This document shows positions 1 through 40,862 of a stretch of 40,862 nt of DNA, one piece after another. The stretch is from NCBI GenBank assembly GCA_945870175.1, contig CAMBRJ010000002.1, positions 1 through 40,862 of the forward strand, read 5' to 3'. The DNA comes from Gemmatimonas phototrophica (GTDB taxonomy: Bacteria > Gemmatimonadota > Gemmatimonadetes > Gemmatimonadales > Gemmatimonadaceae). The translations under genes were made by a program, and so were the position numbers. Under the pieces are notes generated by a model. It worked only from the letters and a program-made list of their open reading frames with translations, was not told the DNA's origin and searched no databases. Numbering within the stretch: the first letter of the stretch is position 1; the number at the start of each line of letters is the position of its first letter.

Positions 1-55
1 CGAACGACTCAAGTGGACCGGCCCCTCGTGGCGTATCGGACGTCCAGCCACCGCG

Positions 56-439
56 TTATGGGCGCTTGGCCACCAGTTCGATCTCGACTGACGCGTTGAG
101 CGGCAGCCCGGCCACCGCCACCGTGGTACGGGCCGGGAACGGCGCCGAGAAGCGCGTGGTGTAGGCGGTGTTCATGGCGGCAAAATTCGCCATATCGGTG
201 AGGTACACGTTGCACTTGATCACGTCGTCCATGGTCAGACCGGCATCTTCCACCACGGCCTGCAGGTTGTCGAACACACGGTGCGTCTGCGCGGTGACAT
301 CGCCGTCGATGAGTTTCGTGGTGGCCGGGTCGATGGGCGTCTGACCGGAGCAGTACAGCAGGTCACCCGCCCAGACGGCGTGTGAGTACGGGCCGATGGC
401 GGCGGGACCGCGCGGGCTGAAGGCAGCAGAACGGGGCAT
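56..439 (-). CDS. ridA: RidA family protein (reactive intermediate/imine deaminase)
   Basis: 127 aa ORF; GPYSHAVWAGDLLYCSGQTPIDPAT...DVIKCNVYLTDMANFAAMN...PARTTVAVAGLPLNASVEIELVA matches the YjgF/RidA family pattern. Confidence 0.93.
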   Translation of the reverse strand: MPRSAAFSPRGPAAIGPYSHAVWAGDLLYCSGQTPIDPATTKLIDGDVTAQTHRVFDNLQAVVEDAGLTMDDVIKCNVYLTDMANFAAMNTAYTTRFSAPFPARTTVAVAGLPLNASVEIELVAKRP

Positions 440-553
440 GGGGGTGCGGGAGAGTGGGAGGTCGGTGACGCGTCGATTCGAAATGGTATCGACGATTGTA
501 CCGACGGGCGCAAGACCGGTCGACGAGCGGCCGATACGTGGGGTGATGCCCGC

Positions 554-1138
554 CTACGCCCTGCGATACCGCCGCGCCGCCAGCACACCCGCAATGAAGC
601 CACCGAGGTGCGACTGCCAACTGATGCCCGTCTGACCCGGTGCGATGCCGAGCACGAGGCCGCCCCAGAGTACGGCCACAAGAATACTGAGCGTGATGCT
701 CATGAAGCTGCGCGCGTACCACCCGCCAAGCAGCAGAAAGCCGAAGTAACCGAACACGACGCCGCTGGCGCCGATGTGGACGGAGCCGGGCGCGCCGAGC
801 AGCCACGCCATGAGTCCCGAGCCGAGCATCGCGAACAGGGTGACCGGCAGAAAGTGTCGCGCATCGCGCAGCATGACCAGCCAGCCCATCGCCAGAAACG
901 GAATGGTGTTGGCGATGAGGTGCTGCATGTTGGCGTGCAGGAACGGCGCGAAGAGAATGCCGCGCAGTCCGGTGAGGGTGCGTGGAATCACGCCGTACTG
1001 CATGAGCGCCCCACCGGCGATGCCGTTCACCACGAAGGCGGTCCACGTGGCGCCCGCCGTGGCACTGAGTGTGCTGACTTGCTGCTTGAGGGTGCGTGTG
1101 GCGCGCTTGGCGCTCTGCACGACGGGTGACTTGGCCAT
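554..1138 (-). CDS. Rhomboid family intramembrane serine protease
   Basis: 194 aa; hydrophobic, GASGVVFGYFGF (GxSG) and HLGGFIAG motifs of rhomboids. Confidence 0.9.
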   Translation of the reverse strand: MAKSPVVQSAKRATRTLKQQVSTLSATAGATWTAFVVNGIAGGALMQYGVIPRTLTGLRGILFAPFLHANMQHLIANTIPFLAMGWLVMLRDARHFLPVTLFAMLGSGLMAWLLGAPGSVHIGASGVVFGYFGFLLLGGWYARSFMSITLSILVAVLWGGLVLGIAPGQTGISWQSHLGGFIAGVLAARRYRRA

Positions 1139-1144
1139 CGGGTA

Positions 1145-1840
1145 CTAAACCGGTGAGCCGACGAGTTTGCCGATCAGCGCCGTCGACACCATGGCGATCG
1201 CGCCCCAGAACGTGACGCGCGCCGCACCGCGCCACAGCGACGCGCCGCCCAGTTGCGCCGCCAGCATGCCCAGTCCGCCCAGTGCCACTATCGTGGAGCC
1301 GAACACGAGTGGTGTGAGAACTTCCGTGGAGGCGACGAACACGAAGAGCACGGGCAGGCCGGCGCCGACGGCAAAGGCCGCGGCTGAGGCGAGGGCCGCT
1401 TGCACCGGACGCGCGCGCGTGAAGTCGTGGATGCCCAACTCATCGCGCGCGTGCGCGCCAAGTGCGTCGTGCGCAGTGAGCTCCACGGCCACCTGCTGGG
1501 CCAGCTCTGGGCTCAGTCCGCGCGACACATAAATGCTGGCCAGCTCCGCGAGTTCGTGCTCGGGCTGGGTGGCCAGCTCCATCTGCTCACGTGCGAGGTC
1601 GGCCGTCTCGGTATCGGACTGCGAACTCACCGACACATACTCGCCGGCAGCCATCGACAACGCGCCGGCCACCAAGCCGGCCAGTGCCGCCACCACCACC
1701 GAGGCGCGATCGGGTTGCGCGGCCGCGACGCCCACCACGAGACTGCTGGTCGAGATCAGTCCATCGTTGGCACCAAGCACGGCGGCGCGCAGCCAGCCGA
1801 TGTTGGCGCTCTTGTGGGTTTCGGAGTGCGAAGCGGGCAT
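1145..1840 (-). CDS. VIT1/CCC1 family (DUF125) iron/manganese transporter-like protein
   Basis: Start trimmed from the track ORF to MPASHSETHK; GANDGLISTSSLVVGVAAA, GALSMAAGEYVSVSSQSDTE typical of the VIT family. Confidence 0.88.
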   Translation of the reverse strand: MPASHSETHKSANIGWLRAAVLGANDGLISTSSLVVGVAAAQPDRASVVVAALAGLVAGALSMAAGEYVSVSSQSDTETADLAREQMELATQPEHELAELASIYVSRGLSPELAQQVAVELTAHDALGAHARDELGIHDFTRARPVQAALASAAAFAVGAGLPVLFVFVASTEVLTPLVFGSTIVALGGLGMLAAQLGGASLWRGAARVTFWGAIAMVSTALIGKLVGSPV

Positions 1841-1869
1841 GGATGGACTGGAAGAGGTCGAACGACCAC

Positions 1870-1999
1870 AGCAAGAACAAAAGCCAGAACACGGATGACA
1901 CGGAGCTACGCGGAAACCACACGGATAAGCCAACAGCGTCTTTTGCTTATCTATGCTGCTTCGGTGCAATCAGCATGATCCGTGTTCCGGCATTTTGCT
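1870..1999. repeat. Intergenic long imperfect inverted repeat H1 (ACGGAT-word family)
   Basis: Arms 1870-1930 and 1945-1999, 14-nt loop caacagcgtctttt. Left arm words AACACGGAT GACACGGAG CTACGCGGA AACCACACGGAT AAGC; reverse complement of right arm AACACGGAT CATGCTGAT TGCACCGAA GCAGCATAGAT AAGC. Confidence 0.8.
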
Positions 2000-2030
2000 G
2001 TCTCGAGCACCCGGCAAGCACAGCCCGTCG

Positions 2031-3251
2031 CTAGATCACGTTCCGCTCCACCAACGGCGCGTTCGCCGCGATTCGCTCGAGCCCCAGCGGCGACAAGTCG
2101 AGCACACCGTACGACCCCGTGGCGATCAATTCGGCCATACCCAGCCCAACCGCCGGCGCTTGCTGCAAGCCGTGTCCCGAGAAGCCCGCCGCCACGAACG
2201 CATTCCGCACGCCCGGAAGCCGCCCCACCAGCCCGTTCTGATCGAAGGTGTTGTACTCGTAGTACCCCGCCCACGAGCCGGTTACCCGCAACTCGTCGAA
2301 CTGCGGCACGCGCTCGGCCAGACGCGGCCACAGCCAGTCGTTGAAGAGGCCGTGGTCCACCTTGTCGAGTGGCGCATCGTCGACATCGTCGCCACGCGGT
2401 GGTGAACCGCACAGGAATTGCCCCGCCTCGCCATCGGGGCGGAACCAGAAGCCACTGGGGTCGATCACCAGCGGACACCCCGGCAAGGGCCCCGGTGCCT
2501 GCAACGAGAACACGTCGCGTTTGCGGGCCCTTACGGGCAGATCGAAGCCGAGCTTCGCGGCGATTGGTGACGACCAGGCGCCGGCGGCAATGAGGACGGC
2601 GTCAGCCGCCACCCGCTCACCCTGTGCTGTGAGCACCGACTGCACCGCGCCATCACGCACATCGAAGTCGACGGCCTCGACCTCGAGAAAGCGCGCACCC
2701 TGCGCGATGGCGTGGTGCCGGAACGCTTGCAGCGCCGAATACCCGTCGAACCAGCCTTCACCGCTCGTCGCCGTCGACAGCCCCAGGGAGCCCAGCGCGA
2801 TCTGGTCAACACTCAGCCACGGGAATCGTACCAAGAGCTCGGCCGGCGATAGCAGCGCTACCGACGCGTTGCATTGCGCCTGCAACGCCTGATTCTCCGC
2901 CAGCACATGGGCGCCGGCGTCGGTGGCGAGATACAGGTAGCCCGGCTCCACGAGCCCGATGCCGGGGCGATCGTCTCCCACGGCCAGCAGACGACCGATG
3001 TCGCGGTAGAACGCCAAACTCTGTTGTGAGATCCGGATATTGATCTCGGTGGAGAACTGCTGCCGGATAGCGCACACCGACAGCGCGCTCGAGGCCCGGG
3101 CATACGACGCGTCGCGCTCGAGGACCGTGGCGCGGATACCGAAGCGCGCGCCCAGGAACGAGGCGGTGGCGGCGCCCATCACGCCACCACCGATGATCAC
3201 GACTTTCGTCGCAGGGTCCACCTGCTGGTTCCGCAAAACGTCTGGAGACAT
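2031..3251 (-). CDS. FAD-dependent oxidoreductase, DAO family (sarcosine/glycine oxidase-like)
   Basis: 406 aa; N-terminal dinucleotide-binding motif VVIIGGGVMGAATASFLG, C-terminal GFSGHGLQQAPAVGLGMAELI typical of the DAO family. Confidence 0.9.
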   Translation of the reverse strand: MSPDVLRNQQVDPATKVVIIGGGVMGAATASFLGARFGIRATVLERDASYARASSALSVCAIRQQFSTEINIRISQQSLAFYRDIGRLLAVGDDRPGIGLVEPGYLYLATDAGAHVLAENQALQAQCNASVALLSPAELLVRFPWLSVDQIALGSLGLSTATSGEGWFDGYSALQAFRHHAIAQGARFLEVEAVDFDVRDGAVQSVLTAQGERVAADAVLIAAGAWSSPIAAKLGFDLPVRARKRDVFSLQAPGPLPGCPLVIDPSGFWFRPDGEAGQFLCGSPPRGDDVDDAPLDKVDHGLFNDWLWPRLAERVPQFDELRVTGSWAGYYEYNTFDQNGLVGRLPGVRNAFVAAGFSGHGLQQAPAVGLGMAELIATGSYGVLDLSPLGLERIAANAPLVERNVI

Positions 3252-3262
3252 AGAATTCCAAG

Positions 3263-4192
3263 ATGCTGCCGTATCGTTCCGCTGAACAGGTCCACGCGGC
3301 TTTGCCGTGGTCCACGCTGGTCTCCGCTTTGCGGGACGCCTTCGCGGCTGGTGCGACCGTGCCGCGGAGACATGCGCACGCGCTCAGCGACCGGGACTCA
3401 CTGCTCCTGATGCCGGCGTGGAGCGACGACGCGCTTGGTGTGAAGGTGGTGACGTTCATGCCCGACGCGCGCGCCGCCCGCACGGTGCAGGCGCTGTACA
3501 TTATGCTGGATCGGCACACCGGTGAGCCGCTGGCGGTGCTCGACGGTGAAGCGCTCACGGTGCGGCGCACGGCGGCCACGTCGGTGCTGGCCGCCAGCTA
3601 TCTGGCGCGGGATGACGCGAGCGACCTGTTGGTGATCGGCACGGGCACGCTGGCCCCGTACATGGTGCGGGCGTACTGCGCCATGCGGCCCGCCATCACC
3701 CGCGTACGCATCTGGGGACGCACGCCGTCCCGCGCGGCGGCGCTGGCCAACGCGCTCGCGAGCGAAGGACTGCCGGTGGAGGCATGCCCGGGCAATCTCG
3801 ACGCGTTACACCTCGCGCTGGCCGCGTCGCACATCGTCTGTGCCGCCACGACGTCCCGCACGCCGATCGTGGAGGGCGCGTGGTTGTCGTCCGGCACCCA
3901 CGTGGATCTGGTGGGTGGCTTCACGCCCGCCATGCGCGAAGCCGATGACGACACGATGTGTGCCAGTCGCATTGTGGTGGACAGCTACGACGGTGCCCTG
4001 AGCGAGGCCGGCGACCTGATCGATCCGCTGGCCCGCGGCGTGTTCCCGCGTGGACAGGTGGTGGCCGAGCTGCGCGAGCTGGTGGTGGGCACCATTCCGG
4101 GGCGCACCGACCGCGCGCAGATCACGTTGTTCAAGTCGGTTGGACTCGCGCTCGAAGATCTGGCGGCCGCGACGCTGGTGTGCGACGCGTAG
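3263..4192 (+). CDS. Ornithine cyclodeaminase / mu-crystallin family (delta1-pyrroline-2-carboxylate reductase-like)
   Basis: 309 aa; LGVKVVTFMPDARAARTVQALYIMLDRHTGEPLAVLDGEALTVRRTAATSVLAASYLARDD is characteristic of the OCD/mu-crystallin family. Confidence 0.9.
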   Translation: MLPYRSAEQVHAALPWSTLVSALRDAFAAGATVPRRHAHALSDRDSLLLMPAWSDDALGVKVVTFMPDARAARTVQALYIMLDRHTGEPLAVLDGEALTVRRTAATSVLAASYLARDDASDLLVIGTGTLAPYMVRAYCAMRPAITRVRIWGRTPSRAAALANALASEGLPVEACPGNLDALHLALAASHIVCAATTSRTPIVEGAWLSSGTHVDLVGGFTPAMREADDDTMCASRIVVDSYDGALSEAGDLIDPLARGVFPRGQVVAELRELVVGTIPGRTDRAQITLFKSVGLALEDLAAATLVCDA

Positions 4193-4229
4193 CATGGCTG
4201 GTCACGCTTTCAACACACGACTCTCGATC

Positions 4230-5813
4230 ATGACTCTCCTATCATCTGTCCGTCGCGCTGGCGTGCTCGGTGCGTTCATCGCTGCGCTGCCTGTTGGCGC
4301 AGCCTTGCCGGCGCAAGGCGCGGTGGACGTGCTCATCACGGGTGCGATGGTGTACGACGGCACCGGCGCCGCAGGACGCATCACGAACGTCGGCATTCGC
4401 GGCGACCGCATTGCGTTCGTCGGTGCGATCCCGAGCGGCACCACGGCCGCGCGTCGCATCGATGCCACCGGGCTGATCGTGTCGCCGGGGTTTATTGATC
4501 CGCACACCCACGCGTATGGAGGGCTGCCGCGCTTGAATTCGGAGCGCCGCTTGAGTGCGTCCTCCTTGATGCAGGGCGTCACGACGGTCACGATCGGCCC
4601 CGACGGAAGCGGACCGTTCGATGTGAGGCGCGTGCTCGACGAATCCGAGAAGCTGGGGCTTGGCACCAACGCCTATGCCACCGTCGGCTTCGGCACGGTG
4701 CGCGCCCACGTGATGGGCGCGTCGTCGTCGCCGGCCACGACGGTGCAGATCGATTCCATGCGCGCGCTCATCACGAAGGCCATGCAGGAGGGCGCGCTCG
4801 GCGTGGGCTCAGGCTTGTTCTACGCGCCGCAAAGCTACGCCAGCACCGACGAAGCGATCGCCGTGATCTCGGCCGCGAAACCGTTCGGCGGCGTGTACGA
4901 CACGCATCAGCGCGACGAGTCGAGTTACACGATTGGGTTGTTGGCGTCGGTACGCGAAACGATTCGTATCGGCTGTGAATCGGGTCTCACGACGAACGTG
5001 GGACACATCAAGACGCTCGGTGTGGATGTGTGGGGCAAGGCCGACAGCGTGTTGGGCATCATGCGTGCGGCGCGCGCCAGGGGATGCATGGTCACGGCCG
5101 ATCAGTATCCATGGACCGCGAGTGGAACAGGATTGAGTGCGGCGTTGGTGCCGCGCTGGGCGCAGGCCGGCGGCAACGACTCGCTCAAGCTGCGCATTGC
5201 CGATGCCGCAGTGCGGGAGAAGATGCTGGTGGAAATGCGCGACAACCTGCGTCGTCGTGGTGGCGACAGCACGCTGTTGCTCACTGGTGGCAGTGCCGCC
5301 GCGACGTCGTATATCGGCAAGACACTCAAGCAGGCGGCGACCGAGCGGAACATGCCGGCGGTGGAGACGGCGCTGGCGATGATCAACGAGGGGCTCGACA
5401 TGAGCGTGGCGTCGTTCAACATGACCGAGGCCGACCTCGAAACGTTCATGAAGGATCCGTACGTGATGACGAGCTCCGACGGGTCGGACGGACACCCACG
5501 CCTGTATGGCACCTACCCGCGCAAGATCCGTCGGTACGTGCTCGACAAGCCGGTGATCACGATGGAGCGGATGGTGCGCGCGTCGTCGGGGCAGGTGGCT
5601 GAGACGTATCGCATGGTCGATCGTGGCGTGCTGCGCGCCGGTGCGTTCGCCGATGTGATCGTGTTCGATCCCAAGACCATCCGCGACGACGCGACCTATG
5701 TGGAGCCGAAACGGCTCTCGACTGGGATGGTGTGGGTGTTCGTGAACGGACAGGCGGCGGTGCAGGAGCGGAAGATGACGAACGTGTTCGCGGGGCGCGC
5801 GCTGCGTCGCTAG
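4230..5813 (+). CDS. Secreted amidohydrolase, N-acyl-D-amino-acid deacylase (D-aminoacylase) family
   Basis: Start trimmed to MTLLSSVRRAGVLGAFIAALPVGAALPAQG (signal peptide); VDVLITGAMVYDGTG...VSPGFIDPHTHAYGG, TSSDGSDGHPRLYGTYPRKIRRYV, FADVIVFDPKTI. Confidence 0.9.
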   Translation: MTLLSSVRRAGVLGAFIAALPVGAALPAQGAVDVLITGAMVYDGTGAAGRITNVGIRGDRIAFVGAIPSGTTAARRIDATGLIVSPGFIDPHTHAYGGLPRLNSERRLSASSLMQGVTTVTIGPDGSGPFDVRRVLDESEKLGLGTNAYATVGFGTVRAHVMGASSSPATTVQIDSMRALITKAMQEGALGVGSGLFYAPQSYASTDEAIAVISAAKPFGGVYDTHQRDESSYTIGLLASVRETIRIGCESGLTTNVGHIKTLGVDVWGKADSVLGIMRAARARGCMVTADQYPWTASGTGLSAALVPRWAQAGGNDSLKLRIADAAVREKMLVEMRDNLRRRGGDSTLLLTGGSAAATSYIGKTLKQAATERNMPAVETALAMINEGLDMSVASFNMTEADLETFMKDPYVMTSSDGSDGHPRLYGTYPRKIRRYVLDKPVITMERMVRASSGQVAETYRMVDRGVLRAGAFADVIVFDPKTIRDDATYVEPKRLSTGMVWVFVNGQAAVQERKMTNVFAGRALRR

Positions 5814-5821
5814 CGGTTGCC

Positions 5822-5920
5822 GAACTGATCACGCGGAGACGCAGAGGGCGCAGAGCTCGCAGAGGAAAAGTTCTCTCTGCGTTCTCTGCGCCCTCTCGGT
5901 TTTCTCTGCGTGATCAGTTC
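5822..5920. repeat. Intergenic long imperfect inverted repeat H2 (CGCAGAG-word family); may also act as a bidirectional terminator
   Basis: Perfect 13-bp outer stem GAACTGATCACGC/GCGTGATCAGTTC. Inner arm of 9-nt words ACGCAGAGG GCGCAGAGC TCGCAGAGG. Lies between convergent genes. Confidence 0.85.
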
Positions 5921-5942
5921 AGCGATCCGTCAGCAACACGCG

Positions 5943-6104
5943 CTACCCGCCGTAGTGCTTCCCCATCTTCCGCCCGTAATACCCACCCACCGCCGTGAGC
6001 ACGATGCTCACCACGAACGCGGTGAACATGCCGAACGGTTCGCCGGCGGCCCAGCCAGCGTATCCACCGATCGTGGCGCCGACAACGGCCAGCAGACGTG
6101 TCAT
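5943..6104 (-). CDS. Small (53 aa) glycine-rich membrane protein, hypothetical
   Basis: Not in the supplied ORF track (below its length limit). Manual translation MTRLLAVVGATIGGYAGWAAGEPFGMFTAFVVSIVLTAVGGYYGRKMGKHYGG*; 10 nt downstream of transketolase on the same strand; two hydrophobic segments with GxxxG spacing. Confidence 0.75.
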   Translation of the reverse strand: MTRLLAVVGATIGGYAGWAAGEPFGMFTAFVVSIVLTAVGGYYGRKMGKHYGG

Positions 6105-6114
6105 ACCAACCTGA

Positions 6115-8142
6115 CTAGGCGCCCAGCAGCTCCGTAACAGTGGCGGTCACGTTGTCGGCCGAAATGCCGTACTTCTCGTATAGCGTAGGCGCCGGCGCAC
6201 TGGCACCGAAGGTCGAGATACCGACGATCGCCCCCGTGTCGCCTACCCACTGGTACCACGACATCGGATGCGCCGCTTCCACCGCCACGCGCGGCACGCC
6301 GGCGGGCAGCACGCTGGCGCGATACGATGCGTCTTGGCGGGAGAACAGTTCGAGGCTGGGGCAGCTCACCACCCGCGCGTTCACGCCGTTGGCAGCCAAC
6401 TTCTCACGGGCAGCCAGCGCAATCTCGACTTCCGAACCGCTGGCCATCAGCACCACATTCGGCACGCCGTTCGTGTCGGCGACCACGTACGCCCCGCGCG
6501 GCACACCGGCCCGTGCCCGCGCCGGCTCGTTGTAATACGACAGCTTCTGACGCGTGAGCACGATGGCCGACGGACCGGTGCGATGGGCGATCGCCACGCG
6601 CCACGCTTCGCTTACTTCATCGGCATCGGCTGGACGCAGCACCAGCAAATTCGGAATACAGCGCAACGCCGTGAGATGCTCGATGGGCTGGTGCGTAGGA
6701 CCGTCTTCGCCCAATCCGATGGAATCGTGCGTAAACACATAGATCGCCTGCACGCCCATGAGGGCGGCCAGGCGAATGGCCGGACGCATGTAGTCGCTGA
6801 ACACCAGGAATGTGCCGCCGTACGGGATGATGCCGCCGTGCAGTCCCATGCCATTCATGATCGCGCCCATCGCATGTTCGCGAATGCCGAAATGGAAATT
6901 GCGACCGGCGGCCGCCGTTGGCGCGTAGTACGTCGCGCCCTTCACGTTCGTGAGGTTCGACCCCGTGAGGTCGGCGCTGCCACCCACCAGCTCCGGCGCG
7001 GCCGATGCAATCGCGTTGATCACCACGCCGCTCGCGGCACGACTCGCCACGTTGCCGCTCTTGGCATCGAACACCGGGAAGGCGCTGTCGAGTGCTGCGG
7101 TCACGGTGCCGGCGTTCCGACGCAGCAACTCGGCGGCCAGCGCGGGATGCGCCGCCTGATACGCGGCCCACTTGGCCTTCCACTCGGTGTGCGACGCGGC
7201 CCGAGTGGCCACGCGCTCCGTCCAATGCGCGCGCGCGGCATCGGGCACGAAGAATGGTTCGGTGCTGGGCCAACCGTACGCGGTCTTCGTGAGCGCAATC
7301 TCGGCCGCACCCAACGGCTCACCGTGCGCCTTGGCCGTGTCCTGCTTGTTGGGGGAGCCGAAACCGATGTGCGTCTTCGTGATGATCATCGTGGGACGCT
7401 GCGTGTCGGCCTTCGCTTCCGCGATCGCCGCGTCGATCGCGGCGAGGTCGTTCACATTGGCCACATGCAACACCTGCCAGCCGTATGCCGCGAAACGCTG
7501 CTCGGCGTTGTCGCTGCACGAGAGATCGGTGCTGCCGTCGATCGTGATGCCGTTGTCGTCGAAGAACCCGATCAGTTTGCCGAGCTTGACGTGACCGGCG
7601 TAGCTGGCCGCTTCGTGCGAGATGCCTTCCATGAGGCAGCCGTCGCCGGCCACGAAGTAGGTGTAGTGATCGACGATGTCATGACCGGCGCGATTGAACG
7701 TCGCGGCGAGATGCGACTCGGCCACGGCGAACCCGACCGCGTTGGCGACACCCTGACCGAGTGGACCGGTGGTCGTTTCCACACCGGGCGTGTGATGCAC
7801 TTCGGGGTGGCCCGGCGTTTTGCTCTGCCATTGACGAAAGCGCTTGATCTCGGCCAGCGGCAGGTCGTAGCCGGCCATGTGCAGCGTGCCGTACAACAGC
7901 ATCGAGGCATGTCCAACCGACAACACGAAGCGGTCGCGATCGGCCCACAGCGGGGCCGACGGGTCGTGACGCAGATGCCGCGTGTAGAGCGCGTAGGCGA
8001 GTGGCGCGAGCGCCATCGGGGTGCCGGGGTGCCCGGACTCGGCGGCCTGCACCGCATCCATGGCGAGGGTGCGGATCGTATCGATCGCGAGACGCTCGGT
8101 CTCGGTGACGGCAGCTGCAGCGGGCAAAGCGGACACGGGCAT
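6115..8142 (-). CDS. tkt: Transketolase
   Basis: 675 aa; MDAVQAAESGHPGTPMALAPLAYALY, GPLGQGVANAVG, GDGCLMEGISHEAASYAGH, HDSIGLGEDGPTHQPIEHL. Confidence 0.98.
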   Translation of the reverse strand: MPVSALPAAAAVTETERLAIDTIRTLAMDAVQAAESGHPGTPMALAPLAYALYTRHLRHDPSAPLWADRDRFVLSVGHASMLLYGTLHMAGYDLPLAEIKRFRQWQSKTPGHPEVHHTPGVETTTGPLGQGVANAVGFAVAESHLAATFNRAGHDIVDHYTYFVAGDGCLMEGISHEAASYAGHVKLGKLIGFFDDNGITIDGSTDLSCSDNAEQRFAAYGWQVLHVANVNDLAAIDAAIAEAKADTQRPTMIITKTHIGFGSPNKQDTAKAHGEPLGAAEIALTKTAYGWPSTEPFFVPDAARAHWTERVATRAASHTEWKAKWAAYQAAHPALAAELLRRNAGTVTAALDSAFPVFDAKSGNVASRAASGVVINAIASAAPELVGGSADLTGSNLTNVKGATYYAPTAAAGRNFHFGIREHAMGAIMNGMGLHGGIIPYGGTFLVFSDYMRPAIRLAALMGVQAIYVFTHDSIGLGEDGPTHQPIEHLTALRCIPNLLVLRPADADEVSEAWRVAIAHRTGPSAIVLTRQKLSYYNEPARARAGVPRGAYVVADTNGVPNVVLMASGSEVEIALAAREKLAANGVNARVVSCPSLELFSRQDASYRASVLPAGVPRVAVEAAHPMSWYQWVGDTGAIVGISTFGASAPAPTLYEKYGISADNVTATVTELLGA

Positions 8143-8237
8143 CGCTCCGGAATTTCGGTCAGGTGAAGCGCTCCGGTTGAGTGGGCGCCACAGACCTGAA
8201 ATCTAGCGGATTCCAGGGATCGAACGCGGCCGAATAC

Positions 8238-8780
8238 TCAGCGGAGCAGATACCGCTCTCGCGTGAGATCCAGATGGTGCGCGAAGTGTCCGGCGATCAT
8301 CCAGGCGAGCGCCCGCGGCGAGATCGGATGCCCGCTGGCGACACCGACTTGGCCCCAGGCTTGCTCATCCAGCGACTTCACCAGCGACAGGGTGGCGGCT
8401 CGCACGGTCTGGATTTCGGTCAAAATGTCGTCAAGCGGACGGCCTATGGTGCGGCTCTCCGGCACCCAGGCGTCCTGATCGAAGCCCGGAAGCGGTGTCA
8501 TGTCGCCCCGAGCGACGCGCATCAGCCGATAGGCGAACACCCGCTCCGTGTCGGACACGTGCACCAGAGACTCGCCCAGCGTCCATTTGCCGGGGGCGTA
8601 GGCGAAGTCCACGAGCGCGGGGTCGACGGCGTCGAGCAGCTCGCCGAGGGCCATCGGCTGCGTCACCAGCAGCGACCAGAGGTGGTCGGTGCCCAAGGCG
8701 TCGAGGGCCTTGGCGGTGGCGTCGAGGTAGGTGCTGGCGAACGGCGCGTGTTCAGCGGGCGACGGACGGGTGATCTTCAT
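8238..8780 (-). CDS. DinB family protein (DinB_2-like putative metal-dependent hydrolase)
   Basis: Start trimmed to MKITRPSPAEHAPF; GKWTLGESLVHVSDTERVFAYRLMRVARGD and HFAHHLDLTRERYL conserved His pattern; ATGA overlap with the upstream gene. Confidence 0.85.
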   Translation of the reverse strand: MKITRPSPAEHAPFASTYLDATAKALDALGTDHLWSLLVTQPMALGELLDAVDPALVDFAYAPGKWTLGESLVHVSDTERVFAYRLMRVARGDMTPLPGFDQDAWVPESRTIGRPLDDILTEIQTVRAATLSLVKSLDEQAWGQVGVASGHPISPRALAWMIAGHFAHHLDLTRERYLLR

Positions 8781-9967
8781 GCGAGAGGCTCCGGTAGCGG
8801 GGGAAGAAAGCCGAGTTGCTCGAGCACGAGGTGCAGCTGCGACGGATCGGGCACGGTACCCTGCGCGAGACGGGGCGATCCGCCGCCACGGCCGCCCACC
8901 GACTGCAGCGCGGTGCGGAGTCGCTGCCCTGCGTCGATGCCGGCTGCCGTGGCCATCAGTACCCCGCCAGCTTCGGTATTGGTGACCACCACAGCGCAAC
9001 TCCCGAGGGCGACCAGCTGCTGGGCCAGCGGCTCGGCGTCCTTCACCGCCCCCGTTACCGACGTGACGATGCGGCGCACCCCGTCGCTGTCGGGGACAGA
9101 CGCCGTCCACATCGCGGTGGCCTGATAGCGCGCGAGCTCGCCGGCGAGGCGCTTGCGTTCGCGCTCGCCCTCGGTGAGCCGCTGCATCTGCTGTTCCACG
9201 AGACCCGGCAGATCATGCGGCGCGGCCGACAGCGTGCGCGCGGCCTTGGTGAGCAGCTCGGCGTCGAGGCGGGCGCGGGACACGGCGCGATGGCCGCAGA
9301 CGAACTCGATCCGCGTATGGCCCTTGGTCTTCTCGGCGCGGCGTAGCAGCAGGGCGCCGATCTCCCCAGTTCCATCGACATGGGTTCCGCCGCAGGCGCT
9401 GCGGTCCAAGCCGTCGATGGTGACGATGCGGAGCTCGCCGTCGCGGTCGCTCGGCTTGCGGAGCCCGGTGGCTTCGGCGGCGTTCTCGAAAGACACCGTG
9501 ACGCGGCGGTTCTGCACAATGAGCGCATTGGCGCGGCGTTCGATGGCGGCGAGCGTGGTGGGGTCGAAATTTTCGCAGGCCACATCGACCGTGTTGGTGT
9601 CATCACCGAAGTGCACGCTGACGGTGGGCCAGCCAAATTCGTCGGTGAGCATGGCCGAAAGCAGGTGCTGACCGGTGTGTTGCTGCATGTGATCGACGCG
9701 TCGCGTCATGTCGACCTGTCCAACCAGCATCGAGCCTACTGGGACGCCGATCGGGTCGGCGAGACAATGCGCGATGCGCTCGTCCTCGTCGATGACGTCC
9801 ACGACCGCGATCCCGCCCAGCGTGCCCACGTCGTGCGGTTGTCCGCCCGAGGTGGGATAGAACGCCGTGCGATCGAGCACGACACGACGGCCGTCGTCGG
9901 TGATGTCGAGCACGGCGGCGGTGAAGCGGTCGAGGCGCGCGTCGGTGTAGTACAGGCGATCGGTCAT
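8777..9967 (-). CDS. Alanyl-tRNA editing protein (AlaX-type, tRNA_SAD plus DHHA1 domains)
   Basis: Start trimmed to MTDRLYYTDARLDRFTAAVLD; TAFYPTSGGQPHDVGTLGG, HMQQHTGQHLLSAML, SACGGTHVDGTGEIGALLL, C-terminal GGRGGGSPRLAQGTVPD. Confidence 0.93.
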   Translation of the reverse strand: MTDRLYYTDARLDRFTAAVLDITDDGRRVVLDRTAFYPTSGGQPHDVGTLGGIAVVDVIDEDERIAHCLADPIGVPVGSMLVGQVDMTRRVDHMQQHTGQHLLSAMLTDEFGWPTVSVHFGDDTNTVDVACENFDPTTLAAIERRANALIVQNRRVTVSFENAAEATGLRKPSDRDGELRIVTIDGLDRSACGGTHVDGTGEIGALLLRRAEKTKGHTRIEFVCGHRAVSRARLDAELLTKAARTLSAAPHDLPGLVEQQMQRLTEGERERKRLAGELARYQATAMWTASVPDSDGVRRIVTSVTGAVKDAEPLAQQLVALGSCAVVVTNTEAGGVLMATAAGIDAGQRLRTALQSVGGRGGGSPRLAQGTVPDPSQLHLVLEQLGFLPPLPEPLA

Positions 9968-10034
9968 GCGGGGACGGGTCGGGATGGGGAAGCGTCGTGC
10001 AACGGGAAAGGACGCCGATGGTATCTTGCGTAAT

Positions 10035-12521
10035 ATGCTGATTCCGCCCACTCCCCGGATGCTCGGCCGTATCGCCGCGCGCGCGACGCTGGCGATGCTC
10101 GCCGTCTCGAGCGCCGGCTGCAGCAGCCGCTTTTTCACGGTGAGGCCGGATTCCCGTGTGGAGACGTCGGCTCCCGCCGTGGTGGCGCCGGCGCCGCCAG
10201 CGCCGGCGGCGCCGGCCGTCGTGGACACGATCCTCCCGGAGCCAGACCCGGCGCCATCCGACTCGGCGGGTGTGGCCCGCCTGCACGCGCTGATGCAGGT
10301 GTGGCATCTGGTGTCGCTGTACCACCCGGCGGTGATCGAGCGCGGCGCGCCGTGGGATTCGGCATTCATCCGCGCGGCCACGGTGGTGCGGTCGGCCACT
10401 GATCCGCAGCAGTTGGCGGTGGCCTATCGACGCCTGCTGTCGGTGGTGCAGGACCCACTCACGCGGGTGGAGCTGGCCGACGCGATGAGCGCCACGGGTG
10501 CCACGAATGACTTTGTGTTCGGCAGCGAACGCACGCGCGATAGTGTGCTCATCGTGCGCGTGCCGCTGGGATCGGCCCAACGCGCGCTGTTCACCGACAG
10601 CGCGGCGGCGATGGTGCGCCGACTGCTCGCGACGGCGCCGGCCCACGTGATACTCGATGTGCGTGGGTCTGGTGCGACGACGAGTGCCGCGACCGGTGCG
10701 GTGTTGGATTCCCTCGATGCCGACGTCGAGCTGTTCGTCGCCAACGCGGGATTGGTGACGTCGTTGAACAGCGCGCTTACAACGATGAGCATGGAGCGCA
10801 CGCGCCGGGTTGGTGGCGCGCACGTAATGAACGGAGCGTGGCAGCCGGACGATGCCTGGACGGTACGCACGGGACGTCCGGTGTTTGCGGGTTCAGCGAC
10901 ACCGCGGCGCGTGATGGTGCTGGCGAACCGCGCCACGGTGCTGCCGCGCGCGCTGTTGTCGTTGATCGCGAGTGGTCGGGCCACGCTCCTCGCCGAAGAG
11001 GGTGTGGACGACACGCCGCTGGTGTCGAGTGTAGTGTTGCCGATCGCCGATCGTGTGTCGGTGCGACTCCGCACGGGAGAACTTGTGCACGCCGACGGCA
11101 GCACCGGGTTGCTTGCCGACACGGTGCTTCCTCGAGCCTCCCAGCCGTCAGACAGCGCGCCGGTGTTGCGCACGGCGCTCACGCTGCTGCGCACCAGCCG
11201 CATCGTGCGCGCCTCGCGCGTGCCCACACGGCGACTGCCGGCGGTGTTGCCAGGCTACTACGACAGCGATCCTTATCCGTTCATGGGCGCGCGTTTGCTG
11301 GCGGCGGCCCGGTTGTGGAGTGCGATTCGTGTGCGGCATGTGCATCGCGACCTGTACGACGAGGACATGGACGCCCTGCTCGAGCGCACGATCCCCGCGC
11401 TCGAAGCGGCGCGGGTCGCGACGGAGTACGCGGCGGCGTTGATGCCGATGGTATCGGCGCTCGATGACACGCCGTCGACCTTGCAGGGACCGTCGGCCGA
11501 TTCCGTTCGCGGCACGGCGTCGGTGCCGTTTCGTGTGCGCTGGATCGAAGACCGTGCCATCATCACCGATGTGATGCGCGACTCCGTGACGAAGGCGCTC
11601 GGCATCGAGACGGGCATGGAGGTCACAGCGGCCGACGGCTTCCCGACGCCGGCGTGGATCATCGATCACCGCACCGCGGTGTCGGCGCCGAACAGTTGGT
11701 CACGTCTGCGCGCCTTGATGCCGCAGCTGGCACTGGGGCCGAGTGGCGGCACGCTGTTCCGGGTGCGCGACATGGCCAATCGCGAGCGACAGGTGAACAT
11801 TCCGCGCCGTGTGGACGACATGGCGCTCCTCGCGCGCTCCGAACGGCCCCTCGTGAGTGCGGTGCGCACGCTGCCCGGCGACATCGTATATCTCGATGTG
11901 GAACGTCTGTCGGTCGACTCGCTGGCGGCGACGATGGTGCGTGCGCGGAGCGCCCGCGGTTGGATCCTGGATTTGCGCGGCACGCTGGGTACCGGTCATG
12001 CCGCGGCGATTCTGGCGGCGGTGCGCCGCATACCGGAGGCAGTCACGGCGCGTGAGGTGCGGCGCTACGACAGCGAACCGTGTGCCACGCCGACGTTGCG
12101 CGAAGCACGCGCGTTGTGCGCCGTCACGCGCGAGACGCGCTCGCGGGTGAGTCGCGGTGATACGGCCGGCCACTATGCCGGACGCCTCGTGGCGCTGATC
12201 GACGAGCGCACCGATGGCGAAATGGAGCGACTGGCGCTCGCGCTCGATGCGGTGGCGCCGGTGACGTTCATTGGCTCCTCGAGTGCCGGAGCGCCTGGTG
12301 AGGTGATGCAGGTGGCGTTGCCGGGACTGTTGCAGGTCGCGTTGCCCATCGTAGAGCTGCGTCGCGCGGACGATGCGCAGTTGCAGCGCGTGGGCATGAC
12401 GCCCGGCGTGGAGGCTCGCCTCACGGTACGCGGCGTGCGCAGCGGTTTTGATGACGTGATCGAGCGCGCGCAGCAGTGGCTGGTGCAGCAGCTCGATCCG
12501 CCAGCACGTCGTCGCCGATAG
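10035..12521 (+). CDS. Predicted lipoprotein with two S41-like (TSPc fold) domains, probably catalytically degenerate
   Basis: Lipobox LAVSSAGC. First domain AHVILDVRGSG...RVMVLANRATVLPRALLSLIASG...; PDZ-like GIETGMEVTAADGFP; second domain GWILDLRGTLGTGH...GRLVALIDERTDGEMERLALALD...IGSSSAGAPGEVMQVALPG. Confidence 0.75.
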   Translation: MLIPPTPRMLGRIAARATLAMLAVSSAGCSSRFFTVRPDSRVETSAPAVVAPAPPAPAAPAVVDTILPEPDPAPSDSAGVARLHALMQVWHLVSLYHPAVIERGAPWDSAFIRAATVVRSATDPQQLAVAYRRLLSVVQDPLTRVELADAMSATGATNDFVFGSERTRDSVLIVRVPLGSAQRALFTDSAAAMVRRLLATAPAHVILDVRGSGATTSAATGAVLDSLDADVELFVANAGLVTSLNSALTTMSMERTRRVGGAHVMNGAWQPDDAWTVRTGRPVFAGSATPRRVMVLANRATVLPRALLSLIASGRATLLAEEGVDDTPLVSSVVLPIADRVSVRLRTGELVHADGSTGLLADTVLPRASQPSDSAPVLRTALTLLRTSRIVRASRVPTRRLPAVLPGYYDSDPYPFMGARLLAAARLWSAIRVRHVHRDLYDEDMDALLERTIPALEAARVATEYAAALMPMVSALDDTPSTLQGPSADSVRGTASVPFRVRWIEDRAIITDVMRDSVTKALGIETGMEVTAADGFPTPAWIIDHRTAVSAPNSWSRLRALMPQLALGPSGGTLFRVRDMANRERQVNIPRRVDDMALLARSERPLVSAVRTLPGDIVYLDVERLSVDSLAATMVRARSARGWILDLRGTLGTGHAAAILAAVRRIPEAVTAREVRRYDSEPCATPTLREARALCAVTRETRSRVSRGDTAGHYAGRLVALIDERTDGEMERLALALDAVAPVTFIGSSSAGAPGEVMQVALPGLLQVALPIVELRRADDAQLQRVGMTPGVEARLTVRGVRSGFDDVIERAQQWLVQQLDPPARRRR

Positions 12522-12530
12522 TCGGTCGCT

Positions 12531-15092
12531 GTGCGAGACACCACGACTCTTCCGATCGACGAGATCATTCCGTCGCTGCGCGCGGCGCTGACGGCGCGCA
12601 CGGTCGCGGTGCTGGAGGCGCCACCCGGTGCGGGAAAGACCACACGCGTGCCGCTCGCGCTCGTGAACGAGCCGTGGCTGGCGGGCGCGAAGGTGGTGAT
12701 GCTCGAGCCGCGACGACTCGCCGCGCGCGCGGCGGCGTCGTACATGGCGTCGACGATCGGCGAGGACGTGGGGCAGACGGTGGGGTACCGCGTGCGCGGC
12801 GAGTCGCGCATCTCGAAGCAGACGCGTATCGAGGTAGTGACCGAAGGCGTGCTGGCGCGCATGCTGAGCAGCGATGCGGCGCTCGAGGATATCGGGCTCG
12901 TGATCTTCGACGAATTTCACGAACGGTCGCTGCACGCCGACCTCGGGTTGGCACTGGTGCTCGAAACACAGCGCCATCTGCGTGAGAAGCTGCGCGTGCT
13001 GGTGATGTCGGCCACGCTCGACGGCGTCGCGGTGTCGGCGTTGCTGGCCGATGCGCGTGGTCCGGCGCCGGTGCTGCGCAGCGAGGGGCGCATGTTTCCC
13101 ATCGAGACGCACTATCGCGCGCCGCGTCGTGATGAGCGGGTGGAGGCGACGACGGCGCGGGTGATTCGTGAGGCACTCGACGCCACCGAAGGCGATGTGC
13201 TGGTGTTCCTGCCCGGCGCTGGTGAACAGCGCCGAGTGGCGGAACGTCTCACGGGCGACACGATGACTGGCGTACGCGTGCACACGCTGCATGGCAGCAT
13301 GCCGTTGGCCGAGCAGGATGCGGCGCTGGCACCGGCGCGGGTGGGTACGCGGAAGGTGGTGCTCAGTACGAGTGTCGCCGAGACCAGCCTGACGGTGGCG
13401 GGCGTGCGTGTGGTGATCGACTGCGGCTTGTCACGCGTGCCGCGCTACGATGCCTCGGCGGGGCTGACGCGATTGCACACGGTGCGGGTGAGTCGGGCGT
13501 CGGCCGATCAGCGTCGTGGTCGTGCGGGGCGTACGGCGCCCGGCGTGAGCTACCGGCTGTGGGATCAACACGAGGACCATACGCTGCTGCCGAGCACGCG
13601 TCCGGAAATTGTGGACGCGGATTTGTCGTCGTTGGCGTTGGAACTGGCCGACGCCGGCATCAGCGATCCCACCACACTGCGGTGGCTGGATGTGCCGCGG
13701 GCCGGTGCGTTTGCGCAGGCGCGGGCGCTGTTGGCGCAGCTCGGTGCGCTCGACGACGCGGGGCGTATCACGCCCCATGGCCGTCGCATGGCGGCGCTGC
13801 CGTTACAGCCACGGTTGGCGCACCTGGCGATCACCGCGGCGGCGCGTGGTGCCTTGCCGCTCGGTGCCGCGATCGCGGCGTTGCTGGAGGAGCGCGACAT
13901 CGTGCGCTACGACGGGTTGCCGCCGCAGTCGGACATGCGATTGCGTACGGAGCTGCTGCGACGCGATGGAGCGTCGGGCGCGGTGGGGGTGGCGGTGGAT
14001 CGCGATGGCGTGCGGCGCGTGCGACAGACGGCCGACGATCTCGCACGCCGCGCGGCGGGCGGGGGATCGGGTTCGTCGTCGCGCGCCTCATCGCCGGAAT
14101 TGTGGGATGATGCCGACACGGGCTCGTTGCTCGCGCTGGCGTATCCCGATCGCGTGGCGCAGCGACGCAGTGGTGCTGAGCCGCGGTACCTGCTGCGCAA
14201 CGGCAGCGGGGCGGTGTTGGCGAAACACGATGCGCTGCACGACGCGCCCTATCTGGCCATCGCGGATCTTGAGGGCACGTCGCCCGAAGCCCGCATCGTG
14301 CGCGCGGCGCCGATCACGCTGGAGGAACTGCGCGAGGATTTCGGCGCGCAGTTCGTGCGGGTGCAACTGGTGGAGTGGAATGAGCGCACCAAGGCCGTAC
14401 GTGCGCGCAAGCGTACGATGCTGGGTGCGCTCGTGATTGAAGAAGTGATGTGGTCCGACGCCGATCCCGAGGTCGTGTTGCAGACCGTGCTGGAGGCGAT
14501 TCGTGCCCAGCTCGCTCGCGGTGGGATCGAGGCGTTGCCGTTTTCACAGGCGGCGTTGCGATTGCGTGAACGGATGGCGTTCGTGCATGCGCACGATGAG
14601 AGTTGGCCGGATGTATCGGTGGCCGCCCTGTCGGCGTCGCTGGCGGAGTGGGCGGGCCCGTATCTCGACGGCGTGCGCACGTGGGCGCAGCTGGCGTCGG
14701 TGGATTGGCACGACGCGCTGCAGTCGCTGATGCCGTGGTCGCAGCGGTCGGCGCTGGAGCGATTGGCACCGACGCATCTGGAGGTGCCGAGTGGGTCGCG
14801 GATTGCGCTGGACTACAGTGAGGCGACGGCGCCGGTGCTGGCGGTGAAGCTGCAGGAAGTGTTCGGGTGGAGCACGACGCCGATGGTGATGGATGGGCGT
14901 GTGTCGCTCACGCTGCAGCTGCTGTCACCGGCGCAGCGGCCGGTGCAGGTGACGCGCGACCTCGCGGGATTCTGGCGCAGCTCGTACTTCGAGGTGCGCA
15001 AGGAGCTACGCGGGCGGTATCCGCGGCACCCGTGGCCGGAGGATCCGCTGACGGCGGAGGCGACGAGGCGGGCGAAGCCGCGCGGGACGTAA
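12531..15092 (+). CDS. hrpB: ATP-dependent helicase HrpB
   Basis: 853 aa, GTG start; EAPPGAGKTTRVPLAL, VIFDEFHERSLHADLGLAL, STSVAETSLTVAGVRVVID, QRRGRAGRTAPGVSYRLW, C-terminal HrpB domain YPRHPWPEDP. Confidence 0.97.
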   Translation: MRDTTTLPIDEIIPSLRAALTARTVAVLEAPPGAGKTTRVPLALVNEPWLAGAKVVMLEPRRLAARAAASYMASTIGEDVGQTVGYRVRGESRISKQTRIEVVTEGVLARMLSSDAALEDIGLVIFDEFHERSLHADLGLALVLETQRHLREKLRVLVMSATLDGVAVSALLADARGPAPVLRSEGRMFPIETHYRAPRRDERVEATTARVIREALDATEGDVLVFLPGAGEQRRVAERLTGDTMTGVRVHTLHGSMPLAEQDAALAPARVGTRKVVLSTSVAETSLTVAGVRVVIDCGLSRVPRYDASAGLTRLHTVRVSRASADQRRGRAGRTAPGVSYRLWDQHEDHTLLPSTRPEIVDADLSSLALELADAGISDPTTLRWLDVPRAGAFAQARALLAQLGALDDAGRITPHGRRMAALPLQPRLAHLAITAAARGALPLGAAIAALLEERDIVRYDGLPPQSDMRLRTELLRRDGASGAVGVAVDRDGVRRVRQTADDLARRAAGGGSGSSSRASSPELWDDADTGSLLALAYPDRVAQRRSGAEPRYLLRNGSGAVLAKHDALHDAPYLAIADLEGTSPEARIVRAAPITLEELREDFGAQFVRVQLVEWNERTKAVRARKRTMLGALVIEEVMWSDADPEVVLQTVLEAIRAQLARGGIEALPFSQAALRLRERMAFVHAHDESWPDVSVAALSASLAEWAGPYLDGVRTWAQLASVDWHDALQSLMPWSQRSALERLAPTHLEVPSGSRIALDYSEATAPVLAVKLQEVFGWSTTPMVMDGRVSLTLQLLSPAQRPVQVTRDLAGFWRSSYFEVRKELRGRYPRHPWPEDPLTAEATRRAKPRGT

Positions 15093-15099
15093 ACAACAG

Positions 15100-15199
15100 A
15101 AAACAGCTTGACCGCGGATTGGCACGAATGTTCGCGGATGAACAACAACAGCACATGATCCGTGTCGTTGTCCGTGTCGATTCGCGGTCATGCTGTTTT
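15100..15199. repeat. Intergenic long imperfect inverted repeat H3 (ACGGAT/CGCGGAT-word family)
   Basis: Left arm AAAACAGCTTGACCGCGGATTGGCACGAATGTTCGCGGAT; reverse complement of right arm AAAACAGCATGACCGCGAATCGACACGGACAACGACACGGAT; about 10-nt words; 8 nt after the hrpB stop. Confidence 0.8.
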
Positions 15200-15383
15200 G
15201 GTTCGCCTGAACAGACAGCGCTACCACGCGCCGGCATGCGTATTCGCCAATGAAACGCAATAGTAAATCGAGTCAGTGCGGACGTAGGGAGTCGTGCGTT
15301 GGAAAGATGGTGGCGGCGCGTTTGTGGTGAGTACGCTCGGTGGCAGTCGCGCCAAGGTGTGCGTATCTCAACCAGGAGCAATC

Positions 15384-15788
15384 ATGAGCGACGCACCGCT
15401 GCAAACACTGTTGCACCAAGAGCTCAGCAGCCAAATCATCCGCGCGTTCTATGAGGTGTATAACGCCCTCATGCGAGGCCTGCATGAAGTGTGCTACCAA
15501 AATGCGCTGCACGTCGAACTGCAGTTGCGCGGAATCCCCGTCGAACAGGAGGTCCCCTTTGCCGTGGTCTACAAGGGGCACATCATTGGGAAATCCCGCG
15601 TCGATCTGCTCGTCGACCGGAAGGTCATCGTCGAATGCAAGACCGCCAACACCTTGCACGCGCAGCATGAAGCGCAGATGCTGCACTACCTCAAAGCCAC
15701 CAACACCGAGCTTGGCCTGCTGATGTACTTCGGCTCGAAGCCACTGTTCCGGCGGTTCGTGCACACCAGCGACGTGACGGGGCCGTGA
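15384..15788 (+). CDS. GxxExxY protein (PDDEXK_3 family, PD-(D/E)XK nuclease-like)
   Basis: Start trimmed to MSDAPLQTLLHQEL (AGGAG upstream); RGLHEVCYQNAL = GxxExxY motif; RVDLLVDRKVIVECKT resembles the D...ExK nuclease signature. Confidence 0.88.
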   Translation: MSDAPLQTLLHQELSSQIIRAFYEVYNALMRGLHEVCYQNALHVELQLRGIPVEQEVPFAVVYKGHIIGKSRVDLLVDRKVIVECKTANTLHAQHEAQMLHYLKATNTELGLLMYFGSKPLFRRFVHTSDVTGP

Positions 15789-15836
15789 GTCGGTCGCGTC
15801 GTGGGCCAACGATGCGCCCCCAACTATCTTTTCGTG

Positions 15837-16835
15837 ATGTCTGCTGTGCGATGGCTCGTGACTGCCCTGTCGTTCGCCGCCATGATGGGGGTGTCGGCCT
15901 GGGTGGTCGCCTCTCATTGGCCGGCGGGGGGCATGCCGTGGCTGGCGTGGCCGGTGCACGCAGCGGCGTTGGCCACGGTAACGGCCGAGATCATCACCCG
16001 AGCGCTCAAGATCCAAGCGTCGGCGCGGGCGTGCGGCATTCCGCTGCGCTTCGGGACCGCGGTGCGGGTCTGCCTGGCCGGTGATTTCGCGGCGGCCATC
16101 ACGCCGGCCCGTTCAGGGGCGGAGCCGTCGCGCTTTTTGGTGCTGGCGGAAAGTGGCACCGGACCGGCGGGGCGCGTGCTGATTCTCTTCCTCGAGCTGT
16201 TTCTCGAGATGTGGTCGCTGGTGCTGGTGTGCACGGTTCTGGCGGTCCTCTTCGCCGGGCGTGGCGCCTCGGTGGCCGGACTGCTCAGTCTCGTGGGCGG
16301 CTACAGCGGCGTCGTGCTGGGCGTCGGTGCGGCGGGGGTAATCCTGTCCAAACGGAATGCCCACGGGCCGCCGCCCGTCTGGGCTCGGCGGGTGGGACTG
16401 CACGCCGGTCGCTGGCGCGTGGTGCAGCGTACGCTGCGGGCGCTGCGGGGGTCGGTGCAGTCGCTGCGGCGAGCCGATCCGGCGCTGATGCTGTTGGCCT
16501 TCGGGGGCTCGGTGCTGCACGTGCTGTTCAAGGTGGCCACGCTGCCCATACTGGTGTTTTTGGGCGACCCGTCGTTCCCGCGCACCATGGACACGCTGGC
16601 CCCGCTGGTGCTCTGGCCTCTGGCGCTCTTTTACGGCGGGGTGGTGGTGCCGGCGCCCGGCGGGGGTGGCTTTATCGAAGGCGCCTTCGCCGCCACGCTC
16701 GGTTCGGCGATTCCGGCGGGTATCTTTGCCGCATCGCTGCTCTGGTGGCGGTTCTACACGTTCTATCTGTATTTCCTCGTTGGTGGGGCGGCGGCGGGTG
16801 ATGCCGCCCTGCGTGCCCTGCGTCGTCCCAGCTGA
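15837..16835 (+). CDS. Lysylphosphatidylglycerol synthase transmembrane-like (YbhN/UPF0104) membrane protein
   Basis: MSAVRWLVTALSFAAMMG...; multiple TM segments, GDFAAAITPARSGAEPSRFLVLAE, PAPGGGGFIEGAFAATLG. Confidence 0.8.
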   Translation: MSAVRWLVTALSFAAMMGVSAWVVASHWPAGGMPWLAWPVHAAALATVTAEIITRALKIQASARACGIPLRFGTAVRVCLAGDFAAAITPARSGAEPSRFLVLAESGTGPAGRVLILFLELFLEMWSLVLVCTVLAVLFAGRGASVAGLLSLVGGYSGVVLGVGAAGVILSKRNAHGPPPVWARRVGLHAGRWRVVQRTLRALRGSVQSLRRADPALMLLAFGGSVLHVLFKVATLPILVFLGDPSFPRTMDTLAPLVLWPLALFYGGVVVPAPGGGGFIEGAFAATLGSAIPAGIFAASLLWWRFYTFYLYFLVGGAAAGDAALRALRRPS

Positions 16836-16839
16836 CGCG

Positions 16840-17850
16840 ATGTCCTTCACGAACCGTCCAATTTCCAGTACCAACGCCCCGTTGAACCCTGAGTTGGCCG
16901 TGGCCGCCGTCGAATCGGTCGGCGACGGCGCCGACCGGCGTGGCACCAAGTGGCGGCTGATCGCCGGGTTCCTCGTGATCTACATCGTTTGGGGGTCGAC
17001 GTATCTGGCGATTCACTGGGGCGTGGAGACGATCCCGCCGTTCGGGATGGGCGCGGTCAGATTCCTGTCTGCTGGCGCGTTATTGTATGCATGGTGCCGC
17101 TTTCGTGGCGCGAAAAAACCCACAAAGAGTCAGTGGAAGACGTCGGCGGTGATTGGCACGATGCTCCTGTTCGTGGGCAACGGGGCGGTCTCCTGGGCCA
17201 GTCAGCGGGTGCCCTCCGGGCTCACGTCGGTGCTGGTCGCCACCGTCCCCCTCTGGCTCGTGCTCTGTGAGCTCTGGCAGGGGAAGCGCCCGGAGCTCAT
17301 CAAGATCATCGGCGTCCTGATCGGCCTCGCCGGCGTCGCCCTGCTCGTCATGCCAACCGGTGCGGCCACGGCCACCGTCGACCCCGTGGGGGCCTTCGTG
17401 CTCACGCTAGGCTCGTTCTCGTGGACCGTGGGCTCGCTGTATTCGCGCACCGCGCGACAGGCCGAGTCGCCCGCGTTGGCGATCGCGATGCAGATGCTGG
17501 TGGGTGGCTCGCTGCTGCTGCTGCTGTCGCTGGCCTCAGGAGAGTGGACCTCGGCGCTGCACATCTCCGCCCGATCGGCGGCCTCGCTGCTCTACTTGAT
17601 TGTGTTCGGATCGCTGAGTGGATTCAGCACCTACATGTGGCTCCTGAAGGTGGCGAGCCCTGCGGCGGTGGGGACCTACGCGTATGTGAACCCGGCCGTC
17701 GCGGTGTTGCTCGGCGTGCTGTTCGCGGGTGAGCGGCTTCCGGCGCAGGCCGTCGCCGCGATGACGGTCATTCTGGGCGGGGTCGCCATGGTCAGCATTG
17801 CCGGTGGCGGTGCCAAGCGTATGGTCACCGCCGTTTGGCGCGCGCGCTGA
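16840..17850 (+). CDS. EamA family (DMT superfamily) transporter
   Basis: Start trimmed to MSFTNRPISS; FLVIYIVWGSTYLAIHWGVETIPPFGMGAVRFLSAG, second EamA repeat YAYVNPAVAVLLGVLFAGERL. Confidence 0.93.
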   Translation: MSFTNRPISSTNAPLNPELAVAAVESVGDGADRRGTKWRLIAGFLVIYIVWGSTYLAIHWGVETIPPFGMGAVRFLSAGALLYAWCRFRGAKKPTKSQWKTSAVIGTMLLFVGNGAVSWASQRVPSGLTSVLVATVPLWLVLCELWQGKRPELIKIIGVLIGLAGVALLVMPTGAATATVDPVGAFVLTLGSFSWTVGSLYSRTARQAESPALAIAMQMLVGGSLLLLLSLASGEWTSALHISARSAASLLYLIVFGSLSGFSTYMWLLKVASPAAVGTYAYVNPAVAVLLGVLFAGERLPAQAVAAMTVILGGVAMVSIAGGGAKRMVTAVWRAR

Positions 17851-17885
17851 CGCGTCTGCGCTGACGCGTCTGCGCTGACGCGTCT
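17844..17885 (+). repeat. Perfect tandem repeat 3 x 14 bp (GCGCTGACGCGTCT)
   Basis: Three identical units 17844-17857, 17858-17871, 17872-17885; the first contains the EamA stop codon. Confidence 0.97.
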
Positions 17886-17948
17886 GCTGAATCCTGCGCG
17901 CGCGGGGGGGCGTACGGAACGGCGTACCCACTACTCCGGAGCGACACC

Positions 17949-18311
17949 ATGCGCACCCATATAAAAGTTGTCGGCATCGTCAACCTGCTCTACAGCGCGA
18001 TCGGCATCCTCGCCGCCGCTGGTGTGTTGATGGGCGGCATCTTCAGCTCGTTGGCCACGCTCAACCCTATCGTGCTGATTGTCGGCACGGTGACCAGCGC
18101 CCTGATAGCGATCGTGATCGGTGCCATCAGCGTGTTCGGCCTCATCGCGGGCTTCGCGCTGCTCAATCACCAGCAGTGGGCCCGCTACGTCATTCTGTTC
18201 GTGTCGGCGTTGCGTCTGTTGCGTTGGCCGTGGGGCACGCTGTTCGGGGGCTACTCGATTTGGGTGCTCATGCACGACGAGACGCGTCAGCTGTTCGCGA
18301 TGAAGTCGTAA
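17949..18311 (+). CDS. Small four-helix-type membrane protein, hypothetical
   Basis: 120 aa; alternating hydrophobic segments; ends NHQQWARYVILFVSALRLLRWPWGTLFGGYSIWVLMHDETRQLF. Confidence 0.8.
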   Translation: MRTHIKVVGIVNLLYSAIGILAAAGVLMGGIFSSLATLNPIVLIVGTVTSALIAIVIGAISVFGLIAGFALLNHQQWARYVILFVSALRLLRWPWGTLFGGYSIWVLMHDETRQLFAMKS

Positions 18312-18323
18312 CACGCGATCGCA

Positions 18324-18430
18324 ACACGCGGTCGTATGACGTTCGGCACGCCAGAGGTCGTCGCCGAGCAGGAGCCACGGTAGCAACACGGCGGCTGGCG
18401 TGCCGCGGGAATAGGCGGTAGCGTGCGACC
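18324..18430. repeat. Imperfect inverted repeat H6 directly upstream of the GMC oxidoreductase start codon
   Basis: Perfect 11-bp stem CGGCACGCCAG (18344-18354)/CTGGCGTGCCG (18395-18405), outer stem GGTCGTA (18330-18336)/TGCGACC (18424-18430); 13-nt direct repeat ACACGCGATCGCA/ACACGCGGTCGTA at the 5' side. Confidence 0.55.
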
Positions 18431-20551
18431 GTGACCGCCATCCGTCCAGAGATCCGCACGCCCCCCCGCGTGGTGTTGCCGCACCTCTCGCGGCCGCAGC
18501 GCGCGTCCTTGGCGGCGCTTGCCCCGTGTGTACTCCGGGGGGCGCCGCCAAGCGCCGAGTCTGCGGCCGCGTTCGTCGCCCGATGTGATGCGCGACTGGA
18601 GTTACTCCCCGCGCATCGTCGCGCGCAGCTGGGGCTCGCCCTCGATGTCCTTGGTGGGCGCACGTCGGTGATGCTGGCCATTGGCAAAGCGACGCGCTTC
18701 GCGGCGTTGTCGGCGGACGATCAGACGCGTTGCTTCGATCGTTGGCTCAACTCGGCGCTCGCCCCGCTGCGCTCAGCCTCGCATTCCGTGCGTCGCCTGT
18801 TATTGGCGGTGCACTACGCGCGCCCGGACGTCACTGAGGCCATTGGCTACGCGGGGCCGATGCACCTGCGGTCACCGCGGGTGCCATGGGAAGGCCCGCT
18901 GCCCGGGGTCACTCGGCCCGACGAGCCGGTGGCGCGCGGTCCGGTCGCGCTGCCCACGATCATCGCCCCCGACCCGCTCCCACGCGGGGTGATTCCCGCC
19001 GTTGCCCTGCGCGCCGACCTGCATCGCACCGCCGATGTGGTTGTCATCGGCACTGGCGCTGGCGGCGCGGTCACGGCCGCCCGACTGGCCGAAGCCGGCT
19101 TCGAGGTGGTCGTGTTGGAGTCTGGCGCCTATCGCACGCGCGCCGATTTCAACGAACGGGAGGCCGAGCTCACCGAGCAGCTGTACGCCGACGGCGCGTT
19201 GCGGACCACCGACGATGCGTCGGTGGCATTGGTGCAGGGCAATACCGTGGGTGGATCCACCACGGTGAACTGGATGATCATGCTGCGCACGCCGGACTTC
19301 GTGCTCGATCAGTGGGCCACGGAATCCGGCGTGTATGGCATGACGCCGCGGGAGATGGGCCCCGTGTTCGAGCGCGTGGAGCGTGAGGTGCACGCCAGCG
19401 CCGTCCCCGAAGATGCCCATTCTGCCAACAACCGCATCCTGCTGGACGGGGCGCGGTCCCTCGGCTGGAAGGTGTCGACCGCGCAGATTAACGCCACCAA
19501 CTGCGTGCGTTGCGGCTTTTGCGGCGTGGGATGTCGGCATGACGCCAAGCAGTCTACGTTGGTGACGTTCGTGCCACGTGCGCTCACGGCCGGGGCCACG
19601 CTGCATGCCGATACGCACGTCGATCGGATCGAGATCCGCGAACGCGATACCGGATCGGGCACGCCGCCGCTCAAGCGCGTGCACGCCACCGTGCGCGATC
19701 CGTATTCGGGGCGCCCCGCACGCATGCTCACCATTGATGCACCTATCGTGGTCGTGGCCGGCGGCGCCATCGGCACACCGGCGCTGCTCCAACGCTCGGG
19801 GCTCGGTGGTGGCGGCGTGGGCCAGTGGCTGCGGCTGCATCCCACGACGGCGGTGTGGGGGCGGTATGATCGTGAGATCGTGACCAGCACCGGCATTCCG
19901 CTTACCACCATGTGCGATGAACATCTGCGCTGGCGAGGCACCGACTTCGGCTTCTGGATCGAAACGCCGCCGATGCATCCTTCGTTCACGGCGGCGGCCA
20001 TGCCCGGATTCGGTCAGTCACACCGCACCTTGATGTCGTCGTTCAACCAGCTCGGCGTGCTGATCGGTCTTACCCGCGACGGGGCCGAGCGCACACGTTC
20101 GAGCGGTCGCGTGCGAGTGAATCGGCGCGGCGAGACGTCGATCGCGTACGCGCTCACGGCGGAGGACCAACGCCGGGTACGCGCTTCGCTGTCGGCGACG
20201 GCGCAACTGCATTTCGCGGCTGGCGCTCGTGAAGTGGGGACCATGCACTCCACGCCGATCGTGGTCCGGTCGGCGGCCGATGTGGCTCGTCTCCAAGAAG
20301 GCTCCGTCGGTCCGAATCGGATCGGGCTCTTTTCAGCCCACGTGAACGGCACCTGTCGCATGGGCACCGATCCGTCCACGTCAGGCGCGACCCCGGAAGG
20401 CGAGCGGCACGGCGTGCGTGGGCTGTACATTTCCGATGGGTCCCTGCTGCCCACGTCACTCGGGGTAAACCCGCAGGAAACGATCATGGCGGTCGCGACC
20501 GTGCTCGCCGAGCGCATGGTGATGCGCCATGCCGGTGTGACCCGCACGTAG
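18431..20551 (+). CDS. GMC family / long-chain-alcohol-oxidase-like FAD oxidoreductase
   Basis: GTG start; VVVIGTGAGGAVTAARLAEAGFEVVVLESG, NTVGGSTTVNWM, NCVRCGFCGVGCRHDAKQSTL, C-terminal LYISDGSLLPTSLGVNPQETIMAVA. Confidence 0.88.
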   Translation: MTAIRPEIRTPPRVVLPHLSRPQRASLAALAPCVLRGAPPSAESAAAFVARCDARLELLPAHRRAQLGLALDVLGGRTSVMLAIGKATRFAALSADDQTRCFDRWLNSALAPLRSASHSVRRLLLAVHYARPDVTEAIGYAGPMHLRSPRVPWEGPLPGVTRPDEPVARGPVALPTIIAPDPLPRGVIPAVALRADLHRTADVVVIGTGAGGAVTAARLAEAGFEVVVLESGAYRTRADFNEREAELTEQLYADGALRTTDDASVALVQGNTVGGSTTVNWMIMLRTPDFVLDQWATESGVYGMTPREMGPVFERVEREVHASAVPEDAHSANNRILLDGARSLGWKVSTAQINATNCVRCGFCGVGCRHDAKQSTLVTFVPRALTAGATLHADTHVDRIEIRERDTGSGTPPLKRVHATVRDPYSGRPARMLTIDAPIVVVAGGAIGTPALLQRSGLGGGGVGQWLRLHPTTAVWGRYDREIVTSTGIPLTTMCDEHLRWRGTDFGFWIETPPMHPSFTAAAMPGFGQSHRTLMSSFNQLGVLIGLTRDGAERTRSSGRVRVNRRGETSIAYALTAEDQRRVRASLSATAQLHFAAGAREVGTMHSTPIVVRSAADVARLQEGSVGPNRIGLFSAHVNGTCRMGTDPSTSGATPEGERHGVRGLYISDGSLLPTSLGVNPQETIMAVATVLAERMVMRHAGVTRT

Positions 20552-20603
20552 TGCGCAATTCTGTCCCATCAATGTTCCCGTCCTCCGACCACGAACGCCC
20601 GAT

Positions 20604-21176
20604 ATGAGTAAGGGAGAAAAGAAACGCCGCCGCGCGCTCGACGCGTATTCGATGCTGCAGCGCGCCGCCTCGATGGCGTCGGCGCAGGTCGAGCAGGCCG
20701 TGCATCCGTTCGGGCTCTCGGCGTCGCAGTTCGGAGTGCTGGAAACGCTGGAATTGCGCGGGCCGGTGCATCAGCAGGAGTTGGCCGTAGCGCTCGGGCG
20801 CAGCAAGGCGCAGATGACGGCGATCATCGACGCGCTCGAAGCGCGGGGCTGGGCGCGCCGCGAGCGACACGCCACTGATCGACGGTTCATCTCGGTCTAT
20901 CTCACCGACGACGGGCGCGAAGTGCTGGTGAGCACCGCCCCGGCACGGAGTGATGCGATCGTGGCGATCATGGCCGAATTGAGTGGTGAGCAACGCGCAC
21001 GCCTGGCGCGGCTGTGCCGGCGGCTGTTGCGCGTGCTCGATCCCGATCAGGCGAACGAGTTGGCCGACGACGTGACCGATGATGCGACGGTAGACGTGCA
21101 CGACGAACACGACGATGATTCTGATGACGCGCTGGAGACTCCGGCCGTCGAGACTCCGCTTCCTTCTCCGACGTAA
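20604..21176 (+). CDS. MarR family transcriptional regulator with acidic C-terminal tail
   Basis: wHTH region LSASQFGVLETLELRGPVHQQELAVALGRSKAQMTAIIDALEARGWARRERHATDRRFISVYLTDDG; tail DDVTDDATVDVHDEHDDDSDD. Confidence 0.9.
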   Translation: MSKGEKKRRRALDAYSMLQRAASMASAQVEQAVHPFGLSASQFGVLETLELRGPVHQQELAVALGRSKAQMTAIIDALEARGWARRERHATDRRFISVYLTDDGREVLVSTAPARSDAIVAIMAELSGEQRARLARLCRRLLRVLDPDQANELADDVTDDATVDVHDEHDDDSDDALETPAVETPLPSPT

Positions 21177-21179
21177 TCG

Positions 21180-22346
21180 ATGGCCGGACGGCACTTTCTT
21201 CAGATCCCGGGACCGACACCGGTTCCCGACCGACTGCTGCGCGCCATGCACCGAGCGATGGAGGATCATCGCTCGTCGGCATTTCCGGCGCTGACGCGAT
21301 CGATCCTCTCGCGACTGCCTCAGGTCGTCCATCAGACCAAGGGCGAGCCGTTCGTTTTCCCGGCCACGGGTACCGCGATGTGGGAAGCGGCGCTGGTGAA
21401 CACGGTGAATCCCGGCGCACGACTCCTGGCCGTTCGCTTCGGACAGTTCTCGCACTTGTTCATTCAGACCGCGCGCGCCCTCGGTTATCAGGTAGACGTG
21501 ATCGAAGAGCCGTGGGGTGAGGTGGCCGATCCGGCCCGAATCGAAGCGGCGCTGGCCGCCGACACGGCGCATGAGATTCAAGGTGTGCTGCTGGTGCACA
21601 ACGAAACGGCCACCGGTGTCACGAGTGATGTGGCCGCCGTGCGCGCCGCGATCGATCGCGCACAGCATCCGGCGCTGCTGTTCGTGGACGGCGTGAGTTC
21701 GATTGCCAGCCTCGATTTTCAGTTCGATGCGTGGGGGGTAGACTGTGCCATCACGGGCACGCAGAAGGGCTTCATGTTGCCGGCCGGGCTCGGCATCCTC
21801 TACCTGAGCGAGAAAGCACTCGCGCGAGTGGACCGCTGCACGATGCCGCGCGCGTACTTCGATCTGCGCCCGATGCGCACGAACAACGCGCAGGGATTCT
21901 TTCCGAGCACGCCGGCGCTGTCGCTGCTGTTCGGTCTCGACGAAGCGCTCACGATGCTGCTGGACGAAGGCATGGCGGCGGTGGCCGAGCGTCACCGGTT
22001 TCTGGCCAATGGTGTGCGCGCGGCGGTGCAGGCGTGGGGGCTGCGGCAGTGTGCGAAGCGGCCCGAGATCGCCTCGAATTCACTCACGGCCGTGATGGTG
22101 CCCGAGGGGTACGACGCGCGCCACGTGATCGAGATGGCGTTCACGCGCTACGATATTTCGCTGGGATCGGGGCTGAACGAAGTCGCCGGCAAGGTCTTCC
22201 GCATCGGCCATATCGGCGATACGAACAGTCTCACGCTGGCCGGTGCGTTGTCGGGTGTGGAGATGGCGCTGTGCGATGCGGGCATTCCGATCACGCTTGG
22301 CAGTGGCGTCGGTGCCGCGCTCCAGCAGTGGCGGGTGTCGGCATGA
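21180..22346 (+). CDS. Pyridoxal-phosphate aminotransferase, alanine/serine-glyoxylate aminotransferase family
   Basis: 388 aa; QIPGPTPVPDRLLRAMHRAMEDHRS, LLFVDGVSSIASLDFQFDAWGVDCAITGTQKGFMLPAGLGIL, FRIGHIGD. Confidence 0.93.
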   Translation: MAGRHFLQIPGPTPVPDRLLRAMHRAMEDHRSSAFPALTRSILSRLPQVVHQTKGEPFVFPATGTAMWEAALVNTVNPGARLLAVRFGQFSHLFIQTARALGYQVDVIEEPWGEVADPARIEAALAADTAHEIQGVLLVHNETATGVTSDVAAVRAAIDRAQHPALLFVDGVSSIASLDFQFDAWGVDCAITGTQKGFMLPAGLGILYLSEKALARVDRCTMPRAYFDLRPMRTNNAQGFFPSTPALSLLFGLDEALTMLLDEGMAAVAERHRFLANGVRAAVQAWGLRQCAKRPEIASNSLTAVMVPEGYDARHVIEMAFTRYDISLGSGLNEVAGKVFRIGHIGDTNSLTLAGALSGVEMALCDAGIPITLGSGVGAALQQWRVSA

Positions 22347-23341
22347 GCGCCTTGTCGACGAACACGAAGGACGTCCGCGTGGTGGTCACGCGGAAGATGC
22401 CGGCCGCGGTGGAAGCGGAGATCGCGTCGCGCTACGACGCCTTGTTCAACAAGACCGATCTGGCGCTCGCCCCCGAGCAGTTGAAGCAAGTGTTGCAGCA
22501 AGCGGACATTGTGATGACCACGGTGACCGATCGGTGGACCGAAGAGATCTTCAACACGCCAGGCATCCGGGCGCGCATGTTGTGCAACGTGGGTATGGGG
22601 GTCAATCACATCAATGTGGCCGCCGCCAAGCGCGCCGGCATGACCATCAGTAACACGCCCGATGTCGTCACGGATGACACGGCCGACATCGCGATCGCGC
22701 TGATGCTGATGACGATGCGCCGGTTGGGCGAGGGCGAGCGGCATGTGCGCGGCGGTGCGTGGGGTGGACTACGCCCCACGTTCATGCTGGGGCGCACCCT
22801 TCGCGGCAAAACGCTCGGCATCGTGGGCTACGGTCGGATCGGTCGCGCGGTGGCGCGTCAGGCCGCGGCTGCGTTCGATATGAAGATCATCTATCATGCG
22901 CCGCGGGAACCGCGCATCGATGATCCGGCCACGGCGGGCCCGGCGGGCGCTGAACGCGTGGATTCGTTGGAAACGTTGCTGGCGCGCGCCGATGTGGTGT
23001 CGCTGCATTGCCCCGCCACACCCGAAACGCGTCACCTCATGAACGCGCGTACGCTCGCGCTGATGCCCGCGCATGCGTATCTGGTGAACACCGCGCGCGG
23101 TGACGTGATCGACGAAGCGGCGCTCGCGTCAGTACTGAAAGAGCGAAAGATCGCCGGCGCTGGTATCGATGTGTATGAGTTCGAACCCAGCGTGACGGCC
23201 GAGCTCATGGAGCTCGAGAACGTGGTGTTGTTGCCGCACCTGGGCAGCGCCACCATCGAGACGCGCACCAACATGGGCATGCGCGCGCTGTCGAACCTCG
23301 ATTCGTTCGTTCAGACCGGGAGCGTCAGCGACCCGGTCTGA
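22343..23341 (+). CDS. D-2-hydroxyacid dehydrogenase (glyoxylate/hydroxypyruvate reductase-like)
   Basis: ATGA overlap with the aminotransferase; GKTLGIVGYGRIGRAVARQA, DVVSLHCPATPETRHLMNARTLALMPAHAYLVNTARGDVIDEAAL. Confidence 0.93.
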   Translation: MSALSTNTKDVRVVVTRKMPAAVEAEIASRYDALFNKTDLALAPEQLKQVLQQADIVMTTVTDRWTEEIFNTPGIRARMLCNVGMGVNHINVAAAKRAGMTISNTPDVVTDDTADIAIALMLMTMRRLGEGERHVRGGAWGGLRPTFMLGRTLRGKTLGIVGYGRIGRAVARQAAAAFDMKIIYHAPREPRIDDPATAGPAGAERVDSLETLLARADVVSLHCPATPETRHLMNARTLALMPAHAYLVNTARGDVIDEAALASVLKERKIAGAGIDVYEFEPSVTAELMELENVVLLPHLGSATIETRTNMGMRALSNLDSFVQTGSVSDPV

Positions 23342-23432
23342 CGCCGCACGAAATTCAAGGTATGCCCCGCGCCACCCCCGCCGCTTAGGTTGCGTTCACG
23401 CTGGTGCACAGGCTCCGGTGCTTCCGGTTGCC

Positions 23433-23489
23433 CCCACACGTTCGCCTCCAAACGGCTTCCCCAGCCCCAACACGTTCCCCACCGTGGTC
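23433..23489. repeat. Dispersed repeat copy A of a ~58-bp element (other copy 37962-38019)
   Basis: CCCACACGTTCGCCTCCAAACGGCTTCCCCAGCCCCAACACGTTCCCCACCGTGGTC; about 48 of 58 aligned positions match copy B; contains ACACGTTC twice. Confidence 0.85.
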
Positions 23490-23537
23490 CATGCTGGGTT
23501 GTCCGACGAGCTCCACCCCTCACCACCCGTTCCCCGG

Positions 23538-24359
23538 GTGGTGGGTTCGCTGTTGCACTTTGCGGAGATCCGGTCGCGCTTTCTGCCGCACCCGCACGAC
23601 GTCATCGTCTGCCTGCCGCCCGATTATGCGCTGAACAGCGACCGACGCTATCCCGTGCTGTATCTGCACGATGGGCAGAACGTGTTCGATGACCTCGCGC
23701 TGTCGCCGTTCGGTGTGCAGTGGGGCATCGACACCACGGCGCGTGCGCTGATGCATGCGCAGGTGATCGAACCGCTCATCATTGTCGCGATCGGCAATGC
23801 CGGCCGCGATCGCATCGACGAGTACACGCCCACGCGCGACAACGCGCACGATGCCGGCGGTCTGGCCGATCGGTACGGCCAGATGCTCGCGTATGAGCTC
23901 AAGCCGTGGGTGGATCACAACTGGCGTACGCGTCGCGGCGCGCGTGACACGGGACTGGCCGGCAGCTCACTGGGCGGACTCCTTACGCTGCATCTCGGGC
24001 TCACCCACTCGGCGGTGTTTGGCAAGCTCGGCCTCCTCTCGCCGAGCGTGTGGTGGGACGAGCGCTGGATTGTGCGTCAGTTGGTGGCCAATAACGGGAT
24101 GCGTCCTGAGCTCAAGATCTGGCTCGATGTGGGGACCGCCGAGCAGCGTATGCTCAAGGGCACGCGGTTGCTGTATCGCATGCTGCTGCGCAAGGGGTGG
24201 CAGCCCGGTCACGATCTGCTGTACATGGAAGCCGATGGCGCGCTCCATGACGAGCGGGCGTGGGGTGAGCGATCGGGTTTGTTCCTGCGCTTCCTGTTTC
24301 CCGCCATGTCGTCGTCCGTCGATGCGATGGCAACAGCGATGTCGTCGGGGATGTCATGA
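23538..24359 (+). CDS. Alpha/beta hydrolase-fold esterase (PF00756-like)
   Basis: RRYPVLYLHDGQNVFDD, GLAGSSLGGLLTLHLGL (GxSxG). Track ORF begins at 23418, but residues 1-40 are low-complexity and overlap repeat A, so a GTG start near 23538/23541 is favoured. Confidence 0.85.
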   Translation: MVGSLLHFAEIRSRFLPHPHDVIVCLPPDYALNSDRRYPVLYLHDGQNVFDDLALSPFGVQWGIDTTARALMHAQVIEPLIIVAIGNAGRDRIDEYTPTRDNAHDAGGLADRYGQMLAYELKPWVDHNWRTRRGARDTGLAGSSLGGLLTLHLGLTHSAVFGKLGLLSPSVWWDERWIVRQLVANNGMRPELKIWLDVGTAEQRMLKGTRLLYRMLLRKGWQPGHDLLYMEADGALHDERAWGERSGLFLRFLFPAMSSSVDAMATAMSSGMS

Positions 24360-25090
24360 AAGACCTGATCGGCGACAGCTTCACGCAGTTCACGCCGAAG
24401 GCGTTCACGTTCCTGCGCGGCATCGCCAAGAACAACCGCAAGGAATGGTTCGAGGCGCATCGCGCGGATTTCGAACGTGAGATCAAGCGGCCGCTGGCGT
24501 TGCTCGTGGAAGAGGTGGATGTGCATCTCGCTACGATGGCGCCGGAGATCGTGGGCTCGCCGAAGAAGTCGGTGTTTCGTATTCACCGCGATGTGCGCTT
24601 CTCCAAGAACAAGGCCCCGTACAAGACGCACGCGGCGTGCTGGTTCTTTCACCGCGATGCGGGACGCGGCGTGGGCACCGAAGCGGTACACGGCGGCGCC
24701 GGCTTTTACTTCCACATCGAGCCCGGCAAATCGTTCTGCGGCGGCGGCATCTGGATGCCGCCGCGCTCGGCGGTGCACAAGATCCGTCAGGCGCTCACCG
24801 ATGACCTGGACGGATTCGAGGAGATCGTAAAGGGTCGCGCGTTCCGTCGTCGCTTTGGCGATCTGGATACGGATGGCATGCTCACGAGGCTGCCTCGTGG
24901 ATTTGCCGCCGATCATCCGGCGGAAGCCTGGCTGCGGTATCAGTCGTACACGGCGTGGACGGAGCTCACGCCGGAGGAGGTGACGAGCCCTCAGCTCCCG
25001 CAGACGCTGGCCAAGCATTTCAAGGCGATGACGCCGTTTGTGCGGTGGTTGAATACTGCGTTGGGGCTGGGTGTGGCGACGAGCCGCTAG
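24356..25090 (+). CDS. DUF2461 domain-containing protein
   Basis: ATGA overlap with esterase; FTPKAFTFLRGIAKNNRKEWFEAHRADFEREIKRPLALLVEEV, KSVFRIHRDVRFSKNKAPYKTHAACWF, AGFYFHIEPG. Confidence 0.92.
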   Translation: MKDLIGDSFTQFTPKAFTFLRGIAKNNRKEWFEAHRADFEREIKRPLALLVEEVDVHLATMAPEIVGSPKKSVFRIHRDVRFSKNKAPYKTHAACWFFHRDAGRGVGTEAVHGGAGFYFHIEPGKSFCGGGIWMPPRSAVHKIRQALTDDLDGFEEIVKGRAFRRRFGDLDTDGMLTRLPRGFAADHPAEAWLRYQSYTAWTELTPEEVTSPQLPQTLAKHFKAMTPFVRWLNTALGLGVATSR

Positions 25091-25108
25091 GTCGTTCACT
25101 GCCAACGG

Positions 25109-25171
25109 CTTAACTGAAAACAGCCGAACTGCTTCCTCGGGAGTTGGCAGTTCGCGGAGTCCGCAGTTCAA
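25109..25171. repeat. Intergenic imperfect inverted repeat H4 (GAACTGC-word family)
   Basis: Left CTTAACTGAAAACAGCCGAACTGC; reverse complement of right TTGAACTGCGGACTCCGCGAACTGCC; roughly 8-nt words; 18 nt after the DUF2461 stop. Confidence 0.7.
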
Positions 25172-25214
25172 TAACCCCACCGGTACCGCCCGCCCCCGCC
25201 TCCGGTGAGATTCA

Positions 25215-26042
25215 ATGTTCATGTCGAAGTCGCTGAAACTCACGCTGGACATTCTGATCGGTGCCGCCATACCGATCCTTGTCCTGAAGTACGGGACCGC
25301 ACCGCTCGGGGCGCTCAATGCGTACCTCACGGCCGCCATGATCCCGGTGGTCTGGGTACTCCTTGATCTCCTGGTGATTACCCGGCGCTTCAACTTCATC
25401 ACGGCGTTCGTCGGTCTGACGTCGCTGATGCGCGGAGCCCTCGCCTTCTGGTACGTGGATGGGCTGCTGTTCGCGGTCAAGGACAGTGTCAGCTACGTGG
25501 TGTCCTTTCTGGTGTTCGGCGTCACGGCGCTGCTCGGGTCGCCTGTCACGCGCGCGATCGCGCTGCAGGGGTTGAGCCCCGACACGCCGGAACGTGAGCA
25601 GCAGATGAAGCGCTTGCTGGATGAGCCGACGGTCGGGTCCGCGATGAAGAAGGCGGGCATTTTGATCGGGGTGACGAATCTGGCCGCCGGTGCGGTGAAC
25701 TTCGTGATCAATTACCGCGTGGTGCTCGCGCCATTCAACACGCCGGCGTTCAATGACCAGGTCGCCAATGTGAACGCGATCACCCGGTTCGTTCTCGTGC
25801 TGCCGGACATGGTCGCGATCTTTTTCGCCTTCTCGATGATGTACAAGGCGATGTACGCCCTGCTGCCGGCCGACCAAGGGTCCGATGCGGAAGCGGGAGA
25901 ATTCTGGACGCTGCTGGCGCGTCGCGAGGCGGCGCTGGTGACGGCGGGCGATGCGGGTGTCGCGAGCAGCGCGGTGCTTGACGCTGGCGACGTACACAGC
26001 CGCGCGGCGCGTCAGGCCCGCGAAGAGTTCGGTCTGAGCTGA
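25215..26042 (+). CDS. VC0807-like multi-spanning membrane protein
   Basis: 275 aa; LDILIGAAIPILVLKYGTAPLGALNAYLTAAMIPVVWVLLDLLVITRRFNFITAF; internal MSKSLKLTLD also a possible start. Confidence 0.75.
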   Translation: MFMSKSLKLTLDILIGAAIPILVLKYGTAPLGALNAYLTAAMIPVVWVLLDLLVITRRFNFITAFVGLTSLMRGALAFWYVDGLLFAVKDSVSYVVSFLVFGVTALLGSPVTRAIALQGLSPDTPEREQQMKRLLDEPTVGSAMKKAGILIGVTNLAAGAVNFVINYRVVLAPFNTPAFNDQVANVNAITRFVLVLPDMVAIFFAFSMMYKAMYALLPADQGSDAEAGEFWTLLARREAALVTAGDAGVASSAVLDAGDVHSRAARQAREEFGLS

Positions 26043-26381
26043 GGCATGCTGCTGCGCGCGACGCGCAGGATGTCGGCGGCGGTATCAAACGTGGTCTGAA
26101 GCACCCGCAGCCCCGTTGGGAATGGTATCGCCAGCCGGAGGCGCCACGATCGGCGCGTCGTGGTTGCAGCCGACGACGGGAAGCCGTGCCGCGCATTCAA
26201 CGATTGTACCGCAGCAATCGGACTGCATCGCCTATGCGGACCTGAGACGCGGTCGTGACTTTCGCGTGACGCAACCGTATCGGCTTCTTCGGAGCGCTCC
26301 GCCTATGTCCGTCGTCCGACACGACCCCGACACCGGTCGTTTCACCCGCTACGCGTTTACTATCTCGAGGACGTTGGCACT

Positions 26382-27842
26382 ATGCGCTTCTCTTCCAACA
26401 TCGCGTCACGCACACTCGCCGCGTCATGCGGCTTGTTCGTCGTGGCCTGCAGCGACGATAACTCGACCGACGTGAAGCAGATCGCGCCGGTCGCGCTCAA
26501 GAGCCAGTCAGTCACGCCCGCCCTCGCCAAGTCTCTGGTGTCCGGCGTAGAGATCTTCAGCTTGATCGGCAGCGACGATAAGCTTTCCGGGTCCCCGAAC
26601 TTCGTGTTTGGCGGCTCAGCCGATGGCGCGGGATTTACGCGCAACACCGACGGCAGCTTCTCGCTACTCACGAACCACGAAGACAACTACGCGGTGTCGC
26701 GCGTGAAGTTTGACGCGACGCTGAAGCCGATCTCTGGCGATTACGTCGTGAACTCCACCGCTGGTCGGTATCGTCTGTGTTCGGCGACGCTGGCCACGCC
26801 GGAGACGCATGGGTTTGGCCCGCTGTTCCTCACCAATGGTGAGAGCAACGAGGAATCGGAGATTCTCGCCGTCGATCCGTCCGGCCCGGCGAACACGCCG
26901 CGGTACCTGGCGGCTCTGGGCCGCTGGAACTCGGAACAGTCGCTGCCGTTGCCCAAGGTGGCGTATCCGAACCGTACCGTCATCATCATCGGTGACGACG
27001 ATTCCGGCGCTGAGGGCGGCCAGTTGGCGATGTATGTCGCCAATACCGTCGGCGACCTCGATAATGGCAGCCTGTATGTGTTGGCGCGCACCGACAACAA
27101 CACGCGTGAGCGCGACATGGTGGTCGGACAGACGTATCCGGTGCAGTTCCGCCAGATCGCCAATCAGAAGACGCTGACTGGCCGCCAGGTCAATCTGGCC
27201 GGTGTGACCGTGAACGCGATGCGCTTTGCGCGTGTAGAAGACGTGGACTACCGCAAGGGCTCGGCCGCCAACAATCGTGAGATCTATTTCACGGTGACCG
27301 GCCAGAACAATACGGGTGTGAACGCCGACTATAGCCGCAGCAAGTACGGCCGCGTGTATCGCGTGAAGCTCGACGAAAGCAGCCCGTTGTCTGGCACGCT
27401 CGAAGTGGTGATGGATGGTGACGATCGCAACGGTCCGGCCAAGACCTTCCAGAACCCGGACAACATCTACGTCGGTACGAACTACGTGTACGCGCAGGAA
27501 GACGACAACGGCTACGGGGATGAGGCGCACGACGCCTACATCTACCAGTACAACATTGCCACCAAAGACGTGCGCCCCGTGATTGAGTTCGATCATCGTC
27601 GCACCGCGACCGATGCCGCCATTTACAATGCGATCGGCGGTCGTCCGGCGGGCAAGGCAGGCTGGGAGTACGGCGCCATGCTCGACGTGTCGACCGAGCT
27701 GGGTCAGGAGAACACGTTCATCATCGCGCTGCAGCCGCACTCGTGGCGCGGCACGAAGTATCAGGGCGTGGACGGTGGCACCGTGCGTCCCACGGAGAAC
27801 CAGGCGAGCCAGATGGTCATCGTGAAGGGATTGCCGCGCTAG
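26382..27842 (+). CDS. PhoX-like (DUF839) predicted lipoprotein
   Basis: Lipobox GLFVVACSDD; SFSLLTNHEDNYAVSRVKFD..., FARVEDVDYRKGSAANNREIYFTVTG..., DNIYVGTNYVYAQEDDNGYG match PhoX/DUF839-style beta-propeller proteins. Confidence 0.7.
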   Translation: MRFSSNIASRTLAASCGLFVVACSDDNSTDVKQIAPVALKSQSVTPALAKSLVSGVEIFSLIGSDDKLSGSPNFVFGGSADGAGFTRNTDGSFSLLTNHEDNYAVSRVKFDATLKPISGDYVVNSTAGRYRLCSATLATPETHGFGPLFLTNGESNEESEILAVDPSGPANTPRYLAALGRWNSEQSLPLPKVAYPNRTVIIIGDDDSGAEGGQLAMYVANTVGDLDNGSLYVLARTDNNTRERDMVVGQTYPVQFRQIANQKTLTGRQVNLAGVTVNAMRFARVEDVDYRKGSAANNREIYFTVTGQNNTGVNADYSRSKYGRVYRVKLDESSPLSGTLEVVMDGDDRNGPAKTFQNPDNIYVGTNYVYAQEDDNGYGDEAHDAYIYQYNIATKDVRPVIEFDHRRTATDAAIYNAIGGRPAGKAGWEYGAMLDVSTELGQENTFIIALQPHSWRGTKYQGVDGGTVRPTENQASQMVIVKGLPR

Positions 27843-29716
27843 TGCAGACGGTGCGTCGAGTGGGTGTAGTGGCTGCCGCGGTGTTGGTCGCCGCGGCAGC
27901 AGGCGCGTGCGGTGAGTCCGATGCGGCCGTGCCTCAGGTCGCGCGCGGCGGCGATGCCCGCGCGATGCAGGCGCTGGCATCGTGGCGCGTGGAGATGGAT
28001 TCACTGATTGTGCGTGCGGCGCGGCTGGACAGCGCGGTGTCGACGCTCGACACCGGTGACGAGGTGCAACGCGCCCGCGAGCGCTTCATGTCGGCGCGTT
28101 CGTCGTTCAAGCACGTCGAACTCGCGCTCGAGTACTACGCGCCGTCGACCTCGCGCGAGCTCAATGGCCCTGCGCTGCCGCACGCGGAAGAGCACGAGGG
28201 CCCGAACATCGTGACGCCGCCCACCGGGTTTCAGGTCGTCGAAGAAGCATTGTTCAGCGCCGATCCGCGTGCCCAACGCGAGGCGCTGCAGACCGAAGTG
28301 CGCACGCTGCGTCAGATTCTCACGCGGGCGCGCACCATGATCGGCGCGCAGGTGGTGACCGATGATCGCGTGTGGGATGCAGTCAAGCTCGAAATGGCCC
28401 GCGTGGTGTCGCTCGGGATCACGGGCTTCGATTCGCCGGTGGCTGGTCTTTCCCTACCGGAGGCGGACGCGGCGCTGGCGGGCATTGCCCGTGCGATCGC
28501 GCCGTACCGCGGTGCCACGACCGGATGGACGGCGGTGGATTCGGCGTTGATCGGAGCACAGCGTGCATTGCGCACCAACGCGAGCCGCGATGCGTTCGAC
28601 CATCTCGACTTCTTGGTGCGCCACGCCAATCCCCTCACGCGCGCGCTCAACACGCAGCGGGTGGCGCTCGGGATCGGTCAGCCCGACGAACGCCGTGCCT
28701 TTCGCATGGAGGCCGTCACGCTGTTCGACGCGGAGGCGTTCGATGTGCTGGCGTTCGCGCCGATCGACACGCGGCAGGAGCCGGCCGTGCGCGTCGCGCT
28801 GGGCCGTGCCCTCTTTCATGACACGCGACTTTCGGGTAACAACTCGAGCGCGTGCAGTTCATGCCATATCCCGGAGCGGGCCTTCACCGACGGCCTGAAG
28901 GCAAGTCCCGGTCGATCGGGGCAGCCGCTGCCACGCAATACGCCCACGGTGATCAACATTGGGCTGCAAGTCGGTTCGTTCAGCGATCTGCGCACGACCT
29001 ACCTCGAAGATCAAGTCACCGAAGTCGTGCAGAATGTCGACGAAATGCACGCCCGTCTGTCGGATGTGTCCACGTCACTGACCGGTGACAGCACGCTGGC
29101 CGCGCAGTTCCGTGCGGCGTTCGTGAGTCGGGCGGGCGCCGTGGATACCGTGGTCACGCCCGCCCGCATTCGTGGCGCACTCGCGGCCTACATGCGTAGC
29201 CTCACGTCGTTGAACAGTCCGGTGGATCGTGCGCTTCGCGGTGATACCACGGCGTTGAATGCCGCTGAGCGGGCGGGCTTCAACGTGTTCGTGGGGAAGG
29301 GCAAGTGTGCAACCTGCCACTTTCTGCCGCTGACCAATGGGACGGTTCCGCCGATGTTTCAGAAGTCGGAGCTGGAAGTGCTCGGTGTTCCTGTGCGTGC
29401 CGTGACCAACGGCGGACGCATCGATCCGGATGTGGGTCGATATCGCATCTCCATCTCCGTGCCGAACAAGTACGCGTTTCGTACGCCGACCCTGCGGAAC
29501 GTCGCGCTGACCGCGCCCTACATGCACAACGGGGCCTATCCGACGTTGGAGTCGGTTGTCGACTTCTACAACCGCGGCGGCGGCGCCGGTATTGGCGTCC
29601 GGCTCGACAACCAAACGTTGCCGCCGGACCCGCTGCACCTCTCGGCGGGTGAGCAACGTGATCTGGCATCCTTCATGCGGGCACTGACGGACACGACCGG
29701 AATGCAGCGCCGGTAG
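27842..29716 (+). CDS. Di-heme cytochrome c peroxidase/MauG family with N-terminal imelysin-like domain (lipoprotein)
   Basis: GTG start overlaps the upstream TAG; lipobox AAAAGACGES; CSSCH and CATCH heme sites; LGRALFHDTRLSGNNSSACSSCHIPERAFTDG; N-terminal helical region with GFQVVEEALF. Confidence 0.88.
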   Translation: MQTVRRVGVVAAAVLVAAAAGACGESDAAVPQVARGGDARAMQALASWRVEMDSLIVRAARLDSAVSTLDTGDEVQRARERFMSARSSFKHVELALEYYAPSTSRELNGPALPHAEEHEGPNIVTPPTGFQVVEEALFSADPRAQREALQTEVRTLRQILTRARTMIGAQVVTDDRVWDAVKLEMARVVSLGITGFDSPVAGLSLPEADAALAGIARAIAPYRGATTGWTAVDSALIGAQRALRTNASRDAFDHLDFLVRHANPLTRALNTQRVALGIGQPDERRAFRMEAVTLFDAEAFDVLAFAPIDTRQEPAVRVALGRALFHDTRLSGNNSSACSSCHIPERAFTDGLKASPGRSGQPLPRNTPTVINIGLQVGSFSDLRTTYLEDQVTEVVQNVDEMHARLSDVSTSLTGDSTLAAQFRAAFVSRAGAVDTVVTPARIRGALAAYMRSLTSLNSPVDRALRGDTTALNAAERAGFNVFVGKGKCATCHFLPLTNGTVPPMFQKSELEVLGVPVRAVTNGGRIDPDVGRYRISISVPNKYAFRTPTLRNVALTAPYMHNGAYPTLESVVDFYNRGGGAGIGVRLDNQTLPPDPLHLSAGEQRDLASFMRALTDTTGMQRR

Positions 29717-29752
29717 CCGGTACGGCTCCGCCAGCCTGCCGGCAACCGCAAA

Positions 29753-29871
29753 AGCAACAGCGGGAACACGGATCGAACCGATCGCGCCGATGCCACCGAT
29801 AAGCCACAACGCGCGGTTTGCTTATCGGTGCGATCTGCGTCATCCGTCAAATCCGTGTTCCAGTCGTTGCT
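29753..29871. repeat. Intergenic long imperfect inverted repeat H5 (ACGGAT-word family, same as H1)
   Basis: Core arms 29763-29804 and 29820-29861, 33 of 42 positions complementary, 15-nt loop. Each arm = GG + four 9-nt words ending GAT + AAGC. Confidence 0.88.
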
Positions 29872-29965
29872 GGAGGCAATTCGGGCCTGACCCGCACCGG
29901 GCACTGGCGAAGGGCCCACCGAGAACCCAGACTCTATAGGTCGACTTTCTCCCGCCCGGTCTGGT

Positions 29966-31054
29966 ATGGCTACGCTGATCGCCCCCGAAACCACCGCCGC
30001 CAGCACGCGCGCCTTCCCGGCGCAGACCAGTCGCCCCTGGGGGCGACCGCGTGGCGCGCGCCACGACATCGGTTTCCACGAGCTGACCGGTCAGTACCGC
30101 ATCGACCTGCGCGATCAGGCGCCCGACCTGTTCGACGATGTGAGCGCGATGGACTGGTCGACGCTGACCTGGCGCGACGTGGGCCGGCCGTATCGTACCG
30201 AGAAGTGGTCGAGCGCCCGGCGGAGTTACGAGCAGGAACATCACCAGCCGCTCCCGGTCGTCGATGGATGGCGCCTGTTCAACACGGCGTTCCATCAGTT
30301 CTTCCTGACTGATGTGCCCGAGGCGCAGAGCCACGCGAAGGCGCAATTCGGTGCGGCCTTGTCGCGCCTGGATCTGCACGAGGCGAAAGAAGCCCTGCAA
30401 GACATCGCCTATCTGGCGGTGTGGAACAAGATCATGCGGGTGGAAGACGCGGTGTGGGATCCCCGCGGCAAGCGTGCGCTGTTCGCCGGCCTCGACGTGA
30501 AGAAACCGCGCATTCTGTTTCTTGGCGCGGCCGATGGCTACGAGGCGATGCAGCTGGCGGCGATGTATCCGGGCGGCGAGATCGTGCTGGTGGACTACGA
30601 TGCATTTTGCGCGACGGACCGCTTCGGCAAGTTCCCACTCGATTATCCGTTCCTGGGCGTCGATCCGACCACGGGACATCAGCGCGTGTGGTACCGCGAC
30701 GACATGCCGATTCACTTCGAGGTCGCCGACATTCGCGACCTGACATACGGCAAGGAATTCGATGTGGTCGTCTCCATCGGACTGCTGGAGCATTTCCCCG
30801 ACGCGCACAAGTCGGAGTGCCTCGAGATGCACCGGCGCTTCCTCAGGCCGGGCGGTACCGTCGTGATGACCACGCCGCGCAATCAGTTCAAGTCGCGCGT
30901 GTTCTACAACCTGATGGCCGACTGGATGAACCACGGCTATCGTGAACTGATGGACGTGCGACAGATGGGGCTGTACTGCCACGAAAACGGCCTCGACATT
31001 CAGCGCGCCGGCGTGATCAAGGCGCACAACGGATTGGTGATGAAGCTGCGGTAA
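29966..31054 (+). CDS. Class I SAM-dependent methyltransferase
   Basis: 362 aa; RILFLGAADGYEAMQLAAMYPGGEIVLVDYD, FDVVVSIGLLEHFPDAHKSECLEMHRRFLRPGGTVVMTTP. Confidence 0.85.
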   Translation: MATLIAPETTAASTRAFPAQTSRPWGRPRGARHDIGFHELTGQYRIDLRDQAPDLFDDVSAMDWSTLTWRDVGRPYRTEKWSSARRSYEQEHHQPLPVVDGWRLFNTAFHQFFLTDVPEAQSHAKAQFGAALSRLDLHEAKEALQDIAYLAVWNKIMRVEDAVWDPRGKRALFAGLDVKKPRILFLGAADGYEAMQLAAMYPGGEIVLVDYDAFCATDRFGKFPLDYPFLGVDPTTGHQRVWYRDDMPIHFEVADIRDLTYGKEFDVVVSIGLLEHFPDAHKSECLEMHRRFLRPGGTVVMTTPRNQFKSRVFYNLMADWMNHGYRELMDVRQMGLYCHENGLDIQRAGVIKAHNGLVMKLR

Positions 31055-31104
31055 CGCAGTGCGTGCATGCAGGTTGTCTTTTCACTTCGACCATCGGGAT
31101 ACGT

Positions 31105-33549
31105 GTGACTCTCCTCTCTCGCTCGACGCGTTGCATCGCGGTTTTCGTGGCGCTGGCTCCGGCGTTTGTACCGGCCACCGCGCAGGCGCAGTACCGGCAG
31201 CCGCCACAGCCGATCGCGCAGATTCTCGACCAGCCAGCCACACCGCTGGTGCAGCTGAGTCCAGATCGTCAGCAGTTGCTGCTGCTGGAACGTCCGGCGC
31301 TGCCGCCGATCAGTGAAGTCGCGGCGTTCGAATATCGTCTGGCCGGATTGCGCTTTGATCCCAAGACCAGCGGACCCACGCGTGGACAGAGCTACACCGG
31401 TCTGTCGTTGCAGTCGGTAAGCGGTGGTGCGGCGCGCAAGATTCAGGCGTCGATTCCCGCTGGCAGCAGCATCGAGAACGTGTCCTGGTCGGCCGATGGT
31501 CGGAAGATCGCGTTCACGGTGACGAGCGGCGACGCGATCACCGTGTGGGTTGCCGACGTCGCGACGGCGCAGGCGAAGCCGCTCACGTCGCAGCGTCTTA
31601 CGGCGATTCTGGGCAATCCCTGCTCGTGGGTGTCCACCGCGTCGCTGGCCTGCACGTTCGTGCCCGCGGCGCGCGGTACGGCACCGGCCATGACAGTCAC
31701 GCCGGAAGGACCGATCGTGCAGGAAGCGCTCACCGGTCGCAGTGACCGCGCCGCCACGTATCAGGATCTGCTCAAGAGCCCGTTCGACGAAACGATCTTC
31801 GAACATTACGGCACGAGTCAGCTCGCACTGGTGTCGCTCGATGGCACGGTGAAGCCCCTTGGCGCGCCCGGCATGCGCACCGATGTGAGCGCCTCGCCCG
31901 ATGGCCGCTACCTGCTGGTGAGCACGCTCTCGCGTCCGTTCTCGTACACGGTGCCGTTGAGCTACTTCCCCACGCGCACCGAAGTGTGGTCGATGGATGG
32001 CGCGGTGGTGAAGTCGATCGTGGCCCATCCGCTCATCGAGCGCGTGCCCTGGGGAGGCAATGGCGCCCTCGCTGGCATCCGCAACGTGCAGTGGCGTCGC
32101 GATGTCGATGCCACGCTGGCGTGGGTGGAAGCCCTCGATGGGGGGGATAGCGATTCGAAGGCGGACAAGCGGGATCGCATGGCGTTGCTCGAGGCGCCAT
32201 TCACGGGCACACCGAAAACGCTGCTGGAAACGAGCTGGCGTGCCGGCGCGGTCACGTGGGGCACGGCGGGGCTCGCGATCGCACGCGAGAATGAAGGCAA
32301 GACACGGAAGACGCGCGCCTGGATCATCGATCCGTCGGGCGCCAAGGCACCGCGGTTGTTGTGGGAGCGCTCGAGCGAAGATCGCTACGCCGATCCCGGC
32401 GACTTCCTCACCACGCGCGACGCGCGCGGGCAGACGGTGTTGCTCACCACGCCCGACAAGAAGGTGGCGTTTCTGACCGGACTCGGTGCCGGACCGGAAG
32501 GCGATCGTCCGTTCGTGGATCGCTTCGACCTCGCGACGGCCGCCAAGACGCGCGTGTTCCAGAGCGTCGCGCCGTACTTCGAGCAGCCCATCGGCATGCT
32601 CGATGCCAATGGCACCGTGGCGCTCACCCGTCGCGAGTCGAAGGCCGATGCGCCTAACTATTTCGTGCGCGATTTCGTGCGCAAGATCGCGCCGCGGGCC
32701 GTCACGCAGTTCACCGACCCGGCGCCGGTGTTCGCCGGTGTCACGAGCCAGCTGATCACGTACATGCGGCCCGATGGGGTGAAGCTGTCGGCCACGATCT
32801 ATCTGCCGGCCGGCTACGACAAGGCGAAGGACGGCCCGCTGCCGTTCTTCCTGTGGGCCTATCCGCTCGAGTTCCGCTCGCGTGAAGCGGCGTCGCAGGT
32901 GGTGGGTTCGCCGTACCGCTTCGTGCGGCCGAGCGGTGCGTCGCATCTGTTCATGCTCACGCAAGGCTACGGCGTGATGGATAACCCGACCATGCCTATC
33001 GTGGGCGTGGATGGGAAAGAGCCGAATGACACGTACGTCGAGCAGCTCACCGCGAGTGCCAAGGCGGCTGTGGACACGATCGTGGCAATGGGCGTGGCCG
33101 ATCGCGATCGCATCGGCGTGGGTGGACACTCGTACGGCGCGTTCATGACGGCGAATTTGCTGGCGCACACCCGACTGTTCCGCGCCGGCGTGGCGGAGAG
33201 CGGTGCCTACAATCGCACCCTCACGCCGTTCGGCTTCCAGGGCGAAGAGCGCACCTACTGGGATGCGCCCGAACTGTACGGCGCGATGTCACCGTTCACC
33301 TACGCCAACAAGATCAAGGATCCGATCCTGCTGGTACACGGCATGGCCGACAACAACACCGGCACATACCCGATCCAGAGCGAACGTATGTTCGCTGCGC
33401 TTAAGGGGAACGGCGCCACGACGCGCTACGTGCAGCTGCCCGGTGAGTCGCATGGCTACCGCGCGCGCGAAAGCGTGGGGCAGGCGCTTGCGGAGATGGC
33501 GGCGTGGCTTGATCAGTACGTGAAGCCGAAAAAGCGCGCCACGATGTGA
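31105..33549 (+). CDS. S9 family peptidase (prolyl oligopeptidase / glutamyl endopeptidase-like), secreted
   Basis: Signal peptide VTLLSRSTRCIAVFVALAPAFVPATAQAQ; GVGGHSYGAFMTANLLAHT (GxSxG), LLVHGMADNNTGTYPIQSERMFAALKG, PGESHGY. Alternative GTG start at 31063. Confidence 0.92.
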   Translation: MTLLSRSTRCIAVFVALAPAFVPATAQAQYRQPPQPIAQILDQPATPLVQLSPDRQQLLLLERPALPPISEVAAFEYRLAGLRFDPKTSGPTRGQSYTGLSLQSVSGGAARKIQASIPAGSSIENVSWSADGRKIAFTVTSGDAITVWVADVATAQAKPLTSQRLTAILGNPCSWVSTASLACTFVPAARGTAPAMTVTPEGPIVQEALTGRSDRAATYQDLLKSPFDETIFEHYGTSQLALVSLDGTVKPLGAPGMRTDVSASPDGRYLLVSTLSRPFSYTVPLSYFPTRTEVWSMDGAVVKSIVAHPLIERVPWGGNGALAGIRNVQWRRDVDATLAWVEALDGGDSDSKADKRDRMALLEAPFTGTPKTLLETSWRAGAVTWGTAGLAIARENEGKTRKTRAWIIDPSGAKAPRLLWERSSEDRYADPGDFLTTRDARGQTVLLTTPDKKVAFLTGLGAGPEGDRPFVDRFDLATAAKTRVFQSVAPYFEQPIGMLDANGTVALTRRESKADAPNYFVRDFVRKIAPRAVTQFTDPAPVFAGVTSQLITYMRPDGVKLSATIYLPAGYDKAKDGPLPFFLWAYPLEFRSREAASQVVGSPYRFVRPSGASHLFMLTQGYGVMDNPTMPIVGVDGKEPNDTYVEQLTASAKAAVDTIVAMGVADRDRIGVGGHSYGAFMTANLLAHTRLFRAGVAESGAYNRTLTPFGFQGEERTYWDAPELYGAMSPFTYANKIKDPILLVHGMADNNTGTYPIQSERMFAALKGNGATTRYVQLPGESHGYRARESVGQALAEMAAWLDQYVKPKKRATM

Positions 33550-33938
33550 TGAGCGTCGTGACGATGGGAAGCGATCAGATTCGCGCGCTGCGCGAGCAAT
33601 CCAATCAGGCGATTGCCGCGCATGACGTCGACCGCACGGTGTCGTTCATGGCACCGGATATCGCGGTCGGCGTGGCTGGTGGCCCCACGCTGCACGGGCG
33701 CGACGCATCGCGCGAGGCCTTCGCGGAACAGTTTGCCGACAAGGCCTTCGTGACCTACGTGCGTACGATTGATCAGATCGCAGTGGTCGACCCGCTGCGC
33801 GCCACCGAGCGCGGACGCTGGGTCGGCCGGTGGCGCCTCAAGGCGGGCATGCACGAGCAGGGCGGCAGCTACGTCGCCGAGTGGCGCTTCAGCGAGATGG
33901 GGTGGCTGATCCACTCGGAGACATACGTCGAGGCGTAG
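33549..33938 (+). CDS. SnoaL/NTF2-like (DUF4440-type) protein
   Basis: SDQIRALREQSNQAIAAHDVDRTVSFMAPDIAVGVAGGPTLHGRDASREAFAEQFADKAF...WRLKAGMHEQGGSYVAEWRFSEMGWLIHSETYVEA. Confidence 0.83.
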   Translation: MSVVTMGSDQIRALREQSNQAIAAHDVDRTVSFMAPDIAVGVAGGPTLHGRDASREAFAEQFADKAFVTYVRTIDQIAVVDPLRATERGRWVGRWRLKAGMHEQGGSYVAEWRFSEMGWLIHSETYVEA

Positions 33939-33941
33939 CCG

Positions 33942-35315
33942 TTACTGCTTCATGGCCGGCTTGGCCGTCGCAATGCCGCCGCTCTTGAGATAGTCCACGG
34001 CCAGATTCGTCATCGCGCGCACGCCGGTCGGCAACGCGGCCTCGTCGGCGAAGAACAGCGGGGAGTGATTGGCCGCCTGCGACTTCTGATCCATCCCCTT
34101 CGGAGCGACGCCGAGAAAGTAGAACAGCCCCGGAATGTCCTTGGTGAAGGCGGGGAAGTCTTCGGAGCCGGTGACCGGATTGACGATCTTGAAGCCGCCG
34201 TCGCCGGCCGTGCGCTGCAGCGTGGGCGTCATCTTTTCGAGCAGGGATGCATCGTTCTGCGTGATGAGCCCGCCCGTGGAGACATTCACGCGCGCCGTCG
34301 CACCGCCGGATGTCGCAATGTCTTCCACCGTGCGCTTCACGCGCATGTGAATCTCTTTGCGCATCTCGGGGTCGAAGGTGCGGATCGTGCCGATCATCAC
34401 CACGCTGTCGGGAATGATGTTGCCGCGATTGCCGCCTTGAATCATGCCGATCGTGATAACGGCCGGGGCCGATGTCACATCGATCTGCCGGCTGGCGACG
34501 GTCTGCAGTCCCATTACGATCTGCGCGGCGATCACGATCGGGTCCACGCCCGACCACGGCTGCGATCCATGTGTCTGCCGTCCCTTGACGACGATGTCGA
34601 GGTTGTCGGCGGCGGCCATGAAGCCTCCGGCGCGCGTGCTGAGCGAACCCAGCGCCGACGGCCACACATGCAGGCCGAAAATCGCCGAGGGGCGCGGGTT
34701 CTGCAGGGCGCCGTCGGCGATCATCGCCTCGGCACCACCGAGTCCTTCCTCCGCCGGCTGGAAGATGAACTTCACCGTGCCGGGAATGCGCTCCTTCATG
34801 CCCGCCAACACTTCGGCGGTGCCCATCATGATGGCCACATGATTGTCATGACCACAGGCGTGCATGACGCCGACTTCCTGACCGTTGTACATGGTGCGGA
34901 CTTTGCTCTTGAAGGGCAGGTCTACCAGCTCCGTCACGGGAAGCGCGTCCATGTCGGCGCGCAGGGCGACCACCGGCCCCGGCTTCCCGCCACGCAGAAT
35001 GCCGATCACGCCGGTCTTGCCCACGTTCGGCTGTACCTCGAGACCGAGCGCGCGCAGGTGCTTCTCCACCAGCGCGGCGGTGCGCGTTTCCTGATTGGAC
35101 AGTTCGGGGTGCTCATGAATGTCGCGACGCCACGCGACCACTTTCGGCATGACGGCCGTCATGCGCGTTTCGATCTCCGCCGCGAGGGGATCGGTGGCCT
35201 TACCCTGCGCGGCGGCGGGTGATGCGGAGAGCGAGAGCGAGAGCGAGAGCGAGAGCACGGCGGACGCCACGCGTGCGGCGGCCACCATGGAATGGGAGCG
35301 GAAACGGAGCGTCAT
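33942..35315 (-). CDS. M20 family amidohydrolase (hippurate/IAA-amino acid hydrolase-like), secreted
   Basis: VALRADMDALPVTE, GVMHACGHDNHVAIMMGTAEVL, FIFQPAEEGLGGAEAMI; signal peptide containing (LS)n. Track start at 35345 is an alternative. Confidence 0.93.
   Translation of the reverse strand: MTLRFRSHSMVAAARVASAVLSLSLSLSLSASPAAAQGKATDPLAAEIETRMTAVMPKVVAWRRDIHEHPELSNQETRTAALVEKHLRALGLEVQPNVGKTGVIGILRGGKPGPVVALRADMDALPVTELVDLPFKSKVRTMYNGQEVGVMHACGHDNHVAIMMGTAEVLAGMKERIPGTVKFIFQPAEEGLGGAEAMIADGALQNPRPSAIFGLHVWPSALGSLSTRAGGFMAAADNLDIVVKGRQTHGSQPWSGVDPIVIAAQIVMGLQTVASRQIDVTSAPAVITIGMIQGGNRGNIIPDSVVMIGTIRTFDPEMRKEIHMRVKRTVEDIATSGGATARVNVSTGGLITQNDASLLEKMTPTLQRTAGDGGFKIVNPVTGSEDFPAFTKDIPGLFYFLGVAPKGMDQKSQAANHSPLFFADEAALPTGVRAMTNLAVDYLKSGGIATAKPAMKQ
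35227..35256 (-). repeat. Hexanucleotide tandem repeat (GAGAGC)5 inside the M20 amidohydrolase signal peptide
   Basis: Five perfect GAGAGC units; on the coding strand encodes LSLSLSLSLS. Confidence 0.97.
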
Positions 35316-35341
35316 GGCAGCAATCTCGACGTGAAGGATGT

Positions 35342-36817
35342 TCAAGACGGAAAGACGATCGCGTCCGCCACGATCGCGTCCGCTTCGATTTCCACAAGAT
35401 ACTCGGCGCCCACCAGCCGCGCTTCCACCAGTGTGTTCGCCGGCAGGATGTGGCCGAAGCGCTCACCGTGGGCGCGCGCGACCGGCTCCCAGTGCGCCAC
35501 ATTCGACACGAACACGCGGGTGCGTACAACGTCTTCGAGGGTGCCGCCCAGCGACTGAATCGCGCCAGCGATTTTGTCGATGGCGAAGTGCGCCTGCGCC
35601 GCGGCATCGGTGCCGCCGATGAGGCGATCACCATGCGTGGCGGTCGTGCCCGACACGGAAATAGAGTGTCCTTTGCGCACCGCGCGGCTATACCCAGCCA
35701 TCGGCTCCCACACGGTGCCGCTCAGTGCCAGGGTGCGTCCATTCACGCCGGGCCGCGTGGTGAACGGCGCCGGAAACTGCGACACATGATGGCTGAGGTC
35801 ACCGCTCGCGGTGAGATACGGCGCCTGTCGATATTCAGCGCCGCAATCACCGGGAATCGCGGTGAGCGCCGCCTGCGCGTCGGCAATGGCGCGGCGATCG
35901 TCGTCGTCGAGCGTGAAGGTGAACAGTTTCGCCGTGTCGGCTACATGCGCCGACTGCCCAAGGCGCGCGCCGACAATGACGCCGGCCACGCCGGGCTGAT
36001 CGAGTACCCACTTGCTGGCCACCGCGGCAATCGAGACGCCGTGCTTGGTGGCCACGGTGTGCGCGGCGCGCAGCACGCCCTGAAACGGCGCCCAGCCACC
36101 GGCGGCGCGAATGAACCGACCATACTTCATCTGCGACCAGGTGCTCAGCGTGTCCCAGTCGGGTTCGGCCGCGCCGAGCCAGCGTTCACTGAGAAATCCG
36201 CCCAGCAGCGTGCCGTAGCAGAGTAGACCAACGCCGTTCGCCAACGCGTACGGGGCGAGCTTGGCGGTGAAGCGGGTGTCGAGTAGCGATCCACTGATCT
36301 GATTGCTCGCAATGCGAATACCGCTGGCCACGGCCACCCGCAGGTGCGCGGTGTCCACGTTCGTGAGGCCGATTGCGCCAATGCGGCCGGCGTCGCGTTC
36401 GGCTTCCAGATACCACAGCGCATCGAGCCAGCGCGGATCGGTGAAGGTCCACGCGTGAAACTGCAGCACATCGATGCGGTCGGTGCGCAGTCGAGCACAG
36501 GCGCGATCGACTGCCGCGCGCACATCGGCCTCCGTGACCGGGCCGGGCTCGGGCACCCACTTGGTGAGGCACTGCACCGACGCGTCGGGGCGCAGCTGCT
36601 GGCGGAAGATGCCCGCTACGTCTTCGGCCGAACCGTAATGATCGGCCATGTCGAACGTCGTAAAGCCGTGCTCGACGTACTCGGCCATCGCGTGCGCGGC
36701 CGCGTCGCGATCAAAAACGCGTCCATCGCGCTCCATGTCGGCCAGCTGCCAGAGACCGGTCAGCACACGGGAGATTTCGAGACCAGGCGCGAGCGTGTAA
36801 CGGGGGATCGTCGTCAT
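35342..36817 (-). CDS. Aldo/keto reductase fused to a C-terminal RidA-family domain
   Basis: Start trimmed to MTTIPRYTLAPG; AKR part EISRVLTGLWQLADME...GFTTFDMADHYGSAEDVAG...DRIDVLQFHAWTF; C-terminal RidA-like SISVSGTTATHGD...IAGAIQSLGGTLEDVVRTRVFVSNVAHWEPVARAHGERFG...NTLVEARLVGAEYLVEIEADAIV. Confidence 0.9.
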   Translation of the reverse strand: MTTIPRYTLAPGLEISRVLTGLWQLADMERDGRVFDRDAAAHAMAEYVEHGFTTFDMADHYGSAEDVAGIFRQQLRPDASVQCLTKWVPEPGPVTEADVRAAVDRACARLRTDRIDVLQFHAWTFTDPRWLDALWYLEAERDAGRIGAIGLTNVDTAHLRVAVASGIRIASNQISGSLLDTRFTAKLAPYALANGVGLLCYGTLLGGFLSERWLGAAEPDWDTLSTWSQMKYGRFIRAAGGWAPFQGVLRAAHTVATKHGVSIAAVASKWVLDQPGVAGVIVGARLGQSAHVADTAKLFTFTLDDDDRRAIADAQAALTAIPGDCGAEYRQAPYLTASGDLSHHVSQFPAPFTTRPGVNGRTLALSGTVWEPMAGYSRAVRKGHSISVSGTTATHGDRLIGGTDAAAQAHFAIDKIAGAIQSLGGTLEDVVRTRVFVSNVAHWEPVARAHGERFGHILPANTLVEARLVGAEYLVEIEADAIVADAIVFPS

Positions 36818-36945
36818 CGGTGTCGGCAATGGGGTGTTCAGGGGACTGGCTACTTGGGAGGCAGCACGGCGGTGATCGCACGCCGGTCGCCGCCACCTCG
36901 GTGTGTAGGTCACGCCACGAAGTTTGGTCGGGCGCTATGGCGCCG

Positions 36946-37659
36946 TCACTGCGGGTTCGTCAATTCGCGACCGCCGCGGAAGGCGCGGACACCGCGTGCG
37001 GTGTCGTTGAGCAGCAGCAAGGCGTCTGGTCGTCCGTATTGTCGCATGAGATCGTGCATCAGCGGGGCGTCGTCATCCCACGGGTAGCCGAAGACGACGT
37101 CGAAGTCGTCGAGGGCGAGGCCAAGCTGCAGGTAGCCCGATGGTCCGTCACCAATGGTCTCGGATTCGTCGTCACCGCCGAGCCGCCGGTAGCCGGTCGG
37201 GAGGAAGCTACCGGTGACGAACTGCGCTCGGGAGTCGAAGCGCGCGGCGAGTGCGCGCGCGGTGGTCACCAGTGAGGCATCGAGTTCGATCCCGTAGGCC
37301 TCGAAGCCTACGATGTCGGCCATGATGGCGATCACGCCGGTGGCCGAGCCCCACTCGAGGAAGCGGGCACCGGGGGCGCGGTGCACCAACAGGGCGCGGC
37401 GCACCGCGTCGTAGTCGGCCGCGACGAACGAATGGAAGTCGCGGTCGCGCACGGTGCGCTCAAATCGCTCCCAGATGCTCCACCCCTCGGCGCAGATCGC
37501 GTCGAGGCGCGCCGCGAGCGCAGGATCGTGTGCCGCGTTCAGCGGAGGTCCTGCTAATCCAGCCGCGCGCGCGTCTCGCCACTCATGGCGTGGGTGCGCA
37601 CGGTCTTCATGATCCGGGCCATATCGGCCTCGTAGCGGTCGCGCTCTTCCGGGGTCCAC
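36946..37659 (-). CDS. Class I SAM-dependent methyltransferase-like protein (start uncertain)
   Basis: ARFLEWGSATGVIAIMADIVGFEAYGIELDASLVTTARALAARFDSRAQFVTGSF; the N-terminal ~40 aa of the track ORF overlap the upstream gene and are probably not translated. Confidence 0.75.
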   Translation of the reverse strand: MDPGRARPLRGRYGPDHEDRAHPRHEWRDARAAGLAGPPLNAAHDPALAARLDAICAEGWSIWERFERTVRDRDFHSFVAADYDAVRRALLVHRAPGARFLEWGSATGVIAIMADIVGFEAYGIELDASLVTTARALAARFDSRAQFVTGSFLPTGYRRLGGDDESETIGDGPSGYLQLGLALDDFDVVFGYPWDDDAPLMHDLMRQYGRPDALLLLNDTARGVRAFRGGRELTNPQ

Positions 37660-37778
37660 AGATCGACATTCGCGGCGGCGCGGATGGAGGCGAGCATCTC
37701 ATCCACCAATTCGCGTAACCGCGGATTGTGGCGGCGCTCCGGTCCATCCCGATGGGAACTGGTTTCGGCGTTGCTCAT
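37554..37778 (-). CDS. Hypothetical protein
   Basis: Start trimmed to MSNAETSSHRDGPERRHNPRLRELVDEMLASIRAAANVDLWTPEERDRYEADMARIMKTVRTHAMSGETRARLD; coupled to the methyltransferase. Confidence 0.65.
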   Translation of the reverse strand: MSNAETSSHRDGPERRHNPRLRELVDEMLASIRAAANVDLWTPEERDRYEADMARIMKTVRTHAMSGETRARLD

Positions 37779-37961
37779 CGCGGTAATGTGGCCACGGTCG
37801 CCACGCATCGACAGAGGGGCCACGGGGGCAATCGCTTGATCTCCCGCCGGAAGTCGGACACGGGGGCGAACGTGGGACTTCTCACCGGAAGCGGTGCTAC
37901 GATGGGCGTAGCGAACTCGGCTATTCCAGCGGGCGGCATGGTAGCGCCGCTCCCCCCGCCG

Positions 37962-38019
37962 CCCACACGTTCACCCCCAAACAGCTTCCCTGTCACCCCA
38001 CACGTTCGCCACCGTGGTC
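37962..38019. repeat. Dispersed repeat copy B of a ~58-bp element (other copy 23433-23489)
   Basis: CCCACACGTTCACCCCCAAACAGCTTCCCTGTCACCCCACACGTTCGCCACCGTGGTC; abuts and overlaps the ccoS stop codon (38018-38020). Confidence 0.85.
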
Positions 38020-38152
38020 AGTCGTGCAGGACCCTTACCGCGGGCGTCTCGAGGTCGTCGTACTGCCCGCTCTTGGCGCTCCAGACGAAGGCCAGCACGG
38101 CGCCGCCCACGATGATCAGGGCCAGCGGCAAGACGAGATAAATGACGCTCAT
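38018..38152 (-). CDS. ccoS: cbb3-type cytochrome oxidase assembly protein CcoS
   Basis: Manual trim of the overlapping ORF: MSVIYLVLPLALIIVGGAVLAFVWSAKSGQYDDLETPAVRVLHD, a typical CcoS; ATGA overlap with ccoI. Confidence 0.92.
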   Translation of the reverse strand: MSVIYLVLPLALIIVGGAVLAFVWSAKSGQYDDLETPAVRVLHD

Positions 38153-40608
38153 GAGACCGACTCCGGGGTCGTGGATCGAGCAAAGGTGGTGCTGTACCAG
38201 GAGCCCAGGACGACGGTGATCGAACTCGTCGGCATGAGGATCGCGGCGATGAGCGGGGTCAGCAGGCCGAACACGGCGAGACTGGCTCCGATGAGATTGT
38301 AGCCGATCGAGAGCGCGATGTTGCGGCGAATGACCTGCAGGGTACGGCGTGAGCCTTCCGTGAGTTCGACCAGCGCGCCGAGCCCGGGGCGCGTGAGGTA
38401 GATGTCGGCGGTCGCGAGGCACGCTTCGGCCCCGCCGTGTACGCCGATACCGACGTGGGCGGCGGCGATGGCCGCCGCGTCGTTGACGCCATCGCCCACC
38501 ATGACGACGGTGCGTCCGGAGGTGGCTTTCAGCTGTTCGACGAACGCGAGTTTGTCCTCGGGCGAGACTGCGCCGATGGAGTCTTGCGCTTCGAAGGCAA
38601 GCGCCCGGCCCACCGACGCAACCACGTCCTGGGCATCACCACTCAGCATCACGGTCCGCCATCCGCGTCCACGTAACTGCTGCAGCGATTCGAGCGCATC
38701 TTCGCGTACCCGGTCGCCGAGACCTGCTATCGCAACGAGTACGCCATCGATCGCGATGTGGACCGGTGTCAGTGTGCGATCGAGGTCATTTATCACATGT
38801 TCGAGCGACGAATCCATGGTCGGCATGGATTCGCGCACGAACCGCGGCGATCCGATACGCACGGTGTGGCCGTCGACGGTGCCTTCGAGGCCGCCGCCGG
38901 CGATGTGACGCGACGCCGTGACCGTGGCGGGTGCAAGACCGGGCCAGGCGCGACGGAAGCCGTCGGCCAGCGGATGCGACGAGCCTTCTTCCAGAGCAAG
39001 TACCAGCGGCTTCACCCAATCGGGTCCATGCCACGCGGCGAGTGCGGTGCGTCCTTCGGTAAGCGTCCCCGTTTTGTCGAGCACGATGATGCCCGGCGAA
39101 GCCAACAGCTCGAGCGCATCGCCGCCCTTGATCAGCATCCCGCGACGCGCGGCTCGCCCGACCGCGACGGTGATCGCGAGTGGCGTGGCGAGGGCCAGCG
39201 CACACGGACAGGTCACAATCAGCAGCGCGATGGCGTCATCGAGCGCATGCGCCGCCGACATCTGTGATTTGATCACAAAGGTCGTCACGGCGGCCACCAG
39301 CACGATGGCGGTGAAGATGCCCGCCATGCGATTCGCCGTCTGTACGATCGGCGCGCGTCGCTTGGCGCTCTCCTCAACCTGTCGCATCAGTTTCGCGATG
39401 CGGCTCGTTTCACCGGCCTGCTCCACCTGCACCCGCAGTGGCGATTCCACGTTGAGCGTGCCGGCGAACACCATCTGTCCCACGCTCACCGAGGTCGGAC
39501 GCGATTCGCCGGTGAGCAGCGCGGCATTCACACTCGACCGTCCGTGCATAACGATACCGTCGGCGGGGAACGACTCGCCCGCCCGCACATCGAGCAGCAT
39601 ACCCGGCAGCAGCGCTTCGCTCGGGATATCGCGCAGCGTCTCGTGCTCGATGATGCGCGCGGTGCTCGGCGCGATCGCATGCAACTCTTCGGCGGCGTCG
39701 ACCGCCATCCGCTGACCGCGCTGCTGCAGGAACCGTCCCACGAGCAGTGCAAAAATCAGCAGCGCCAACCCGTCGAAATAGATCGGACCCGAATCGGTGA
39801 ACGTATTCATCGCCCCGCGCACGAACCCGGCGGCGAGCGCGATGGCGATCGGCAGGTCCATGTGCAGCGACCGCGTGCGGAGCGATGCCCAGGCGCCGGT
39901 GAAGAACACGCGACCGGGCCAGATGAACGCCGGCACCGTGATCGCGAAGCTCACCCACCGGAAGAACCGCGTGAAACTCTCGTCCATCGTGTTCAGCTCG
40001 CCCGCATACAACGCCAGCGCGGCCAGCATCACGTTGATCGCGATGGCACCGGCGATGCCGATGCGCACGAGCATGGCGCGATCCTCGCGCTTCCGCATGT
40101 CGGCGCGGGCCACGCCGCGGAACGGATGCGGCGGGTAGCCGAGCGTATCGAGCGACTGCGCAATGCGCGACAGCGGGACGGTGGCGATGTCCCACTCGAT
40201 GACCGCCAGCGACCGTCGCACGTCGAGCTCGGCCCGCAACACGCCGGGCATCAGCAGCGGCACGCGCTCCACCAGCCATACGCACGACGCGCAGTGCACG
40301 CCCTCGAGATAGAGCTCGGTGCGCGACAGGCCGTTGGGAAGGGCCGTGACGTACAGATTCGCGAAGGCGGGATGATCGAACTCGTCGTAGCTGCGCCCCG
40401 AGGCCCGCACGGGTGCTTCGCGACGCTCGGCAAAGCCGTAGTACGAATCGAGGCCATGCGCGTGCAGGATGCCGAAGGCCGTGTGGCAGCCGCTGCAGCA
40501 GAACTGCCGCTCGGCGTCATCCTCCAGCAAGCCTTCGGGCACCGGCAGGCTGCAATGGGCGCAGAGTACGTCGGCGGCGACGCGGGCCGGCATGGCGGTG
40601 GTACTCAT
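38149..40608 (-). CDS. ccoI: Heavy-metal (copper) translocating P-type ATPase, CcoI/FixI-like
   Basis: 819 aa; N-terminal CAHCSLPVPEGLLEDDAERQFCCSGCHTAFGILH, ligand motif GVHCASCVWLVE, TCPCALALATPLAI, DKTGTLTEG, MVGDGVNDAAAIAAA. Confidence 0.95.
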   Translation of the reverse strand: MSTTAMPARVAADVLCAHCSLPVPEGLLEDDAERQFCCSGCHTAFGILHAHGLDSYYGFAERREAPVRASGRSYDEFDHPAFANLYVTALPNGLSRTELYLEGVHCASCVWLVERVPLLMPGVLRAELDVRRSLAVIEWDIATVPLSRIAQSLDTLGYPPHPFRGVARADMRKREDRAMLVRIGIAGAIAINVMLAALALYAGELNTMDESFTRFFRWVSFAITVPAFIWPGRVFFTGAWASLRTRSLHMDLPIAIALAAGFVRGAMNTFTDSGPIYFDGLALLIFALLVGRFLQQRGQRMAVDAAEELHAIAPSTARIIEHETLRDIPSEALLPGMLLDVRAGESFPADGIVMHGRSSVNAALLTGESRPTSVSVGQMVFAGTLNVESPLRVQVEQAGETSRIAKLMRQVEESAKRRAPIVQTANRMAGIFTAIVLVAAVTTFVIKSQMSAAHALDDAIALLIVTCPCALALATPLAITVAVGRAARRGMLIKGGDALELLASPGIIVLDKTGTLTEGRTALAAWHGPDWVKPLVLALEEGSSHPLADGFRRAWPGLAPATVTASRHIAGGGLEGTVDGHTVRIGSPRFVRESMPTMDSSLEHVINDLDRTLTPVHIAIDGVLVAIAGLGDRVREDALESLQQLRGRGWRTVMLSGDAQDVVASVGRALAFEAQDSIGAVSPEDKLAFVEQLKATSGRTVVMVGDGVNDAAAIAAAHVGIGVHGGAEACLATADIYLTRPGLGALVELTEGSRRTLQVIRRNIALSIGYNLIGASLAVFGLLTPLIAAILMPTSSITVVLGSWYSTTFARSTTPESVS

Positions 40609-40862
40609 GGCATGACACCCTGATGCGCGTGGGCCGACGGCGCATCGGCGCCGGCCGAGGCAGCACCCGCGTGTTGCATCGAAAAACGTCCCGAGATGGA
40701 AAGCAGTCCCATCACCAGCACCAGCGTCGCGCTGAGCATGGGCAGCCGCTGGCGCAGCGGACCAAACAGCCGCTGCGCACCGAGACCGACCACGAGCAAC
40801 GCTGGGACCGTGCCGAGCCAGAACACGGCCATCGTGAGCACGCCGGCGCGGATACTGCCCGA
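40605..40862 (-). CDS. Sulfite exporter TauE/SafE family protein (cbb3 biogenesis-associated type), truncated by window edge
   Basis: C-terminal part VLTMAVFWLGTVPALLVVGLGAQRLFGPLRQRLPMLSATLVLVMGLLSISGR; ATGA overlap with ccoI; open at the window end. Confidence 0.75.
   Translation of the reverse strand, partial: SGSIRAGVLTMAVFWLGTVPALLVVGLGAQRLFGPLRQRLPMLSATLVLVMGLLSISGRFSMQHAGAASAGADAPSAHAHQGVMP

Follow-up and report, generated by a model that had tools for sequence, protein, structure and literature searches.

Scattered hairpins with arms of nine-letter words in Gemmatimonas phototrophica and their possible kinship with GxxExxY nuclease genes

The window, meaning the whole stretch of 40,862 nucleotides that was analysed (Gemmatimonas phototrophica, assembly GCA_945870175.1, contig CAMBRJ010000002.1, positions 1 to 40,862), carries an imperfect hairpin, H1, at the DAO/VIT site, together with further hairpins made of related words and a gene of the GxxExxY family. 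The features are as follows.

1868-1886, + strand: outer, hexamer-like part of the H1 left arm, pairing partially with about 1988-2001 (from the fold and a comparison of the flanks of 44 copies)
1887-1987, no strand: H1 core hairpin, imperfect, with left arm 1887-1930, loop 1931-1944 and right arm 1945-1987 (from sequence, fold and coordinates)
1887-1896, + strand: H1 left outer box GAACACGGAT, within which GAACACGGA is invariant in 25 aligned elements
1890-1926, + strand: H1 word array, CACGGAT/CACGGAG/CGCGGAA/CACGGAT, its four words spaced about 9 nt apart (from word scan and word consensus)
1924-1930, + strand: H1 inner box GATAAGC, paired with GCTTATC at 1945-1951
1931-1944: H1 loop CAACAGCGTCTTTT, 14 nt
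1978-1987, - strand: outer box of the H1 right arm (ATCCGTGTTC on the + strand), within which TCCGTGTTC is invariant in 25 aligned elements
5822-5920, no strand: hairpin with the sister word CGCAGAGNN, belonging to the same superfamily, fold z -11
15102-15199, no strand: word hairpin with CGCGGAT/CACGAAT words, lying immediately upstream of the window's GxxExxY gene
15384-15788, + strand: GxxExxY gene (TIGR04256) with a PD-(D/E)xK nuclease fold and intact catalytic motif residues; elsewhere the family carries word arms
29764-29860, no strand: H5, the window's second copy, which is of the B type and has the same boxes as H1; the insertion is absent from seven relatives

The preliminary description had reported a hairpin with outer box, inner box and loop at H1, with the boxes recurring in H5, and this anatomy was confirmed. 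Folded as DNA, H1 was more stable than 198 of 200 dinucleotide shuffles (z -3.0), and H5 gave z -3.8 against such shuffles. Inspection of the sequence at H1 revealed no T-run 3' of the hairpin, and in an Rfam search no curated model reached the gathering threshold for H1. The hairpin at 5822-5920 is a CGCAGAG hairpin and fits the same general word as the H1-type arms.

In the source organism's own 3.16-Mb draft genome, the arm pattern GAACACGGATN{20,45}GATAAGC matched 22 times in the forward and 21 times in the reverse direction, against no matches for the reversed control, and H1 therefore belongs to a repeat family rather than being a chance structure. The box pattern was present in 10 of 61 genomes searched, all from one genus. 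The conserved positions of 26 arms of 41 nt resolved into words CACNGA[T/A] at about 9-nt spacing, the fourth letter of each word and two spacer letters being free. The middle words, earlier described as divergent, do vary among copies, but they are degenerate copies of a single 9-nt word, CACNGA[T/A]NN, common to all copies. Comparison of flanks revealed a second, hexamer-like layer, (GCAACA)n, outside the outer box, with GAGATCGCTAAC in its place at one end. There are two arm types, A (41-43 nt, with ...GAA..CAACACGGATAAGC) and B (39-40 nt), and some elements mix arms of both. The repeat is scattered, its arms consist of short nine-letter words, and H1 is one copy of it. In genome G019 (contigs 161, 204 and 138) and at locus L298, the hairpin occurs in tandem or alternating clusters that are BIME-like.

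A stricter cross-phylum pattern, CACGGATNNCACSGATN{40,70}ATCSGTGNNATCSGTG, for which about 0.002 matches would be expected in random DNA of the size searched, occurred in at least 119 stretches from over ten phyla and from archaea. The matches listed came from Bacteroidota, Verrucomicrobiota, Planctomycetota, Lentisphaerae, Gemmatimonadota, Acidobacteriota, Chloroflexota, several Pseudomonadota, Geobacteraceae, Spirochaetota and archaea. Among 26 genomes checked there were 1-65 copies per genome, and the reversed control gave 0. The strict pattern rarely matched in 150 genomes of Gemmatimonadota, because the H1 subfamily mostly uses CACCGAT/CACGGAA words. Around the 119 hairpin loci examined in other phyla no recurrent neighbour gene family was found, a single GxxExxY gene lying at 1.2 kb, and at none of these loci did two inward-facing arms lie far apart on either side of a gene. 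A search of the open-access literature for such hairpins, by sequence words and by topic, returned nothing relevant.

The neighbour content of the hairpin loci thus at first spoke against GxxExxY (NCBIfam TIGR04256, Pfam PF13366, PDDEXK_3); when the question was reversed to the flanks of the gene, an association became apparent. Flanking inverted repeats with z>4 were found at 23 of 27 GxxExxY genes and at 4 of 225 control ORFs (p 1e-24, Fisher values treating loci as independent and the controls being ORFs of hairpin loci rather than matched genes), and inward word arrays on both sides at 17/27 and 4/225, respectively. The motif-based gene finder missed most GxxExxY genes, and a recount by profile search gave flanking inverted repeats at 25 of 30. 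This first set came from genomes chosen for their hairpins; hence an evenly drawn set of Bacteroidota was added, in which 15 of 29 GxxExxY genes had flanking inverted repeats with z>4, 21 of 29 had a word array on at least one side and 23 of 29 exceeded all 30 shuffles, with words such as CACAGAG, CACGGAG, CGCAGAG, CACGAAA and CACGGAT. Among plasmid-borne GxxExxY genes, flanking inverted repeats were seen at three of eight. Inverted word arrays flank GxxExxY genes in many phyla. Five genomes, those of Bacteroides faecis, Azospirillum melinis, Spirochaetia MS499-40, Methylobacter and an Anaerolineales MAG, also contain gene-less hairpins whose arms match in kind the arms that flank their GxxExxY gene. 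At loci L403, L423 and L399, the N-terminal codons of GxxExxY reading frames run through the word array, which is possible because 9 nt equals three codons.

At the level of whole genomes, PF13366 was present in 23 of 26 hairpin genomes, compared with GxxExxY in 39 of 80 sampled Bacteroidota (p 4e-4), and GxxExxY was present in 24 of 25 genomes of the source organism's own genus, compared with 1 of 16 outside it. Within that genus, clear flanking inverted repeats were found at just 10 of 62 GxxExxY genes, and a profile search identified none among the 62 with exact GAACACGGAT...GATAAGC arms.

Across 22 GxxExxY sequences, the residues G..E..Y, D, E.K and Q...Y were invariant, the pattern of a RecB/Cas4-like PD-(D/E)xK nuclease. 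An AlphaFold2 model of the protein encoded in the window (pLDDT 92) had as its nearest structures SSO0001 (a Cas4-family protein), lambda exonuclease-type nucleases and the archaeal Holliday junction resolvase Hjc, while a sequence search of solved structures with GxxExxY gave no match. The open-access literature searched contained two passing mentions of GxxExxY, neither of which gave a function.

H1 itself has the character of these word arms, namely CRCRRAN-like words that are arrayed inwards and spaced 8-11 nt apart (array 1890-1926; column profile). There is no GxxExxY gene between its arms, only the 14-nt loop, so H1 could belong to the GxxExxY word-arm elements solely as a gene-less derivative. 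Since the arms around GxxExxY are those of gene-less hairpins in five genomes, H1 is best read as such a gene-less member: it is probably a non-autonomous copy of a mobile element with inverted 9-nt word-array ends, the gene-bearing relatives of which hold GxxExxY. The ends of the element would be inverted arrays of the general word CRCRRAN+NN, in the form CACNGAW+NN for H1, and in the gene-bearing relatives the gene for GxxExxY, a small PD-(D/E)xK nuclease, would fill the loop that H1 keeps at 14 nt. The window has a member of this family at 15384-15788, and members elsewhere lie between word arms of the same kind. GxxExxY, or machinery that includes it, may recognise the word arms, possibly after their extrusion into a hairpin or cruciform, and the same machinery would move gene-bearing and gene-less forms, H1 among them. 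Perfect long palindromes are unstable in bacteria (SbcCD), and mismatches between the arms may accordingly be tolerated or even favoured; dispersed copies may also swap arms by recombination. The wider proposal, that GxxExxY proteins are the movers of cross-domain mobile elements ending in inverted 9-nt word arrays and that the CACGGAT/CACAGAG/CGCAGAG-type hairpins common in environmental bacteria, including H1, are their gene-less derivatives, is advanced more tentatively, with somewhat short of even confidence.

The most serious alternative, although a distinctly less likely one, is that H1 belongs to a MITE-like repeat moved by an ordinary transposase (DDE or other), with the word hairpin as an internal module; GxxExxY would then either travel as a passenger or form an element of its own built on the same words. 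In a Methanosarcinales MAG (L371-L388, L343), a 212-bp element with terminal repeats CATNNGTCATCGGTTAAG of its own encloses a CACGGAT hairpin, and 9 of its 11 copies are bordered by perfect target duplications of 10 bp, which favours this alternative and points to another machinery, a conventional transposase, that can move the hairpin there. In Bacteroides faecis (L349-L368), about 17 near-identical copies have additional conserved sequence on the flanks of the hairpin, together with further repeat modules, and the lack of any gene-bearing H1-type element in the source organism's own genus also agrees with it. However, the flanking sequences vary between lineages while the word hairpin stays, and in many phyla the words flank GxxExxY directly, the gene adjoining the arms. 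Like MITEs, of which ERIC, RUP and NEMIS are the comparison types, the H1 repeat is non-autonomous, shows insertion polymorphism and is placed at gene 3' ends, and its archaeal version has terminal repeats with a 10-bp target duplication; unlike them, its H1 subfamily has flanks too diverged to fix an insertion boundary or a target duplication, and its arms are word arrays recognisable across phyla.

The fate of individual copies was followed at orthologous sites located by a joined-flank search (first 6478 bases of the joined-flank query) and by alignment. Copies are gained, lost and replaced by another type at such sites. The presence/absence polymorphism on which the preliminary description had made its reading depend was clear: the alignment of orthologous sites placed the H5 insertion as absent from the seven relatives, site C3 was similarly polymorphic, and sites C41 and C32 also showed presence and absence among relatives. 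Site C3 holds an A-type hairpin in G000 and G027 (with intact spacing also in G023) and a B-type hairpin in G014 and G019; in G026 there is a mini hairpin, each arm of which has a single word, in G024 there is a remnant, and in G011 the site is empty. At the DAO/VIT site, where the preliminary description had suggested looking for empty sites, turnover was found: G000 and G023 have the A type, G019 and G029 have the B type, and in G026 the left arm alone remains, but no clean empty site for H1 was seen among relatives that keep DAO adjacent to VIT. In G014, G015 and G027, extra DNA separates DAO from VIT, and no word array was seen there. Separately, comparison of G027 (contig 25, about 30949-31900) with G000 (contig 41, 2078-5881) indicates that the stretch between two hairpins was apparently lost with one hairpin left, a deletion that, judging from flank positions, appears to fit recombination between copies.

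The hairpins are located at the 3' ends of genes. In the genus, with gene orientation taken from simple codon-based gene calls and orthologues counted, copies occupied 18 convergent, 18 tandem and 1 divergent intergenic positions, and the ratio of convergent to divergent was about 11 to 1 after sites were merged by hand. In other phyla there were 29 convergent and 9 divergent positions, for which the odds ratio ranged from 4.9 to 11 with the choice of background. Of the 52 copies between tandem genes there, 40 were closer to the 3' end of the upstream gene. The scarcity of divergent positions in both data sets would suit a cis-acting 3'-end element, such as a bidirectional terminator or mRNA stabiliser, kept by selection and spread by recombination with no dedicated mover, as would a nested extra stem in the loop at one site, which showed two compensatory pairs across eight orthologues. 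Promoter avoidance alone, however, could yield the same placement. Orthologous sites at which the hairpin is present or absent, partly deleted or replaced by another type argue against such an element, as do the missing T-run after H1 and the lack of covariation in the arms, making this explanation improbable.

The preliminary description had taken conserved ends, variable middles and maintained pairing as signs of selection for structure or of a mechanism copying one arm to the other. In 12 A-type elements, with loops swapped for a fixed linker and shuffled 3' letters as the null, 22 of 41 arm pairs never varied, and the variable pairs showed no covariation: they were paired in 83.5% of cases against 85.3 +/- 0.9 in shuffles, 494 of 500 shuffles pairing at least as often as the observed arms. 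Given variable positions without covariation, one arm is not copied to the other, and strong compensatory evolution or arm-to-arm copying of the middle words is excluded; the pairing of the arms comes from their invariant words, and the word grammar explains the conserved ends and variable middles. Middle words were slightly more similar within elements than between them (0.687 against 0.630, p 0.0009; p 0.013 inside length classes), an excess that shared arm types may explain. This excess and the two compensatory pairs of the single nested loop stem are what speak for pairing selection or arm copying, against which stand the variable pairs, paired less often than in shuffles, and site C3, where G000 and G027 differ at three positions of the left arm and at none of the right, so that this explanation is highly unlikely. 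The earlier interpretation as a whole therefore survives as regards a mobile or turning-over repeat and fails as regards copying between arms.

An equally remote explanation takes the hairpins for REP/REPIN (BIME) repeats that a RAYT or TIRYT tyrosine transposase would mobilise. Dispersed intergenic palindromes, tandem clusters and a general likeness to REPtrons and TIRtrons (PMC3733652) could be cited in its favour, but the complete genome G029 carries the repeat without a Y1 transposase, Y1 presence and the repeat are uncorrelated in the genus, and the words flanking the Y1 genes examined are GGGGTCAGAGTC-like, in no case CACGGAT. REPtrons and TIRtrons comprise the GTAG, CGTC and TIR families with RAYT/TIRYT, and TIRtrons carry the motif GGGGWSAS (PMC3733652), which the Y1-flanking words GGGGTCAGAGTC fit. 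The likeness extends to short palindromes that are scattered between genes and form clusters, to gene-bearing forms in which a small gene lies between inverted repeats, and to gene-less derivatives; in contrast, the H1-type arms consist of about 40 nt of 9-nt words and the partner is a PD-(D/E)xK protein, not an HUH tyrosine transposase. No GTAG/CGTC end tag was noticed by eye in the flank list of copies.

Two other gene families were considered as partners. Y1/RAYT was rejected as the mover, given the lack of correlation in the genus and the wrong flanking words, and IVP (PF05635) was rejected as a partner, its inverted arrays being present but of other words; GxxExxY-type words were found around 0 of 42 IVP and Y1 genes. 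As observations in their own right, inverted arrays of other short words occurred at 18 of 25 loci of IVP four-helix-bundle genes (L244-L273; e.g. L258, L255 and L268), and the Y1 transposase genes (L390-L396) had inverted arrays of GGGGTCAGAGTC-like words, as in TIRtrons.

If the wider proposal, of GxxExxY proteins as the movers, is correct, a PD-(D/E)xK nuclease would drive a whole class of mobile elements. The hairpins occur in many phyla and are apparently undescribed in the open-access literature searched, and their link to GxxExxY gives this widespread nuclease family a testable role and would extend to another enzyme class the REPtron/TIRtron idea that short palindromes are the shadows of a gene-bearing element. 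Within a single genus, one site can hold different hairpin types, one arm or nothing, so that these loci document in nature how copies are gained and lost and how arms are exchanged.

Follow-up and report, generated by a model that had tools for sequence, protein, structure and literature searches.

In a genome of Gemmatimonas phototrophica, a hairpin built from repeats of a short word lies just before a gene for a GxxExxY protein, which raises the question of whether the hairpin and the gene belong together, as REP sequences and RAYT transposases do. Such a pairing was put forward in an initial annotation of the window (the whole stretch of 40,862 nucleotides that was analyzed), together with the idea that GxxExxY proteins recognize, process, or spread these hairpins. 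In the open-access literature, GxxExxY (in passing) and PF13366 are mentioned and the word string appears nowhere; we found neither a function for GxxExxY nor a description of these hairpins there. The answer given here is a proposed function for proteins whose annotation is in most cases limited to their motif.

The locus in the window and its predicted nuclease

The hairpin (H3) spans positions 15100–15199 (no strand assigned) and contains the words CGCGGAT, CACGAAT, and CGCGGAT, which are imperfect repeats of CRCGRAT. Its outer stem is formed by AAAACAGC/GCTGTTTT and continues into GACCGCG...CGCGGTC. Folded as DNA, it reaches −32.3 kcal/mol, compared with an average of −17.9 for shuffled sequences (z −5.2), and none of the 200 shuffles folded as well. 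To its left lies the hrpB helicase gene (12531–15092, + strand; identified by a TIGR01970 profile match and synteny), whose stop codon ends at 15092, thus leaving a gap of 7 nt. To its right, a leader (15200–15383, + strand), with AGGAG at 15372 and parts that are conserved in gene-bearing congeners (e.g., GTGAGTACGCTCGGTGGCAGT), runs up to the ATG of the GxxExxY gene at 15384, 184 nt downstream of H3. The right neighbor of the site is a flippase-like (LPG_synthase_TM) gene (15801–16835, + strand; profile match and synteny). H3 is hence a real hairpin, located as first annotated, and the GxxExxY gene that follows it is intact. This GxxExxY copy has a compact hairpin upstream only and no downstream arm.

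The GxxExxY gene itself (15384–15788, + strand) encodes a protein of 134 amino acids, in which a nuclease-like signature had been noticed earlier, and the profile matches, residues, and predicted fold all agree with that reading. The protein matches TIGR04256 (GxxExxY; E 1.3e-36, 125.5 bits with a curated cut-off of 35) as well as PF13366 (PDDEXK_3; E 4.4e-36, 124.2 bits with a curated cut-off of 22), and it retains those residues that are invariant or nearly so among its relatives, namely G32, E35, D74, E84, K86, Q98, and Y102. In an alignment of 30 sequences (A1), E35, D74, E84, K86, and Y102 are invariant, and Q98 of the QxxxY motif (Q98xxxY102 in the window protein) is near-invariant. The predicted catalytic core (15603–15641, + strand) comprises D74 (15603–15605) and the E84-x-K86 pair (E84 at 15633–15635 and K86 at 15639–15641). 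For a structure model built from 30 relatives (pLDDT 92.8), the closest solved fold is Sulfolobus Cas4 SSO0001 (Foldseek E 5e-5, Z 10.1), and further PDB matches include restriction enzymes, lambda exonuclease, LHK-Exo, and Hjc. Judged by this model, GxxExxY is predicted to be a single-domain PD-(D/E)XK protein that most resembles the Cas4/RecB type, with both the core fold and the D...ExK...QxxxY motif of the RecB/Cas4-like group.

The predicted fold and the motif order are shared with Cas4/RecB-family and lambda-type exonucleases, and there are differences as well. Cas4 has Fe-S cysteines, whereas GxxExxY is a lone domain of 110–130 residues with no conserved cysteine column in A1, and, unlike the Cas4 and lambda-type nucleases, it is found outside a CRISPR or phage recombination context. 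The Rpn proteins (YhgA-like, transposase_31) are also PD-(D/E)XK nucleases; they are tied to RecA-independent recombination and have little, if any, sequence specificity (PMC5350276). Rpn and GxxExxY are nevertheless separate families.

The gene usually lies within a large hairpin, and the word follows the protein

The surroundings of other GxxExxY genes were compared in a multi-phylum set of 80 loci, taken from a scan of 84,980 species genomes and picked on protein similarity alone. An array of at least three words lies within 400 bp of the gene in 72 of these 80 loci. In most of the array-bearing loci, the upstream array is on the + strand and the downstream array on the − strand, and these inverted arrays on either side place the GxxExxY gene in the loop of one large hairpin. 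Array density in the 80 loci amounts to 5.05 per kb in the first 150 bp upstream and 5.73 per kb downstream, vs 0.02–0.18 per kb at a distance of 500–8000 bp. Compact hairpins are less common in this set (9 of the 80 loci within 500 bp).

The same picture emerges from a comparison with the other genes of these loci, where arrays lie within 200 bp of 70/79 GxxExxY genes vs 37/546 other ORFs (OR 107, p 1e-54). The two arms also match each other: the upstream arm and the reverse-complemented downstream arm score a mean of 22.3 within their own locus, compared with 11.5 for arms of other loci and 8.8 at 1 kb away. Arm scores of at least 20 are reached by 48/79 GxxExxY genes and by only 1/546 other ORFs, so that inverted repeats at both gene ends are a frequent property of these genes, the window copy being an exception. 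The enrichment of hairpins near GxxExxY genes relative to other genes, which had been predicted for the pairing, is thus evident (5–6 arrays per kb within 150 bp).

A typical element measures approximately 494 bp between its outer ends and has three words per arm, and the downstream arm follows the GxxExxY stop codon at a median distance of 6 nt. Word spacings are mostly 8 and 9 nt and do not support a helical word period (10.5 bp). Arms were not detectable in 32 of 163 GxxExxY loci. A complete three-word element is present in a cultured gut bacterium, Bacteroides finegoldii (L322; NZ_OY725952.1, 1430–1891), where it holds the GxxExxY protein WP_032839887.1 and is flanked by radA and the gene of a FAD-dependent protein. 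At two further loci (L009 and L012), beside two closely related GxxExxY proteins, the word orientation is inside out, with CTCCGTG in the left arm.

The arms also extend into the reading frame. Good flanking arms are present at 93 loci; 53 of these leave the GxxExxY frame open across the upstream arm, and 15 have an ATG ahead of this arm, giving N-termini such as MNHRDTETQRD and MVNHEGHKEHEG. According to the initial annotation, GxxExxY proteins of other environmental genomes often have tails resembling translated word repeats, and these NHRDTETQ-type N-termini agree with that statement.

Not only the presence of arms but also their word depends on the protein: the word tracks the GxxExxY protein clade, not the host genome. 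For the word comparison, another 49 loci from 50 genomes were added. The words CRCGGAT and CRCAGAT go with YN, GSGFLEKVYENAL, and related proteins, CGCCAAG goes with GPGF(P/Y)ESVYEEAL proteins (from Pseudomonadota and Planctomycetota), and GACAGGAT is the word of a protein pair from Gemmatimonadota and Verrucomicrobiota. Over the 131 armed loci, protein identity predicts arm similarity in a partial Mantel test with GC removed (r 0.42, reached in 0/999 permutations), and the same holds for different-phylum pairs alone (partial Mantel r 0.40, 0/999, null maximum 0.15). On the protein tree, the word-ending label changes 5 times vs 14–17 times with shuffled labels; since this tree is based on few columns and has many unresolved forks, the Mantel test is the stronger evidence.

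Two other sources of the correlation were considered and rejected. Base composition does not account for it, as the correlation survives the removal of GC. Host relatedness does not either, given the result for different-phylum pairs and the unlike words within one genome: arm similarity is 0.10 for same-genome pairs below 50% identity vs 0.30 for different-phylum pairs of at least 60% identity. Such co-variation of word and protein would be expected of a protein that reads the word, and we strongly infer that GxxExxY recognizes the repeated word of its arms.

Dispersed hairpins within and between genomes

Five GxxExxY genes are present in the source genome, which comprises 3.16 Mb on 464 contigs and is 70% complete. 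Four of them lie no more than about 350 bp from a long word-built hairpin, with a different word in each case, and the fifth is truncated by a contig end. Besides H3, the window contains solo hairpins (no strand assigned) that are related to hairpins at these other gene copies. H1 (5799–5943; score 53, 0/200 shuffles) is built from CGCAGAG words and is related to the one next to GxxExxY copy L003. A solo hairpin with CACGGAT words (1878–1997; score 58, 0/200 shuffles) is a relative of the hairpin beside copy L002, and H5 (29753–29871; score 45, 0/200 shuffles), a member of the same family, is related to it as well. The L002 and L003 hairpins sit on other contigs of the source genome, and the dispersed hairpins thus look like copies of the gene-linked ones.

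Differences among congeners can be seen at two sites of the window. H5 is missing from the orthologous site in six congeners. At the hrpB–flippase site, the GxxExxY gene and the hairpins are absent from four loci (L089, L090, L110, and L111), and in L110 and L111 the flippase gene directly follows hrpB. In the gene-bearing congeners, the H3 hairpin unit (approximately 154 bp) is present as a single copy in L085, L086, and L093, as two copies in L091, as three in L087, and as four in L088. An apparent remnant of the left end of the hairpin in L090 suggests a loss at that locus. Empty sites were thus found for both H5 and the hrpB site; the nearest ones belong to other species, whose spacers are too diverged to place the exact boundaries or a target-site duplication. 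The spacer of L089 and L090 holds another palindrome, GTTCAAGGGGTCAGAGTCGTTGAAC, which resembles the GGGGTCAGAGTC hairpins beside the RAYT gene of L080, and the hrpB–flippase spacer seems to receive different repeat families.

At the level of whole genomes, the family was found in 31–57% of the sampled genomes of two groups, often in multiple copies: PF13366 is present in 38/121 genomes of the window's phylum and GxxExxY in 81/141 genomes of the class of G164. In the window's phylum, where arrays were counted with two exact three-word patterns, the count per genome is 24.7 where GxxExxY is present and 0.53 where it is missing (47-fold); a reversed control pattern is rarer (2.4 vs 0.35). In the class of G164, the counts are 11.1 vs 2.5 (4.5-fold; the latter value falls to 0.5 if one outlier is left out). 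The p-values (4e-9 in the window's phylum and 2e-10, with a Fisher OR of 16, in the class of G164) overstate independence, since the counted species are related. More arrays therefore accompany the gene in two independent groups, as was to be expected from the proposed link between hairpin number and GxxExxY presence.

Within 20-kb stretches of genomes from the window's phylum, word arrays cluster around GxxExxY, at distances of up to 300 bp. They can also be far more numerous than the gene. In G004, a single GxxExxY gene coexists with three-word arrays that number 61 in forward and 61 in reverse orientation; its arrays occur on both strands at these sites, and a strand bias was thus rejected. 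At L049 (G065), eight related hairpins lie within 20 kb, with a lone GxxExxY gene between two of them. In G048, the reversed control pattern is found 54 times and the real pattern 56 times, and the reversed copies are perhaps another internally repetitive family.

The association has exceptions on both sides. None of the tested word patterns was found in 13 of the 38 GxxExxY genomes of the window's phylum, where other words occur. Hairpin-rich genomes without the gene, named in the initial annotation as evidence against a pairing, do exist in small number. The GxxExxY gene was not detected in G027, G047, G049, and G084 (6–13 arrays each), G248 has 20 arrays and no convincing GxxExxY gene, and G241 has 119 pattern hits, which are genuine hairpins, with GxxExxY not detected in its 5.1-Mb assembly. 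Array-rich genomes of this kind are read most simply as carrying orphan hairpins, comparable to orphan REPs; the gene may instead be missing from the assembly. The G241 loci L328, L335, L337, and L339 show repeated TTTGACGCAGAGGCGCAGAG... hairpins and arrays.

The gene itself is distributed patchily, with 1–15 copies per genome. G016 and G066 contain many truncated GxxExxY fragments, often limited to the first 29–53 residues or to the last third, a pattern that decaying or repeatedly trimmed copies would leave. One GxxExxY query protein matched 8 of 72,556 plasmid records and had no match among phage records, and the spread is thus probably not plasmid-borne and occurs mainly within chromosomes.

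Candidate mechanism, known systems, and rival explanations

We consider it roughly two-thirds probable that GxxExxY is the dedicated nuclease of small palindromic selfish elements. A full element of about 500 bp would consist of an arm (about three 7-nt words, 1–3 nt apart), the GxxExxY gene, and the inverted arm, with CRCRGAG, CRCGGAT, CGCCAAG, and others as word types. In a variant element, as in the window, a compact hairpin would stand at one or both sides of the gene, and the dispersed solo hairpins would be gene-less, non-autonomous relatives. GxxExxY would most likely recognize the word, either on the duplex arm or on the hairpin or cruciform of single-stranded or supercoiled DNA, and would then nick or cut at the word. 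Repair or replication may subsequently copy the hairpin to new sites, which is the role that RAYT/TnpA_REP plays for REPs. DNA cleavage and transposition by GxxExxY are presumed here from its fold, its distribution, and the presence/absence differences.

Enrichment at both the gene and the genome level speaks for the REP/RAYT-type pairing that was originally proposed, with recognition, cleavage, and spreading as its presumptive steps, and the co-variation of word and protein clade carries the analogy beyond that first proposal. Among known systems, REP/REPIN sequences with their RAYT (TnpA_REP) transposases (REPtrons) come nearest in behavior. In both systems, high-copy dispersed palindromes coexist with one dedicated nuclease gene that is flanked by them, gene-less copies are dispersed, the recognition sequence co-varies with the enzyme (for TnpA_REP, the two co-evolve (PMC8266576)), and some genomes have orphan repeats. 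On the other hand, RAYT is a Y1/HUH enzyme, whereas GxxExxY belongs to the PD-(D/E)XK fold (PF13366), and a Y1/HUH transposase is no part of the GxxExxY system. REPs measure 20–40 bp, and most are tagged GTAG or CGTC (PMC3733652). Unlike REPs, the GxxExxY arms are 25–55 nt long, consist of a 7-nt word repeated about three times, and in most cases surround the gene. Insertion sequences and MITEs offer a second comparison, as they likewise have one gene between inverted repeats and short gene-less derivatives. Unlike insertion sequences, however, the GxxExxY element has no known transposase family and is only about 500 bp long, and its inverted repeats are internally repetitive, with words that differ between copies.

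With slightly more reserve, we also hold it likely that GxxExxY and the word hairpin constitute a widespread new class of prokaryotic selfish elements, in which a minimal PD-(D/E)XK nuclease reads a clade-specific 7-nt word in the arms of its own hairpin and spreads gene-bearing and gene-less hairpins within the genomes of many phyla by a mechanism unrelated to HUH chemistry. If true, this would account for a large class of dispersed hairpins in environmental genomes that so far lack an explanation, as well as for the 'NHRDTETQ'-type protein tails created by hairpins. The dozens of natural protein–word pairs make sequence recognition by a one-domain nuclease directly testable, and it is possibly programmable.

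Among the other explanations, the hairpins could be older than their association with the gene, with a word-specific, homing-endonuclease-like GxxExxY that would cut gene-less hairpins bearing its word and enter their loops as a new copy through recombination, but would create no hairpins. The gene does lie between two matching arms, a position in which a homing gene would interrupt its own site, and word specificity and the many gene-less hairpins per gene fit this explanation too. We regard it as unlikely, since it leaves unexplained why hairpins are rare in GxxExxY-free genomes, why some genes have complete hairpins lying outside them, on one side or on both, and why hairpin units have expanded beside the gene. 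A homing nuclease would share the recognition step with the dedicated nuclease of a selfish element and accounts less well for the rarity of hairpins without the gene.

It is less probable again that the hairpins act in RNA, be it as terminators, mRNA ends, or autoregulatory structures, with GxxExxY binding or cutting its own mRNA and the dispersed copies being co-opted regulators. The arms often overlap the translation start, the stop codon lies close to the downstream arm, and H3 begins just past the hrpB stop, all of which would suit such a role. However, the enzymes with homologous folds (Cas4, restriction enzymes, and Hjc) act on DNA, no Rfam match was found in the window, and neither copy numbers in the tens or hundreds nor the between-phyla co-variation of word and protein would follow from it.

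Even more doubtful is that the host keeps GxxExxY for genome maintenance, as a nuclease acting on extruded hairpins or cruciforms, while the hairpins spread otherwise (e.g., through replication slippage or another transposase). The fold similarity to Cas4, RecB, and Hjc and the orphan hairpins in a few gene-free genomes are compatible with it, but the patchy multi-copy distribution, the truncated copies, and the cross-phylum co-variation of word and clade are signs of a selfish pair, and several hairpin-bearing genomes lack RAYT.

Finally, it is very improbable that RAYT transposases spread these hairpins as REPs of the ordinary kind, with GxxExxY only incidentally close: REP-like palindromes do lie beside RAYT genes in the window's phylum, but word arrays were found at none of the 29 RAYT loci, RAYT presence does not predict word arrays there (p 0.8), and Y1_Tnp is absent from G000, G019, G039, G068, G074, and G112. 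RAYT as the driver was rejected on these grounds. In the source genome, no Y1 (RAYT) transposase (PF01797) was detected, nor was one found in five congeners holding 2–6 GxxExxY genes. Arrays of at least three words within 500 bp of the gene were found at 18/34 GxxExxY, 0/29 RAYT, and 0/30 S23/IVP loci of the window's phylum, and strong hairpins within the same distance at 20/34, 8/29, and 2/30, respectively. The hairpins at the RAYT loci are other REPs, e.g., GGGGTCAGAGTC.

The S23/IVP four-helix-bundle gene was likewise rejected as a fellow carrier, since none of these word arrays occur at its 30 loci. In Coxiella, the S23 ORF insert lies in helix 45 of the 23S rRNA (PMC4990558). The 23S rRNA intervening sequence with S23 resembles the GxxExxY element in being a small ORF in a stem-borne insert, although the S23 protein is unrelated to GxxExxY. 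S23 presence also tracks word arrays at the genome level, apparently mostly via co-occurrence with GxxExxY. At two of the 30 S23 loci (L205 and L213), a hairpin of other words (GGGACTC and GGGCAGGA) lies upstream of the S23/IVP gene.

Follow-up and report, generated by a model that had tools for sequence, protein, structure and literature searches.

A dispersed extragenic palindrome family with arms built of nine-nucleotide words in a Gemmatimonadota lineage

The 40,862-nucleotide stretch of Gemmatimonas phototrophica DNA analysed here (the window) contains a long inverted repeat, H5, which starts 36 nt past the TAG stop codon of a di-haem cytochrome c peroxidase gene and is followed, on the same strand, by a gene for a methyltransferase-domain protein. 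The features of the locus, and a second copy of the palindrome family in the window, are:

27743-29716, plus strand: upstream gene, di-haem cytochrome c peroxidase (CCP_MauG), stop codon TAG at 29714-29716
29744-29762, no strand: left outer flank with the degenerate 6-nt words AACCGC, AAAAGC and AACAGC, read from the sequence and from the lag-6 signal in the flanks of 64 copies
29753-29871, no strand: extended hairpin H5 (hairpin scan score 28; fold z = -6.55)
29763-29804, plus strand: H5 left arm, GG followed by four 9-nt words ending in GAT and by AAGC, from the sequence
29805-29819, no strand: H5 loop of 15 nt, CACAACGCGCGGTTT, from the sequence
29820-29861, minus strand: H5 right arm, the reverse complement of the same four-word plan, both arms being matched by the arm model
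29966-31054, plus strand: downstream gene, methyltransferase-domain protein; the sequence upstream of it is kept in congeners, uninterrupted
1878-1997, no strand: second copy of the H5 palindrome family, found by DNA search, arm model and hairpin scan

The two 42-nt arms of H5 are complementary at 33 of 42 positions and are composed of eight 9-nt words, four per arm, each of which ends in GAT. When compared with itself at a lag of nine positions, the left arm matches at 18 of 33 positions (shuffle p = 0.0005) and the right arm at 15 of 33 (p = 0.007). As RNA, the hairpin is predicted to fold with a minimum free energy of -57.5 kcal/mol (z = -6.55 relative to dinucleotide-shuffled sequences). 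Arms, loop, pairing, words and the distance to the stop codon are all confirmed as the first-pass annotation had given them, and the lag-9 autocorrelation check that it proposed exceeds shuffles in both arms; that description had, however, overlooked the degenerate 6-nt words outside the arms.

Across 64 extracted related copies the match at lag 9 is 0.44, compared with 0.21-0.31 at the other lags from 5 to 15. The 9-nt register is real in H5 and in its family, but the strict 9-9-9-9 spacing first read from H5 is not the norm: most copies follow a 9-9-11 plan, GAACACGGAT-GACACCGAT-TACACGGAA-CCAACACGGAT-AAGC, of which H5 is a more regular variant. As judged by eye, H5 represents a sub-type with outer GCGGGAACACGG that recurs at loci L004 and L016 and three times in the complete congener. 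The 6-nt words AACAGC, AAAAGC and AACCGC give the outer flanks a lag-6 match of 0.43 (64 copies). The family consensus approximates a perfect palindrome, (AACAGC)n CAGAACACGGATgacACCGATtacACGGAaccaACACGGATAAGC joined to its reverse complement, with arms of ~42-53 nt, a total length of ~120 bp and conserved ends, AACAGCCAGAACACGG, that are neither GTAG nor CGTC. Tandem arrays whose units have a larger internal sequence between the two arms occur at L033 (5965-7293; 7 x 188 bp) and L047 (3711-5393; 6.6 x 255 bp), and contig C4 of the window's own genome (locus L027) carries two copies spaced 257 bp. Because of the tandem arrays, integron attC sites were considered and were rejected by eye, as the ends do not fit RYYYAAC/GTTRRRY.

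The window belongs to a draft MAG (3.16 Mb, 70% complete), which we compared with G029, a complete congener genome of 5.18 Mb. A DNA search of the MAG returned 72 matches, palindromes usually being matched on both strands, and a model built from 48 arms yielded 81 arm matches in the MAG and 62 strong ones in G029. Since the arm matches are almost all head-to-head pairs (in G029 practically all, with loops of 10-100 nt), they correspond to ~40 and ~31 hairpins, respectively; no gene-sized spacing between facing arms, such as an autonomous transposon with these ends would give, was found in either genome. In this Gemmatimonadota lineage a genome thus has ~30-40 copies, which lie between genes. 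The first-pass annotation had proposed a distinct non-coding element class, to be given up if the genome held no further copies and the arms showed no lag-9 autocorrelation above shuffled controls; because more copies exist, the proposal of a distinct, dispersed family stands. Five contigs of the MAG (C242, C22, C12, C64 and C45) end at or near these palindromes, as expected if repeats break assembly.

Within the phylum, a strict pattern occurred in 6 of 400 sampled genomes, all six from the genus of the window, and its reversed control gave 0 matches; other members of the genus carry a more diverged version of the palindrome. A pattern scan of GTDB genomes located copies in Gemmatimonadota from fresh water; arms built of words in a similar way turned up in Methylococcaceae, Bacteroidota, Ignavibacteria, Cloacimonadota, Anaerolineae and others. 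Outside the phylum, arms matched by the model numbered 146 for Candidatus Methylobacter oryzae and 80 for a MAG of the Methylococcaceae; a MAG of the Cloacimonadota gave 37, and a Phycisphaerae genome gave none. The distribution is patchy, since a 20-base pattern with 72 matches in Methylobacter oryzae had none in 398 other sampled genomes of its phylum (reversed control, 0). Recurrence of the word plan across phyla may reflect transfer or convergence. Pattern matches in rumen Bacteroidaceae resemble coding repeats when the sequence is read and were rejected as family members; at L048 and L093 of a Bacteroidaceae MAG, GAACACGGAT words follow each other in tandem every 55 nt, and inspection suggests coding repeats with no relation to the hairpins. 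No description of the word strings was found in open-access full text, where any papers returned were unrelated.

In six congeners (G014, G019, G023, G024, G026 and G027) both genes flanking H5 are kept and the H5 site is empty; several of the six have another short GC-rich inverted sequence in the same gap. The empty sites suggest the gain of a mobile or copied element, as the first-pass annotation had surmised, although repeated loss could in principle account for them instead. No target duplication was seen at H5, where the diverged intergenic spacer makes a duplication unreadable and leaves the junction unfixable; for the family, neither a transposase nor an exact insertion boundary was found. 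Conservation of individual copies at their sites is poor. When flanks were mapped to G029, about a dozen loci of the MAG fell at or close beside a G029 copy, and at L028 an element common to several species has shrunk to a stub in Baikal-G1. Seven gaps hold the family in the MAG and not in G029, where five of them carry a hairpin of another family (p = 0.003, the background being 18% of gaps that measure at least 150 bp, in a comparison made after seeing examples and with two of these gaps exceeding 1 kb). The G029 gaps orthologous to C45:6647, C153:2642 and C103:7453 of the MAG carry a hairpin of a different word family.

The 1.6 Mb around the G029 origin (2,889,001-4,489,000) contain 99 long hairpins in about nine families, sorted via hand-made word patterns. 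Some of those labelled 'in gene' or unclassified may be chance matches in coding sequence. Internal periods are clear in the H5 family, B and D (9 nt), C and G (7 nt), E (10 nt) and F (16 nt), and weak or unclear in the small groups H and I and in unclassified hairpins; because the families were defined by word patterns, these periods describe them and are no independent test. The window itself holds a hairpin of another word-built kind at 5768-5973 (CGCAGAGNN words, GAACTGATCACGCGGAGACGCAGAGGGCGCAGAG), which matches family D. The 82 intergenic hairpins of all families in the 1.6 Mb are distributed over 36 convergent, 40 tandem and 6 divergent gaps (p = 7e-5, computed by base pairs on gene calls from a simple codon-usage script), hairpins being depleted at divergent promoters.

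A position at 3' ends and in convergent gaps, rarely in divergent ones, together with a very stable fold (z = -6.55), speaks for a bidirectional transcription terminator or a stabiliser of mRNA 3' ends that is selected as an RNA hairpin. However, the pattern tested detected no U-tract (T-run) after the stem-loop of H5 and no terminator-like match; the earlier judgement that H5 is not a plain rho-independent terminator is borne out, and that identity was rejected. Likewise, H5 had no match above the gathering score in Rfam 15, and an Rfam RNA identity was discarded. The RNAalifold covariation term is -0.02 for 47 copies. Among 27 non-redundant copies, chosen because both arms begin with the GAACACGGA block, this block never varies, and at most of the variable positions the agreement between arms does not exceed chance; positions 13, 15, 18 and 24 agree more often than expected, which leaves a small signal of structure or common origin. 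Likeness of the arms is 0.71 within one element and 0.66 between different elements, and orthologous arm identity (0.74) is modestly above the unrelated value of 0.64. The 9-nt words are conserved, but in the bases that separate the words the two arms are almost independent of each other. With variable bases nearly independent, arms of one element only slightly more alike and no net covariation, selection for RNA pairing is unsupported. These data, and the missing Rfam match, also leave the RNA-processing role suggested earlier unsupported. A terminator or stabiliser is further at odds with the absence of H5 from six congeners of the same gene order, although several of them have another short GC-rich inverted sequence there, and we regard this explanation as unlikely.

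The dnaA gene of G029 is located at 3,688,209, in rough agreement with the GC-skew minimum of the samples. Sixteen of the 31 G029 copies lie in the origin-nearest 20% of the genome (KS p = 3.6e-5; p = 0.0006 with clusters collapsed), and of 33 copies in the MAG, 23 fall inside the 1.6-Mb origin region when mapped to G029 (p = 5e-6, unmapped loci being counted as outside). For hairpins of all families, the density is ~62 per Mb in that 1.6-Mb region versus 25 per Mb in 400 kb on the terminus side (Poisson p = 0.0007), and 280 kb of scattered G029 samples contained 2 hairpins, two of the 20-kb samples falling inside the terminus-side 400 kb. In G020, related but more diverged copies show no significant origin bias (KS p = 0.39). 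Proximity to the origin, like the conservation of words and not of spacers, argues for a putative protein-binding array that would serve to organise or segregate the chromosome, with the 9-nt word as the site and many sites in each pair of arms; a protein-binding site had been among the first suggestions, and the conserved words are compatible with one. However, the other palindrome families have the same origin bias, which therefore need not be word-specific, and the G020 data and the poor conservation of copies in place also weigh against such an array, which appears to us rather improbable. The bias could stem from synteny or from the conservation of genes in the origin region.

As multicopy, dispersed extragenic palindromes that sometimes form arrays, the elements resemble REP, BIME and REPIN sequences (PMC3733652, PMC3116915), and mobilisation by a RAYT could be envisaged. 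However, searches for Y1_Tnp in the MAG (70% complete) and in the complete G029 with its ~31 copies (E <= 0.001) found none, which makes a RAYT driver unlikely, and in three congeners with one Y1_Tnp gene each, the ~3-kb locus of that gene contains no ACACGGAT word. REPs measure 20-40 bp and bear a GTAG or CGTC tag, whereas the H5 family is longer (~120 bp) and has different ends; the dedicated transposase was not found in the carriers examined. We rejected the Y1 transposase as driver and consider a RAYT-driven REP/REPIN element very improbable. A chance inverted repeat or an assembly artefact, conceivable for a window from a draft MAG of 70% completeness, is refuted to near certainty by the further copies in the complete G029 and in many other records, and by a reversed control pattern with 0 matches.

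Comparison of orthologues bears on how the arms stay alike. Inspection of 73 orthologous comparisons, with cases selected after the fact, revealed elements of which one arm had changed: at L295 the arms are 0.96 alike, against 0.72-0.76 in orthologues, and the left arm is unchanged; at L028 they are 0.88 alike, against 0.64-0.67, with one additional 9-nt word; at L062 they are 1.00 alike, against 0.62 in the orthologue comparison; and L007/L038 display a wholesale change of one arm. From the first three cases we infer that one arm was overwritten by the other, as in quasipalindrome template switching. The homogenisation of inverted-repeat arms by this process is an established form of mutation (PMC8794818, PMC7202029, PMC8604942). 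The H5 family shares with quasipalindrome template-switch sites an imperfect palindrome whose arms become homogenised (PMC7202029, PMC8794818), but the latter reflect a mutational process and not a repeat family, and template switching accounts for maintenance, not for dispersal.

On balance, H5 probably belongs to a family of palindromic repeats (~120 bp, MITE/ERIC-like) that is dispersed, extragenic and non-autonomous, and whose symmetry may be kept at the DNA level by template switching between arms and by slippage. As in MITE/ERIC-like elements, the repeat is dispersed, extragenic, inverted, ~120 bp long and without coding capacity, and H5 occupies a site in one genome that is empty in relatives. 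Copies would reach intergenic space by a copying step, through either a trans-acting enzyme or replication-coupled copying, and insertions in promoters would be lost. Replication would expose the single-stranded hairpin, allowing the nascent strand to switch template between the arms, or to slip between tandem words and so add or remove 9-nt words. Overwriting of one arm with the other may then keep the arms similar without selection at the RNA level. Maintenance of the arms by template switching and slippage during replication is the best-supported part of this scheme.

The best reading of the family is that it belongs to the ERIC/MITE-like kind and is new in its sequence and word-built architecture. 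ERIC/IRU/RU-1 and related MITE-like repeats (YPAL/RU-2, RU-3, Correia/NEMIS) have been reviewed (PMC2229807); like the ERIC/IRU/RU-1 kind, the family is 100-200 bp long, extragenic and multicopy, with a long stem-loop, no transposase of its own and no recognised mover. In a comparison made with ERIC by description only, it differs in its hosts and in arms that are chains of 9-nt words; TA ends and target duplications were not found in it. BrickBuilt, a Porphyromonas gingivalis MITE that contains a minisatellite and has ~19 copies (PMC4596501), likewise combines tandem units with inverted-repeat ends between genes, but its 23-nt units lie between small inverted ends, whereas the 9-nt units of the H5 family form both arms.

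A wider proposal, which we put forward as speculative and doubtful, is that bacteria in general carry word-built palindromes as a class of extragenic sequence made and renewed by replication, in which slippage would create words, template switching would create symmetry, and word families would swap within gaps, most often near the origin. If this holds, the ACACGGAT word plan in unrelated phyla would point either to horizontal transfer or to a shared protein that recognises it. A transposase or an RNA function is the usual explanation for long extragenic palindromes; here, neither is evident. The excess near the origin and the word plan common to several phyla likewise pose puzzles that can be tested. 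Since orthologous copies in many congeners offer direct before-and-after views of arm overwriting and word gain, both the upkeep of palindrome symmetry and spread without a recognised transposase become testable by genome comparison.
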